Source of the DNA: Telopea speciosissima
Lineage: Eukaryota; Streptophyta; Magnoliopsida; Proteales; Proteaceae
Assembly: GCF_018873765.1 (NCBI RefSeq)
Contig: NC_057919.1
Span: 70,550,984 to 70,614,983, forward strand
DNA: 64,000 nucleotides
Direction: 5' to 3'
The position numbers and the translations under genes were made by a program. Positions within the stretch are counted from its first letter, which is position 1. Each line of letters opens with the position of its first letter. The notes beneath the pieces are model-generated. The model did no database searches and was not told the origin of the DNA. It saw nothing but the letters and a program-made list of their open reading frames with translations. Shown here in pieces: positions 1-64,000 of the stretch.

Positions 1-1600
1 TTCATCTATGTAATAAGTTTCTCTCTTATTCTCCCTGCCAAGCTTATAGTCTTACTCATACTTACCTTCACTGCCAAGAAATTGCTTACCTTGTAAGGCA
101 TATTTGGAAAATCAGGTTTAATTTTGACTTAGGCAACACTCCAAAGTCGAGTAAAAAATACATGAAACTTGGTCATGAGTCATGAAGACTCGCTCAATTT
201 TTAGAAATGACTAGACAAGGTCCGAGTTTGTCTAGTTTTTATTGACTCAATGTTTTTGCTTGAGTCATGTGAAACCATCGAGTTTATTTTATTTATTGGG
301 TTGTATACTATTCTTAGACCTTAAGTTTACTCTACAACCAAATGAAACCCTAGAATTTTTGTTTGTTGTCTTCAAAATTACACCCCCCGTTTTTTTCTCA
401 CGGGAAGCGACCACAACCTCAGTCCCTCCTCACTCGGAGGAAAAAAAGGAAGATATTAAAAAAACTAAAAAAATAAAAGCATGACTCATTCTAACTAGGT
501 TTGACTCACCTGACTCACTAGGTTTTGAAGGACAAGTTGAATCATAAACCTGTTTTTCCAACTATGTGGTAAGGTGTTAACAAATCAGGGGCCTTTGTCT
601 ATTGTTTGAATTTCTCTTTTGCAATTGGTAGTTTGAAATGGCTATTGGGTCATGGACTCATGGCCTATATGAGTTACAATAGCCTAAAATCTAATGTTCG
701 CACATTCTTCGACAGGTAAATAATGAAGTCAGAGGTACGTGTACTACCCTTCTACCCGTATCCTACTTGTTTAGCTAAATGGGTACATTTGTGTACCCTT
801 GCCGTCCGATCTCTCCTCATGTACTTAAAGGTTTCGTGCATAGCCATGCATGGTGCATGACCGTGCACATAATCATTGGATGGGTACAATGGTCCCTTTG
901 AAATATCAAAACAACTTATCCCGCAATTTGATGAATCGACCGTGCACAAGCCCTTTCCCCTAAAAATAAATAACATTTTACTTACATGTGATTGGATGAT
1001 GAGATTATAGGTCTTTTGTAAGGTTAGCCTTTTAATTTATTTATCTGCTCAAAAATGATATTTCACAAAATTATCTACTAATTAGTTGTTGAGATTTTTT
1101 TTGTCTTCCTATCTAATGGGATTCGTGATGCCCAAAGATGTGTTTGTGTTTGTGTTTGGAGTCAGGAGTTACGTCAATCAAGTTCTCATGACCTGAGTGG
1201 GATCCTTTATCATTACCGAAAAAGGAGGACCCTTTATCTACTTCTATTTGTGTCATGGGCATCACCATCGCTTTTGATCTAAAGGTCCTGAAAATCAGTT
1301 ACTCCATCTGACTTAGTCAAAACGCAATCAGAATCAAGTAGTCTTGACCAAATTTTATGTCCTAGGAATAGGGATTCTGAGCCCATTTTGCCCCATTTTT
1401 TCTCATTTAGTGAGTCCCATGACCCAAAATAACTTTCAAGTTTTTTTTTTTTGGGTAGAAACTAACTTCCAAGTTCACCCCACATTCAACATGACTTGGC
1501 CCATTGGAGCGGTTTCCCGGGCCCGCACGTGTGATAGCATGCATGGACATGATACCAAGTTGACATTAAAAGTTTTAATGGAAGAATGTCCTCAAAATGA
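1..1600. other. gene-free AT-rich stretch
   Basis: I see no convincing coding exon, RNA gene or bounded repeat here. The open frames are short, lack domain-like composition and have no partner exons. Toward the right end it merges into degraded LINE sequence. Confidence 0.5.
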
Positions 1601-1609
1601 TCATAATAA

Positions 1610-2788
1610 ACTTAAGGGAAAAAGAATGCTATCTAGTCGCATGGCCCCTGCGCCTTGACACAAGAGCAGGTGAATTTATCGTCCCACCCTCCATGAAATC
1701 AAATATTCTACCCATGTTGATGTTATTGTTTGTGCTCTCATTGATCCCCCGTTGGTGCAGGACTACACAACTAGATAACGATATCTTGCCTTCAACTTTA
1801 TAAGCATTCACAAAAATTCCATGAATGAATTGCCAAATTGACATTGTTTTAGGTAATATCTTGAAACCTGCTTCTTCTGCAGGCCTCATCCGAGTTTGGA
1901 ATTTGTTGAGCAACATTGATAGGCTAACTGAATCAGATTCATACTACATTATTTGGAAAGGTAACTCTAATGGCCTATTTTCTTCTAAATCAGCTTGGGA
2001 TATTTTAAGATGATCTTATCCTAAGTTACCTTGGACATCATGTGTTTGTTTCACTCTTGTATTCCTTGCCAATCCTTCACCTTCCCTACTTGAAGGTATA
2101 TGTTGGTTGCACTCCCAACTAGAGACCAACTTCGGAAAAGATCTATTCAGGTTTCTCGATTTTGTTGTTTCTGTTGGGCGGGGCTAGAGATCAATAGAGA
2201 CCATCCTTTTTTTTATTTTTTTTTATTGCCTCTTCTCCTCTTAGATCTAGGGAGATATCATAAGGTTGTGCTCGCCTTCAAGGAGCTCGAGGCGGAATGT
2301 GGAGTTGGAGGCTCAATGGATAGAGAGCTCTTTAACGGAGATCTAATTGGCTACTGCCAAGTTAGCTTTTTGTTGTACTATTAACCACATCTGAAAGGAA
2401 AGAAATTTCCAAATCTTTCTCAATAAGACTAGTACTAGACTGACCATTGTCAGTTTCATTCGTTTGGATGTGGAGTAACTATGCCAGGCTATCATTCCCA
2501 AGGTGTCAAAAACTCCTCGGAATCAATTCCTCGTGTAGAATTGAGGTGTTCAGCCCATATGGTCTTCTAGATAGTATTGTGAGGTTGTTGTTCACTTGTT
2601 TGCTTTTTGTCCTCCATGAGGATTTCCCTTGGGACTTTTCGATTGGGGTCATCTTTCCCTCTTTGGTTCATTCTTTGCTTTGGTTTTATTAAGGGCGTGT
2701 TTCGATCTACGGGTAGCCATATTGTAATTGTATATTGGTTTTCCCTTATTTTTCTAAAAATTTGATAGTACTTATAAAAAAAAAAGAA
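1610..2788 (+). mobile_element. LINE (L1-type) 3' relic, zf-RVT region
   Basis: Broken frames on the plus strand read like the zinc-binding reverse-transcriptase tail (zf-RVT) of plant L1 elements. Around 1930-2010 there is an IIWKGNSNGLFSSKSAWDIL segment, and around 2100-2200 LPTRDQLRKRSIQ followed by a cysteine pair. These are the two hallmark blocks of that region and lie in the expected order. The relic ends near 2770-2788 in an A-rich tail, as expected of a 5'-truncated LINE. Several frameshifts and stops make it long dead. Its left edge is approximate. Confidence 0.65.
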
Positions 2789-2849
2789 TCAATATCAATA
2801 TCGACGATGATGGATACTAATCCATGCACTGAAACCCTGCAAAATTGAC

Positions 2850-2962
2850 GAGGGGTGAGCATACGTGAATGACTCACAGCCGTTCAGATATGGAATATTC
2901 CCACAGAATAGATTCCATCTGAGCGGCTCTGAGTTGTTCATGTATATTTACGTATATGAACT
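2850..2962. repeat. foldback MITE, family 1, copy 1
   Basis: The two halves are inverted relatives. The left arm carries AGCATACGTGAATGACTC and a CCGTTCAGAT block. The right arm carries CCATCTGAGCGGCTC and a TACGTATATG end. The same architecture recurs at 4776-4925. No clear target duplication was identified, so the superfamily is undetermined. Confidence 0.55.
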
Positions 2963-3226
2963 TTCCCTGCACTCCAAAATTGACTGATTCAATTCAGATC
3001 CGATTTATAGGACCATTACGCAGCTCTCAAGAAACAAGATCCATCATGAAGCTTTATGATTTATGACGGAAGAAATACTAACCATAGTTAGAAAATAGGT
3101 TTAACAAAAGGAGTTGACGGAGCATCTTCCAAAGCAACCGCACATGGCCTCGGTAAACAACCGTTTGACATTAATTGATGGAGCATCTTCTTCCCATTAA
3201 ATTAATCAATCAATGAAATCTCTCCC

Positions 3227-3261
3227 TCTCCCCCTCTCTCTCTCTCTCTTTCTCTCTCACA
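3227..3261. repeat. CT-rich microsatellite
   Basis: A run of about 35 pyrimidines, mostly CT dinucleotides, lies just downstream of the minus-strand dehydrogenase stop codon. It is probably part of that gene's 3' flank. Confidence 0.8.
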
Positions 3262-3384
3262 GAGACACCAGCGCCGACGGCCCGCAGCCACCGTACAGCC
3301 ACTACCTTCAAGTCTACAAAGACAACAGCAACAAATAATGGCTGGCCGGCCGGCTAGGATAGTTGAAGTTAACTGCAACAATAA

Positions 3385-4294
3385 TCATTGGATTTGGTCG
3401 TGGGAATAACTACGAGCAATGATGGTGAACCCTCCATCAACAACCAAGTTATGTCCACTAATGTAAACGGATTCATCAGAAGCAAGAAACAGAGCAGCCT
3501 CTGCGATGTGAGTAGCCTTCAAGACAATCCCCTTCAAATTGGATATAGCAGCACCGTTAGCTTCCACAACATTAGGCTCCATATTGAAACCATCACAGAC
3601 CATAGGTGTCGCAACTCCAAAGGGAGAGACGCAGTTGACCCTGATCCCGTATGCCCCAAGTTCACTACAAGTCGATCGGACCAGACCCAGCACGGCATGC
3701 TTAGCTGTAGTGTAGGCATGAGGCCCCGAGCCTCCCACCGTCGCGGCCACACTGGCGGTGCAAATGATGGAGCCCCTTATCTTCCTTGCCACCATAGCTC
3801 GTGCTGCGTGCTTTATGGTGGCTGCCACGCCGCGTACGTTGACGGCGAGAATGTTGTCGAAGGATGTCAAGTCAAGCTCTAAGATCCCATTCAAAGGGCC
3901 TAAGACTCCGGCATTGCTGAACAACACATCGAGGCTACCATACTTATTCAAGGTGAAAGCCACTGCTTCCTCCACTTGCTTCTCGTCTCGCACGTCACAG
4001 TGCGCGTATGTAGCTCTCTCCTGGCCTATGGATGCCACAACTTGATGACCTAACTCGTCTTGAACATCAACCACAACCACAAGAGCTCCGTGTTCTGCAA
4101 ACAACCTCGCCGTCGCCTCCCCAATCCCACTAGCTGCACCGGTGATCAAAGCCACCTTACCCTTTAGCCTGAACAACATGTAATACACAGTTAGAATTAC
4201 AGAGAGATAGGTAGAGAGAAGCGAAAACAGAAATTTCATTCAAAATGTGTAGGAATTGAGCAGACGAAATATCAATTCACCTTTGATTGGACAT
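3385..4294 (-). CDS. short-chain dehydrogenase/reductase, secoisolariciresinol/xanthoxin dehydrogenase-like
   Basis: NAD(P)-dependent oxidoreductase of the classical SDR fold, in the plant SDR110C-type group that includes secoisolariciresinol dehydrogenase and ABA2. Two exons are inferred: 4294-4281 (MSNQ plus a split codon) and 4168-3385, joined across a 112-base GT-AG intron. The result is 265 residues, normal for the family. A longer unspliced frame opening at 4239 reads through the intron and is less likely, because the spliced start gives the usual short first exon. Visible motifs are the glycine-rich cofactor loop TGAASGIG (near residue 15), an acidic VVVVDVQDE strand end that favours NAD, SNAGVLG, a catalytic Ser in CTASVAAT, and YTTAKHA (catalytic Tyr and Lys). 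VDGGF near the end is also typical. The substrate cannot be told from sequence; lignan, short-chain terpenoid alcohol and xanthoxin are all possible. The frame is intact and looks functional. Confidence 0.9.
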
Positions 4295-4404
4295 CGAAGC
4301 GCTTGAAGGGAGGGTAACTAGTGAGGATGTTGATTTTAATCGGTCTCTGAAAGCTGAATTGCTTGGTCAAACTACTTTAATTCATAAGGCTCTTGGATCT
4401 GCAG

Positions 4405-4411
4405 CTTTATA
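4405..4411 (-). promoter_or_regulatory. possible TATA box of the dehydrogenase gene
   Basis: TATAAAG on the minus strand, about 110 bases upstream of the inferred start codon at 4294. The spacing suits a plant core promoter with a short leader. The call rests on motif and distance only. Confidence 0.4.
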
Positions 4412-4539
4412 TTGACAATCCAGTATAAAATAAAAGGTGGGGCTTTTTTTAATGACCACACCTGTGACGGTGACAAAATTCTTGAGGTGAAAATCATACA
4501 CGACATTTTCTTTTTTTTTGTTTTTTAAATGAATTTTTC

Positions 4540-4678
4540 TTTGGGAAGTAGTTTTTTGTCCACTCCCATGTATCTATCTTTCTTCTTCAGGGCGAAGGTG
4601 TCTTTTCAAAAGGAGAGGAGAGAGATAGATTCATGGGAGTGCTAGCATAGGCTACACTCCTGGACAAAAAACTTTCTC
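4540..4678. repeat. foldback MITE, family 2, copy 1
   Basis: Inverted arms begin AGTAGTTTTTTGTCCACTCC and end with a CTACACTCCTGGACAAAAAACT type block, with a purine-rich middle (AGGAGAGGAGAGAGATAGA). Two further copies lie at about 19190-19357 and 19818-19985. It sits about 250 bases upstream of the dehydrogenase start. Confidence 0.7.
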
Positions 4679-4775
4679 ATTTTTTTAATTTTTTGGTATA
4701 ACCCAAGAAAAATAACATGTAGGAGAAACTAGAAAATTGGGAAAAGTTCGGCCCACCGTGGGTGTAGAAAAAGTA

Positions 4776-4925
4776 GAGTTGGGCATACGTTCATGTACGT
4801 GAACGTATGGAGAACCGCTCCCAACTGTTCAGATGAAATCCACTCCATATGGATCCCACATAGGGGATTCCATCTGAATAGTTGGGAGCTATTTTCGTAT
4901 GCTCATGTACGTGAGTGTGAGTTGG
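4776..4925. repeat. foldback MITE, family 1, copy 2
   Basis: An inverted repeat of about 55-base arms. The left has CATACGTTCATGTACGTGAA and CTCCCAACTGTTCAGATG. The right has CCATCTGAATAGTTGGGAG and CGTATGCTCATGTACGTGAG. It matches the arrangement at 2850-2962. Short nested palindromes around GTACGTGAAC lie in each arm. Confidence 0.65.
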
Positions 4926-4949
4926 ATTCGAAGAATTACGTCCATCTAG

Positions 4950-5770
4950 GATCATAAATGTTCTAGCTCATATCATATGAAGTCAATAATACTCTTTGAC
5001 CCTATCAAAAAAGAAAAAAAAAAAAATGATACTCTTTGATTGTTCTTGACACCATTAAGAGATTCTCTTTGATCGTAGGTGAACGAAAACTATTTTGTTC
5101 AAAATATCACAGCATCGCTTGTTGACAAACTAAAAAGTTTCGTGGCACCGTTGTGTAGGAAAAGTTCATCTATCTATAATCATAAATGTTCTGTCCCATA
5201 CAGTATAAAGTCAATACTAGCTTTTGATTGTTCTTGGATACTTTCTTGACAATATTAAGAGATAGATTCTCCCTCGATCATAGGTGAAAGAAAACTACTT
5301 GTTCAAAATATCACATCCATCATTCAGTCATCGCCCACCAGTTTGTCAAATAAAAAATAGGAAAAAAGAAGGTTACTATGATTGTGCGGTGCTTGTGTTC
5401 AAAAACAAGAAGGGTGAAATGATCGCCTCACTCCAGTGAAATGAAAAATCACACTGCTGTTGGATGCTTCCCACACGATCTCATTGGCCCTGCATGGTGT
5501 AGACGCCACGTAGTCTTGCAAAGATCCCCCTCCCTAAAAGTATCACATCTGTCATTCAATCATCACTTGTCAGTTTGTCAAACAAAAAATAAGGAAAAAG
5601 AAGTTTCCTAAGCTGCGTAGAGCCTACATCCAAACATAGGAAGGGCGAAAATCACCGGCCCACACCCTTGTGAAATGAAAAATTCCATCTCTACTGGATG
5701 CCCTTGTGCATGTTCTCTTTGGCCTCGCTGTTGCCACACAACTTGATAGCCATCCTCCTTCCTAAAAAAT
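4950..5770. repeat. two sets of imperfect tandem duplications
   Basis: A unit of about 200 bases starting near CATAAATGTTCT (about 4965) recurs from about 5185, sharing GTTCAAAATATCACA and the ATCGT/ATCATAGGTGAA blocks. A second unit of about 215 bases starting near CATTCAGTCATCGCCCACCA (about 5325) recurs near 5552, sharing CAGTTTGTCAAA, GTGAAATGAAAAAT and CCTCCTTCCTAAAA-like blocks. No coding frame is preserved. This looks like local duplication rather than a recognised transposon. Confidence 0.6.
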
Positions 5771-6539
5771 AATTTTTTTCTCCCATAGTATAATTTTAGG
5801 GAGAGGGTACATTGCGAGTGCAATTTCACACTATCGAGAAGGTGGGAAATCAAATCATTTAGTGAGGAAGTTTTGATAAGGAGAGAGAGTGGAATCTACA
5901 AGTGGGGTGTGAGAGAGTGTGCGTAAAAATCTACACATTGGAACATGACAATCATTTTACCATAATTTTAACCGTTAATTGCCAACAATGTGTACGCATT
6001 GAAAAATCATGGTTTCATAAATTGGATTAGAATCGGTGGAATTTATGATTAAGCATAAACAGGTCGTCCAACCTACATTTCCAATATGTTTTTACCTGTA
6101 TTTTCTTTGCAAAACTCTGTGTCTTCTTATCTCTTGTATCTCTCTTTATCTCATGTAACTAACACACAATTCATATAAATACAACATACAATTCCACACA
6201 AACAGTGTGCGAGCAATTCAATCATAAATGTTTTACATTGCCTATTTTTGAACCAGTCATGAATGCATTTGAATTCTTTTGCCCTTTTTTAGTGAATAAA
6301 ATTTAAAAAAAAAAAAATTAATACTTTTTTTTAGCATAATCTATAAGTATTTTGAATAAAAGCACTCAACAAAAGTATATCATAAACGGTTATGTATGAC
6401 ACATTAACATCTCAACCTTCGGATAAGAATACTCGATTCTCTTATCTATCTAAAAAGTAAAATGTTAGACCATATTTCATGCACGGTTGTTGTAGAAATG
6501 ACATACTATAACAATGTAAAAACGAATGGGAATAGTAAA

Positions 6540-6840
6540 TAAATAATAATACAATACAAGAATTTACATGATTCAACAAAAGTGTCTATGTCCACGAAGA
6601 GATGAGATTGATTTTCATTAACAATGGAAAATAAAGTTACAACTTCTGCTCCTCACGCCTTTTGTATTTACAAAGAATTCCTAATAACCCTAATAACCAC
6701 CCAATTCAACAATTTATGGGGAAACATAGAGATACAACTTTTTCAAATTACCCCCATCCCTAAAAAGCCATCGGCCTTAAGGGCTTTTAATATCCCTTTG
6801 AAATCATCCCACACACCCATGGGGGACTATATATAGCAGA
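6540..6840. repeat. dispersed repeat, copy 1
   Basis: A block with TTTACATGATTCAACAAAAG, GTCCACGAAGAGATGAGATT and AAATAAAGTTACAACTTC is paralleled by an equivalent block at 7675-7990 in the same order and orientation. The GTGGTTCAA / TCCACGA / GGGTTACA word set is common in plant dispersed repeats. I cannot assign its class. Confidence 0.5.
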
Positions 6841-6850
6841 GTTTCAAAGT

Positions 6851-6990
6851 ATTAAAATCCTCTGCAGTAAAGGGGGGTGGGTGACAGTGTACATTCGACG
6901 GCACAATAGAGACCATGTGTGCCATGTGTGTCATTGAATGTGCACCGCTGCCCACCGATACTGCAAAGGATCCTGGTCCGAGATTCAAAG
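6851..6990. repeat. foldback MITE, family 3, copy 1
   Basis: The left end AAAATCCTCTGCAGTA and the right end ACTGCAAAGGATCCTGGTCC are inverted relatives, with a GTGCCATGTGTG core. Similar words flank it (TTTCAAAG on the left, ATTCAAAG on the right), suggesting a decayed 8-9 base target duplication and hence a Mutator- or hAT-type origin. A second copy lies at 50755-50905. Confidence 0.6.
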
Positions 6991-7674
6991 CCTCACATCA
7001 CCAAGTCACCATCTTTTGTAGATCGAAAACCATGAGAAGCAGTGCAATTTATCCGATCGTCACATGATTCACAGACGAACATGGCAAGTAGTGATTTTTA
7101 ATTAGTAAGCTAAATAAATTAAGTATGACTATGTAATGTGGTACGACCCTAGACGTGTTTGCAGGACTATGAGGATGAGGAGTAAGGGAATGAATGATAA
7201 AGTCAAGGGATCAAGGGGACACCATACGCCTAGCCTTGTTGGCTTTGAACATATAATGCCCAGACACTCCAACTCAATTTAATTGTTTTCAGCTAATAGA
7301 TAGGCTTCTTATTATAGGAGCCTATCACACCCTATGGTCCCCTCTTTGTCGCCTATAAATCTCATACCGAAGAAAACAAGTGGATATAACGAGAGTAAGC
7401 TTCAAACATGGCAATTCATCTATCGCTGTGTTTGGTACGCATTTTTTGAATAGATTTTGGGTGTAGAATATTTTTTGATACCAAAAGAGAGAGACACAGG
7501 ATTTTAACTGTGTTCTAAAGTACTAAAATTGAAAAATAAAATAAAATACGTATGTCTGAATGAGTGAGGGAAGATAGAGCTAGCTGATTGTTTTAATGAG
7601 AAATTTTCACCATTTAAGATGAAGAAGTCCACATGATTGTGTTGAAAACGAATCCTAAAATGATGCAAAAAAGA

Positions 7675-7990
7675 AGAGAAATTGTAAACAACAATCACAC
7701 AAAAGAACACAAGGATTTACGTGGTTCAACAAGATTGCTTACGTCCACGATGAGATTAGATCAGTTTCATCATCGATAGAGAATAGGGTTACAGTTGCAC
7801 TTCCTTACACCTCTCTTAGGTTGCGTTACAGAGAAAAAACCCTCGTTACATATTTATAGCAAAAAACCCTATACAAAAATTTTACCGAAATACCCATATA
7901 TTCCTCAAAAAAAATTTCTCCTCGAGGCTTCGGCCTCTTAACGGCCCTTCGGAATTAACCCAAAAATTAAGCGACGGAATACAAGATAGT
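7675..7990. repeat. dispersed repeat, copy 2
   Basis: Counterpart of the block at 6540-6840. It carries GGATTTACGTGGTTCAACA, TACGTCCACGATGAGATTAG, AATAGGGTTACAGTTGC and a GAGGCTTCGGCCTC palindrome near 7924. No open frame is conserved between the two copies. Confidence 0.5.
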
Positions 7991-10690
7991 GTACCCACCA
8001 ACAAATTGAACTTTCGGATAGTGATTAGTGAATTTCATCATTAAACTCCAGTCCCCTATTATTCCCCTTCACTGATGGCTTTAATGGGATTGAGATAAAT
8101 GTCATAATAGCTTGACTGACATTTTGTATTTCGAACCTTCAATTAGGAGGGGAAATTAAAAATGATCACAGATTCGTGGGTGAATCCTTCTTACGGGTGA
8201 AGGAAAACTTTCTCATTGATTTAAAACTTGAAAACTTCACTTGACTAGAAATTTGAATTGAATAACCTTGATGAATTATGAGTTGTCTCTTTCATTGATT
8301 AAATTAAAATTTTAAAGCGGGACAGTTGGGCACGCCATCTGCTCCAAGTAAGCGGGCGACTTTGTCCAATGGGAGCTAGGGGTGGGATAAGAGGGTCAGG
8401 ATGATCCTTTCTCATGAGGAGGAAAGAGTGATAGACATAAGGTGGCCTTTTCCCAATATTTAAAATATACAATGCTGACATACGCATTGGATATAATGGT
8501 TTAACTTTATAATGCACAAAAGTCTATGGATAGACAGTGGTGGATGGTTGTAAATATCTCCTCTTCAAAGATAAAAATTTGAGAGGGAACCGAGAACCCA
8601 ATATGTTTCAAAATAGACGTAAAGACATTAATGGCTGCCTCGACGGAGGAAGGGACTGGGAAGAGAGATTTAAAATAAAATTAAATAAAACTTGGTAAGG
8701 GAACCACAACTATATAACTAGCCGTTTATAGTTACCACACCACAATTTGCCTAACACAAGGATTTAATTAATGCTTAGTTTGGCCTGACCATTTGTTGAA
8801 TTTTGGGCTAGGCACAGTTTATCATACATTGAAAAAAAAAAGTAGTTGAAAAGTCAATACATTGATAAGATAATTTAATAGAGAATTACATAGAAAAATA
8901 TTAAATAAAAATTGGTTATATGATCAAATTGGACCACCAAATATAATATATAACTATCTCCAAAGGGCACCCTATATGTCCAATTGTTTAGATTGCCTGC
9001 ATAATCTCTCCATTTATATATTTGGCAAACATCTCTCCATGTAGTTGAAATAAGGATCCTATGAATTAGGTTTGGCATAATTGTTGATACCTATTTTATC
9101 CCTTTGTCTTGGGAGGGCCCCACTATGATCACATAATTGCCATGCCATAGTTTGCTAGCTCCAAATTGGTGCACATGACATGACATGATATGACATGAAT
9201 AGCCATCCCTCAAATTTGATATGGGAAAGGATTCTCTAAGTCTTCAAGGTAAGTAAGCTAAGCATCTATATATATCTTTTATCTCTTACTTTTTCACACG
9301 AAATGATCTCGCTGCCCTTTATGTGATACTATTTTGTTGCATCTTATTGGTGTACTCTCCTATGTTGCATGCTCAGAAATCCTCTCCCACTTGATATAGG
9401 ACCGAGTTTCCCTTCAGCCACAGTGAATGGGATCGACGGATGAGGATGGGAAAGGATATCAAGAGGGTATTTTAGGCAGATATTAAAACCTAGCAGACCG
9501 GGTTTGTAAACCCTAGAATGGTAGCTTGACCATTTACCGAATGGTGAAGGAAAACTTAGTCCTTTGATATATATTATGTAAAAGATTTAAAAAGAATTTC
9601 GTACTGCGAAAGTTACAATAATATATACCCAGAGGTAAAATTTAAGATTACGGGACAACACTCCATTGGTAATGCATCAATCAATTTGAGGACATCCTAG
9701 CAAGGCAATTCTCGATCGAAGGGTTAGATTTGTCCAATCATCAATCCACACTACAAATAAATAGAAGCATGAAAATGGGTCTGAGTGAGAGAGATGGACC
9801 CTTTCTTGGTCTGGTTCACCCTTAGGCAACCCTATTCCTAGGGGTAAGAATGTTAGTTTAGATTCGAAACCAAAAACCAAAATCAAAACTGTTTAAATTT
9901 AATTCTTGTTGAGACTTATCCAATAAATGTATATCCATCCAAATATTAAATATAATATAAAGGGGGAGTGTTCTCTACATTGGACAAGGGGCCATGCCAC
10001 GCGTGACAATGAGAGCCCGCCCGTTTAGCTAATCAAGACAGGCCTGGACGGGCTTTGGTCGGTCTCAGGCTATGGGCCTGGACGGGTATTAGAATCGGGC
10101 TTTAACCGGGCTATGGGCCTGTTTATCTCTAAATGGTCTTTAAATGGACTCTAAACGGTACAACCTTAAAATTGGTCATATATCACCTCCAGGCACCTGC
10201 CCCCACATAGGATTATACACCTATGTCATTTAATTTAAAAATTAAAAGAATAAAGGGACTAAAATTGGTCATATATCACTCCCACCCACTTACCCAGAAG
10301 AAGCAGCTTTAAAAATTAGTTTGGATTCTCTAACGGAAATAGTTAAGAGACTATGCATGCATGAAATAAAACCCTCTTGAAGATGACTTGAAAGGTTTCT
10401 ACCAAAAAACAAAAAATAAGATGACTTGAAAGGAGAAGAAAAAGAGTAATCTAACCATTGAGTTAAACAGGCCCATAGCCATTTACCAAAACAAAAAGGC
10501 CCATAGCTCTAAAAATGGAAATTTCAAGGGATATTAAAGGGTTGGGCTAGGTCGGATCGGGCGAGCTAGGCCGGGCTTATAAACGATCGGTCTGGTCCAG
10601 CGCCTAACTAGGACCCCACACCTGGAATGCCAAAAGGAGGTGTAAATTGATCCAATTCCTCACACTGCCACCTCACTGATAGAGTAATAG
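7991..10690. other. gene-free stretch
   Basis: No credible exon was found on either strand. From about 10020 to 10620 the composition turns GC-rich, with repeated GGGCCTG/CGGGC words like those of the hAT-type elements just downstream. It is probably an older relative whose ends I could not define. Confidence 0.45.
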
Positions 10691-10700
10691 TCTAATATGA

Positions 10701-10866
10701 GGAAAATTATCGTCTCCATTTATCTGCCCCTCCATTACATTTAATAGGGGGGAGTGGACCCCACCAAGGCAGTGTGTTCGGGCAAGGGGTAGGGTGGTGA
10801 TTTCCACCTCCTATGAGATGTAATGGAAGAAATGGAGGGGCAGATAAATGGAGACGATAAAGATCG
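10701..10866. mobile_element. Mutator-type MITE with 9-base target duplication
   Basis: An element of 166 bases with inverted ends: TTATCGTCTCCATTTATC on the left, and GATAAATGGAGACGAT then AAAGATCG on the right. It is bounded by the 9-base direct repeat CTAATATGA at 10692-10700 and 10867-10875. TIRs plus a 9-base duplication are the Mutator/MULE signature. The loop word AGTGTGTTCGGGCAAGGGG is shared with the element at 23472-23658, so both appear to belong to one family. Confidence 0.75.
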
Positions 10867-10876
10867 CTAATATGAC

Positions 10877-11456
10877 TAGGGGTGCAAGTTTGGCCCTGTC
10901 TGCCTGAACCTGCCCTGAGCCCGAACAGGGCCTGGGCTGAGATATTTGGCCTTGAGGATAGGTCAGGACTGGAAATTTCTGGGCCTGAGTCAGGGTTAGG
11001 TCGGGTTAGGGTTGAGGCCTCGGGCTAAGCTTGGCCCGGCCCCACCTGACCCTGAAATTTTTTTTTTTGACACAAACCTGACCCTGATTTAAGTTATACT
11101 ATAAAATATATGTTGATATAATTTATAGATTATAAACTTTAAACATCACCCACATTTTTTTTATATAATATATTATATATGAAGACAATAAGTGATATAA
11201 TACATTTTATTAGAGTGTTCTTTTATGTAAAATTGATAATGTTCTCCCTAGCCCATTCCAGCCCATGCATTTCTTTCCCCCTCCTCATGATCAGGGCCAA
11301 TCAAGGTCAGCCCCGCCCGACCCTCAGGGCGGGTCAGGGTTGGATTTTTTTTGGCTCTGAGTCAGGGTCGGGTTGGGCCTGGGCCTAGTTAAGGGAACTT
11401 AGGGTTGTGCTAGAGTTCTACAAAGCCCGGCCCAACCCAACCCTGTTGCAACCCTA
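10877..11456. mobile_element. non-autonomous hAT-type element 1
   Basis: 580 bases, starting TAGGGGTGCAAG and ending with the inverse GTTGCAACCCTA. It is flanked by a perfect 8-base direct repeat AATATGAC (10869-10876 and 11457-11464). An 8-base duplication with TAGGG-type TIRs is the hAT hallmark. Both arms are long, GC-rich and built of CCTGACCC/GGGTCAGG words; the middle is AT-rich. No transposase frame is present. Its left target copy overlaps the right target copy of the neighbouring Mutator-type MITE. Confidence 0.85.
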
Positions 11457-11526
11457 AATATGACCCCATGGGCCCTGACTGAGGAGTCGATGGGGAGGGA
11501 AGAAAGCCGGAAACAAAAGTAAGAAC

Positions 11527-12415
11527 TAGGGCTACAACAGGGTTAGGTTGGGTCGGGTTTTTTAAAACCCTAGCCCAACCCTGAGTCCCCTTAGCTCGGC
11601 CCAGACCCGCCCTGACCCTGACTCAGGGCCTAAAAACCCTGACCCTGACCCTAACGGGCCAGGCCTAGCCCAAGTCCGCCCTGATTGGCCCTGACCCTGG
11701 CCCTGACCCCGACCCTGACCCTGACCCTGATAGACTATATGCTTTCATTGTATAGAGTGCAAACATACTATATCTTTAAGCCATGACCACGCATGCTTTC
11801 ACACAAGCAGGTAACACTCTCTCATTTTATAATATAAAGTTATAAAATTTTCATTATCAAATAACAACAAGCATTACCAGTTAACTGGTATAGAAAAACT
11901 CTCTCAGTCACTCACTCTCTCAGCCTTTTATTTGTTCAATGAATTTACACATTAATCCTTTCCAATCCTGATTATAGATTATATAATATATATAATGTAC
12001 TTAAAAGTCTAATTTATGAACCCTTGTTAGTTGTTATTTGTTACATTAATAATTTCTTATATAATATAATATCATATTATCATTATACATAATCAGGTTC
12101 AAAATCAGGGTCTAGCTCAGGGTCAAGATCAGGGCAAAGATCAGGGCCAAGATCAGGGTCAAGATCAGGGTCAAAATCAGGGCCAAGATCAGGGCCAAGT
12201 TCAGGGCTAAGTTTAGGGTCAAAAATCAAGGCAACAAATCAGGGCCAAAATCAGGGTCGAGCTGAGCCCGAAGCCTCAACCAGGACCCAATCCGACCCTG
12301 ACTCAGGGCCAGGCATTTTTGACCCTAACCCGCCATCAGGGCTAGAAATCTTTAGCCTAGGCCCTGTTCGGGCTCAGGGCGGGTTCGGGCCAATAGGGCC
12401 AAACTTGCACCCCTA
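11527..12415. mobile_element. non-autonomous hAT-type element 2
   Basis: 889 bases, starting TAGGGCTACAAC and ending TTGCACCCCTA, flanked by a perfect 8-base direct repeat GTAAGAAC (11519-11526 and 12416-12423). The internal half contains a minisatellite-like run of CAGGGCCAAGAT units at about 12100-12260 and CCCTGA runs near 11690-11730. It is the same family as the element 70 bases upstream. No coding capacity is visible. Confidence 0.88.
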
Positions 12416-12729
12416 GTAAGAACGCAAACGTGAGTCATGCACGCTTTCTCCAAATACTAAAACCAAACAAACGGTCGTCGTAGCTACCAGCCCACCAATT
12501 CACTCGAAAATTAGGGAGTCAGTTTAAGGCTTTAAGCTGTAAAATTGTCGCTGCTACTGCTAACTACCATTCTCTCAAGGAGACGATGATAATACCCACG
12601 AGTTTCATTCCATCACTTGCTTTGATGGTCGTTTTGTTAAAAAGTTTATTTAATTTTTATTCAATCTTCAATCTTCACCCCCAGTTATGGCTTTTGAGTG
12701 AGTGAGAGAGCAGTTTCTGGAATCTCAAT

Positions 12730-15700
12730 ATGGCGCTGGTGATCTACTGGTACGATTTCATCTGCTTCGCCATTGTAGCAGGAGCTCTCTTATTCTCTCT
12801 GTGGATGCTCAGGATGAAAGAAGGTAGCGGCAAAGGCGAGTACGACCAGACCATGTACGAAAGCCTCTTGGTTGCTCACTCGGACCGTGATGGCTTTGAG
12901 GCTGAGGGTTTTCTCAGGCGCTCCGGTCATCTCGAGTCTACTCAGCTTTGGACTACATGCTGGCGAGGACTTCACCCTGTATGCCTCTTGGCTCTTCGAA
13001 TTCTCTCCGCTGCCATCATGGCCGCTCATATGCTGTGGGACGTCCATAAATACGACACCAGCATCTTCCTTTATTATACCGAGTGAGTCCCAGACTCGAT
13101 ATGACTCTTCTTCAGTTTCTCTCCTCTGTCCTCACTCCTCAGTGCTCAAAGAAAGTAACGGCACAACCCCACACACAATAGACGGTAGTCAGTGGTAGTT
13201 GGAGTGTGCTCGGAATTACCCCATTTATCATACCCTTTTTGGTCATTTCAAAAATGAAGTCTTATCTGATATTTCTGTGTATGAGAGTTAAGCGTGTTTG
13301 ACTCTCTCCCAAAATTGAGGCTAAAGCAGTCTCTGCAAAATCTGGGTTCGAGAGTTCGTTCATAAATAATACTTGATCGATCTAGGGCTTCAGTTTGAAT
13401 TTATCGAAATGGGGAATCCGGACGAGCAAGGGTTGGAGTACTGGCTTCGATGGCAAGTGCCTGTGTGTGCTCTGATCTTCATGGCTCCAACCGTGATAGC
13501 TTTGATTCTCATCTCCAGAGTACAGAGGGCTCCTTTATCTGCCCACGATCTATGGCTTCCGTGCTGGAGAAGACTCAGTCCTATTTGGATTCTGATCTAT
13601 AGAGCCTTCGTATTTGTTTTCATGTCTTGGTTACTGTATCAGATAGTCGCCTTACACGGAGCTTTTGCCTTTTATTTTTATACTCAGTAAGATTAACTCT
13701 TCACTCGTTCCCCATACCCTATCGAGACTAGAGAAGACTCTTTAGTTGGAATTGTCTTATCTTTTAATTTTCTGAATTCTGTTTTAAGAGTAGTGATTGC
13801 CAGCCGATCGACAAACTAGGTAGCCTTTGTTCATAGTCTGAATTTAACAACTATAGCAAGTATTAGGGGCTGGAAGATTGATAAGCAATGAGAAAGTTTC
13901 CTTCGAATTGCAAAATTTAAGCTACCATAGCTGCAAATGCAATTACAAAGTATATCTTCGATCATGCCTCGATGATACTTGGAATGAGAAATTAGACTCT
14001 ATTAAATGACCTAAATTATTTGCCTCCCGTTCAAAAACAGAGCATAAATGAAGCTATGCAATTATCTGCAAAGGACTAACAGCTTGTATTCCATAAATTT
14101 TGTTAATGGAAATGTTAGATAGTGCATACAAGTGCACTACTTTTCAACTCTTAGTTCTGCCTCTCTCAGTTTGAATTCTCTTCCTGCTTTTGCCCTTTGT
14201 TCATTTGCTATGTAATTGATGACAGCTTTCATTATTTGCTCGATATTTACTTACTAAGGTGCCCGAATTTGGAAATGGTTGGTTTAAAGAAACAAGAAAT
14301 AATGATAGGCAGAACATTTTTACAAAATTCACGAAAAAGTCTAGTATGGCATGTCATGAGTTTTCATTTTATTATGTTGAATAGTGCACAGTTGTCATGG
14401 TGTCCAAGCGCTCCTTGCTGGATGCCTTCTTGGGTCGCCTAGGCATCCAGGCTCCTACAATGCCTTTGGTTGCCTTAACAATTATGGAGTGGTGGCTTTG
14501 AATCCTTAAGCTTTTGTTCCTCTGTCATGAGGGTACACATATGACTAGGAATATATGGCATGACCTCCTGACTGTGCTGTTTTTCAGCTTCCTTTGCACT
14601 TTAAGAGTCCTACTGCCAATTTAGGCTAGTAAGAAGGTGCAATGGATGACAAATTTCATTCTCCACTATGCTTGCTTACTTTCTTCCTTTTTATGTAATT
14701 GAATATCCTTATGTTCTGGTGAGTTCTATTTCTGGAGTCTTTTGCATTGCAGTCCTTTTTTCTGCATAAGAAGGGTCCTAATAACTTAAATCAAGAAGAT
14801 TTAGATCCATGAAATAAAATAAGGTGGAGTTAAAATGGCTTTTTTTCCCTCGTATTCTTTTGATGGCTATTTTACATCGTACCTATTTGCTAAGTATGAT
14901 CTGCTGCTCATGGTGTAAGGTGCTATATTTTTTGTTGTCAACTCCTCAAGGCCTTATTCAGCCATTTGGGATTCCCCATACTAATCCTGTCCAACTATTC
15001 ACCATCCCAGTTCATTAAGGACCCTGTCATCCACTCAATCATAAGTTTCAATCTTTTCCAACGGAGGGAAAAAAAAGAAAGAATTTATTGTCCTTGTTTT
15101 ATGATTCATTTTGGTTTGTTAATGGTCTTTTTTTGTCATATTCAACGAGATTTTCGTGAGATGCATTTCCTTTATTAGGAGGGCATTTAATTTGCCCCAA
15201 TCATGTCAAAGATTTTGTTATATTGGCCTTTTCTTCCCCTTCTTTTGATGGATATTGTCCAACAATAACTCCACCCCCCCCCACCCCCAACCCCGAAAAA
15301 AAAAATAAAAAAAGTTCTCTGCATCCATCCAGATTTACAAGTATTCAGAAGTATTGTTTCACATTAGATCACCAACTAGAAGTATTCTCATTCAGGATAT
15401 AATCATAGTCTCTATACAGCAATTACAGTTTCTAGATAAACAGTTTTGGAAACAACTGGTGCCTAAACTTCTATTTTTATGATGCAACTGCTCTACAGGT
15501 GGACTTTTACATTGGTCATTATCTATTTTGCGGTATGTCCTGCTTTGCATACCCCTTTTTTTCGTCAACAATAAGAATGTAAAGTTTTCGTTCTTTCTTC
15601 TAGATGTTGGTATGTTGTGGATAGTATGTACATAGAAACAAATCTATTCTAGAACCCCAAATATTACACAGGTGGATTTCATTTTTGCCTTATTTCTCAG

Positions 15701-18563
15701 AGGCAAGTTAATGGTGCCATTTATCTTGATCAATAATTCAGCTGAATGCTTGTCCTTTTTGCTTTGTAGCTTGGCACCGTTATATCTGCCCATGGATGCT
15801 GGACATGTTCAAAGAAACCTGAATATGAAGAAGGTGATCATTTACTGAAAAGAGATACAGAAGAGTTTAATAAATCAAAAACCTCAACATCTTCCAGAAC
15901 AAACAAAATCAAGGGTACCATAAAGTTGCAGAGTCATCAGGAGCAGGAGACTGAGCATAAGGCTGGATTTTGGGGATATCTAATGCAAGCTATTTATCAG
16001 GTTAATTTATCTGAGGGATCTTTCATGATTATTGTGCAAAGCTGTTGTCCAGATGTTCTTTTTTCCTCTTTATATTTCCTTATTTCTTCTGATTACTCAC
16101 TATGTATTTTTGCTGAACCTGGTGCCTTTTTTTTTGCAGACTTGTGCAGGTGCTGTACTGCTCACAGACATTGTCTTTTGGTTTATTATAGTTCCATTTT
16201 TGTCAACTGAAACTTTTAGACTTAACCTGGTGAGACTCTTTCCCTGGACATGGAAAATGATTAAAATTTATGTCATATGAATTCTGTTAGATAAATTGAT
16301 GACAATTTAGCTGGTAATACATTTCCCTTTACAGTATACTTGGAGTTGTGGGGTATGCATGGAAGAAACACTGTTATGGAACAAATCATCTGAAAGAGTT
16401 ATTGTTGACCCAAAACTTCTATATGGTTATTTCCAGGTTATTTGTTGCATAAAATAAATGTTATAGTACAAGATCTGGTTCCTAATCAAGGATCATTTTA
16501 TCATACATAAAATGCATGGCCTCACCTGGGGTGAAGTATCTCTTTGCACCCCTACGTACCTTCTTTGTATCTCATCATTAATATTTACACAAAACAAGAT
16601 CAAAGTTAAGTGGTAGACCCCTGCATACTTTCTTTGTATCTCATCATTGATATTTATACAAAACAAGATCAAAGTTAAGTAATAGAACACAATGTTCTGA
16701 AAGGGCATACCCAGTGCACGAGGCTCCTTGCACTGCAGGTCTGGGGAGGATCACAATGTTCTGAATCTCAAAAAAAGTTTTTAAGTGCTCATAGTGATAA
16801 GATTCGTCAAGATCATCACAGTTCACATCTGGTTGCTGGTGTAGTTCTCTTCATGATAAGGGCGATTTGCTCAGTTTTCTGTTGCTCCTGAACTTACCAG
16901 AATACACCCAAGGTGCCATTCCAGCTGCCATGTTTTGAATTTTCTTGTGCCCTTCACCATACTATTACTTTTATGAGTTTTGTGTTCTCTAAAGAACAGA
17001 GTTGTACTTTTGTGATATTTGCAATCGTAATTCCTTATAGAGGATACTATGCAAATAATTTATTACTTTGTTATAAGAATATATTCAAATCCTTCATATC
17101 ACACTGATTTATCTTAAGATGATTAAGACTTCCCTACCCAATTTTTATATTTGTATACATGGGTACTTTGATCCTCAACTTTGGATTTTTCTTTTTCTAT
17201 TGAGTCAATACTTAAGAACTCTCATAGGATGGATCGATATAAATGATTCCTGATGGACAATGAGTCCAGGGAAGATATCTTAATAGGGAAGGATATTCCT
17301 TTTCCTTTCACCTCCCACTACTTCAGTATCTATTTGAACAAGTTACTTTACAAACTGTTATATTTGGAAGTTCTGGAGCTTTTATTCATATTACTTTTAC
17401 TAAAAGTTGCTCACTTTTTCTCGACAGTTGATGGGGTGCATGCATACTCTCAATGTTGTTTTTCTTCTCCTTGACACCGCTCTTAACAGGCTCGTAAGTA
17501 TGTTGGCATAGTGACAAAAATTTTCATTCTATTTTGTGGAAATATAAGGTATCAACCTGTCGATGGCTCTATCAATTGTGTAATGGTAACACATGGTGCA
17601 CATATCATGTAGAGCATAACATTCTTTTGATTCTTTTCACAACCCTTGTTTCAACCCGAAGCATTGTTTTCACCTCCCAACCCCAAAAAGAAAAAAGGAA
17701 GAGTAAAGCGTAGCCAATTACTTGTAGAAGGCCAAAAATCAAATGGTTTTGGCTTGCAAATTGCAATAGTCAGACCTACCACAAACCCGCCCAATTATAG
17801 GCCAGCTCTTTGTATTGCGCAACATGTATTTGTGACCTAAATCCTTGCAGTGCACCCAGTGGTTATCTTAGGTATCCTGAATGGTTACTCTTTTTTCCTC
17901 ATCTCCTTAAAGAAGACATTATGAAATTATTTCTGGTTTTCAGCCCTTCCCTTGGTTCCGGTTTGCGTATTTCGTGCTCTGGAGCTGTATCTATATCACT
18001 TTTCAATGGGTTCTTCATGCCTGCGGCGTTACATGGTAACTTTCTTCTATTTTTCTGGAACACACTATAATGTTTGCTATCAGATTTTTTTTTTTTGGTA
18101 ATACACTATAATGTTTGCTATCAGAAATGAAGAGACATTGTTTGAGGTATGGTTTAAATAACTAAGACAAGTTATTTGTGCTTTCTCCTAGGTGGCCTTA
18201 TGCTTTCCTTGAGCTCTCTACTCCATGGGCACCACTATGGTAAAAAAATTAACTCTGCTCACTCTTCTCTTTTCATTAAAATGCTGGGATAACAGTCACT
18301 GCAAAGAAGACCAATCCTGGTTTTTTTAAAGCTTTTTCCATTTCTTTTCATCTATGAGAAATTCCATTGCAGCGACTGTCAGACCCACAATACTCTTTCC
18401 TTTTTTAGCTCTTTCAGATATCTAATTGGGGATGTTATGTCACAGGTATTTCAGCTTGGCTGTGATTCACATTCCTTGTTATGGTATATATGCACTAATT
18501 GTAAAAGCCAAAAATGCAACTTTCTCTAAGTTCTTCCCATACGCATACGTAAGGCCAAATTAG
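12730..18563 (+). CDS. multipass membrane protein of unknown function (plant-specific family), isoform A
   Basis: Eight exons with consensus splice sites: 12730-13082, 15499-15532, 15770-16000, 16140-16229, 17428-17493, 17944-18035, 18192-18239 and 18446-18563. Together they give 1032 bases, exactly 343 residues plus a TAG. I recognise the type as a conserved plant family of uncharacterised integral membrane proteins; no function is claimed. About seven hydrophobic segments are visible: FICFAIVAGALLFSLWML; a helix after LWTTCWRGLHPV; TFTLVIIYFALGTV; GAVLLTDIVFWFIIVPF; a helix in exon 5; YFVLWSCIYITF; and LAVIHIPCYGIYALIV. A soluble, charged loop of about 70 residues (exon 3, rich in K, E, S and T) separates the third and fourth. 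The N terminus has a Trp/Cys motif, LWTTCWRG, that recurs in the alternative first exon. Intron lengths (0.1-2.4 kb) and the clean phase at every junction argue for a live gene. Confidence 0.85.
13409..13686 (+). CDS. alternative first exon (1B) of the multipass membrane protein gene
   Basis: An open block of 92 codons plus two bases, starting at ATG 13409 (MGNPDEQG) and ending at a GTAAGA donor. It leaves the same phase as exon 1A, so either exon completes the same split codon at 15499 (Glu from 1A, Gln from 1B). It repeats the layout of exon 1A: hydrophobic helix, DLWLPCWRRLSPIW (compare QLWTTCWRGLHPV), second helix, YFYTQ (compare YYTE) before the junction. Exon 1B would give a 318-residue isoform. 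An upstream in-frame ATG at 13373 is possible but less likely. There is no acceptor-like start in frame with exon 1A, so mutually exclusive first exons are more likely than inclusion of both. Confidence 0.72.
16549..16686. repeat. 69-base tandem duplication in an intron
   Basis: Two adjacent copies of a unit of about 69 bases, 16549-16617 and 16618-16686, share TTCTTTGTATCTCATCATT and CAAGATCAAAGTTAAGT with a handful of substitutions. They lie in the intron between exons 4 and 5 of the membrane protein gene. Confidence 0.85.
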
Positions 18564-19188
18564 TTTCTTGATTTACTTCTGATGTTAACCATAACATAGA
18601 AAAGATCTATATTATACCAGGGCTGGATTCATACTATTTTGGATGGGAGTAAGTAGAAGCTTTTTATGTGCTACTGCTTACCCCTTTGAATGAAAAACAA
18701 TGTAATATACAAGTTCTGGGTGAAAATTCCATCATTGCCTGCTTGGTTCTAATACTATAGTGTTGGCGTTCTGTTAGGAGAAAGGTTTTACATTGACTCC
18801 TTAAAATGCTGATGGTGAATTGTGGATTTTGAGCTGTGCCAAGTTTAAAGAAAGCCGCTACTATGATTGCTCAGAAAAATGGGATTGGGGTGTCAATTGG
18901 AACGGTTCCAGTTAATCGGTACGGGTCCTAATCGATTCCACCTTTTAAGGCCAGGACCAGAACTGTCATGATTAACTAATCAATTATAAACCTTGGAACT
19001 AATGCCAATTGGTAATGGGATAGTCCGGTTCTGGTTCTTGATCGGTCCGAAAGACACTAACATCAGTCAATTAAGCCTAAAGAAAAGAAATTTTAACCCA
19101 TATTTCGGCCCCATATACAATCTATGATAAAATTAGGCCAAGTGCTGTGAAATATAAAGCATGTGGATTCAATAACCCATTTTAAAAT
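18564..19188. other. 3' flank of the membrane gene; possible hAT-type debris
   Basis: No gene seen. A block from about 18885 (GGGGTGTCAATTGGAACGGT) with repeated CGGTTC/AATCGGT words resembles the ends of non-autonomous hAT elements, but I found no matching right end or target duplication. Confidence 0.35.
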
Positions 19189-19189
19189 T

Positions 19190-19357
19190 TGGGAAGTAGT
19201 TTTCTATTCGAGAGTGTAGCCTACGCCAGCACTCCTATGTGTCTATTTCTCTCCTCAAAATAAGGGGGGCAGAGGTGTCTTTTCATATGGGGATGAGAGA
19301 GATAGACTCATGGGAGTGGTGGCATAGGCCACACTCTCGGACAGAGAATCTTCTCCC
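19190..19357. repeat. foldback MITE, family 2, copy 2
   Basis: Inverted arms: GAGTGTAGCCTACGCCAGCA on the left, and GGCATAGGCCACACTCTCGG on the right. The middle GAGGTGTCTTTTCATATGGG is also found in copy 1 (4540-4678). Confidence 0.75.
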
Positions 19358-19583
19358 CCTTTATACTTTCGTTTATTTTCATGAGTTAAATCTGTTTGTA
19401 ACCAAGCTGGTTACTACAACGGATTTATTTATCCACCCCCACACCATTTACCAATATTTTAAGATAGGGTGTTTTTTGTAATTTCTCTCTCCATCATTTT
19501 CACTCTCTCGGTCTTCTCCATCTCCAGCTCCCCTCCCTTGTTGGGTTCGGCGGTTTGACTGTCTCTCCCCCTTCGTCCTGGAC

Positions 19584-19697
19584 CTTTATCCGCTGTTGTG
19601 CCATCGTACTGTGCAACAACGGCCATGTGTGTACAGTGGGGCCCGCTGTGCACACATGGCCGCTGTTGCCCAGTACGATGGCATAGCAGCGGATAAA
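19584..19697. repeat. near-perfect long palindrome
   Basis: Two arms of about 52 bases separated by about 10 bases. The left begins TTTATCCGCTGTTGTGCCAT and runs through GGCCATGTGTGTACAG. The right runs from CTGTGCACACATGGCC to CAGCGGATAAA. Few mismatches suggest a young foldback element or a recent inverted duplication. I see no obvious target duplication. Confidence 0.75.
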
Positions 19698-19817
19698 AAT
19701 TCCTCTATCCCTCCCTCCTACCCCTCTCTGTCTCCGCTCCCCTACGGCATCCTACACCTACCTCAACTGCATTGTCACCTGCAACTTCTCTCTTCGTCTT
19801 TGGTATTTTCTCGAAGG

Positions 19818-19985
19818 GAAAAAGTTCTCTGTCCGGGAGTGTGGCCTACGCCAGCACTCCCATGAGTCGATCTCTCTCCTCCCCATGTGAAAATACACCT
19901 CTACCCTCTTGTTTTAAGGAGGAGAGAGATAGACACAAGGGAGTGCTGGCGTAGGCCACCCTCTCGTGCAGAAAACTACTTCCCT
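19818..19985. repeat. foldback MITE, family 2, copy 3
   Basis: Left arm AAGTTCTCTGTCCGGGAGTG then GTGGCCTACGCCAGCACTCC. The right arm inverts it (GGGAGTGCTGGCGTAGGCCA, then CTCGTGCAGAAAACT). It lies only about 460 bases from copy 2, with the 19584-19697 palindrome between them. Confidence 0.78.
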
Positions 19986-20358
19986 TTCTCGAAATATTGG
20001 ACAAACTCCTCCGCGCTGACATCGTAACTATTGCAACCTTTGCTATTGAATATAAAATTCCTTAAGATTTTTTTTCCTTTATTTTTTTAACCGACCAAAG
20101 ATGATTCAGACCATACTCCTCAAAACCCAATCTCACTCACGCAGATAACAAGTGGAGATGCCCACCAAAGCTCACCTACTTGGAAGCCTCTTCATAATCA
20201 GAACTGAACCCTATTTTCATTCCGTAAATTTCGTTAACAAAAAGAGAAAGATGGAAAAAGATGGAGAAGGAAAAGAGATAATGGGGGCAAGTCATCCGTA
20301 AGGGTAATTAAGAACACATGGAAGAGGAAGCATGAGACTGTGGAATAGATCAAAATTT

Positions 20359-20412
20359 GTATTTTTGGTATGGAAAACTGTCAATAACCAAATATAGAGA
20401 TAAGATGAGTGG
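20359..20412 (+). promoter_or_regulatory. conserved upstream block of xylosidase copy A
   Basis: A block of about 54 bases containing AAAACTGTCAATAACCAAAT and a GATAAGAT/GATGAGTGG end. It is nearly identical to 34787-34840 upstream of copy C, although the surrounding sequence has diverged more. It lies about 140 bases before the ATG. It contains MYB-like (AACCA) and GATA-like words. Regulatory function is an inference from conservation. Confidence 0.5.
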
Positions 20413-20467
20413 TTAATTGCTGTCTCTAAGAGACAACAAAGCTATATTAATGGAGTGCCATTTTATC

Positions 20468-20474
20468 TATAAAT
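20468..20474 (+). promoter_or_regulatory. TATA box of xylosidase copy A
   Basis: TATAAAT within TTATCTATAAATTATCCA, 82 bases upstream of the first ATG. The same word string is found at the corresponding place in copy C. Confidence 0.65.
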
Positions 20475-20549
20475 TATCCATTCCATTCCATTCCATTAGC
20501 AGAAAGAAAAGATCGAAAAGAAAAGAAAAGATAAAGACAAGAATTATAT

Positions 20550-22589
20550 ATGTATCAAAGCCAAACCATGGTGGCCCTTCAAGTCGGATTTGCATTACTT
20601 TTTCTTCTATCAACTTATAATTACTTTGGGGTAGAAGCTGAATTCATGGTCTGTGACAGTACAGCATTCCAACAAATGAAAATTGAAATGGGCAGCTTAC
20701 GCTTTTGTGACAAGAACCTGCCTTACGAGGTGCGAGCCAAGGACTTGATAGATCGAATGACACTGGAAGAGAAAGTGGCACAGCTTGGAGACAAAGCCAT
20801 GGGAGTCCAACGCCTAAACCTACCAGGATACGAGTGGTGGTCCGAGGCACTCCACGGTGTCTCCGATGTCGGTCCGGGCACTCGTTTCAATCAAACAGTG
20901 CCTGCTGCCACAAGCTTTCCTACTGTTATCCTCACCACCTCCTCTTTCAATGAGACCTTGTGGAAAACCATAGGCGAGGTTGGTTGGTTGGTCATATAAC
21001 TCATGATCATCATAATCCTCCTATATCTTTTCTTTTCTTTCTTTCTTTCATTTTGTTGTTTTAATTTTCTTAATTTCTCTTTCGATCAGGTGGTGTCGGA
21101 TGAAGCAAGAGCTATGTACAATCTAGGATTGGCTGGATTGACATTTTGGAGCCCAACCATTAACGTTGCTAGAGATCCAAGGTGGGGAAGAATTACAGAA
21201 ACACCTGGGGAGGATCCCTTTGTGGTTGGAAGTTATGCTGTCAATTACGTAAGAGGTCTCCAAGATGTGAAAGGCTTTGAAATAAGTAGGACTCCAAACT
21301 CAAGACCTCTCAAGGTTGGTGCATGTTGCAAACACTTTGCAGCTTATGATGTTGACAATTGGAAGGGGACTGATCGCTACCATTTCGATGCCCAGGTAAG
21401 TAATTAATTAATTATTTCAAACTGTTACAAGAAGTTTCCAAGTCAGTAAGTACCTATAAGTCTTCACGTCAGGTCACTTACATCCGATGTGGGATTATTA
21501 CTTTCACCTTTCGCGTTGAACCCTAATTAAAATACTAACAGTATTTAATGACGATCTTGTCAAATATTATTAGGTGACGGCGAGGGATATGATAGAGACC
21601 TTTATTGAACCATTTAGGATGTGCGTCAAGGATGGAGACGTAGCCAGTGTAATGTGTTCATATAATCGAGTGAATGGCATTCCAGTCTGTGCTGATCCTG
21701 AGCTCTTGAATGGGACAATCAGGCAGCACTGGAATCTCAATGGGTGAGTTCGATATCTTCTCTCCCAAGTTCCATCACATTATTCTCAACCAAAAGGATT
21801 CTGTCCAGCACCCTACCCGGGCTGCACATACCGGACTGTGTGAGGCATGAAAAGACCGCCTCACCCCTGCCCGAGGAGGGGTGAGGCGGTCTTTTCACGC
21901 CTCACTATTCTCAAATACTACTACTACTACTACTACTACTTCAAAATCTCAAATGAAGTACACCTAACTTGACTTTCTGCATGTAAATACATAAATAGTT
22001 ATATTGTGGCTGATTGCGATTCAGTTGAAGTTATGGTTAATGGTCATAAATTCCTTAACGATACACCAGTAGAAGCTGTTGGGCAAGCACTAAATGCCGG
22101 TAAGTTCATTGATACATAAACACTCAACCCTAATCTCTTTTTCTCTGATATAATTAGGCTTTGAGAATGTTTATATTTTGATTATTATTATTATTATTAT
22201 TATTACCAGGGATGGATTTGGATTGCGGGAAATACTATCCAAATTATGCGACATCAGCAGTGAAGCAAGGGAAGGTGAAGGAGTCTGAAATCGATGAGTC
22301 TCTGAAGAACCTTTTCATTGTTCTAATGAGGCTTGGGTGGTTTGATGGTAGCCCTGGTGGGTACTCAGGACTAGGGAAGAACGACGTATGTTCTCCGGCA
22401 CATCTTGAGTTATCGGCCGAAGCCGCAAGACAAGGCATTGTCTTGCTCAAGAATGATAAGAATACTTTGCCATTGATCATTGGAACTGGAAAGCCCAAGT
22501 TTGCCGTTGTTGGACCCCATGCAAATGCCAGTGTAGCAATGATCGGTAACTATGCACGTAAGTTGATTCCTTTCAAGTTTCTAGCTATT

Positions 22590-22635
<46 letters not shown>

Positions 22636-24348
22636 ATATATATATATCCGACACATGGACCTGCCACTTAGGGGGCAGGGTGGTCATTGCACCTACCCCA
22701 TGTGCCTGGGAGCAGCCTGTGCTGCGGCACAGAGAACAACGCCCCTATATATATATATAATTTTTGAATGAATCATCTTATTGATGGACAATTCCTTATC
22801 TTCCTCCACCACCACCACCACCAGTAAAGAGTGGTGTAGCATGCCATTATTCAATACCAATTGATGAGATCGCCGAGAATGGAGATGTGGTCTATGCAGC
22901 TGGATGCCAAAACGTGAAATGCCCAAACAGTGATGGGATCGGTCAAGCAGTTCAGGTCTCGAAGCAAGCCGATGCAACCTTCATCTTTGTAGGACTGGAC
23001 CTTTCAATTGAGGCCGAGAGCTTGGATCGAAATGATCTCAACTTCCCTGGCTTTCAGAAGTCACTCATCACCCAAATCAGTGAAGCTGCCACCAAGCCAG
23101 TCATTGTCGTCATTTTCTCTGCAGGAGGCATCGATATCTCCTTCTTGCAACAAGACCCCAAGGTTCAAGCCATCGTTTGGGCCGGCTACCCTGGGGCCGA
23201 GGGTGGCCGTGCCATCGCGGACGTGATTTTTGGCAAGTACAACCCAGGTATTGAGAATCTACTTAAATCATGAAGAAATTGCATTGAGACTTAGATAGAA
23301 CTCATTCTTAAAAGGTAAGGATCACGAAGGTGTCAAAGTAGAGGTTGGGTCAGGTTCTCCTACGTTTTCATACGCCCTTATATTTAAAGGCTTACAAGAA
23401 TCTGATCTAGATTCATCCAAGTATTTATAAGCCTTCACGTCAAACCATTCACATCCTATATGAGATAATTGAATTTTTTTCCTCTCAGGTTCCCTGCCCG
23501 GTCAGGTTCGTAGGTTCCTCTCATAAGGAGGGTGGAAATGACAACCTCATCCTACCCGGGTAGTGTGTTCGGGTAGGGGGTGAGGTCGACATTTTCTGTC
23601 CCTTATGAGAGGAACCTACGAACCTGACCGGGCAGGGAACCTGAGAGGAGTTAGATTAGAGATAATTGCTTTTACATGGAACCCAAAATTATTTATTGAA
23701 TCAAAAGAACTATATGGATGGTGCTGTGCAGCTGGTCGTCTTCCGATTACATGGTACCCGGCAAGCTATGTAAATCAACTACCGATGACATCAATGCCGC
23801 TGAGGCCAATCCCGGAGTCTAATTACCCAGGAAGGACATACAAGTTCTATAATGGATCAACCATCTATCCCTTCGGCTACGGATTGAGCTACACCACCTT
23901 TAAGTATGCCATTAGGTCGACAACAAATCCGGTTATGTTGAACCTGGGGCAGTTCCAACAATGCAAGCCGCTCCAGTTCTTGGACGGTAGGAAGACAGAT
24001 TGCCCAGCCATCCTAGTGGATGAAACACATTGCACTCAACTGGTGATGGTAAAAGCAATGGTGACCAACACTGGAAAAAGTGATGGACCACTTGTTGTGT
24101 TTGTTTACTCCGTCCCACCATCCGGCATTGTTGGAACACCCATCAAGAGACTTGTTGGATTCAAGCGAGTGTTTGTAGCAGCAGGAACGTCACAGGTAGT
24201 GTTGTTCAAATTGAATGCTTGTCGTGATTTCAACATTGTCACTGACGATGCTTATGAGCTATTACCGTCTGGACAACATACGATCATTGTGGGAAATGGA
24301 GATGATGCAGTTTCAACTCAAATTACTATTGGTTTTAACCACAATTAG
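20550..24348 (+). CDS. GH3 beta-D-xylosidase (BXL family), copy A
   Basis: Secreted cell-wall glycosidase, expected to release xylose (and perhaps arabinose) from xylan side chains and oligomers. Seven exons: 20550-20978, 21090-21395, 21574-21743, 21999-22099, 22210-22557, 22825-23247 and 23732-24348. Total 2394 bases, 797 residues, normal for plant BXL proteins. A second in-frame ATG at 20556+12 (20568, MVALQV) would give 791 residues. The first 30 residues form a signal peptide ([16 protein letters not shown]). The N-terminal GH3 domain has [49 protein letters not shown] and [11 protein letters not shown]; the first Asp of ADCDS is the expected nucleophile. The GH3 C-terminal domain has [24 protein letters not shown], and a [16 protein letters not shown] segment. 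It ends in a fibronectin-III-like domain ([25 protein letters not shown]). Introns 3, 5 and 6 carry insertions, but the reading frame is intact. Confidence 0.92.
21790..21905. mobile_element. hairpin insertion in intron 3 of copy A
   Basis: 116 bases bounded by the 9-base direct repeat TATTCTCAA (21781-21789 and 21906-21914). Copy C has only one such word at this place (near 36225) and lacks the insert, so this is an insertion. The right two thirds is a strong hairpin: AAAAGACCGCCTCACCCCT against AGGGGTGAGGCGGTCTTTT. Its terminal repeats are weak. The 9-base duplication points to a Mutator-type element. Confidence 0.7.
22648..22744. mobile_element. insertion in intron 5 of copy A
   Basis: A GC-rich block (CACATGGACCTGCCACTTAG to GTGCTGCGGCACAGAG) is set inside a TATATA run. 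It is shared with copy B at 29107-29205 and absent from copy C, where the TATATA run is uninterrupted. CACATGG/CCATGTG and GGGTAGGG/CCTACCCC words pair within it. It is probably a TA-targeting MITE or part of one. Confidence 0.6.
23472..23658. mobile_element. Mutator-type foldback MITE in intron 6 of copy A
   Basis: 187 bases with arms of about 46 bases that pair without visible mismatch (CCTCTCAGGTTCCCTGCCCG at left; CGGGCAGGGAACCTGAGAGG at right). It is flanked by the 10-base direct repeat GAGATAATTG (23462-23471 and 23659-23668). Copies B and C each carry a single GAGATAATTG at this site, so the empty site is known. The loop (GTGTGTTCGGGTAGGGG) relates it to the MITE at 10701-10866. Confidence 0.9.
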
Positions 24349-25187
24349 TTTTACCCCTCTACCCTTCTTTCAATGTTTAACTAGTTTGTTAATGTCAATT
24401 TTTGTCTTTTTAACACTTTCAGTAACTTACCAAAAAAAAACAAACAAACAAACTTTCAGTAAAGAAAATAATTCATTATTGCATCAGTCACTTCATCTTC
24501 AGCTCGGTGTTATTTTTTTGCCTGCTTGGAAGGCGTTCATTCCTTTCCTTGCTGTGTCTTGATAGTAGGGTCCTACCGGGCAGTTGGCAGTAGAGGATCC
24601 AAATTGTATTTTTTCAGTCTCGAAGTCTATATTTTGCTACGACATACATGTAGAAGTGAAGCACCCTATGCTACTTAGTGGCAACAAGGTTCTAGGAAGT
24701 GGAATCGGCAATTGAATCGGCTTCCATCGATTTCAATTCTCTTTTTTTTTTTTGGTAAGAGAAATTTATTATCTGGGGAGCAAAGTTCATGAAGAGTCAA
24801 CAAATAACAAAAGGTTAAAACAATGAAGGGGGGGGAGGGGGTGATGCCAAACAGAAGGATGACATAGTTTCAAAATATCTCCTCAAGATTTGTTCAATGA
24901 ATCTATTGATTCGGAATCACAGGATGGGTAGATGTTATAGATGATGAATCAATCTTTTTTTTTTCTTCCTCTAATTCTGTCACTTTATCTTTGTTAGTGC
25001 TGTCTATAATAATAATAGTGTAATGACTAACGAACCAAAAACTTTTAACTGGAACTTCTTTTGTCAATTGGTGTCAATTGGTATTTTTTCTTATCCTTTG
25101 TCCTCTGGTCTTGAAAAAATTGAAATTTAGGTAAGTATTTTATAAACAAACATATGTAGAAAAAAACGTATCTCATTTAGCTCTTTC

Positions 25188-25285
25188 AGGCCTACTATAA
25201 CTAGTTATTTCGGTTTTCTATTGGCGGCTTCAACTATACCTCAGCTCTATTTATTAGTCTGAACAAAATATGACTTATTTGAACT
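25188..25285 (+). pseudogene. petL: petL relic (plastid cytochrome b6f subunit) in the NUPT
   Basis: TATAACTAGTTATTTCGGTT and the following bases match the start of petL, a 31-residue one-helix subunit of the cytochrome b6f complex. The start codon is AGG and a one-base loss near 25240 shifts the frame, so it cannot be translated as petL. It lies about 170 bases before petG, as in plastids. Confidence 0.8.
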
Positions 25286-25453
25286 TAATTGAATGAACAA
25301 TTCATAAACATAAAAATAAATCTTTCTGCAATATTTCACATATTCTATAGCTCCTTCCCGAGTTAATTGCCAAATTTTGGTCATTAAGATTCATAGGTGA
25401 TTCGGATTAATATTTAGGGATAAATATTACAAACTAAACTCAAATAAATCAAA

Positions 25454-25567
25454 ATGATTGAAGTTTTTCTCTTTGGAATCGGGTTAGGTCTAATTCTTAT
25501 TCCTTTGGGTAGATTATTCGTCACTGCATATTTACAATATAGATGTGGTGATCAGTTGGACCTTTGA
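25454..25567 (+). pseudogene. petG: petG (plastid cytochrome b6f subunit 5) in the NUPT, frame still open
   Basis: ATG to TGA, 37 codons, the exact length of plastid petG. It reads [14 protein letters not shown] at the start and [17 protein letters not shown] at the end. From memory of the plastid protein ([20 protein letters not shown]...), about six residues differ, mostly in the membrane helix. There is no transit peptide and no nuclear promoter, so it is a dead insert whose short frame has survived by chance rather than a transferred gene. Confidence 0.88.
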
Positions 25568-25649
25568 TTGATTAACATATCTTTTTGTTTTATTGCCCTC
25601 CTGCAAATTAAAGAAATGAAGAGGTCAAATCAAATATAGTACAACCCGC

Positions 25650-26459
25650 TGTTCAGTCCCGTAAAAAGGTAATCAAAAAATAAATGATCTCTACTCTCCA
25701 ACCTCACCCAACAGAGGCAACAATAAGGGTTCGCCAACACATTGTAGCTGATCTTTGGTAGGCAGACTGTCTACCCACTTTCTCCAAGAAGTTATCGAGT
25801 GCCAAGAAATACAACTCTTGAACCATACAGTTGTCTCCCAATCCACCTTAGAAGAATGGGACCTCACAATGTCCCAAGCTGATCTGGTAGAGAAGGTCCT
25901 TGTGAGGGATCCAATCCATATACCAACAACTATCTAGTGTAGTTGGTGAGTTGTCTTGCGCTTCATGCTCATGTTCACCAGGAGGTCTCGAGTTCGAGTC
26001 TCCTGGCTGGTACTTTTCCCCCTCCCTATTCCCCCCCTAAAAAAAATGGATCCACTTCATATGATGAATTCTTAACCTAAATAGATATGACATCGAATAA
26101 TGTCCAACTGCCCCCACACCTGGCCAAGATCCGTCGAAGTGGATGGCCCCTGATTCCACCTCCCATCTATCAAAATGGTTTGCATGGAAGCCATTCTATT
26201 AGATCCTGCATCATAACGGATACAGTCTCCATATCTATTCAATAGAACCCTTGGAGGAGGCCACGAATCAACCCAAAGCAATGTAAAAGATCCATTCCCT
26301 ATAATGTGGTGAACAAATGGTCTGACTCGATCTAGATACTTATAACTTTCATCCAAACCCAAGAGCTATTTTGAATCGGTTGTATCATCCAAATAGAGTC
26401 TGTCTTCAAGTATCTATGTTGTACCCACTTTACCCATAAGGAGTCTTTTTTTGAAGCCA
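25650..26459 (-). mobile_element. LINE fragment with nested SINE (minus strand), left copy
   Basis: Minus-strand frames read as the C-terminal part of an L1-type ORF2: KDSLWVKWVQHRYLKTDSIW near 26430, RVRPFVHHIIGNGSFTLLWV near 26300, and the zf-RVT part further left. It is interrupted by a SINE at 25922-26047 and cut at 26459, where an LTR-like sequence starts. The right-hand copy (31385-32490) extends further and shows what was lost. Confidence 0.75.
25922..26047 (+). mobile_element. tRNA-derived SINE, left copy
   Basis: About 126 bases with polymerase III promoter words: an A-box-like TAGTTGGTGAG and a B box GAGTTCGAGTCTCC, then a pyrimidine-rich part and a short A run. It is flanked by imperfect 15-base direct repeats (GGATCCAATCCATAT on the left, GGATCCACTTCATAT on the right), as expected for LINE-driven retroposition. 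It lies in the opposite strand of the host LINE and is present in both duplicated units. Confidence 0.8.
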
Positions 26460-26461
26460 TC

Positions 26462-27190
26462 TGTTGGGGTAAATTCCACACATCACCCATTATGGTTTTG
26501 ATGATAACAAATAAGTTAGTTGTACTAACCAGTGATATTGTATAGAGAGACTTCATAAGAGATGAGCATCAAGTAAAGGGGAGCATGTAGAAGCTTGATG
26601 CACTAAGACAAAGATTTCAAAAGAATGTTGTGAACTGAAGGACTACGTTCAAGACTTCTATTCAAGTAACTCACTGGGATACAAGACCTCATAGAACTTG
26701 TTTAATCTTGTATCATGTTGTATCATGTTTATAGTCACAATTAATGTATTGCACACACTTGCATACATTCATTTAGGTGGACTTTAGGTGGTTTAAATTA
26801 AACCCAATCCATGTGACCAAACCCAATTGGATTAATCCATGTAAGTCCAATAAAGGACTTAACAAATTTCAACAGAAATTTGATGAACCAGCATGGCAGA
26901 TCAAAATCCAGCATATCGGATCAGTGTTGGTCTCAGGGTAATGGCCACAGTAGGCCTCCGGAGTACGCTGGATTATGATCCAGCATACTGGATCCTTTTT
27001 TGCTTAGTTTTGCCCTAATACGGCATACCGGATAGCCATCCAGCATACCGGATCAGTGTATTACTATTATGATTTGACCGTTAATCCCCTATTCTATATG
27101 GAAATTAGGTGATCCGGCATACCGGATTGACATCCAGCATACCGGATTAACATCCAGCATACCGAATATGGGGGAATATTCAGCTAAGTT
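26462..27190. mobile_element. LTR-like fragment with repeated ATCCAGCATACCGGAT motif
   Basis: It begins TGTTGGGGTAAATTCC exactly where homology to the right-hand LINE copy stops, and contains TTTTGATGATAACAAA, a word common near LTR ends of Copia-type elements. Between 26885 and 27170 the motif ATCCAGCATACCGGAT or variants recurs about eight times. I found no second LTR, no primer-binding site and no coding region, so the class is a guess (Copia-type fossil fragment). Confidence 0.4.
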
Positions 27191-27195
27191 ATAGA

Positions 27196-28361
27196 GCATC
27201 TTCAATTTGGCCTGGAGTTAGAAGAATGTGGAGTTTTGTGGCTTCAAATGAACGATGGATCTTGGGGAATGGCAAGAAAATTAATTTTTGGTTGGATAGA
27301 TGGTTGGGTCCGTGGTCTATTAAAGAAGCCACCCGCCTTGGTGATTCTTTCTTTAGGAACGATGGGACCAAAGTGGGAGACTTTATTGAAGCTGGAGTTT
27401 GGAAATTACCGCCAGTCCGGTCCACAGCCCTGGTCGATATGTTTCAGGTGATAAAAAATACTCAAATCCCTAATTTTGATGTGGAAGATTCAGTTTGTTG
27501 GAGCCTTTTGAAGTCGGGTGAGTTCACCTCTGCCTCTGCTTGGGAAGGAATTAGATCAAAAGCTCCAAAACCTCCCTTGTATAGGCTTGTGTGGCATAAA
27601 CACCTTCAACCTCGTCATTCTCTGTTTGGGTGGAGGGTTGCTCATGGAATGCTCCCTACTGATGAGGAATATCAAAAGCGTGGAGTCAGCCTTGCGTCCA
27701 AATGCAATTTGTGTAAGAAGGATAGCGATTCTTTACACCATATTTTCCTCAACTACGACTTTAGCACTGCTGTTTGGTGTGATTTTTGCTCCTGGTTTGG
27801 GCTTAATTGGGGACGACCCTCCTCTATTTCTGACTTTTTTGAGTGGTGGAATAGAAAGTGGAGGTGCACGAATGTGAAGGAGCCTTGGGCTATAGGTGCT
27901 GTTGTCATTTGGGCTGCCTTATGGGGGGAACGGAATTGAAGAATTCATGAGGGCATTTATCGTAGTCTGAGGCAGATTCTTGATGCTATTAAAGGGGAAA
28001 TTACGAAGTGTAAATTGGTGATCAAGGGGGTTAAGACCGTCCAAGATCTGAGCTGTGTCAGAATGTTAGGTCTGGTTACCTCTAGCTCGGTCTCAAACGA
28101 CATCTCTGAGGTGTTCTGGTGCAAACCTCTCCCCAACTAGATCAAGCTCAACATTGATGGTAGCTCTCTTGGGAACCCTGGAAGGGCTGGAGCGGGGGAT
28201 GTCTTTCGCAATAACCATGAGCAGGTGGTGCATTCTTTCAGCAGGTTCTTGGGTGTCATAAGTAGTTTTGTGGCAGAATTTGAGGCCCTCCTCAATGGTC
28301 TTTACATTGCTAAGGAGTTGGGAATTAGGGATCTGTGGATTGAATCTGATTTGGCATCAGG
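27196..28361 (+). mobile_element. LINE 3' fragment (zf-RVT and RNase H), fused to xylosidase copy B
   Basis: An open block of 237 codons, 27226-27939, carries the plant L1 tail: WILGNGKKINFWLDRWLG, SGEFTSASAWEGIR, then LVWHKHLQPRHSLFGWRVAH, MLPTDEEYQKRGV and a CNLCKKDSDSLHHIF zinc-binding core. After a stop, an RNase H domain follows in another block (KLNIDGSSLGNPGRAGAG near 28150; AEFEALLNGLYIAKELGI near 28280; WIESDLASG near 28345). The RNase H stops abruptly at 28361, where xylosidase intron sequence begins. It is the plant L1 type with C-terminal RNase H. The 5' part, including reverse transcriptase, is missing. Confidence 0.82.
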
Positions 28362-29067
28362 GGTGGGGCGGTCTTTTCACACCTCACTATTCTCAAATAC
28401 TACTACTACTACTTCAAAATCTCAAATGAAGTACAACTAACTTGACTTTCTGCATGTAAATAAATAAATAGTTATATTGTGGCTAATTGTGATTCAGTTG
28501 AAGTTATGGTTAATGGTCATAAATTCCTTAACGATACACTAGTAGAAGCTGTTGGGCAAGCACTGAATGCCGGTACGTTCATTGATACATGAACACTCAA
28601 CCCTAATATCATTTTCTCTAATATAATTAAGTTTTGACAATGTTTATATTTTTATTATTATTATTATTATTATTACCAGGAATGGATTTGGATTGCGGGA
28701 AATACTATCCAAATTATGCGACAGCAGCAGTGAAGCAAGGGAAGGTGACGAAAGCTGATATCGATGAGTCTCTGAAGAACCTTTTCATTGTTCTAATGAG
28801 GCTTGGGTGGTTTGATGGTAGCCCTGGTGGGTACTCAGGATTCGGGAAGAACGACGTATGTTCTCCGGCACATCTCGAGTTATCAGCCGAGGCGGCGAGA
28901 CATGGCATTGTCTTGCTCAAGAATGATAAGAATACTTTGCCATTGATCATTGGAACTGGAAAGCCCAAGTTTGCCGTTGTTGGACCCCATGCAAATGCCA
29001 GTGTAGCAATGATCGGTAACTATGCACGTAAGTTGATTCGTTTCTAGTTTCTAACTTTCTATTGCAA

Positions 29068-29106
<39 letters not shown>

Positions 29107-30224
29107 CGGCACATGGGCCTGCCACTAAGGGGGGTAGGGTGGTCATTGCACCTACCCCCATGTGCCTAGGCACAACATGCGCTGCGGCACAGAGAACAGT
29201 GCCCCTATATATAATTTTTGAATGAATCATCTTACTGATGGACAATTCCTTATCTTCCTCCACCACCACCAGTAAAGAGTAGCGTAGCATGCCATTATTC
29301 ATTACCAATCGACGCGATCGCCGAGTATGGAGATGTGGTCTATGCAGCTGGATGCCAAAACGTGAAATGTCCAAATAATGATGGGATCGATCAAGCAGTT
29401 CAAGTCTCGAAGCAAGCCAATGCAACCTTCATCTTTGTAGGACTGGACCTTTCAATTGAGGCCTAGAGTTTGGATCGAAATGATCTCAACTTCCCTGGCT
29501 TTCAGAAGTCACTCATCACCCAAATCAGTGAAGCTTCCACCAAGCCAGTCATTGTCGTCATTTTCTTTGCAGGAGGCATCGATATCTCCTTCTTGCAACA
29601 AGACCCCAAGGTTCGAGCCATCGTTTGGGCCGGCTACCCTAGGGCCGAGGGTGGTCGTGCCATCGCAGATGTGATTTTTGGCAAGTACAACCCAGGTACT
29701 GAGAATCTACTTAAATCATGAATAAAATACATTGGGACTTAGGTAGAACTCATCCTTAAAAGTTAAGGGTCAAGAAGGTGTCATACGCCCTTATACACAC
29801 AGATAGAATCCCGTCCTATTCAATTCCATCTGTAAGTGTAAATGTTAAAGGCTTATAAGAATCTGATCTAGATTCATCCAGTATATATTCATAAGCCTTC
29901 ACATCAAACCATTCACATCCTATGTGAGATAATTGCTTTTACGTGGAACCCAAAACTATTTATTGAATCAAAACAACTATACGGATGGTGCTTTGCAGCT
30001 GGTCGTCTTCCGATCACATGGTACCCGGCAAGCTATGTAGATCAATTACCGATTACATCAATATCGCTGAGGCCAATCTCTGAGTCTAATTACCCAGGAA
30101 GGACATACAAGTTTTATAATGGATCAACCATCTATCCCTTCGGTTACGGATTGAGCTACACCACCTTTAAGTATGCCATTAAGTCTGCAACAAATCCGGT
30201 TATGTTGAACCTAGGGCAGTTCCA
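28362..30224 (+). pseudogene. GH3 beta-D-xylosidase pseudogene, copy B
   Basis: A partial duplicate of copy A without a promoter or exons 1-3. It starts in the right arm of the intron 3 hairpin and keeps exon 4 (28472-28572), exon 5 (28680-29027), exon 6 (29273-29695) and the first part of exon 7 (29999-about 30224). After that, exon 7 is joined to 3'-flanking sequence with loss of about 550 bases. Exon lengths 4-6 equal those of A and C. Exon 4 codes VANCDSVEV where A and C have VADCDS, so the predicted nucleophile Asp is Asn. Exon 6 has an in-frame TAG at 29464-29466 (Glu in A and C). It shares the intron 5 insertion with A but lacks the intron 6 MITE. It cannot make an enzyme. Confidence 0.93.
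29107..29205. mobile_element. insertion in intron 5 of copy B
   Basis: Counterpart of 22648-22744: CACATGGGCCTGCCACTAAG to GCTGCGGCACAGAGAACAG, between TATATA runs. Its presence in A and B but not C places the insertion before the A/B duplication and after the split from C. Confidence 0.6.
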
Positions 30225-30930
30225 CCTTTAAGTATGTCATCTTCAGCTCGTTGTTATTTTTTTGCCTTACTTAGTAAGGCGGTCATTCCTTGCCTTGCTG
30301 TGTCTTGGCAGTAGGGTCTTGCCGGGCAGCTCGGCAGTAGAGAATCCAAATTGTATTTTTTTAGTTTCGAAGTCTATATTTTTCTACGACATACATGTAG
30401 AAGTGAAGCAGCCCATGCTGCTTAGTGGAAATAAGGTTCTAGGAAGGTGAATCGGCAATTGAATCGGCTTCCACCAATTTCAATTCTCTTTATTTTTTTT
30501 TTTTTGGTAAGAGAAATTTATTATATGGGGAGCAAAGTTCTTGAAGAGTCAAGAAATAACAAAAGGTTAAAACAATGAAGGGAGGGGTGATGCAAAATTG
30601 AAGGATGACATAGTTTCAAAATATCTCCCCAAGATTTGTTCAATGAATCTGTTGATTCGGAATCATAGGATGAGTAGATGTTATAGATGATGAATCAATC
30701 TTCTTTTTTTTCTTCTAATTCTGTCACTTTATCTTTGTTAGTGCTGTCTATAATAATAATAGTGTAATGACTGATGAATCAAAAACTTTTAACTAGAACT
30801 TCTTTTGTCAATTGGTGTCAATTGGTATTTTTTCTTATCCCTTATCCTCGGGTCTTGAAAAATTGAAATTTAGGTAAGTGTTTTATAAACAAACATATGT
30901 AGAAAAAAACGTATCTCATTTAGCTCTTTC

Positions 30931-31026
30931 ATGCCTTCTATAACTAGTTATTTCGGTTATCTATTGACGGCTTCAACTATAACCTCAGCTCTATTTATTA
31001 GTCTGAACAAGATATGACTTGTTTGA
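30931..31026 (+). pseudogene. petL: petL relic in the right NUPT
   Basis: Starts with ATG ([16 protein letters not shown]) and is collinear with 31-codon plastid petL. A TGA replaces the codon expected for Arg 29, three codons before the natural stop. The start survives here but not in the left copy. Confidence 0.82.
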
Positions 31027-31191
31027 ACTTAATTGAATGAACAATTCATAAACATAAAAATAAATCTTTCTGCAAGATTTCACATATTCTATAGCTCCTT
31101 CCGGCGTTAATTGCCAAATGTTGGTCATTAAGATTCATAGGTGATTCGGTTTAATATTTAAGGATAAATATTACAAACTAAACTCAAATAA

Positions 31192-31311
<120 letters not shown>

Positions 31312-31384
31312 TTAATTAACATCTCTTTTTTTTTTTATTGTCCTCCTATGAATTAAAGAAATGAAGAGGTCAAATCAAATATAG

Positions 31385-32490
31385 TACAACCCGCTGTTCA
31401 GTCCTGTAAAAAGGTAATCAAAAAATAAATGATCTCTGCTCAACAGAGGCAACAATAAGGGTTCGCTGACACATTGTAGCTGATCTTCGGTAGGCAGACC
31501 GTCTACCAACTTTCTCCAAGAAGTTATCGAGTGCCTAGAAATACAACTCTTGAACCATACAGTTGTCTCCCAATCCACCTTAGAAGAATGGGACCTCACA
31601 ATGTCCCAAGCTGATCTGGTAGAGAAGGTCCTTGTGAGGGATCCAATCCATATACCAACAACTGCCTAGTGCAGTTGGTGAGCTGTGGTCCGCTTCATGC
31701 CCATGTTCACCAGAAGGCCTCGAGTTCAAGTCTCCTGGCTGGTACTTTTCCCCCTCCCTATTCCCCGCCCCTAAAAAAAATGGATCCACTCCATATAATG
31801 AATTCTTAACCTAATCGATATGACATCGAATAATGTCCAACTGCCCCCACACCTGGCCAAGATCCGTCAAAGTGGATGACCCCTGATTCCACCTCCCATC
31901 TATCAAAATGGTTTGCATGGAAGGCATTCTATTAGATCCTGCATCATAACGGATACAATCTCCATATCTATTCAATAGAACCCTTGGAGGAGGTCACGAA
32001 TTAAGCCAAAGCAATGTAAAAGATCCATTCCTTATAATGTGGTGAACAAATGGTCTGACTCGATCTAGGTACTTAATGACTTTTATCCAAACCCAAGAGC
32101 TATTTTGAATCGGTTGTATCATCCAAATAGAGTCCGTCTTCAAGTATCTATGTTGTACCCACTTTACCCATAAGGAGTCTTTTTTGGAAGCCACCCACCA
32201 AACTTGTTTAAGGATCCCAACTATATTCATGTCTTTAATGCATTTAACACCTAGACCCCCTTCTTCTTTGGGTTTACAAATGTCAACCCAAGAAACGTAA
32301 TGGATTCTTCTCTCCATAGATGGGTTTGACCACAAGAAGTTAGAAAACATAGATTTCAGCTTCTTTATGACATGCCCATGCATACCAAACAATCCAAACC
32401 AATAAATGTATCCTCCTAGTAACATAGATATAATTAGTTGTAGGCGGTCTCTTGGGAAGCTCTTGGGCATCCATACTATAGATTCACATA
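31385..32490 (-). mobile_element. LINE fragment with nested SINE (minus strand), right copy
   Basis: L1-type ORF2 C-terminal sequence: MPKSFPRDRLQLIISMLLGG near 32470, then YIYWFGLFGMHGHVIKKLKS, EEGGLGVKCIKDMN, KDSLWVKWVQHRYLKTDSIW and RVRPFVHHIIRNGSFTLLW. A zf-RVT remnant (LVDGLPTEDQLQ) lies near 31490. A stop ends the longest frame at 31994, and the SINE at 31654-31781 splits it further. It extends about 300 bases more than the left copy. Confidence 0.8.
31654..31781 (+). mobile_element. tRNA-derived SINE, right copy
   Basis: Duplicate of 25922-26047 with A-box-like CAGTTGGTGAG and B box GAGTTCAAGTCTCC. The flanking repeats are GGATCCAATCCATAT and GGATCCACTCCATAT. These are closer to each other than in the left copy, which supports a target duplication of about 15 bases. 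Confidence 0.8.
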
Positions 32491-33024
32491 ATTTTCTTCT
32501 CTAATTTTTGGGATTTTTCCTAATTCTTTGTAAAGATTTTTAGGGTCTACCTCTTTAATGATGGCAATGCCGAAGGTAAATGGCAGATTTCTGAGATTTT
32601 CTTTTGGTAGTTTTCCAGTCACTCTTGTAACTCTAATTATTTCATTTTCTAATACACACTTTGCTGACCATTAGCAAAAAAGAGTTTGTATTCATTTTAC
32701 ATTCATGGATTGCCTCTCTTTCTTACTGCCAATGGTGGCCAAGAATCAAATAGCATGCCTCCATAGGAAACACATCACACCACACTTCCAAAAAATATCG
32801 AGAAGCAATTCAAAAAGAAACCAAACACAATTTAGAAATGATTACATTTTTTTGGTAAAGGAAACTATTACTTCAACACCGTTTTCTATCAATGTGATTT
32901 TGTATGGCGTCCAGTATTCTTTCATCTCTCATTGCAACTTTTGTGTCTCTTCTTCCGAAAGAAATTTTCTATGTATGTTGGAGTTGATAATTCACCACAT
33001 TTGAATAGTTGAATTAGCAACTGG
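32491..33024. other. spacer without a recognised gene
   Basis: Mixed AT-rich sequence. A 99-codon open frame at 32705-33004 has no recognisable domain and no splice partner, and I do not call it a gene. Confidence 0.4.
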
Positions 33025-33054
33025 GTGAGCGGAAAGAAAAGAAAATTAAGAGCT

Positions 33055-33147
33055 ATGCATAAAAAACAAATCATGGTGACCCTTCAAGTCGGATTTGCAA
33101 TACTCTTCTTTATGTCAACTAATAATTACTTCTTGGGCAGCCTTAGT
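33055..33147 (+). pseudogene. relic of xylosidase exon 1 (signal peptide), fourth copy
   Basis: MHKKQIMVTLQVGFAILFFM then STNNYFLG parallels the first 30 residues of copies A ([20 protein letters not shown]) and C ([20 protein letters not shown]). Homology ends abruptly after the NYF word, and the downstream sequence is unrelated to BXL exons. The conserved upstream block and TATA word of A and C are not seen. It is therefore a decayed or truncated fourth member, about 1.9 kb before copy C. Confidence 0.78.
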
Positions 33148-34560
33148 CTCAACTGCAACCGCTTTGATCCAATTCCCATCGTCATCCGTGTTGATGGTGG
33201 AGGTGTAACTTCTTCAAAACCCACTGCTACATCCTGATCTTAACCACGAGCAAGAGCAAATGATGTTGTGATAATTATGGGAGACGACGTCTTTTGCAAC
33301 TGCATGTGTTGGCGGAGTCTTCGCCAAGAGATTCTGGCGTTTCTGATCTCATGCTCCACTCTCTGATACACGATCAAAATTGAAAACACCAAAGTCCCTA
33401 TTGTGGTTGTCGTTTGGATTGGATAATGAGAGGCAGGGTGGGTCGAGGAAGACGGTGTGATGGGGCAACTGGTTAGGGGCGAGGTTTTACCTAGACAGAG
33501 GGGTAATATATGGATTTTAAAATACCTGGGAAATAAAGAGTGGCAGAAAGAGAGGTGGGAATTTACTTTTGTGGGCGAATCTGAACAGAAGTTCTTAATT
33601 GAGGACTTTGAATAAATATAGGGTGAGTATAAGTGATAGTAATGCCTATCTTGAATGAGAATTAAATGGATAATAGATAAGTTTATTGGAAGTTAACAAT
33701 TTAAAACTTGGGGTAATTTTTCAGATCTACTAGATAAAAACCTAAATTACTAGATAAGTAGGTTTTAAAGTTGTTTTACATCTACTATTTTTCATTTTGA
33801 AAAGATTTACTTAATTCTCAAAGTTGGTTAGCACTCATGCCACCCAAGAATAAAATAAAAGCAAACTTCCAAAATTGCACAAAAAAATCAGTTTTAAATC
33901 ACAATGGGAAAATAGGAGAGAAGGATCGTGCAACTTTCTCTACCTTTATTATTATTATTATTGTTTCTCTCACTCTTGTGTTTTTTTTTTTAATTGAGTT
34001 TTCTTCCACCCATGCCCATTCACCGTGGGGCTGAAAAAGGGCGGGAATAGGTATCGCGAGGGTATTTTGGAACATACAAAAACCATAGTAGAGGTTTGTG
34101 AATCCTAGGATGGTGGGTGAACCATCCTTTTTTAATTTTGTTTTATTTTGTTTTATTTTTTTTAAGGGGATAGTTTTCATACACGGCTGTGTAAGCCGTG
34201 AATGTGAGAGGGTGAGAGTTTCAAGGCATTAAAATAGGAGTGGGGTTTTGGCCTTTTTTTAATAAATTTCTATTGTTTTCTATTTCAACAATTAAGGTGT
34301 ACTTCCCTTTGGACTTAGCTTTGTTCTCAATTTCTTTTGGAGAGGGTAATAGGAGCTTTGATTTCTACTCTTACAATTAAGGTGCACGTTCATCGGATTT
34401 CACGGCTTTTTAAAATAATTAAATGAGGTTGAGGCAATTTTGGAAGTTTACTTTTATTCTTGTGGGGCATTAATACTAACCCACCTAACCCACTTTGGTG
34501 GATTAAGTAAATCCTTTTAAAATATAAAATAATGAATGTAAAACCAATTTATCTTGTAAT
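33148..34560. other. spacer without a recognised gene
   Basis: No exon, RNA gene or bounded element recognised. Sequence near 33150-33240 continues an open frame from the signal-peptide relic, but its composition is not GH3-like. Confidence 0.45.
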
Positions 34561-34786
34561 TTCTGTTCTTATCTAGTGGATCTAAGAAATTCCCCCTTTA
34601 AACTTTCTCTTTTCTTTTATTTTCATTCCTTAAATTTGGTTAACAAAAAGAGAAAGAGAGAAGAACAAAAAAAAAAAGATAATGCAGACAAGTCATCCGC
34701 AAGAATAAGCACACATGGAAGCAAAGTAACTACTCTCACATTACAAGGAAGAGGTTGCATGGGACTGTCGAATAGATAAAAGTTAA

Positions 34787-34840
34787 GTATTTTTGGTAAA
34801 GAAAACTGTCAATAACCAAATATAGAGCTAAGATAAGTGG
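34787..34840 (+). promoter_or_regulatory. conserved upstream block of xylosidase copy C
   Basis: Near-identical to 20359-20412 upstream of copy A (AAAACTGTCAATAACCAAAT, then AGATAAGTGG). It lies about 170 bases before the copy C ATG. Conservation across diverged promoters suggests, but does not show, a shared cis-element. Confidence 0.5.
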
Positions 34841-34890
34841 CAATTGCTGTCTCAGTTACTCGTGTAAGAGAAGAGAACATCCCATTTATC

Positions 34891-34897
34891 TATAAAT
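34891..34897 (+). promoter_or_regulatory. TATA box of xylosidase copy C
   Basis: TATAAAT within TTATCTATAAATTATCCA, 115 bases before ATG 35006 and equivalent to the copy A word at 20468. Confidence 0.65.
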
Positions 34898-35005
34898 TAT
34901 CCACTCCTTACCCATTCCATTCCATTGCATTCTATTGGAAGAAAGAACAGAAAAAGAAAATTAAGCACTAGTTCACCTAGTAGAGATAAAGGCAAGTCGT
35001 AGTCT

Positions 35006-38000
35006 ATGCATCCAAGCAAAAACATGGTGGCACCACTTCAAGTCGGATTTGGGATACTTTTGCTTCTGTCAACTTATAATTACTTTGGCGTAAAAGCCGA
35101 ATTCATTGTCTGCGACAGTACTACATTTGAGCAGATGAAAATTGAAATGGGCAGCTTACGGTTTTGTGACAAGAGCCTGGCTTACGAGGTGCGAGCCAAG
35201 GACTTGATAGATCGAATGACACTGGAAGAGAAAGTGGCACAGCTTGGAGACAAAGCCATGGGAGTGCAGCGCCTAAACCTACCAGGATACGAGTGGTGGT
35301 CTGAGGCACTCCATGGTGTCTCCGATGTCGGTCCGGGCACTCGTTTCGATCAAACCGTGCCTTCTGCTACTAGCTTTCCTACTGTTATCCTCACCACCTC
35401 TTCTTTCAATGAGACTTTGTGGAAAACCATAGGCGAGGTTGGTCATAATTAATTCATCTTTCTTTCTTTCAATTCCTTAGTTTTAATTTTCTTAATTTCT
35501 CTTTCGATCAGGTGGTGTCGGATGAAGCAAGAGCTATGTACAATCTAGGATTGGCTGGATTGACGTTTTGGAGCCCAACCATTAACGTTGTTAGAGATCC
35601 AAGGTGGGGAAGAATTACAGAAACACCTGGGGAAGATCCCTTTGTGGTTGGGCGTTATGCCGTCAATTACGTAAGAGGTCTCCAAGATGTGAAAGGCTTT
35701 GAGAAAACTAGGAATCCAAACTCAAGGCCTCTCAAGGTTGCTGCATGTTGCAAACATTTTGCAGCTTATGATGTTGATAATTGGAAGGGTGTTGATCGCT
35801 ACCATTTCGATGCCAAGGTAATTAATTAATTATATATACTTACAAGAAATTACAAGATGTCACTGCAAGTACCTATAAGTTTTCACATCGGGCTACTCAC
35901 ATCTGATATGAGATTATTATTTCCACGCCATAAAACCCCAACAAGTTATTACAGTAGCAATAAACACAAATAGTAATTAATTAATGATGATCTTGTGAAT
36001 TAATTATTAGGTGACGGAGAGGGATATGGTGGAGACATTTCTTGAACCATTTAGGATGTGCGTAAAGGACGGAGACGTAGCCAGTGTAATGTGTTCATAT
36101 AATCGAGTCAATGGCATACCAGTCTGTGCTGATCCTAAGCTCTTGAATGGGACAATCAGGCAGCACTGGAATCTCAATGGGTGAGTTCGGATCTCCTCAT
36201 TCTCTCCCAACTTCCATCACATTATTCTCAACTGCTACTACTACTACTACTACTACTACGACTAACTTGACTCTTAAATATATACATAAATAGTTACATT
36301 GTCGCTGATTGCGATTCCATTGATGTTATGGTTAATGGCCATAAATTCCTCGGCGATACACCAGTTGAGGCTGTTGGGCAAGCACTCAAAGCTGGTAAGT
36401 TCTTTGATACATAAACCACTCCACCCTATCTTTTTCTCTCACATAATTAAGTTGACAACGCTTAATTTTAATTATTATTATTATTATTATTATTATTACT
36501 AGGAATGGATCTGGATTGCGGGAAATACTATCCAAATTATGCGACAGCAGCAGTGAGGCAAGGGAAGGTGATGGAGTCTGAAATCGATGCGTCTCTGAAG
36601 AACCTTTTCATTGTTCTAATGAGGCTTGGATGGTTCGATGGTAACCCTGGTGGGTACTCAGGACTTGGGAAGAACGACATATGTTCTCTGGCACATCTTG
36701 AGCTCTCGGCCGAGGCGGCAAGGCAGGGCATTGTCTTGCTCAAGAATGATAACAACACTTTGCCATTGACCATTGGAATGGGAAAGCCCAAGTTTGCGGT
36801 TATTGGACCCCATGCAAATGCCACTAAAGCAATGATTGGTAACTATGCAAGTAAGTTTTTCCAGTTTCTATAATTACAAATCTATATATAATTTCTGAAT
36901 GAATCTTCTTACTGATGGATAATTCCTAATTATCCTCCACCACCACCACAGTAAAGAATGGTGTAACATGCCATTATTCAATACCAATGGACACAATCGC
37001 CGAGTATGGAGATGTGGTCTATGCAGCTGGATGCCAAGGCGTGAAATGCCCAAATGGTGATGGGATCGGTGAAGCAGTCCAGGTCTCAAAGCAAGCCGAT
37101 GCAACCTTCATCTTTGTTGGACTGGACCTTTCAATTGAGGCGGAGAGCTTGGATCGAAATGATCTCAACTTCCCTGGCTCTCAGAAGGAACTCATCACCC
37201 AAATCAGTGAAGCTGCCACCAAGCCAGTCATTGTCGTCATTTTCTCTGCAGGAGGCATCGATATCTCCTTCTTGCAGCAAGACCCCAAGGTTCAAGCCAT
37301 AGTTTGGACCGGTTACCCCGGTGCCGAGGGTGGCCGTGCCATCGCAGATGTCATTTTTGGCAAGTACAATCCAGGTGAGAATCTAGTTAAATTATGAAGA
37401 TTTCATGAAGAAAATACCGTTGGAACTTGCTTAGAACTCATTCTTAAAAGTTAGCCATTATGGAGAAGCTAGTCACATCCAATGCGAGATAATTGAATCC
37501 AACACTATTTATAGAATCAAAACAACTATAACCTTATAAATGTTGTGGAATTTTGGATTAGTTGATTTTCTTATTAGATTCTAGATTAGAATTTAAGAAT
37601 GACCTGGATGTTGCTCTACAGCTGGTCGTCTTCCGATTACATGGTACCCGGTAAACTATGTAGATCAATTACCGATGACATCAATGCCACTGCGACCAGT
37701 CCCTGAGTCTAATTACCCAGGAAGGACATACAAGTTCTATAATGGATCAACCATTTATCCCTTCGGTTACGGATTGAGCTACACCACCTTTAGGTATGCC
37801 ATTAAGTCTACAACAAATCCGGTCACGTTGAACCTGGCACAGTTCCAACAATGCAAGCAACTGCAATTCTTGGACGGTAGGAAGACAGATTGCCCAGCCG
37901 TCCTAGTGGATGAGACACGTTGCACTCGAGTAATGACCATAAAAGCAGTGGTGACCAACAGTGGAAAAAGAGATGGAGCACACGTTGTGTTCGTATACTC

Positions 38001-38238
38001 CGTCCCACCATCAGGCATTGTCGGAGCACCCATCAAGAGACTTGTTGGATTCAAGCGAGTGTTTGTAGTAGCAGGAAAGTCACAGGTAGTTTCGTTCAAG
38101 TTAAATGGTTGTCATGATTTCAGCATTGTCACCGATGATGCTTATGAGTTATTGCCGTCTGGACAACATACAATAATTGTGGGAGATGGAAAAGAAGCAG
38201 TTTCAGCTCAAATTACTGTTGGTTTTACCCACAATTAG
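35006..38238 (+). CDS. GH3 beta-D-xylosidase (BXL family), copy C
   Basis: Secreted GH3 enzyme predicted to act on xylan-derived oligosaccharides in the cell wall. Seven exons: 35006-35437, 35512-35817, 36011-36180, 36294-36394, 36503-36850, 36952-37374 and 37622-38238. The sum is 2397 bases, 798 residues. Exons 2-7 have exactly the lengths of copy A. A signal peptide lies in residues 1-31 ([18 protein letters not shown]). Key blocks are [52 protein letters not shown] (nucleophile Asp), [25 protein letters not shown] and a C-terminal Fn3-like domain with [20 protein letters not shown]. Introns 3, 5 and 6 lack the insertions seen in copy A, so this copy shows the ancestral intron state. It looks fully functional. 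Beta-xylosidase versus alpha-arabinofuranosidase preference cannot be told by eye. Confidence 0.93.
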
Positions 38239-38743
38239 CTAGTTTCAATATAACTTTATTCTTTGGGGTCCCTTCTACCACTTCTTTCAATGTTATTCTA
38301 TTAATGTCAATTTTTGTGCTAATACTTCCCAATGAAGAAATTTATTTCATTATTGCATCAATTGTCTTTTCTTCTTCTCGTGTTGTGTTTTTAATCCCAA
38401 GACTCAAATTCTATATTTGCCCCATGAAAAGGTGGAAATCCCATGGGGCAAGGCAGTTAGGCGGTTATGTGTCTAGGCTTTGGAGCTACACTTAGAGCGT
38501 GACCAACGTTTCTTTTATCATTATTTTTTTAATATTTTTGTTCGCAACTAAGCATGACAAAAGTTTCTCTTCTTCTGTGAGGATAAATTTCATGGAAGAC
38601 AAATTGCTTAATTCAGTTGATTGCCAGCACTACCATCATCACCTCATACCATTTAAGCTGTAAAACATATGGGACCAGATCCTCTTTAGCATGCTAGTAG
38701 ATGAAGGGTGCTAAATGTTGTCATGTACTTGTACAAGGACATG
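38239..38743. other. 3' flank of xylosidase copy C
   Basis: Untranslated and intergenic sequence up to the retrotransposon target site; no gene seen. The first 100 bases resemble the 3' flank of copy A (CTTCTTTCAATGTT words). Confidence 0.5.
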
Positions 38744-38748
38744 ATCCA

Positions 38749-39537
38749 TGATAAGTTATAAAATCCCCATCCAACCATGAAGCGCCACGTGGAGGTACTG
38801 AGGCTGAACCCGAGGACCGAGCCGAGCTGACGGATGCCGTGCCTAATCGGTCAGCCGATGTGAGACCATCACTGTAATTCTCCATATGGTCGAGCACCCT
38901 GGCCGAGCATTGGGTCTACTGAGCACTGAGTCGTGCCTACCAGGGTCGGCCATACAAACGAGCGTCTCTAAGGGCGAGCACCGAGCCGAGCACCAGTGCG
39001 GTCCGAGAATGGCCCAGCTGAACCCGATACTTAGGGCACCGCACACTCGCCACCCGTGTCGAGCATGGGGCAGAGCACCAAGGGCCCGGCCATCCGAGGC
39101 CGAGGCCTCACCAAAAGCAGTAACACCAACTCCCCCGAAATCACGGAGCCACATCAGCACGCCCCGACAATCACAGGATACGAATCGGGTCACGATCCTG
39201 TAATAGAATCAAGTCACACTCTCACAAGGACTCTTACCTCTTTAGGAGTCCGACTCCGAGAATAACTCTCCATTCTGCTCCGTACGGAAGAGCCCTGCTA
39301 ATAGAGGACTCTTACCATACAAGGACTCATGTCGCCTCATCTCACCCTATAAATACCCAGGTATAGAGCTCAAACGCTCATCTCACTTTTCACTAAGTTG
39401 TTACGTTGTTGCACTGGAGACCGGACTTGAGCATCGGAGAGTCCTTGGCCGGAGCCACACCAACTCTTTTGTGCTCACTCAATTTTTACAGGCTCATCCA
39501 TGGGCGAACCGGCCGATGGAGGTTTTCACATGTAATA
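38749..39537 (+). repeat. 5' LTR of the Tat element
   Basis: Starts TGATAAGTTATAAAATCCCC and ends near GGTTTTCACATG. It is collinear with 49453-50219. It is followed at once by TTTGGCATCGTCTGTGGGAA, a sequence typical of the leader of plant Gypsy elements. A TATAAATACC word near 39350 fits an LTR promoter. Confidence 0.9.
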
Positions 39538-40631
39538 GATTTGGCATCGTCTGTGGGAACGACATCAACTAATCATTGTCGTTTCTGCCAATCAAGAGAG
39601 CAAGGATAATGGTCGTGCAAACAAGATTGGGACAACATGGCTCTGCCTCTCGTGGGGATGAGTCGTAGCCCGATAGGCAAGCAAGACAGTCGCCGCCCCC
39701 TGAAACATCACTGTAGGGTGAGACCGAAAGATCCCCACGAGGGGGAGGAACTCAGCGCAACGTGGGCGTCGCTGCCAACTTGGCCCCGTCGGTAAATGGA
39801 GGAAATGGGGGAAGCGTGTTGCACACGGCAGCAGAGAGTCGACCCCGGGTTGAGCTGAAACTGAGTAGGTTGAACCAGCCGTCGCCGCTACCAGTGCTGG
39901 AAAATTTGGATCCGGAGGCCCCGGCGAACAATCGACAAGTTATGGACCTTCAACTACAAGTGCTCCACACTAATGAGATGCTGCGTACCTTCATGGGTCA
40001 GATGGCCCAGGCGCGGTTGTTGGGCCAGCCCCCGGCTGCACCCCCTTTAGTACCTGCACTCATCGAAGGCAACTTGTAGTAGAACCTTGGCCGCCGCAGA
40101 GCCGTACCAAGCCGAGCAGCGTCGTCTCATCCGCCCAGTCAGAAAACTCCACCCCCGTGTCCCAATAAGAGTGCTTGACGGGATGAGATGGAGCATCGTC
40201 GGAGCCCGAGGGCAGGGCCAGAGATCGAGCCAGCAGCTTCTGTCGCTAGAAGATCGGTATTTTTTGACCGACTCAGGGAAGACGGGCCGCCGAGGGGACG
40301 TCGAGAACAACGGGAGGAGCCCAACGGGTGGTGTGCCATAAGGGACGGAGAAAGATCTCACCATAGCCCTTGATGTCGAAGCCCGCCTCACTGACAAGAA
40401 GAGCAAAGGAGCCCCCGCGGATCCAACTTCCAAGGGGAGAGAGGAACAAGATGAGGTAAAGCTGGCCGAGCAGAACAGAACGGCCGACCTCGATCGAACG
40501 AGGGCGCGAGTCGATCTCAGGACGAAGGGCAGAATGGTCGACCTCGGTCGGATGAGCAGGAAAACCAGCATCGAGCTGAGAAGCCGAACGGCCGAGCACC
40601 TGAAACTGAAGTAGAAAGGAAGCTATGAGAG

Positions 40632-41390
40632 TTGGCCGAGCAAGTTGAGGGACTAAAGAAACAGGCGACACCAGATGCCTACTCACTAGTCGGGCGGCAC
40701 CCTTATCCTCCCGAGATCATGACCGCACCATTGTCGGCCGGGTTCAAGCCGCCCCCCTTCAACCGGTACGACGGAACCACTGACCCAATGGATCACATCA
40801 ATTACTTCAATGCGATGATGACCATGTATAGGGGAACCTAAGTTGTCTCTTGCCGAGCTTTCCCTTCATCTCTTAAGGGTGCGGCGACCTCATGGTTCTC
40901 GTGGCTGCCGTCGAACTCCATAACAAGCTTTGCTCAGATCTGCCGAGCCTTTGTCACACATTTTCAAAGTAGTATGAAGCATAAGAAGACGACGGTCAAC
41001 CTCCTAAGTGTGAAGCAAAAGCCTGACGAGTCGATCAGAGCGTTTGTCTCTCGCTTCAACAAGGAATCCTTAGATATTAAGGACTTGGACGAGGCCACAA
41101 CCCATACAACAATGAGCAACGGACTTACAGACATGGACTTCATCAAGGACTTGGCCCAAAAGCCAACCAAGAACATGGCCGAGCTCTTGGAGAGGTGTAA
41201 CGAGTTCGCGAACATGGCAGAGGTGCTCCAAGTATGGAAGACGAGTGAAAACAAGGCTGAGAAGAAAAGGCCAACAACTGATGATCGAAAAGATGAAAAG
41301 CGGACCAAAACTGATCGTCGAGCCAAGAGATCAGACCGAGCTCGAAGCCCCGAGTATACTCCCTTGAATATCTCAAGCTAGGAGATTTTG
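40632..41390 (+). pseudogene. gag remains of the Tat element
   Basis: Fossil capsid-type sequence: FNRYDGTTDPMDHINYF near 40760, followed by SLPSSLKGAA-like and RFNKESLDIKDLDEATTHT words typical of the plant retrotransposon gag domain. Broken. Amino-terminal sequence upstream is highly degraded. Confidence 0.8.
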
Positions 41391-41726
41391 ATGCAAATAC
41401 AGGAAGACGAGTACATCCGTCGACCTTGACCAATGTAACCTGGGTCATCCCGGAACCCCAACAAATACTATCTATTCCACAAAGACACCAGTCACGACAT
41501 CGAAGATTATTATCAGCTGAAAAGGGAAATTAAAGAGCTGATCAAGGCAGGGCACCTGAAGCGATATATCAAAGGGAGCTGAGAAGAGCGTGGAGGTCGG
41601 GGATCGGATGACCGCGATCAGAGAAAGGCTGAGCCGAGGGCAGAAGGCCGGAGGGCCTAGCATGATGAACCTAAGGCCCGAACTAAAAAGAAAGATGAGG
41701 AATCGGGGCTGAGCAATGACAAGGGA

Positions 41727-44700
41727 GTGCCCATATACACCATCCTTGGAGGACCCGGGCAAGAATCCACCCGGAAAGCCAAGGCTAATGCTAGGTTCGT
41801 TGGAGTCGTAGAAATGCCGAGCAAAAGGCCGAAGTCTGAGGCGACTATCTCCTTCTCCGAAGCTGATCTCGAAGGTATAAGTTTTCCTCACGATGATGCT
41901 TTGGTGGTACAGGTGGAAATCGCGAAGAGACCCGTTCACCGGGTATTGTTCGACACGGGGGCATCAGTGGATCTTATGTCGCTCGATGCATATCGATAAT
42001 TTAGCTTCGGCGATGATGCACTCAAGCCTAAAGGAACCTCCCTCCATTGATTCTTGGGGGCAGCCGCCATGATCAAAGGGTCGATAAACCTACTGGTTAC
42101 GTTCGGGCAAGCCCATGTCAAGCGACGATCCAAGTCAGGTTCATGGTGGTACGGTCGGTGGTGGCCTTCAATGCTATACTTAGTCGCCCATCACTCACCG
42201 CCCTCCAAGCCATCATCTCGTTGATGCATTTAAAGATGAAGTTCCCCACGGAGAACGGGATTAGAGAAATCCGAGGCGACTAAAAGAAGGCCCGAGAGTG
42301 CTACGCTACATTCGTCAAGAAGAACAAGGGAAATGTTTGAGGAATGGCTATGTGCGTTGAGCACCTCCCTGAGGACCAGCGGGATGAGCTCACTGAGAGG
42401 CGCAGAAGGCCTGTAGAAGACCTCATCCCATTCTCCCTCAGCGATGAAGATCCAATGAAGACAGTACAGCTCGGATCATTGCTGAGTGAAGAACAAAGAA
42501 ATCGGCTAAAAAACTTCTTGAAGACGAATGCCGACGTCTTTGCTTGGTCAGCTCTCGACATGCCCGGTATACCAAGGCACATAGCTGAGCACCGACTCCA
42601 CGAGGATCCGAGCCAAAAGCCGGTCCAACAGAAGAGAAGAAATTATGCTCTCGATCGACAGGCGGCAATCAAAGAAGAGGTGGAGAAACTCCAACGGTCG
42701 GGGTTCATCCGAGAAGAAAAATTCCCCACTTGGCTGGCGAACGTCGTCATGGTTCCCAAGACGAATGGGAAGTGGAGAATGTGTGCCGATTATCCTGACC
42801 TCAACAAAGCATGCCCGAAAGACGAGTATCCGCTACCCCGGATCAATCTGTTGATAGACGCCACTGCTGGGCCAGAGATGCTGAGCTTCATGGATGCGTA
42901 CTCCGATTATAATCAAATCCTGATGCACGATGAGGATGAGTCCTACATGGCTTTCTAAATCGACCAAGAAAATTTTTGCTACAAGGTCATGCCGTTCGGA
43001 TTGAAGAAAGTCGGAACGACGTATCAACGGTTGGTAAACCAAATATTCCGTGAGCAAATTGGTAGAAACATGGAAGTCTATGTGGATGACATGTTAGTTA
43101 AGAGCTTGAAGGCCGAGCATCACTTGGCTGACTTAGAAGGGGCCTTCGGCGTGTTGAGGAAGAACCAAATAAAGCTGAACCCGGCCAAGTGCGCTTTCGG
43201 TGTAACCTCGGAAAAATTCCTTGGCTTCATGGTCTCCATACGAGGTATCGAGGTCAACCCAGCAAAAACCAAGGCAATTTAAGAGATGAGCCCTCCAAGG
43301 ACGATCCGAGAAGTATAAAGGTTGAACAAAAAAGTCACAGATTTAGCATGGTTCATGTCGAGATCGGGCGACAAATGTCTCCCATTCTTCAAAGCTTTGA
43401 AGAACATTCAAAGCTCGAAGGATTTTAAGTGGACCGACGAATGCCAGCAAGCTTTTAAAGACTTGAAGTACTTAGAGAATCCACCTCTCCTCTCCCGACC
43501 CGAGCCTAAAGAAGAGCTCCAAATTTACCTCGTCGCGACCCCGATCGCGATCAGTGCGATACTAATCAGGGAGGAGGGCCGAACACAAAAGCCCATATAC
43601 TGTATTAGCCATGTTCTCGTTGATGGCGAGACTAGATACTCCAAGTTTAAGAAGGTAGCATTTACCCTTATCACGGCCGCAAGAAAGTTGAGGCCATATT
43701 TTCAAGCTCATCCAATCACGGTGTTAATCGATCAACCCCTCAAGAAGATACTGCACAAGCCAGATGTGTCAGGTCAGTTGATCGCATGGGCAGTGGAGTT
43801 GAGTGAGTACGATATAAGATACCGCCCGAGAACAGCGATAAAGGGACATGCTCTAGCAGATTTCATCGCGGAATGCACGATACCCGACCCCGAGGTGCGG
43901 GATATCGAATCAACGGGAGAGATCGAGGCTGAGCTCGAAGTCGAATAGTCATGGGTCATGAACATTGACGGCTCGAGCAATTTCGGTGGGTGTGGAGCGG
44001 GCTTGATGTTGGTTAGCCCCGAGGGGTTTCGCATCTAATACGCCCTAAGATTCAAGTTCCCAGCCTCCAACAACAACGTCGAATATGAAGCCCTCCTAGC
44101 CGGACTCCAAGTCAGCAAAGCTATAGGGGTCAACCGACTAAAAGTATGGAGTGACTCATAACTTGTGGTCAACCAAATCAACGATGAGTACGAGGCCAAG
44201 GATGAAAGGATGGTAGCATACCTGAGCCGAGCCCGAGCACTGATCTTCGAGCTTGAGCACTTTGAGATGGTCTGAGTATCGAGACAAGAGAATGTTGTGG
44301 CTGACTCCCTCTCACGGCTAGCCGAAGCCAACCTCCCAAATCTGAGCCAATCGATCTACATTAAAATTCTAGAAAGACCATCCCTACAAGAAGAAAGTGT
44401 CAAGCACATTGAAGAAGACGGGCAGACCTGGATGAACCCAATCGTGAATTATCTGGAAAACGATCAACTCCTGGAGAATTGAGATGAAGCAAGGAAAGTC
44501 AAGATCCGAGCCACGAAGTACACGATGATCGATGGCGTATTGTACAAGAGAGCTATCTCGGCTCCCCTCCTCCGATGCCTCGGGCCGAAAGGTGCCGAGT
44601 ACACTATGGCGGAAGTACACGAAGGCATATGCGGGAGCCACATGGGTGGCCGAGCATTGGCATACAAGATACTTCGGCAAGGATTCTACTGGCCGAGAAT

Positions 44701-45570
44701 GCAAGAAGAGGCTATAAAATATGTAAAGACATGCGAGAAATGTCAACTATTCGCACCCGTTCCAGGCCGACCCCTGACGAAGCTAACCCCAATACTGAGC
44801 CCAATACCGTTTGCCATATGGGGAATGGATATTCTCGGGGATTTTACCCCGGCATCCAAAAATTGGAAGTATTTGGTGGTTGCTATCGACTACTTCACCG
44901 AGTGGGTCGAAGCCGAGCCCCTGGCCACCATTACCGAGAAGAACATGGAGAAGCTCTTCCAAGATAAAGTTATCTACCGGTTCGGGCTACCCAAAGTGCT
45001 CATCACAGACAATGACGCACAATTCAACAACCCGAGCTTTCAAGAGTTCTGCAAGCACTTTTACATAGATTTTCTCCCGGTGGCGGTAGCTCATCCACAA
45101 GCTAATGGACAAGTAGAGGTGTCGAACCAAACATTGCTAGCGGGGATCAAGAGAAGGTTGGATGAGGCCAAAGGAAGGTGGGTGGAAGAGCTCCCGAGCG
45201 TCCTTTGGGCCTATCGAACGATAGTGAGAACAACCACGGGAGAAAGCCCATTTCAGCTAGCATACGGAACTGAAGCCCTCAGCCCCGTGGAAGTCAAGGC
45301 CTCGTCGTATCGAGTGCTCAACTTTAACGAGAAGACATATGAAGATGGACTCAGGGCGAATCTCGACTTCCTCGATGAAGTAAGAAAGAATGCGTTGCTT
45401 CGGAACACGGCTTACCAACAAAAGACGACAAAGTACTACGACTCAAAGGTAAAGAAAAGGCACTTTCGCCAAGGAGACCTCGTCCTCAGAAAATTAGCGC
45501 AAAATTGGGAAGGTCCATATATAGTCTCCAAGCAAATTTGCCCAGGGACGTATCGCTTGTAGACTCCGGG
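41727..45570 (+). pseudogene. pol remains of the Tat element (protease, RT, RNase H x2, integrase)
   Basis: Order seen: aspartic protease VLFDTGASVDLMS (about 41945); reverse transcriptase with MCADYPDLNKACPKDEYPLP (about 42780) and VYVDDMLVKS (about 43080); first RNase H with LQIYLVATPIAISAIL (about 43520); second, archaeal-type RNase H with VMNIDGSSNFGGCGAGLML (about 43960); integrase with a zinc-binding segment (GGRALAYKILRQGFYWPRM, CEKCQLF, about 44640-44750), catalytic-core words WGMDILGDF and ITDNDAQF, and HPQANGQVEVSN (about 45100). The integrase block is the longest intact piece. The fossil as a whole is broken in many places. Confidence 0.9.
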
Positions 45571-45779
45571 GGGCAAAAAGGTACCGAGGCCATGGAACTC
45601 GGAGAATTTGAAGAAAATTTTCCAATAAAATGATAAAGTGTTCTGTTCGGCTCGGCTCGATTTAGGCGTACTTGTCTTCACCTATGTTCTCGGCTTCGGC
45701 CATTGCTTTTATATTCAGTTCAGCTTGGATGTTTACTTCAAGTTTTGAAATTCAATAAATTGAAGTTCCTCTCCGTCCT

Positions 45780-46200
45780 TGAGTTTGTTTCGAGTCTAAA
45801 ACATACCGAGTCATAAGACCAGTCCTCATAGACTGGCTGACGTGCTCCTCTTCATTCTTGAGTTTATTTTGAGTCTAAAACACACAAAGTCATAAGACCA
45901 ATCCTCATAGATTGGCCGACGCCGAAGACCGACCCTCATAGGTCGGCAACAAAGTCATAAGACCAGTCCTCATAGACTGGCCGACGTCGAAGATCAACCC
46001 TCATAGGTCGACAACACAAAGTCATGAGACCAGTTCTCATAGACTGGCCAACGCCAAAGATCGACCCTCAAAGTTCAGCAACAAAGTCGTAAGACCAATC
46101 CTCATACATTGACCGACAACAAAGACCGACCCTCATAGGTCGGCCATAAGGTCATAAGACCAGCCCTCATAGGCTGGTTGACTCGCAAGATTATTCATGA
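45780..46200 (+). repeat. tandem array of short hairpins in the 3' region of the Tat element
   Basis: About ten copies of a small inverted repeat, spaced 20-80 bases, each with a six-base loop CTCATA (or a near variant). Perfect stems are CCAGTC/GACTGG (45819-45836 and 45963-45980), CCAATC/GATTGG (45898-45915), CCGACC/GGTCGG (45929-45946 and another near 46125-46142) and CCAGCC/GGCTGG (near 46160-46177). Others have wobble or one mismatch. Flanking words AAAGTCATAAGA and GCCGACG are also repeated. Confidence 0.85.
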
Positions 46201-46734
46201 TTAGCCATCTCAACGCCAAGCAGACTAGCGCCTGAGGTATAATAAAAAATTACCCAATGCATTGAGCTTGGCCGAGTGGACGGCTCGGAGCAATAACCCC
46301 ATGCTAACCCCGACTGAGCCGAGTTAGTAACTAATGCTAGAAAGCATGCTAAGGCATTAAGCCCGGCAGAGAGCTCGGCCTCGGCCCAGCATCTGAAGAC
46401 GTTCCCGAGCACCCTGGCCAAGTCGACGGATAGGGCTAAACCAAGCAAAAATTGCTAAGGCATGAGGCTCGGCTGAGCACTCGGACTAAGTACTCGGCCT
46501 CGGTGCTCGGATATAGGAGCAGCGTTCACGAAATAACAGAAAGAAAAGGCTGAATGCAAACACTTAAATGAGAAAAAGTCACTTTTCATTAATCTAAGGC
46601 CGATGGCTCAGCGCGGTACAAAAAAGCCTTTCGGCTCGGTGCATAAAATAATAAAAAAAAAAGAGGAAAAAGATAATTGTTCAAACCCCGAGCATGGGGA
46701 CATGTACATCAAAAATAGAAAGAGATAAAAAGTT

Positions 46735-49022
46735 TTAAGATTCGGGGGCGTCGATGGGATCCTTGGCGGCTAGGTCCTCGGTAGCATCCTCGACGGCGTC
46801 CTTGGAAGCTGATGTCCGCGGGTACTTGGCAAAGTTGGACGGCTCTCCCCGGGGGGTGACCTCAGTCGGGACGGCTTGCTCAACCTCCACCTGATCCTCC
46901 TCGCCCAACTCCTCTACCACGGTGGCCACGTCCTCTTCAGACCCAGAGAAGTTAAGGTGGGGGAAAGTAGCCTTGAATTCAGCCAGGGTGTCAGCTCGGC
47001 CCTCATCGTACCCCTCCGTGTACAAAGGTTTCTTCAAGCCATGGCACATTTCGTTAAACTCCTCCGACCGGAGGTACGCGTCCACCACCTCGGCTCGGGT
47101 ACCCACCAGGTCAGCCTCGGCCTTCTTCTTGGATTGCTCGAGCTGGGTCTTCAGGGCCTGCATCTCCTTCTTATGCTAGGACCTGAGAGAGCTCGCCTCG
47201 TCTTGAGTGGCTTGGAGGTCAGACTCGGCCTTCTTAAGCTTCCCCTCGACCTCTCGACGTGCCTGGATGGCCGAGCTGGCCTCCTTCTCGGCCTTCTTGC
47301 ACTGAGCCTTTAGGGAAGCATTATCATTGATAGCTCGCTCGAGCCAGAGGGTCGCCTCGATTGCCTTGGCGAAACCCTGAAATAACGAGCCAAACGTGAG
47401 TACAGCTGAGCTTGAAAAGAAATATCACTCGACAAGAAATGAGAAGAGACTCACCATCGCAAAATCCTAGAAGAGGGTAGAGAGGAGCTCGGGGTCGGTC
47501 AGCTCCTCCAGCATGGCCTTGTCCTTGGGAAGCCGACCCGCATCGAGTCACTCAGTGGTCAGAGCCGAGTCCCCCAGAAAAGCCGCCAGTGGGGTCGGAT
47601 CAGGACGTTGCTGGCTGAGGCCCTCCCCAAAGCCAGCTAAGCAATCCCCTGGCTCGAGGCGACCCTAGGGGGATTACCGCCCGAGGTGTTGAAGGAGAGC
47701 TTTTGTCGCTTAATCTCCCTCGGGGGGGTCCATTCGCCTTGGTCCCTCTTGGGCTTGTCCCTCTTTGTGGGGCTGAGGTCGCCCTTATTCTTCTCAGCCT
47801 TAAGGCCGACCACTGTCTCCTTAGAGCTCGGCAGGACAGCCTTGCCCTTTTCGGTCTTGGAGATCCCGGCCTTTGACTTGCCCTTATCGGCAGCCTTCCT
47901 CCTCCTCTCTTTAGAAAGCTCGACCTAAAGCCGAGCCGAGTCCATCGGGGGGACGTGGCTGACCACTGCAGGAACAGAAAAGCAGAGTCAGAAAACAATG
48001 AGAAAAATCACAAGGAACGAGCTCGGCTCGGATTTCCTACCCGGGGTCAGGTTCAACGCCCGCAGGAACTCCTCTTCCTGGAGTTGCAGGACATCGAATG
48101 GCGGGTACTAACGAATTAGGTCATACGAGGTCTGCTCGTACTTGTTGAGGGGTAACACCCTATTGACAGAACTCAACTTTATCTCCTTTCACTCGGTTCT
48201 GAAGGGATAGTTTGGGATGGAGGCAAAAAAGAACCGAGGCTTCCAATGCTTGTTGGAGGTCGACACTCAGTCCAAGTACTTGTAGGTGTTCAACGCCGAA
48301 CCCTTTTGTGCTCAACGAGTGAAATAATACCACCCCTTCTCAGTGGATTTCTTCATGTACCAGAGCCGAGAGAAGAGGTTCACGCTCGCGGCTCGGTCCA
48401 TCTGGCGGAAGAAGACGTGGAAGCCATACATCAGCAACCACGCGTTCGGCGTCAGCTGACCAGGGGATAGGTGGAAGCGATCCAAAATTTGGTCCACCAG
48501 CCAGAGCACTGGGAACCTAAAGGCATATTTAAACGCGATCTCATACAGGGCCACCTCGCCGGGCCGAATGAAGCAAGCCGTCTCCCCAGGGTTTGGGGCT
48601 CGAAGCTTGATGTCCTCCGGGATGGCATAAGTGTCCCTCAGGGGTTGGAGGCCAGCCTCGATGACCGTGCTTTCAACTGTGCCAACACTCCCCTCCTCAG
48701 GCTCAAGGATGTCAGTTGTAGAGTCGCCCGAGTCAACCCCATCTTCGAAAGATTTCTCTTCGTCTAACTCTTCATCGTCTGTTGGGGACGATCCCGAGCT
48801 CTCGGCTCAATCTTTGGCAATAGGCTGAGCCTCATGGCCAGACTCCTGGGGTAGGGGGACTTCGGCAGCATTGCCCTGGCGGGGCTCCATCGCGGCGGGC
48901 TCGTCTGAGATCGAGCCCAGCAAGTCTATGAAGGGTGAGTGGGTGGAGAGCTCTCGGCTCGGACTCATAATTTCACCCACCCTGGAGAGCACTTCACCCT
49001 CGTGACCACTACCAACTGACAT
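46735..49022 (-). pseudogene. reverse-strand extra ORF of the Tat element (Transposase_28-like)
   Basis: A series of open blocks on the minus strand between integrase and the 3' LTR. The block at 48312-48554 contains FRFPVLWLVDQILDRFHLSP and GQLTPNAWLLMYGFHVFFRQ, which I recognise as the plant domain named putative gypsy-type transposon (Pfam Transposase_28). The blocks at 47163-46735 and just upstream are rich in E, K, Q and A, coiled-coil-like (ALKTQLEQSKKKAEADLVGT). Extra antisense ORFs downstream of pol are known for the Tat lineage. The stretches separating the blocks have intron-like GT and polypyrimidine-AG edges. It is a fossil, and function is unknown. Confidence 0.7.
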
Positions 49023-49452
49023 GTCGAGGAGAGAGGACTTACTGGTTGACGAAGCATGAAGAAGAGATAAACACGAGACGAGCTAAAAGGCTTGAGGACA
49101 CCGAGCACCTGAAGAGCCAAAGATTCTGAGTTAGCCGAGCGCTCCAAAGATTTGAAACAGTGAGAAATAAGGGAAGAGCCTTCGCCTATTTATAACCACC
49201 GAGCGGCCTAGATCCAACGACTGAGGAGAGTTCAAAAAAAGAGATCTAATGGTTCAGATCTTGCAACGATTCGAATTCCCGAGCCATTATTGCAGTAGGT
49301 GATGTGGCACTGACACCTAACTGCCAGAATCCGTACAACGTCAAATCCCCGCAGATGAAGAGCTCGGGCTCGGGCTCGGGATGAAATAAATGGCACGCCG
49401 AAAGGCTGTACTCATCAAGGACGAGCCGAGCCTTGATGAGTAGGGGGGTCTG

Positions 49453-50219
49453 TGATAAGTCATAAAATCCCCATCCAACCATGAAGCGCCACGTGGAGGT
49501 ACTGAGGCTGAACCCGAGGACCGAGCCGAGCTGACGGATGTTGTGCCAAATCGGTCAGCCGGTGCGAGACCATCACCAAAATTTTCCATACGGCCGAGCA
49601 TTGGATCTACCGAGCACTGAGTCGTGCCTACCAGGGTCGGCCATACAGATGAGCGTCTCTAAGGGCGAGCATCGAGCCGAGCACCAATGCGGTCCGAGAA
49701 CGGCCCAGCTAAACCCAGCACTTAGGGCACCGCACACTCGCCACCCTTGCCGAGCACCAAGGGCCCGGCCATCAGAGGCCGAGGCCTCACCAGAAGCAAT
49801 AACACCAACTCCCCCGAAATCACGAAGCCAAATCAGCACGCCCCGACAATCACGGGATACGAATCGAGTCGCGATCCCGCAATTGAATCAAGTCACACTC
49901 TCACAAGGACTCTTACCTCTTTAGGAGTCTGACTCCAAGAATAACTCTCCATTCCGCTCCATACGGAAGAGCCCTGCCAATAGAGGACTCTTACCATACA
50001 AGGACTCATGCAACCGCCGCATCTCACCCTATAAATACCCAAGTATAGAGCTCAAACGCTCATCTCACTTTTCACTAAGCTGTTACGCTGTAGCACTGGA
50101 CACCTGACTTGAGCGTCGGAGAGTCCTTGGCCGGAGCCACATTGGCTCTTTTGCGCTCACTCGGTTTTTGCAGGCTCAACCGTGGGCGGACCGGGCGACG
50201 GAGGTTTTCACATGCAACA
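49453..50219 (+). repeat. 3' LTR of the Tat element
   Basis: Starts TGATAAGTCATAAAATCCCC right after a purine tract (TAGGGGGGTC, polypurine-tract-like) and ends CACATGCAACA. It is followed by ATCCG, matching four of five bases of the left target copy. Confidence 0.92.
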
Positions 50220-50224
50220 ATCCG

Positions 50225-51376
50225 GTCTCAAAGTAATATTACACAAAAAAAAATGAAAGTTATTTAATACAATATTATGTGAAATGACAAAATTTACTTT
50301 CATTAAAGAAAAAGTTTTAAATCTTTTATTTTTTAATAAAAAAATATGTTATCTTAAAAAGACAAAAAAATAATGTTACAAGTTTTTAGTTCACCACTTT
50401 GGCTACAATGAGATTTTCCCTTGAGAAAATAACCCCAACTTGTTCGAAGGTTTGATCAATCATGACCCATGAATGGATTCGGAAAAAAAGAGGGAGAATA
50501 TTATTCACAACAGAAAGGGATTATACAACTTAAACACTATTATTCTATCCAAGCATTTGTTTGTTGTTTCACCCTTAAATTGGCATAACTAATAGGTCAC
50601 CTACATTGTTTTGTTTTTTTTTTCCGATGAAAATGTAATCACACAAACCACACACCAATCCCAAAAGATTAACCAACTTTTATGACCGTGGAATGGTGGA
50701 TATACACAACACACACCATACTCACCACACACCAATCCCAAAAGGTCACCAACATGAATTAAAATCCTCTGCAGTACTGGCGGGGCGACGGTGCACATTC
50801 GGCGGCACAACAAATGCCACGTGTGCCATGTGGGCCACCTGGCCTCTACTAGGTCGTCGAATGTGCACTGTCTCCCCGCCGGTACTTTAGAGGATCCTGG
50901 TCCCACCTACATTGTTGGATAGCTAATAGGTAGTGTTTGATGGCTGCGAAGAATTTATAGCTGCTAAATGCTCCTGTAAATAAAGCTGTTCGTGAAAGAA
51001 ATAGTTCTAGCAAACAAACCTTTAAAGCTTGCTATAAACATTGCATCTATATACAAAGCTTTGTGGATGCATTGAAATGGGCTGGGCCCTGACAATCCGT
51101 GGGCTCGCCTGCACATCACCAGTTATTGCCACTGCCGTTCTTGGCATTTGAGACACAACCATCCGTTTTGGCCTTCTGGCAATCTGGGGTGTCGCACGCA
51201 GGCACTGGATGAGGCGTGGTCGCAGAACCACTCGGACCAGATCCTCCTCCCGTTGCATTGCACATTTACTGGCATCGAGCCATCACCCGACAAGCCATCG
51301 ACGTATTCGCTAGAGTCAAGAGTCGAAAATCGAGATACACACGCACACAGAAAGAGTGAGGGAGACTGGGAGAGAG
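50225..51376. other. spacer upstream of the methyltransferase gene
   Basis: AT-rich sequence with no gene. A word CACCTACATTGTT appears at 50599 and 50906, bracketing about 295 bases that start with a T-run. This resembles a target duplication around a reverse-oriented retroposed piece that carries, or was hit by, the family 3 MITE. A direct repeat of CACACACCAATCCCAAAAG lies inside it. Confidence 0.4.
50755..50905. repeat. foldback MITE, family 3, copy 2
   Basis: Left end AAAATCCTCTGCAGTACTGG, right end GGTACTTTAGAGGATCCTGG. The core GGCGGCACAACAAATGCCAC matches the one at 6851-6990. The family name is mine. Confidence 0.65.
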
Positions 51377-54300
51377 ATGACGCAGGGAACGCCGACGCAG
51401 GCGTATGGAGAGCCGTCGTACTGGGACAACAGGTATGCCCAGGACACTGGGCCGTTTGATTGGTACCAGAAGTACCCATCCTTAGCGCCGTTGTTACATA
51501 TGTACGTTCGTCGAGATCACCGGATCCTAGTCGTCGGCTGCGGTAACGCAGGTGTGCTTATTCATAACCCATTGTTTCCTCTTCTTCTGTAACTCAAACT
51601 ATCGGAGCTTCCCCCAATAATCAACTATTATGTTTCAGACTTGTGTTCCTTTGGGTTCTTTTTATTGGCATTAGTTGTATGTGCAACAAAACTGGTTAAG
51701 TCGAAGCGATTGCATAAGCATAACTACCCCCCTACCAATTCCGTCCTCGTTTCGTTTTAGGGTTTTTCTTGCATTTTTCCTTTCATAGATTTAATATGAT
51801 GGACTGCCCATCAATACTTGATGTTGCACCTGTTTTTTATATCATTGCTGAAAAAACGTTTGGTTTTACAATTATTGAATGCTTTCCCAGTTCATGTATT
51901 ATTATAAGGTGCAATTCATAAAATCTTTCGGTGAAATTAATTTTCAACTAGTTTCATAAAGAAAAATTAAAATAACCTGTTAGCCCTGTTCTCACTTCTT
52001 CCCAAAATAGAGTGACCCAGATGCTAAGTGTGGACTCTAGAAAGATGGGTTTGAATCAAAAGTTTTGAAAATGAATCTAACTTAAAAAATATATATATAT
52101 CGGATAGACTTTTTTAGAACCACACTAAGGGGTGGTTAAGATTTACTCCAGAGCATCCTTTGTTGTTCTCTTGGTCTTATCCATAAGATTAGAGACTCTA
52201 AAGAGGATACTCCAGAGCATCCTAGCCGTTCAGAACAGAATGAATGGCATAGGCTCTGGTAGTTTTATTTGTAGATTATAGCAAGAGTACAATTAGGTAA
52301 GCTGTGATACAAAAAGGAAAAATTCTATTCAAATTAGATTTCTTAACATAAAAGGAGGATTACAGTATCTTAAACATTGAAACAAATAAGGCCTAATTAT
52401 ATGCTTGATTTCCTCCTTCATTATCTGCTTGATTCCTTCCCCGGTTATCTGTTTGATTTCCTCCTCCATTCAGCTGTCTTGTATAAGGAATAGAAACTCT
52501 ATCATTTTTACTCCCCCTCAAGTGAAGGTGGGAATGATAGTGAACAATAAGCTTGGACCAAAGAGATAGAAATGAAACGCGAGCAAGAGTTTTGGTTAAA
52601 ATATCAGCAAGCTGAAGCTGAGAGGGAAGGGATCGAGTAATAAGCGAGCCAGCAACCACTTTTTCACGAACAAAATGGTAATCCAGTTCAACATGCTTAG
52701 TTTGAGCATGAAAAATAAGTTGGTAGTTAAGAAATGTGCACTCAAATGATCACAAAACAGAATAGGAGCATGAGGAAGAGGCACAAGGCCTGACCAAGTC
52801 CCAAAGTAAATAAGTAATCCAAGTTAATTCAGCGGCACTGATAGTCAAGGAACTGTATTCAGCCTCATCACTAGAATGGGCGACAATGGGTTGTTTCTTA
52901 GCACTCCACAAAATGAGATTAGATCCAAGAAACACACAATAACCAGAAGTAGAGCGCTGAGTATCAGAACACCTGGTCCAGTCTGCATCACTAAATATAT
53001 AAATTTAAGGTACTTTGCGCCAAAATTCGAAGAACAAAATCAACTGTTCCTTTAACATAACGCAAAATGTGTAAGACTCCCACATTACTGCAATAATAAT
53101 TTGCATCGACCAAAAAATCCAAGGCATCTAAATGCAAGTGATAATGCTGTGGTAAAGGTGTCACAACCTGCTTACACTCTGTCATAGAGGCCCAATCAAG
53201 AATATCCCAGGCATAATTGGATTGAGAGAGAAAGAGACCATCACTAGTGCAGACAGCATGCAAGCCCAAGAAGTAGTGAAGATTGTCCAAGCCATAAAGA
53301 GCAACCTTAGACCCAAGGATATGAATGAGGTAGATATCATCCGAGAATTCGAACCGGTCATCATCCACGTATAGCAGTGTTAAACAAAATACCATGAGGT
53401 GAATGAAGAACAAAAAAAGGATGATTCTGCCTGGCTGCAATAAAAACCCAAGCCAAGAAGAAATAAAGAGATGATCAAACCATGCACGAGGTGCTTGTTT
53501 CAAACCAGATAAGGCTTGTTTCAAAAGACAAACATGGTTAGGAAACTATCGATCAATGAACCCTCGAGGTTGTTCCGTATATAGTATCTCCTTAAGAATT
53601 CCATTAAGAAAACCTTTTTTAACATATAGCTGACGAATACTCCTATCATTAACGACTACAACAGATAGAACGGGACAAATTGTTGCTGGCTTAATAACAT
53701 GGGTAAAAGTCTCATCAAAGTCTATTCCTTTCACCTGAGTTTACCTTTAGCAACCAAACAGGCCTTGAACCATTCAACTGAGTTATCAGGCTTAAGTTTG
53801 TTCTTGTACACCCAATGAGAACTGACAATTTTCATATAAGGGGTACGAGGAACAAGAATCCAAGTTTGATTATTAGCCAAAGCTTGAAATTCTGTATGCA
53901 TTGCATTAACCCAATGTGGAGATTTAAGGGCTGACCGCAAAGACTTAGGTTTGGCAATATCTAAAGCAGGAGCAGCCAATGCTTATTTTAAAATTGGGTT
54001 TAACTACACCATGTTGTGCACAACTAACCAGATGGCGATTAGGTGCAATAATGTTGCCAAGAGATACATCACACAATGAAGAATCTCTACAAAGCTGAGT
54101 AGAAATCATAGATACACTTGTCTGAAGTGAGACCTTGGATGAAACTGGTGAAGAAACATTGTGGATATCAGATGAAGGCACAACAATAAAAATATCAAGA
54201 GAAGTATCCGAACTAGAAGACAAAACTGGACTGCCTGAAATATTACGATCAATAGGAATGAGATCAGTTGAAGTAATGGGTTGGAAATGATGTAGTACTA

Positions 54301-57300
54301 GCATTAGAATCAATAGCTGGTGATGGTGATACTACTGACTCCCCTTCAGATGGTGGATGAGAAACTACATGAAGAGAAAGAGAAGCTGTCAAATCAAAGG
54401 AATTTGGATATGTTGTTACAGGTTTGATCTGTGAAACATTAGATGGAACCTATTGGGATTCAAAAATAGATAAATCGTCTAATCAGACAATACTCTGTGA
54501 AATAACAACATGCCCAGTAGAAGGAAGTAGACACTGATAACCTTTGTGCAATGGACTATAACCAATAAATACATAAGGAAAGGTCTTTGGCTGAAATTTA
54601 TTGTCTGTAGAGGTCTTCATATAAGTGAAGCACTGACAGCCAAAAGAACTCAGACCAATATAATTTGGCTCCTTTCCAAACAGCTTCTGATAGGGACTGA
54701 CACCTTGCAACACTAGAGGAGGTAACCGATTAATAAGAAAGACCGCAGTGGAAAATGTCAACCCAAAGATGCTTTGGTGCACTAGCATGAAATAACATCT
54801 TCAGTCTAGTTTCAACAATATGCTTCCGAATTGCGACACCATTCAATTCTAGTGTTCATGGGCATCAAGTATGAAGAATAATTCCACAGGTCTCAAGGTG
54901 AGAAAGAAATTAGGTTTTCTCAAAGTCACCTCCTCCATCACATTGAAAGATTTTAATTTTTCGTGAAAATTGATTTTCTACCATTTATTGAAACTTAAGA
55001 AAACATATTAGAATTCAGATTTTCGTCGTAAAGGATAAAGCCAGGTAAACCGTGAGTAATCGTCTACAAATTGAACATAATATTTGTAATGTTAAACAGA
55101 AAAGGTCGGAGCTGGTCCCCATAATTCATAGTGAATCGATCTTTTCCAAAGGGAAATCAGAAATTTTATTGTTTAATTGGAATAGAAGCCTACAACTCTT
55201 TCCCAATTGACAACTACAAACTGAAGACTATTTGAAGTTTTGAACCACCTACTGACATCAATTAAACCTTGCTAAGACAATATTTTTGAAATCGTAGAAT
55301 GAGGGTGACCAAGTCGAACATGCAAGACTTCTTTTGAAGCCTTTCCAGATCTCAAGGCTACCGAAGCTTGCATACGGCCACTGTCCCAGCTTGTAAATGT
55401 TGCCATGCCTGCTCCCTTTTGCTATCAGTTTTCCCGTCTCCATTTCCTTAATAAGAAAACCATTTGAAGAAAATTCAAATATGCAGTCATGATCCTTAGT
55501 GAGTGGCTGACAGATAATAAATTCCATGGTTGCTAATATCATTTGTCATGATGATTGGGCCCCTGTTTTCTTCTTCTCCCCTACTATCCACCATCTGGAA
55601 TGCCTTGCCTTTCATTCCCAGAAGGCTTCACAGTAGGGTAGATAATGTTGTTTGGTCTGCTTCTTCTTTGGGCCTACTAGCTCCAAAGCAGCTTGGGACC
55701 TTATCAGATCCTGTGGCCCTATGTCCCCTGGCGCAAGTTCGTTTGGTTCAAGAACCACATTCCCCATCATAGCTTAACTGTTTGGCGGGTCCTCTCCAAC
55801 TGCCTCCCAAGTAATCTTCTTAGTTGACATGTACAGGTATAAAGCAAAAGAATACAATGTGCAGCAGCTGGAAGAAATATTTATATGGTTCTGTGCATGC
55901 CAATTACCCTTAACTTTGTTTAAGATATGTGTACGTTCATTCTCATCTACTGCTTTATGTTGTATGTGACACATTGTCTAAGATATGTATATGTTCATGC
56001 TAATTTATTGCTCTATGTTATATATTGTCACCCAAGACATCTCTTGTCTTATGTACTAATATTTAGGTTTCATGAACTATGTTGCTTAACAATTTGACTA
56101 GTTCGTGCATAACACAGTTGCTTTTTGGTCTATTGACAGTGTTCAGTGAAGGAATGGTTGATGATGGTTTCCGAGATGTTGTCAACATTGATATATCCTC
56201 AGTAGTGATTGAAGCCATGCAAAAGAAATACCAAGATCGTCCAGAACTGAAATGTATCCTATTTGTTAGTGTGGTTGTGGAGTGGATAACGTTCTGTTGA
56301 TTGGGGTAATTGGTTCGGTGAAAGTGTCTTCAAGCCATGAACCAGTAAACTTTATACCAGAATTTGGTCTGGTGCAAATGGGTTCAGATTCAAGTCTGAA
56401 CAAGGTGGGAGGGAAGAAAAACCTAATAAGATTTTAATACTTAACCTATTAAGGCCCTGTCTGGCTGAAAGGAAAGTTAAGGGAAGGGAAATGTAATGGA
56501 AACAAAAAATAAAACAGATTCTTTTGTAATCATTTCCATCAATGCTTAACTATCTCCAAAACTTACTAAAAATGGGGATTGAATCTTAGTGTATCTTAGT
56601 TTTCAATCAAATTACTTGGATTTGAAGAGGAAAATATGATAGTGCTAATTATTATTTTTTAAAACAGTTCAGTTACAATATTTGTTAAGATTTTAAGTTA
56701 GTTACACACTCATGGTTATAAAAGTTTTCATTTCCTTCTTTACATTAATTTGACTTCCCCTCATTTCTCTTTACTTTTCAGTGGAATGAGCCTAAGTAAA
56801 ATGTTCTGCCTGTAGTTTCTATATAGGGCTCTACTCAAACGAAAATGCTTACACCTTACGAGTTTCATGTTTCACCCATTTAGTACTCCCTAGAAAGAAA
56901 TCTTGTAATGTTACTCTGAAATATCTGCCACAATGGAAAGTATATGAGTAGGCATTTTTGACCTAAAAAATCCAATTAAGAAGTTGGGTACTGGCCACCA
57001 GTTACAAACAGGGTACCTGCTTGAGTTGGTATACGAGTTCTCAAATTTCATTTTCTCGGTTGAGATCTCGGGTAACTCGAGATCTCGACTCTTCTACTTC
57101 TTTAAAAGTCATCTAACTCGACAGAACTCGATATTTCTCGATCGAGTTCTGTCCAAAAGCTATTTTCTTCCCCATTTGAAGGCTGTGACTCATTTTACTT
57201 CTGGATTTCAAGTTATAACCTGCGGGAGAGTTGATTCAGCTGCACATTTGAAGGATTCAGCTACACATCTTCAAGATTCATCTCAAATTTAAAGGATTCA

Positions 57301-58614
57301 ACTCTTATATGTTTGCTGTGGAGCACTATATGCAACAGTGCAGCAACACTATGTCATGGGAAGACTATGTGGCACTACTGGGGACTGAATACTTGATTCA
57401 AACTCCGTTTATGTGATGATAGTTGTAACTTGTAACATTGTTAAACAGTTTGATGTATCACTTTAACATTTTTAATGCTTATTTAAGTTGTTTAGCTATT
57501 AATTGAATGTTTTGCTTGCTTTCTATTACTAAATTATGTGTAGAGTAGTATTTTAGTACGTCGTCACCTACCAACTTAAGGTCCGAAGTAAAACTCTTAT
57601 TTGGACTCTGTTTTTTGCAAAATCTAATAATGGCATTGTGTTTAAATGGCCTAAAATAGGCTGAATACCAAGTTTCAGATCCAAACTAGGTCTAAAACCC
57701 ACCAAGTTGAGCTTTCGAGTTGAAAAAAAAAATGCACCAATTCGACTGAGATCTCGGTTTTTCCCAGGGTCGAGTTGGGGTCAAGTTTCGAGTTTTAGTA
57801 TCTTGGGTACCTGCACCTGTACCAACTCAAGTAGTGAGAAGGTAACTTCTGGTCTTGACTGGTAGCTATTGTGCTTTGATGAGATATTGTCTATTACCAA
57901 TGTCTCTTTCCTGAATACTTGAGTAGATATTAAAATGGATGTTCGAGATATGGGTGATTTTGAGTCAGGTTACTTTGATGCTGTCATTGATAAAGGTACT
58001 GCTATGTTTCAACTTGCAGGAAATCTTATTTGATTTCTTTCTTTTCATTTTCTGAGGTGTTTATTTTGGTGAGAAGATTGCTTAATGAGTGGCTGATTTT
58101 TTTCTCTCACAATGTCCTTCTTGTTTCCAGGAACTCTAGACTCCCTCATGGTGAGTGTCGTATACTTTAAATACTCCTGTCTTTGCAGAGAGATGATTAC
58201 TCATAGCAAGTCTTTGACCGTAGTGTGGACACAATTCACAACAAAATGCAACTAAGATGCTTGAGGAGGTTGGAAGGTATGTTGAAACTGTTGGAAGTCT
58301 TGGTATAATTTTTTCTCTTGTTGTCTTTACTTGTTTGATCTGGTAATCACTTACTGACACAGTTAATGGCAATATCAGGGTCCTCAAAAACAAAGGTGTC
58401 TATATTCTCGTAAGTTGTCCTTATTCTTTAATTTTTCAAATGTGAACACTACTCCAGCATTACCTTTGAATTTATACAGGTTGCCATATAAAATCTTGTT
58501 TTTTCTAGTAGGCTTGTAATTCTTCTTAAACCCAGATTACTTATGGAGCTCCAGTTTATCGTCTACATTTGTTGAGAGGCCTGTGCTTGTGGACAATAAA
58601 ACTTCATGTAATAG
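51377..58614 (+). CDS. eEF1A lysine methyltransferase 4-like SAM-dependent methyltransferase, 3' end not seen
   Basis: Class I methyltransferase of the METTL13/EEF1AKMT4 group, predicted to act in the cytosol on a protein substrate (eEF1A in animal relatives). Seven exons with in-phase GT-AG junctions: 51377-51551, 56140-56253, 57927-57995, 58131-58150, 58224-58276, 58379-58409 and 58536-58614. Together they code for 180 residues plus one base. Visible motifs: GEPSYWDNRYAQDTGPFDWY (N-terminal family signature), RILVVGCGNA (SAM-binding motif I), VVNIDISSVVIEAMQKKY (motif II acidic end), MDVRDMGDFESGYFDAVIDK (post-motif region), GTLDSLM, MLEEVGRVLKNKGVYILITYG. Exon 7 ends at GTTAGT inside a LHVI word that normally continues. 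About 50-70 C-terminal residues are missing and were not found before 64000. An upstream in-frame ATG at 51356 would add seven residues. Introns 1 and 2 are inflated by retroelement debris. Confidence 0.87.
52390..55545 (-). mobile_element. Ty1/Copia fossil fragment in intron 1 of the methyltransferase gene
   Basis: Minus-strand pol order, right to left: a pre-integrase segment (about 55540-55260, with KLIAKGSRHGNIYKLGQWPY), the integrase C-terminal part (INRLPPLVLQGVSPYQKLFG and SSFGCQCFTYMK, about 54720-54600), reverse transcriptase (SPHWVNAMHTEFQALANNQT about 53920; GLKQAPRAWF about 53500; LLYVDD about 53370) and an RNase H/end segment (HSSDEAEYSSLTISAAELTW about 52880; LADILTKTLARVSFLSLW about 52600). 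No LTR pair recognised. Broken many times, clearly old. Confidence 0.85.
55560..55810 (+). mobile_element. LINE relic (zf-RVT region)
   Basis: Short frames with SSKAAWDLIRSCGP and, in another frame, FVWFKNHIPHHSLTVWRVL are the Lys-Ala-Trp and Phe-Val-Trp blocks of the plant L1 tail. About 250 bases, frameshifted, immediately next to the right end of the Copia fragment. Confidence 0.6.
56985..57860. repeat. probable non-autonomous element in intron 2, with CTCGAGATCTCG-type words
   Basis: Left-end words GGTACCTGCTTGAGTTGGTA and right-end words GTACCTGCACCTGTACCAAC and TCAAGTA are inverted relatives. Next to both ends are ACTCGAGATCTCG / CTGAGATCTCGG palindromic words. No target duplication was defined, and no coding frame. 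Confidence 0.45.
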
Positions 58615-59520
58615 GTTAGTAACTTCCCTTTTCGTGTGGTAAATACTAAATACTATAATCCTGGATCTCAAAGCTGATATGAATGTTGTACGAGATCCTA
58701 TAGTGAGCCTTATTCAGCACATTTTTAATGCTTGTGTTATTGCAAATGTACACAATGAAACAACATTTCTTTATCATGTTTCCAAAGTTGGGTTAGGCAG
58801 TGCAGGTGTAATCTTCCTAGAACTTTCTGGTTCAATATGTGCTGTTTTACATCACCCTTAAATTGTACTTGTACCTCTTTTTCTTAGACTTGTTGTAATT
58901 CACAAATTTTGGCCACAAGATGATTCTATTGTTGGCTTAAGATTAGAACTCAATTTTTGTTGTGGTATTTATTCATGTGTATAACCACCGTTATACTTTC
59001 TGTCTCCTACCGGAACCAAGATTGGATGCTGGGAAGAGACTTCCGGCTATCAAGGACGAGACCTTTGACCTTTGCCCGAAGAGGCCTTTGAGCAGTGGTG
59101 GTAGAAATGATTCGCTACTGAGTTTATGCAACATTCCTGTGCTGGTCTTGGAATTGGCCAGTGTGGGTTGCTCAGCTTAGGGGGGGGGTGAGTAGTTTTT
59201 GTGCAAGGGGAGCTAGTATCTCTGTGCAGCTGATATGTTATTCTTAAATGACAACTTAAAAAACAGGTTGGTTTTTAGCGATTAAAAGGAGATGTTTGCC
59301 ACAGGTCTTCAACCAAATGAATGAGATAATAACTTCCTGCTTCATCTTTTGAGGCTTTAGAAAGAAGCCTGACACTTTTTGAAGCACTGTGGGAAAATGG
59401 ATTTAAAAGCTTTCATCCGGAAAATGGCATAATCTGAAGAATTCTTGGAAACTGTCCATGGAGATAAGAAACTTGGAAGTCTTCGTAAGTTATAATGATA
59501 TATGGAAGGCATTGCTTTGA
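58615..59520. other. intron or 3' region of the methyltransferase gene
   Basis: I searched for the expected last exon (continuation of LHVI, then a Pro-Val-Pro-Leu-type segment) and did not find it. A 72-codon open frame at 58962-59180 has no family resemblance. Confidence 0.45.
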
Positions 59521-59539
59521 CTTTCTTACAGTGCTAGAG

Positions 59540-59740
59540 TCACAGTTATGGAGATTAGTGTGCTCTCTAGGAAAGAGGAAGAAGGTTTCATAGGAAAAGT
59601 TAGGAGAGAGATCAGATCTGTGCTTCAGTCTTCTTACATTTACTGGTCTGGTATCTTTGGGCTGCCCCAATCTTGCGTCAAGAAGACCGAGTCCCTCATC
59701 TGTGCCTTCCTAAACTCTTTGGTTCCAAATCCCCTTTGGA
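59540..59740 (+). mobile_element. LINE fragment (end of reverse transcriptase)
   Basis: LQSSYIYWSGIFGLPQSCVK then KTESLICAFLNS resembles the block after the reverse-transcriptase domain of plant L1 ORF2 (compare GYIYWFGLFGMHGHVIKKLK in the LINE at 32400). It is about 200 bases and abuts Copia sequence. Confidence 0.65.
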
Positions 59741-61455
59741 AACCTTGTCTCCTTAGGCTTCTGCTTTCTCTCTTCTCCCCAAGGTGTTTGGATGTGTCTG
59801 TTATGTCCACGTTAATAAGTTTGCTCAGACTAAACTTGACCCCAAGGCCCTCAAATGCCTTTTTCTTGGGTATTACTCCTCTACAAAGTGCTATAAGTGC
59901 TACCATCCCTCTTCCCGAAGGTGACTTCTCTCCAAAGATGTCACCTTCTTTGAATCTCTACCTTTTTTCAATTCCCATCAGCATCGTTTTCAGGGGGAGA
60001 ATAGTGGGAGTGAAAAGGCTGTTGATGTCGCCCCTTTTCTTCCACCTTTGCCTATTCCTCCATTTCTGCTTGATGTTGGGAAACACAAAGAAGTGGATGT
60101 TGTTGATATTAGTGATCATTTAGACGTTGTTGATATTGGTGATCATTTAGGTGTTGGTTTTGGTACTAAGAAGGAATTGCTTGTGTACAAAAGATAGGGA
60201 AAGGAGACCTGCCAAGCGTTCTTTTCAAATCCACATCCTGAGATCCACCTTCCTCAATAAGGTAACGTTCCTTCTCTTCCTTCTGAGTTAGATCTTCCCA
60301 TTTCTATTCGAAAGGGCAAGAGAGTTTGCACTAATCCTATAGCCCAATTTGTTTCCTATGATGCTATCTCTCCTGCAGGTGTTGCTTTCTCTGTTGCTCT
60401 TTCCTCCTCTTCTATTCCTAAGAATGTCCCGAGGCCATGTTTGATCCAATGTGAAAGGAAGTCATGTCTAAGGAAATGATGGCCCTTGAGAAGAATTGCA
60501 CTTTGAAGCTAGTGGATCTTCCCAAGGGGAGAGTTCTAGTTGGATGTAGATGGGTCTACAGAATCAAGTACTAATCAGATGGTGTTGTTGAGAGATATAA
60601 GGCCAGATTGGTGGCCAAAGGGTATAGTCAGGTGTATAGGATTGATTATCATAAGACATTTGCTCCTTTGGTCAAACACAACTTGATGAGAGTTCTCTTG
60701 TCATTGGCAGCCAATAGAGACTAGCCATCATATCAATTGGATGTAAGAATGTTTTCCTCCATGGTGACCTAGAAGAGGAAGTATACATGCAACCTCCACC
60801 TCGCTTCAAGTTCCCTTCAACTAAAGGGAAAGTGTGTCTCCTAAAAAAAGCACTATATGGTCTTAAACAGTCCCCAAAGGCTTTGTGTGAGAGATTTAGA
60901 TAGGCCATTCTGAAGATTGGGTATTCCCAAAGTCAAGCTGACTACATTTTAATTACCAAGCGAGGCAATGGTTCTATTACAACCCTCATTGTTTATGTGG
61001 ATGACATTGTTGTGATTGGAAATGACAGAGTTGAGATAAGTAGATTGAAGTCCAACTTGGCCCAACAGTTTGAGATTAAAGATCTTAGACCCTTGAAGTA
61101 CTTCTCGAGGATTGAAGTATCAAGATCTAAGGGAATAAATACCTACCTAAGGAAGTCTGTGCTAGACTTATTGAAAGAAACAAGGATGTTGGGTTGCAAG
61201 CCAGCAAACCTTTTATTGAACAGAATCACAAGCTTGGAAAAGACTTTGATTCATTCCTTATTGACGCAGGGAAATACCAAAGACTAGTGGGGAAGTTGAT
61301 CTACCTCTCTTTGACTTGCCCAGACATCACCTATGCAATTGGGGTGGAAAGCCTATTTATGCATGCTCCCAAGAGTGGATACTTGGATGTTGTATATCTC
61401 ATCCTCAGGTACTTGAAGTCCTCTCCAGGGAAAGGACTATATGCCAGACACAACC
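59740..61455 (+). mobile_element. Ty1/Copia fossil fragment (integrase end to RNase H start)
   Basis: Plus-strand order: an integrase C-terminal segment (about 59780-59960, with CLFLGYYSSTKCYKCYHP in one frame), reverse transcriptase ([20 protein letters not shown] about 60590; LIVYVDDIVVIGND about 60985; QQFEIKDLRPLKYFSRIEVS about 61060) and the start of the region before RNase H (YQRLVGKLIYLSLTCPDITY about 61275). It ends at 61455, where another element is inserted. Broken in several places. Confidence 0.85.
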
Positions 61456-61715
61456 TGTAGAAAACCTAGGACCCGTAACCAGTAACTTGAGAGAAAAGAG
61501 AAGATGGAAGAAGAATTGATTGTAATGCTTGAGTTCTTTAATTGATAGGTAAGCCCCTTTATTTATAATAGAGGGGAAATTACAAAGTGACTAAACTAGG
61601 CGATGTGGGACTAAAACCCACATAGCCGACATAAACTTAATAATATAAGAAGAATAAAACTACCCCCAAAAAGACCAGAATACCCCCACGGTATTCTGGA
61701 GTACATATTCCAACA
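61456..61715 (-). repeat. 3' LTR of a minus-strand Copia-type element
   Basis: 260 bases. On the minus strand it reads TGTTGGAATATGTACTCC to TTTTCTACA, with a TATAAATAAAGG promoter word, and is preceded on that strand by the purine tract GAGGGGGAG. TG...CA ends plus the adjacent purine tract identify a 3' LTR. The flanking CAACC (61451-61455) is one candidate target copy; the partner would lie beyond 64000. It interrupts the plus-strand Copia fragment. Confidence 0.75.
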
Positions 61716-64000
61716 CTCCCCCTCAAGCTGGATTATACAAATAAGTAAAGAAAGAAGATCCAGCTTGAACTAAAGGAAAAAGAACTCCTAATAATGCTAA
61801 CACTCTCCCTCAAGTTGGCGCATACAAGGTACTAATGCCCAACTTGAACAAAATGGAAAAAACTAAGTTGCAGCAGAATCCAGCTTGACAGATGAATGTA
61901 GCTCCCAAATAAACCTTCAAGATCTTGAAATAATTGATCTTCAAAACCTGGATAGACATGATCAGCAAACCGGGACTGGAATGTCTTCCAAAAAAGGCAG
62001 TTTTCAACGATCTTCAATAGCTATCCAGTGATGAATCTCAGATTGTCATAGTGACATAAAATCTTGAAGTTAAATAACTAGAGCAACAAGCAGCGAAAAC
62101 AAACTGAATCAAGCAATATCAACCCAACTGAAAGTCCTCAAATAGGCAACAACCAAATATCTTCAATTCTCTTCAATACTTCAATCTCCCCCTTACGGCA
62201 AATTCAACCCAATAACAAAGGATATCCAATAGCAATGGTGGAAAACACTGATCTTCTATGTTTGCCCACAAATGTTTTTGCAAGTTCTGCTTATACAATG
62301 TCTGCAAGTGTACTATACATAATCTCCCCCTCACGTGTAGTAATACACGTGGACAAATAAAGGAAATGGTGTAAGGTTTAGTGGCAAAAACGTAACTTTT
62401 CAGAATTTTCCAAAGGTGCTATGGGTAATTAAAAAGGAAGGAATGGCAAAATTATAATTTACCAGAAGTTTCCAAAGGTGTTATGGGTAAATACCAAAGG
62501 TATGGGATATGAAGGGAATTAGAATTATTGAAAGGGAACGGTGTTGGAAAAAAAAGGATGGTATGGCTGTAATTTGGTGGAAATCCACTTTTAAATACAA
62601 TCCAAGCCAAAGGGCAGACTGGTAATAGACCAGAATTTTCAAGGGTCAATTGGGTGGTCAAATAGGGAAATGGCAGAATTGCAAATAACACAAAGTTGAA
62701 AAAGGGATGGCATTCTGGTAAATATGGTGAACAGTATAGGATTCCTTTGAAAGAAACAAAGAGGGCTGTAGGGCAAGGAGTAAATAAGTTCAAAAGGTAA
62801 GGGCAAAGCTGGAATTTGGTTGTAATCTACTTTTAAACACCATCCAAGCCAAAGGGTAAACTTGGAAGGGAAATAACTAAAAAGTATGTTGGAATTAGGG
62901 ATAAAAAGAGGGGCATTTATGGAAAGTATGTGAATAAAATAAAGAAAAAGGAATCGTGAGAAAAGGGGAAAGAAAGTACCGTCTCCTACCTCTAGCACAA
63001 ACCAGAGGCGGAAAACCAGATTTGAATTTCAAGGGAGGAACTCACTCAATTAGCTTCTATTTACCTTGAGATTTCAATCAATGAAACATAATCCAAGACC
63101 CTTCTGATTCCCAGTAATATTAAACCTAAACAGCCAATATATTCCAAGAAGGATTGGCTGAAAGTCTGAAACAGATCTGGCGGAAAGCTTAGATTCAGAT
63201 TTGATTTCTGAATCGACCAGGGAAAGGAGGAGGCGGAACAAAAAATGCATCGTCAACCTCTCTTCAACCAATTCCAAGAACCAGCCACAAGAGAAAAACG
63301 AGAACCAGGGATCGATTCAAATAGGCAGCAAGCAATAGAAGAACTGCAGCAAACCAGAATTTGATTCCACAAGTAAACCTTCGATAGCAATCGAAGTAAA
63401 CAGCAGCAACGACAGTCGATGAATCGATCCAAATAAAAGTTCTCACAGCAAGAATCAATACCACCAAGAAGACACTTGATCGATCTTAAAAAAAAAGAAG
63501 AACCAGTGTGCAAAATCTCCGATCTAAAATTACCCAGATGCTGGACAGAACTGATTCAAAAAACTGGGCAGAATCGATGCAATAACCTTCAATCTCCAGA
63601 TGAAAGGATAAACAACAGCAATCGATTTCTGCAATAACCAGAAATCAGCAGCAGGATTTTTCAACTAGAAATCCATATCAGTAGCAGCCATCGACTCCAT
63701 TGAACAATTCTTCGAACCAGGAAAGGCCAACAAACAACGGTGGAAGAAAAAAATAGAAATCGAAGAGATGCAGGCACCATCGATTTCAGCTTTCGAAGAT
63801 AAATAATCGCAGCAGTGGCACGCCAAGAACCCTTAACACTGCATAAAATTTCCACGGATTGGAAACCGCAAGCCTTCAATGTATAACCACACGATTTCCA
63901 AATAAATGAATAAACAAGGATGAAACGAGCAGGAAACCCTAGTTCTTATTTTCTTTCTATGAACTAGGGTTTCTCCATAAATCGGAGAACCGTGAAACGA
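61716..64000 (-). mobile_element. internal region of the minus-strand Copia-type element, runs off the window
   Basis: This should be internal sequence just upstream of the 3' LTR on the minus strand. No pol or gag domain is readable in 2.3 kb. Two purine-tract-like copies (CTTGAGGGGGAGTGTT and CTTGAGGGAGAGTGTT) lie at 61708-61730 and 61800-61815. Either the element has a long non-coding 3' part or it is a non-autonomous derivative. A short sequence with CTAGGGTTT words lies at the window edge. Confidence 0.45.

Follow-up and report, generated by a model that had tools for sequence, protein, structure and literature searches.

Partner-specific stem changes in a hairpin array between the integrase and antisense reading frames of a Retand-like retrotransposon

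The host element and its hairpin array

The window, a 64,000-nucleotide stretch of the 823 Mb Telopea speciosissima genome (contig NC_057919.1, positions 70,550,984 to 70,614,983, forward strand), holds a retrotransposon that, by its sequence features, is a Tat/Retand-like Ty3-gypsy element. Its internal region measures about 9.9 kb, and its recognizable parts are as follows.

38749..39535, plus strand: 5′ LTR, 787 bp, from LTR–LTR alignment
44525..45562, plus strand: integrase part of pol, sense (PF00665 rve, E 1.1e-11; PF17921, E 5e-11)
46735..47163, minus strand: last open stretch of the convergent antisense coding region, a 142-aa ORF
48315..48806, minus strand: antisense stretch with a Transposase_28 (TRP28) domain (PF04195, E 7.3e-07)
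49453..50217, plus strand: 3′ LTR, 765 bp, from LTR–LTR alignment

The LTR pair has an identity of 0.919 across 762 aligned positions, with 49 transitions and 13 transversions. Both LTRs and the internal region fall within the lengths published for Retand elements (LTR 315–1,194 bp, internal region 7,380–12,869 bp), and the region from pol to the 3′ LTR, about 3.9 kb (45562 to 49453), lies inside the published 2,933–6,566 bp; these ranges are typical of the lineage and not defining (PMC11963269; this and the other sources below are cited from parts of their text). An antisense TRP28 ORF between pol and the 3′ LTR is a feature of the Retand lineage and is present here, with a PF04195 score of 29.8 bits against a cut-off of 26.2. 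Taken alone, the 142-aa antisense stretch had no match in the Pfam scan, and the RT_1 match in the element is partial and below cut-off. An additional RNase H (aRH) between RH and INT is a further feature of the Retand/Tat lineage (PMC6317226).

Ten hairpins of 18 nt (6 + 6 + 6 nt each) span 45819–46177, between the integrase and the convergent antisense ORF. A preliminary description of this DNA had placed around ten hairpins 3′ of the integrase of a Tat-type element, and both the number and the setting are borne out. Units of type A (CCAGTC-like) and type B (CCGACC/GGTCGG) follow each other in alternation, the period being about 65 nt.

45819..45836, plus strand: hairpin 1, type A, CCAGTC-CTCATA-GACTGG, loop from 45825
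45898..45915, plus strand: hairpin 2, type A, CCAATC-CTCATA-GATTGG, loop from 45904
45929..45946, plus strand: hairpin 3, type B, CCGACC-CTCATA-GGTCGG, loop from 45935
45963..45980, plus strand: hairpin 4, type A, CCAGTC-CTCATA-GACTGG, loop from 45969
45994..46011, plus strand: hairpin 5, type B, one A.C pair, loop from 46000
46030..46047, plus strand: hairpin 6, type A, one T.G wobble, loop from 46036
46061..46078, plus strand: hairpin 7, type B, decayed, loop CTCAAA from 46067
46095..46112, plus strand: hairpin 8, type A, decayed, loop from 46101
46126..46143, plus strand: hairpin 9, type B, CCGACC-CTCATA-GGTCGG, loop from 46132
46160..46177, plus strand: hairpin 10, type A, CCAGCC-CTCATA-GGCTGG, loop from 46166

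Six of the ten stems (hairpins 1, 2, 3, 4, 9 and 10) are fully Watson–Crick. The four stems quoted in the preliminary description (CCAGTC/GACTGG, CCAATC/GATTGG, CCGACC/GGTCGG and CCAGCC/GGCTGG) are all present. The loop is CTCATA in nine of the ten hairpins, the seventh being the exception.

The array contains seven perfect hairpins of at least 5 bp, compared with 1.4 in dinucleotide shuffles (z 4.9). Its folding energy stands well below that of shuffled sequence on either strand (z −6.9 sense, −7.6 antisense; −7.1 and −6.6 in separate runs), whereas control regions in the integrase end and the antisense ORF give values between −1.0 and +2.5. The antisense strand folds at −155.7 kcal/mol and the sense strand at −113.0 kcal/mol, the antisense shuffles being lower too. 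Between the array and the antisense ORF, five short hairpins occur in the stretch 46240–46626, where shuffles give 1.5 (z 2.9), and its fold z is −3.6 in sense and −2.2 in antisense. A search of positions 45500–46800 against Rfam release 15 returned no match up to E 1, and the hairpin pattern had 0 matches in viral contigs.

Genomic copies and paired change in the stems

Exact matches of AAGACCNRNCCTCATAGNYNGG number 2039 genome-wide (964 + 1075), and the reversed control pattern has none. A query with the array returned 816 first-look genome candidates, 40 of which were scored. We analysed 109 different copies, a non-random sample made up of the 39 best-scoring array-query places, 34 more whose integrase end gave an exact 34-nt match, the 35 first-listed pattern matches, all of which sit on contig C1, and one other. 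The scored array-query place C9:28532788, the first-pattern matches L001–L008, and L118, which is the same place as L037, were left out. The unit profile listed 1210 matches, of which 1103 were aligned, the rest falling below the inclusion limit of the aligner; a further eight without a clean loop or 5′ arm were removed.

The 109 copies yielded 1086 units. Type A accounts for 344 of them and type B for 470; the other 272 are of type Ai, a variant of A that has an additional base in its 3′ arm and occurs at 53 loci (L083, L093 and L115 among them). The extra base is T in 226 units, A in 44 and C in two, and the Ai 3′ arm GACCTGG can pair either with CCGGTC, bulging the T, or with CCAGTC, bulging the C. 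Of the 1086 units, 885 have a CTCATA loop and 492 are Watson–Crick at all six pairs, with bulges allowed. Upstream of the array, 105 of the 109 copies have an integrase match, whose median distance to the first loop is 214 nt; downstream, 76 have a match to the antisense ORF, many of the remaining copies having short flanks.

Variation falls on the three middle pairs, flanked by outer pairs that are for the most part CC/GG and by an innermost C/G. Independent arms would be expected to carry matching middle triplets in 234.8 of 1013 units, and 760 do; this count sets aside 73 of the 1086 units, which have other letters there. Among unique units the middle triplet is fully paired in 187 of 299 of type A (shuffle mean 63.7, maximum 85), 112 of 182 of type Ai (mean 97.9, maximum 111) and 280 of 398 of type B (mean 233.0, maximum 250). 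Each count exceeds all 2000 shuffles, in Ai by a margin of one unit. When the partner is displaced by one to three columns, the paired share drops from 0.85–0.89 to 0.53 or less.

On a short and noisy tree derived from the 22 non-stem columns, partner pairs 5, 3 and 4 rank first to third among 561 column pairs (z 21.8, 17.1 and 14.0; next best 6.4). In type A alone the three middle partner pairs again occupy ranks 1–3, here of 465; in type B only pair 5 stands out, and in type Ai only pair 3. Among the 720 possible partner permutations the true one ranks 1 in A, 45 in B and 105 in Ai. Partner columns are thus more tightly coupled than non-partner columns, decisively in type A and more weakly in Ai and B, and the joint change on both sides of the stem that the preliminary description had read from a single array extends, as partner-specific coupling, to 109 genomic copies.

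Units in corresponding positions could be compared in 46 pairs of arrays that share their unit order. Where both sides of a pair differ, the difference is compensated in 6 of 8 cases at pair 3, 28 of 35 at pair 4 and 21 of 22 at pair 5, and at the outer pairs in 9 of 18 (pair 1) and 0 of 3 (pair 2).

Loop and flank were assessed in rows anchored on the integrase match, in two subfamilies of 37 and 21 loci. Mean conservation is 0.964 and 0.970 for the loop, although the unit-finding profile contains the loop and so favours intact ones (units skipped are few, judged by spacing), and 0.979 and 0.991 for the AAGA flank. The last 180 nt of the integrase reach 0.885 and 0.919 and the spacer before the array 0.830 and 0.911. 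Base composition does not explain the excess in loop and flank, because restricting the comparison to A and T columns yields 0.912 and 0.946 in the integrase and 0.845 and 0.923 in the spacer.

Could shared descent alone account for these patterns? Two or three hairpin types arisen by chance, then duplicated and mixed by unequal exchange, would leave inherited blocks with independent C-to-T decay at methylated sites. A stricter null, in which changes fall at random on a tree made from all 34 columns, leaves no column pair significant, as shared descent would have it (E 0.67, 0.82 and 3.7 for the three best type A pairs). This tree is partly built from the tested columns, which weakens the test; given its outcome we do not claim covariation in the strict phylogenetic sense. 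The comparison with a phylogenetic null proposed in the preliminary description gives a strong signal with the short, noisy non-stem tree and a non-significant one with the full tree. Double changes at pair 1 of type B are also at the level of independence (17 seen, about 15 expected), and between positional homologues one-sided differences exceed compensated ones (87 to 6 at pair 3, 88 to 28 at pair 4, 58 to 21 at pair 5). Such an excess is expected if many dead copies decay neutrally, and it also dilutes the signal.

Other observations argue against descent as the whole account. Same-arm columns 12–13 are coupled at z 6.4, below the 14–22 of partners, indicating that a triplet does not pass down as a single block. 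Every one of the eight possible R-R-Y triplets is represented by matched units (85, 10, 101, 15, 21, 338, 188 and 2 units), which requires at least seven paired steps, a few of which exchange between units could spread. The conservation of loop and flank above that of the integrase end, and the retention of the array in copies chosen by their integrase end, 39 of 39 of which have at least five good units, also run counter to it. We therefore consider shared descent alone unlikely.

Pairing-dependent copying would produce matched arms with no function. Hairpins favour template switching, and a switch within the hairpin during reverse transcription or replication could copy one arm onto the other; the preliminary description had similarly offered inverted-repeat gene conversion as its alternative. 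Copying of this kind is disfavoured by the lack of flipped loops, with 0 inverted TATGAG loops in sense orientation against 616 CTCATA loops in the same pattern, and by the outer pairs, which it should affect like any other. Changes are frequent there, with 139 and 126 in pair 1 and 91 and 89 in pair 2, yet the two sides are nearly uncoupled on the non-stem tree (z 1.9 and 1.3). Matched transversions, moreover, account for only nine pair entries among the units. Template switching is an improbable source of the pattern, and gene conversion between inverted repeats is likewise not supported.

One late unit each in L093, L090 and L098, which belong to one subfamily, carries transversions matched on both arms near the array end (CATGTC/GACATG in L093), and the loops of these late units are altered to CACATA or CAAATA. 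Non-Watson–Crick middle pairs divide between G.T and A.C as 57/51 in type A, 23/25 in Ai and 77/25 in B under the best pairing; an assignment of the functional strand from wobble pairs was rejected, as these counts favour no consistent strand.

Hairpin repeats in distant families of the same genome

Eight further loci were taken from the Transposase_28 matches of the genome by score and open-frame length, blind to the presence of arrays. Five of these stretches reach the integrase end, with 54.8–70.1% amino-acid identity to the integrase of the window, and in all five hairpin repeats of a different sequence follow the integrase; the other three have no integrase match, and their spacers stand outside this count. 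L119 (family 2) has 13.7 copies of a 33-nt unit containing GAGGC-TTCRT-GCCT and AGGC-GAYAT-GCC. Family 3 has units of the CCTCA-CCCG-TGAGG type, four to five in L120, three to four in L121 and only two each in L122 and L126. First-look genome candidates number 1016 for the L119 type and 71 for the L121 type, with 40 scored in each. Across these families the sequence differs, and the place and the hairpin form recur.

A survey of family 3 found 166 units in 26 of 27 loci, counted with up to 4 mismatches of 14, so that a few may be chance matches; five of the loci (L133, L135, L136, L137 and L141) have another setting in which the pol end is not visible. The conserved part of this family is the stem, a perfect CCTCA/TGAGG in 87 of the 166 units, and the loops vary (CCCG 63, TCCG 20, TCCA 16, CCCA 14). 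The stems hardly covary. A matched CCTTA/TAAGG form, found in 5 of 70 exact family 3 pattern matches genome-wide, is probably confined to one lineage. The preliminary description had regarded loops as free as stems in related elements as evidence against its reading. In family 3 the loops vary more than the stems, so a fixed loop is particular to the family of the element described here.

The excess of hairpins in these spacers differs among loci. L119 shows none for stems of at least 5 bp (1 against 2.5 in shuffles) while its own stems are 4 bp long, and its fold z is −7.4 in sense and −3.8 in antisense. In family 3, hairpins of at least 5 bp are in clear excess in L132 (9 against 1.1) and L139 (5 against 0.9), in weak excess in L142 (3 against 1.0) and not in excess in L121 (1 against 0.4). 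One longer hairpin, CCCGACC/GGTCGGG or CCCGATC/GATCGGG, lies 5′ of the family 3 repeats in L122, L132, L134 and L143; its loop is variable and one pair is mismatched in L132.

A candidate RNA role for the array

We somewhat favour, at slightly better than an even chance, the view that the array serves this Retand-like retrotransposon as a structured RNA module whose fold has been kept by selection. Each unit would comprise an AAGA flank, mostly fixed outer CC/GG pairs, a matched R-R-Y middle and a CTCATA loop, and the middle would tolerate any R-R-Y triplet provided that the arms match. While elements were active, copies with pairing stems may have been favoured, and middle changes would then have accumulated in pairs. 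The paired changes are present in the copies; selection is what we infer behind them. Asymmetry of loop and flank suggests that a single strand is read and not double-stranded DNA. With middle pairs that are free but bound to each other, and with loop, flank and outer pairs fixed apart from decay, the unit resembles a stem-loop read by a protein.

The asymmetry bears on a further alternative, that each inverted repeat is a dyad site in a double-stranded operator array for a dimer of the antisense-ORF TRP28 protein: this protein is predicted to bind DNA (PMC11963269), its domain is encoded in the window and hairpin repeats occur near TRP28 matches in all five stretches that reach the pol end, but loop and AAGA flank are both asymmetric and highly conserved, and a dimer that tolerated any R-R-Y half-site would presumably need no match within the unit, which makes operator sites very improbable.

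For an RNA module, the likeliest job would be multivalent binding of a protein of the element, for example Gag, to its genomic RNA, which the array would mark in a family-specific way for recognition, packaging or dimerisation; next likeliest would be that it protects or insulates two converging transcripts at their 3′ ends. A role in RNA recognition or packaging is a candidate suggested by the place of the array, its repetition and its family specificity. Processing of a miRNA-like kind was set aside, since stems of 6 bp are too short for it.

Tandem arrays at this site are already known. About half of the Retand elements with recent activity carry them, and their origin and function are stated to be unknown (PMC11963269); 3′ tandem arrays of the Tat lineage are described as common in plants, as seeds of satellite DNA and as having no known function (PMC11963269, PMC7004042). 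The element described here resembles the Retand/Tat elements of PMC11963269, PMC7004042 and PMC6317226 in its lineage type and in the location of the array between pol and the 3′ LTR, and shares with published ones the antisense TRP28 ORF and family-specific repeat units. It differs in that the published arrays are treated, in the parts of these sources cited, as tandem or hypervariable repeats, whereas each repeat here is a hairpin whose stem shows paired changes and whose loop is conserved. The main text of PMC11963269 contains none of the words 'hairpin', 'stem' and 'secondary structure', and 'hairpin' occurs once in PMC3290532. Among the papers listed by the literature searches, no title or abstract opening reports hairpin arrays or paired change in Retand/Ogre 3′ regions. 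A paired-stem constraint is thus absent from the literature searched.

Structured stretches of retrotransposon RNA serve packaging, dimerisation and initiation in Ty1 and Ty3 (PMC4974528), to which the array is likened by description. For the localisation and packaging of Ty3 RNA, UTR or POL sequences are said to be needed; in Ty1 the packaging sequences fall within the 5′-most 580 nt, and the cited part of that source does not describe the structures as tandem arrays (PMC4974528). If the arrays of Retand-like elements are selected as hairpins, they would be testable cis-acting RNA elements throughout a large set of plant retrotransposons, and the retention of arrays despite sequence turnover would find an explanation. 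A bolder proposal, which we advance tentatively and with considerable doubt, is that Retand-type elements carry a family-specific hairpin array between pol and the antisense ORF as an RNA identity tag, each family having its own stem-loop read by its own Gag or antisense-ORF protein; the hypervariable tandem repeats that seed satellite DNA would then be the trace of a fast-changing RNA–protein code.

Elsewhere in the window, a direct repeat (30000–30224 and 37623–37847) is 91% identical over copies 7.6 kb apart and adjoins ORFs at 36505–38238, which we take to resemble a glycosyl hydrolase gene; the repeat is perhaps a tandem gene duplication. A further ORF at 52991–53524 on the minus strand presumably resembles a remnant of a Ty1-copia reverse transcriptase.
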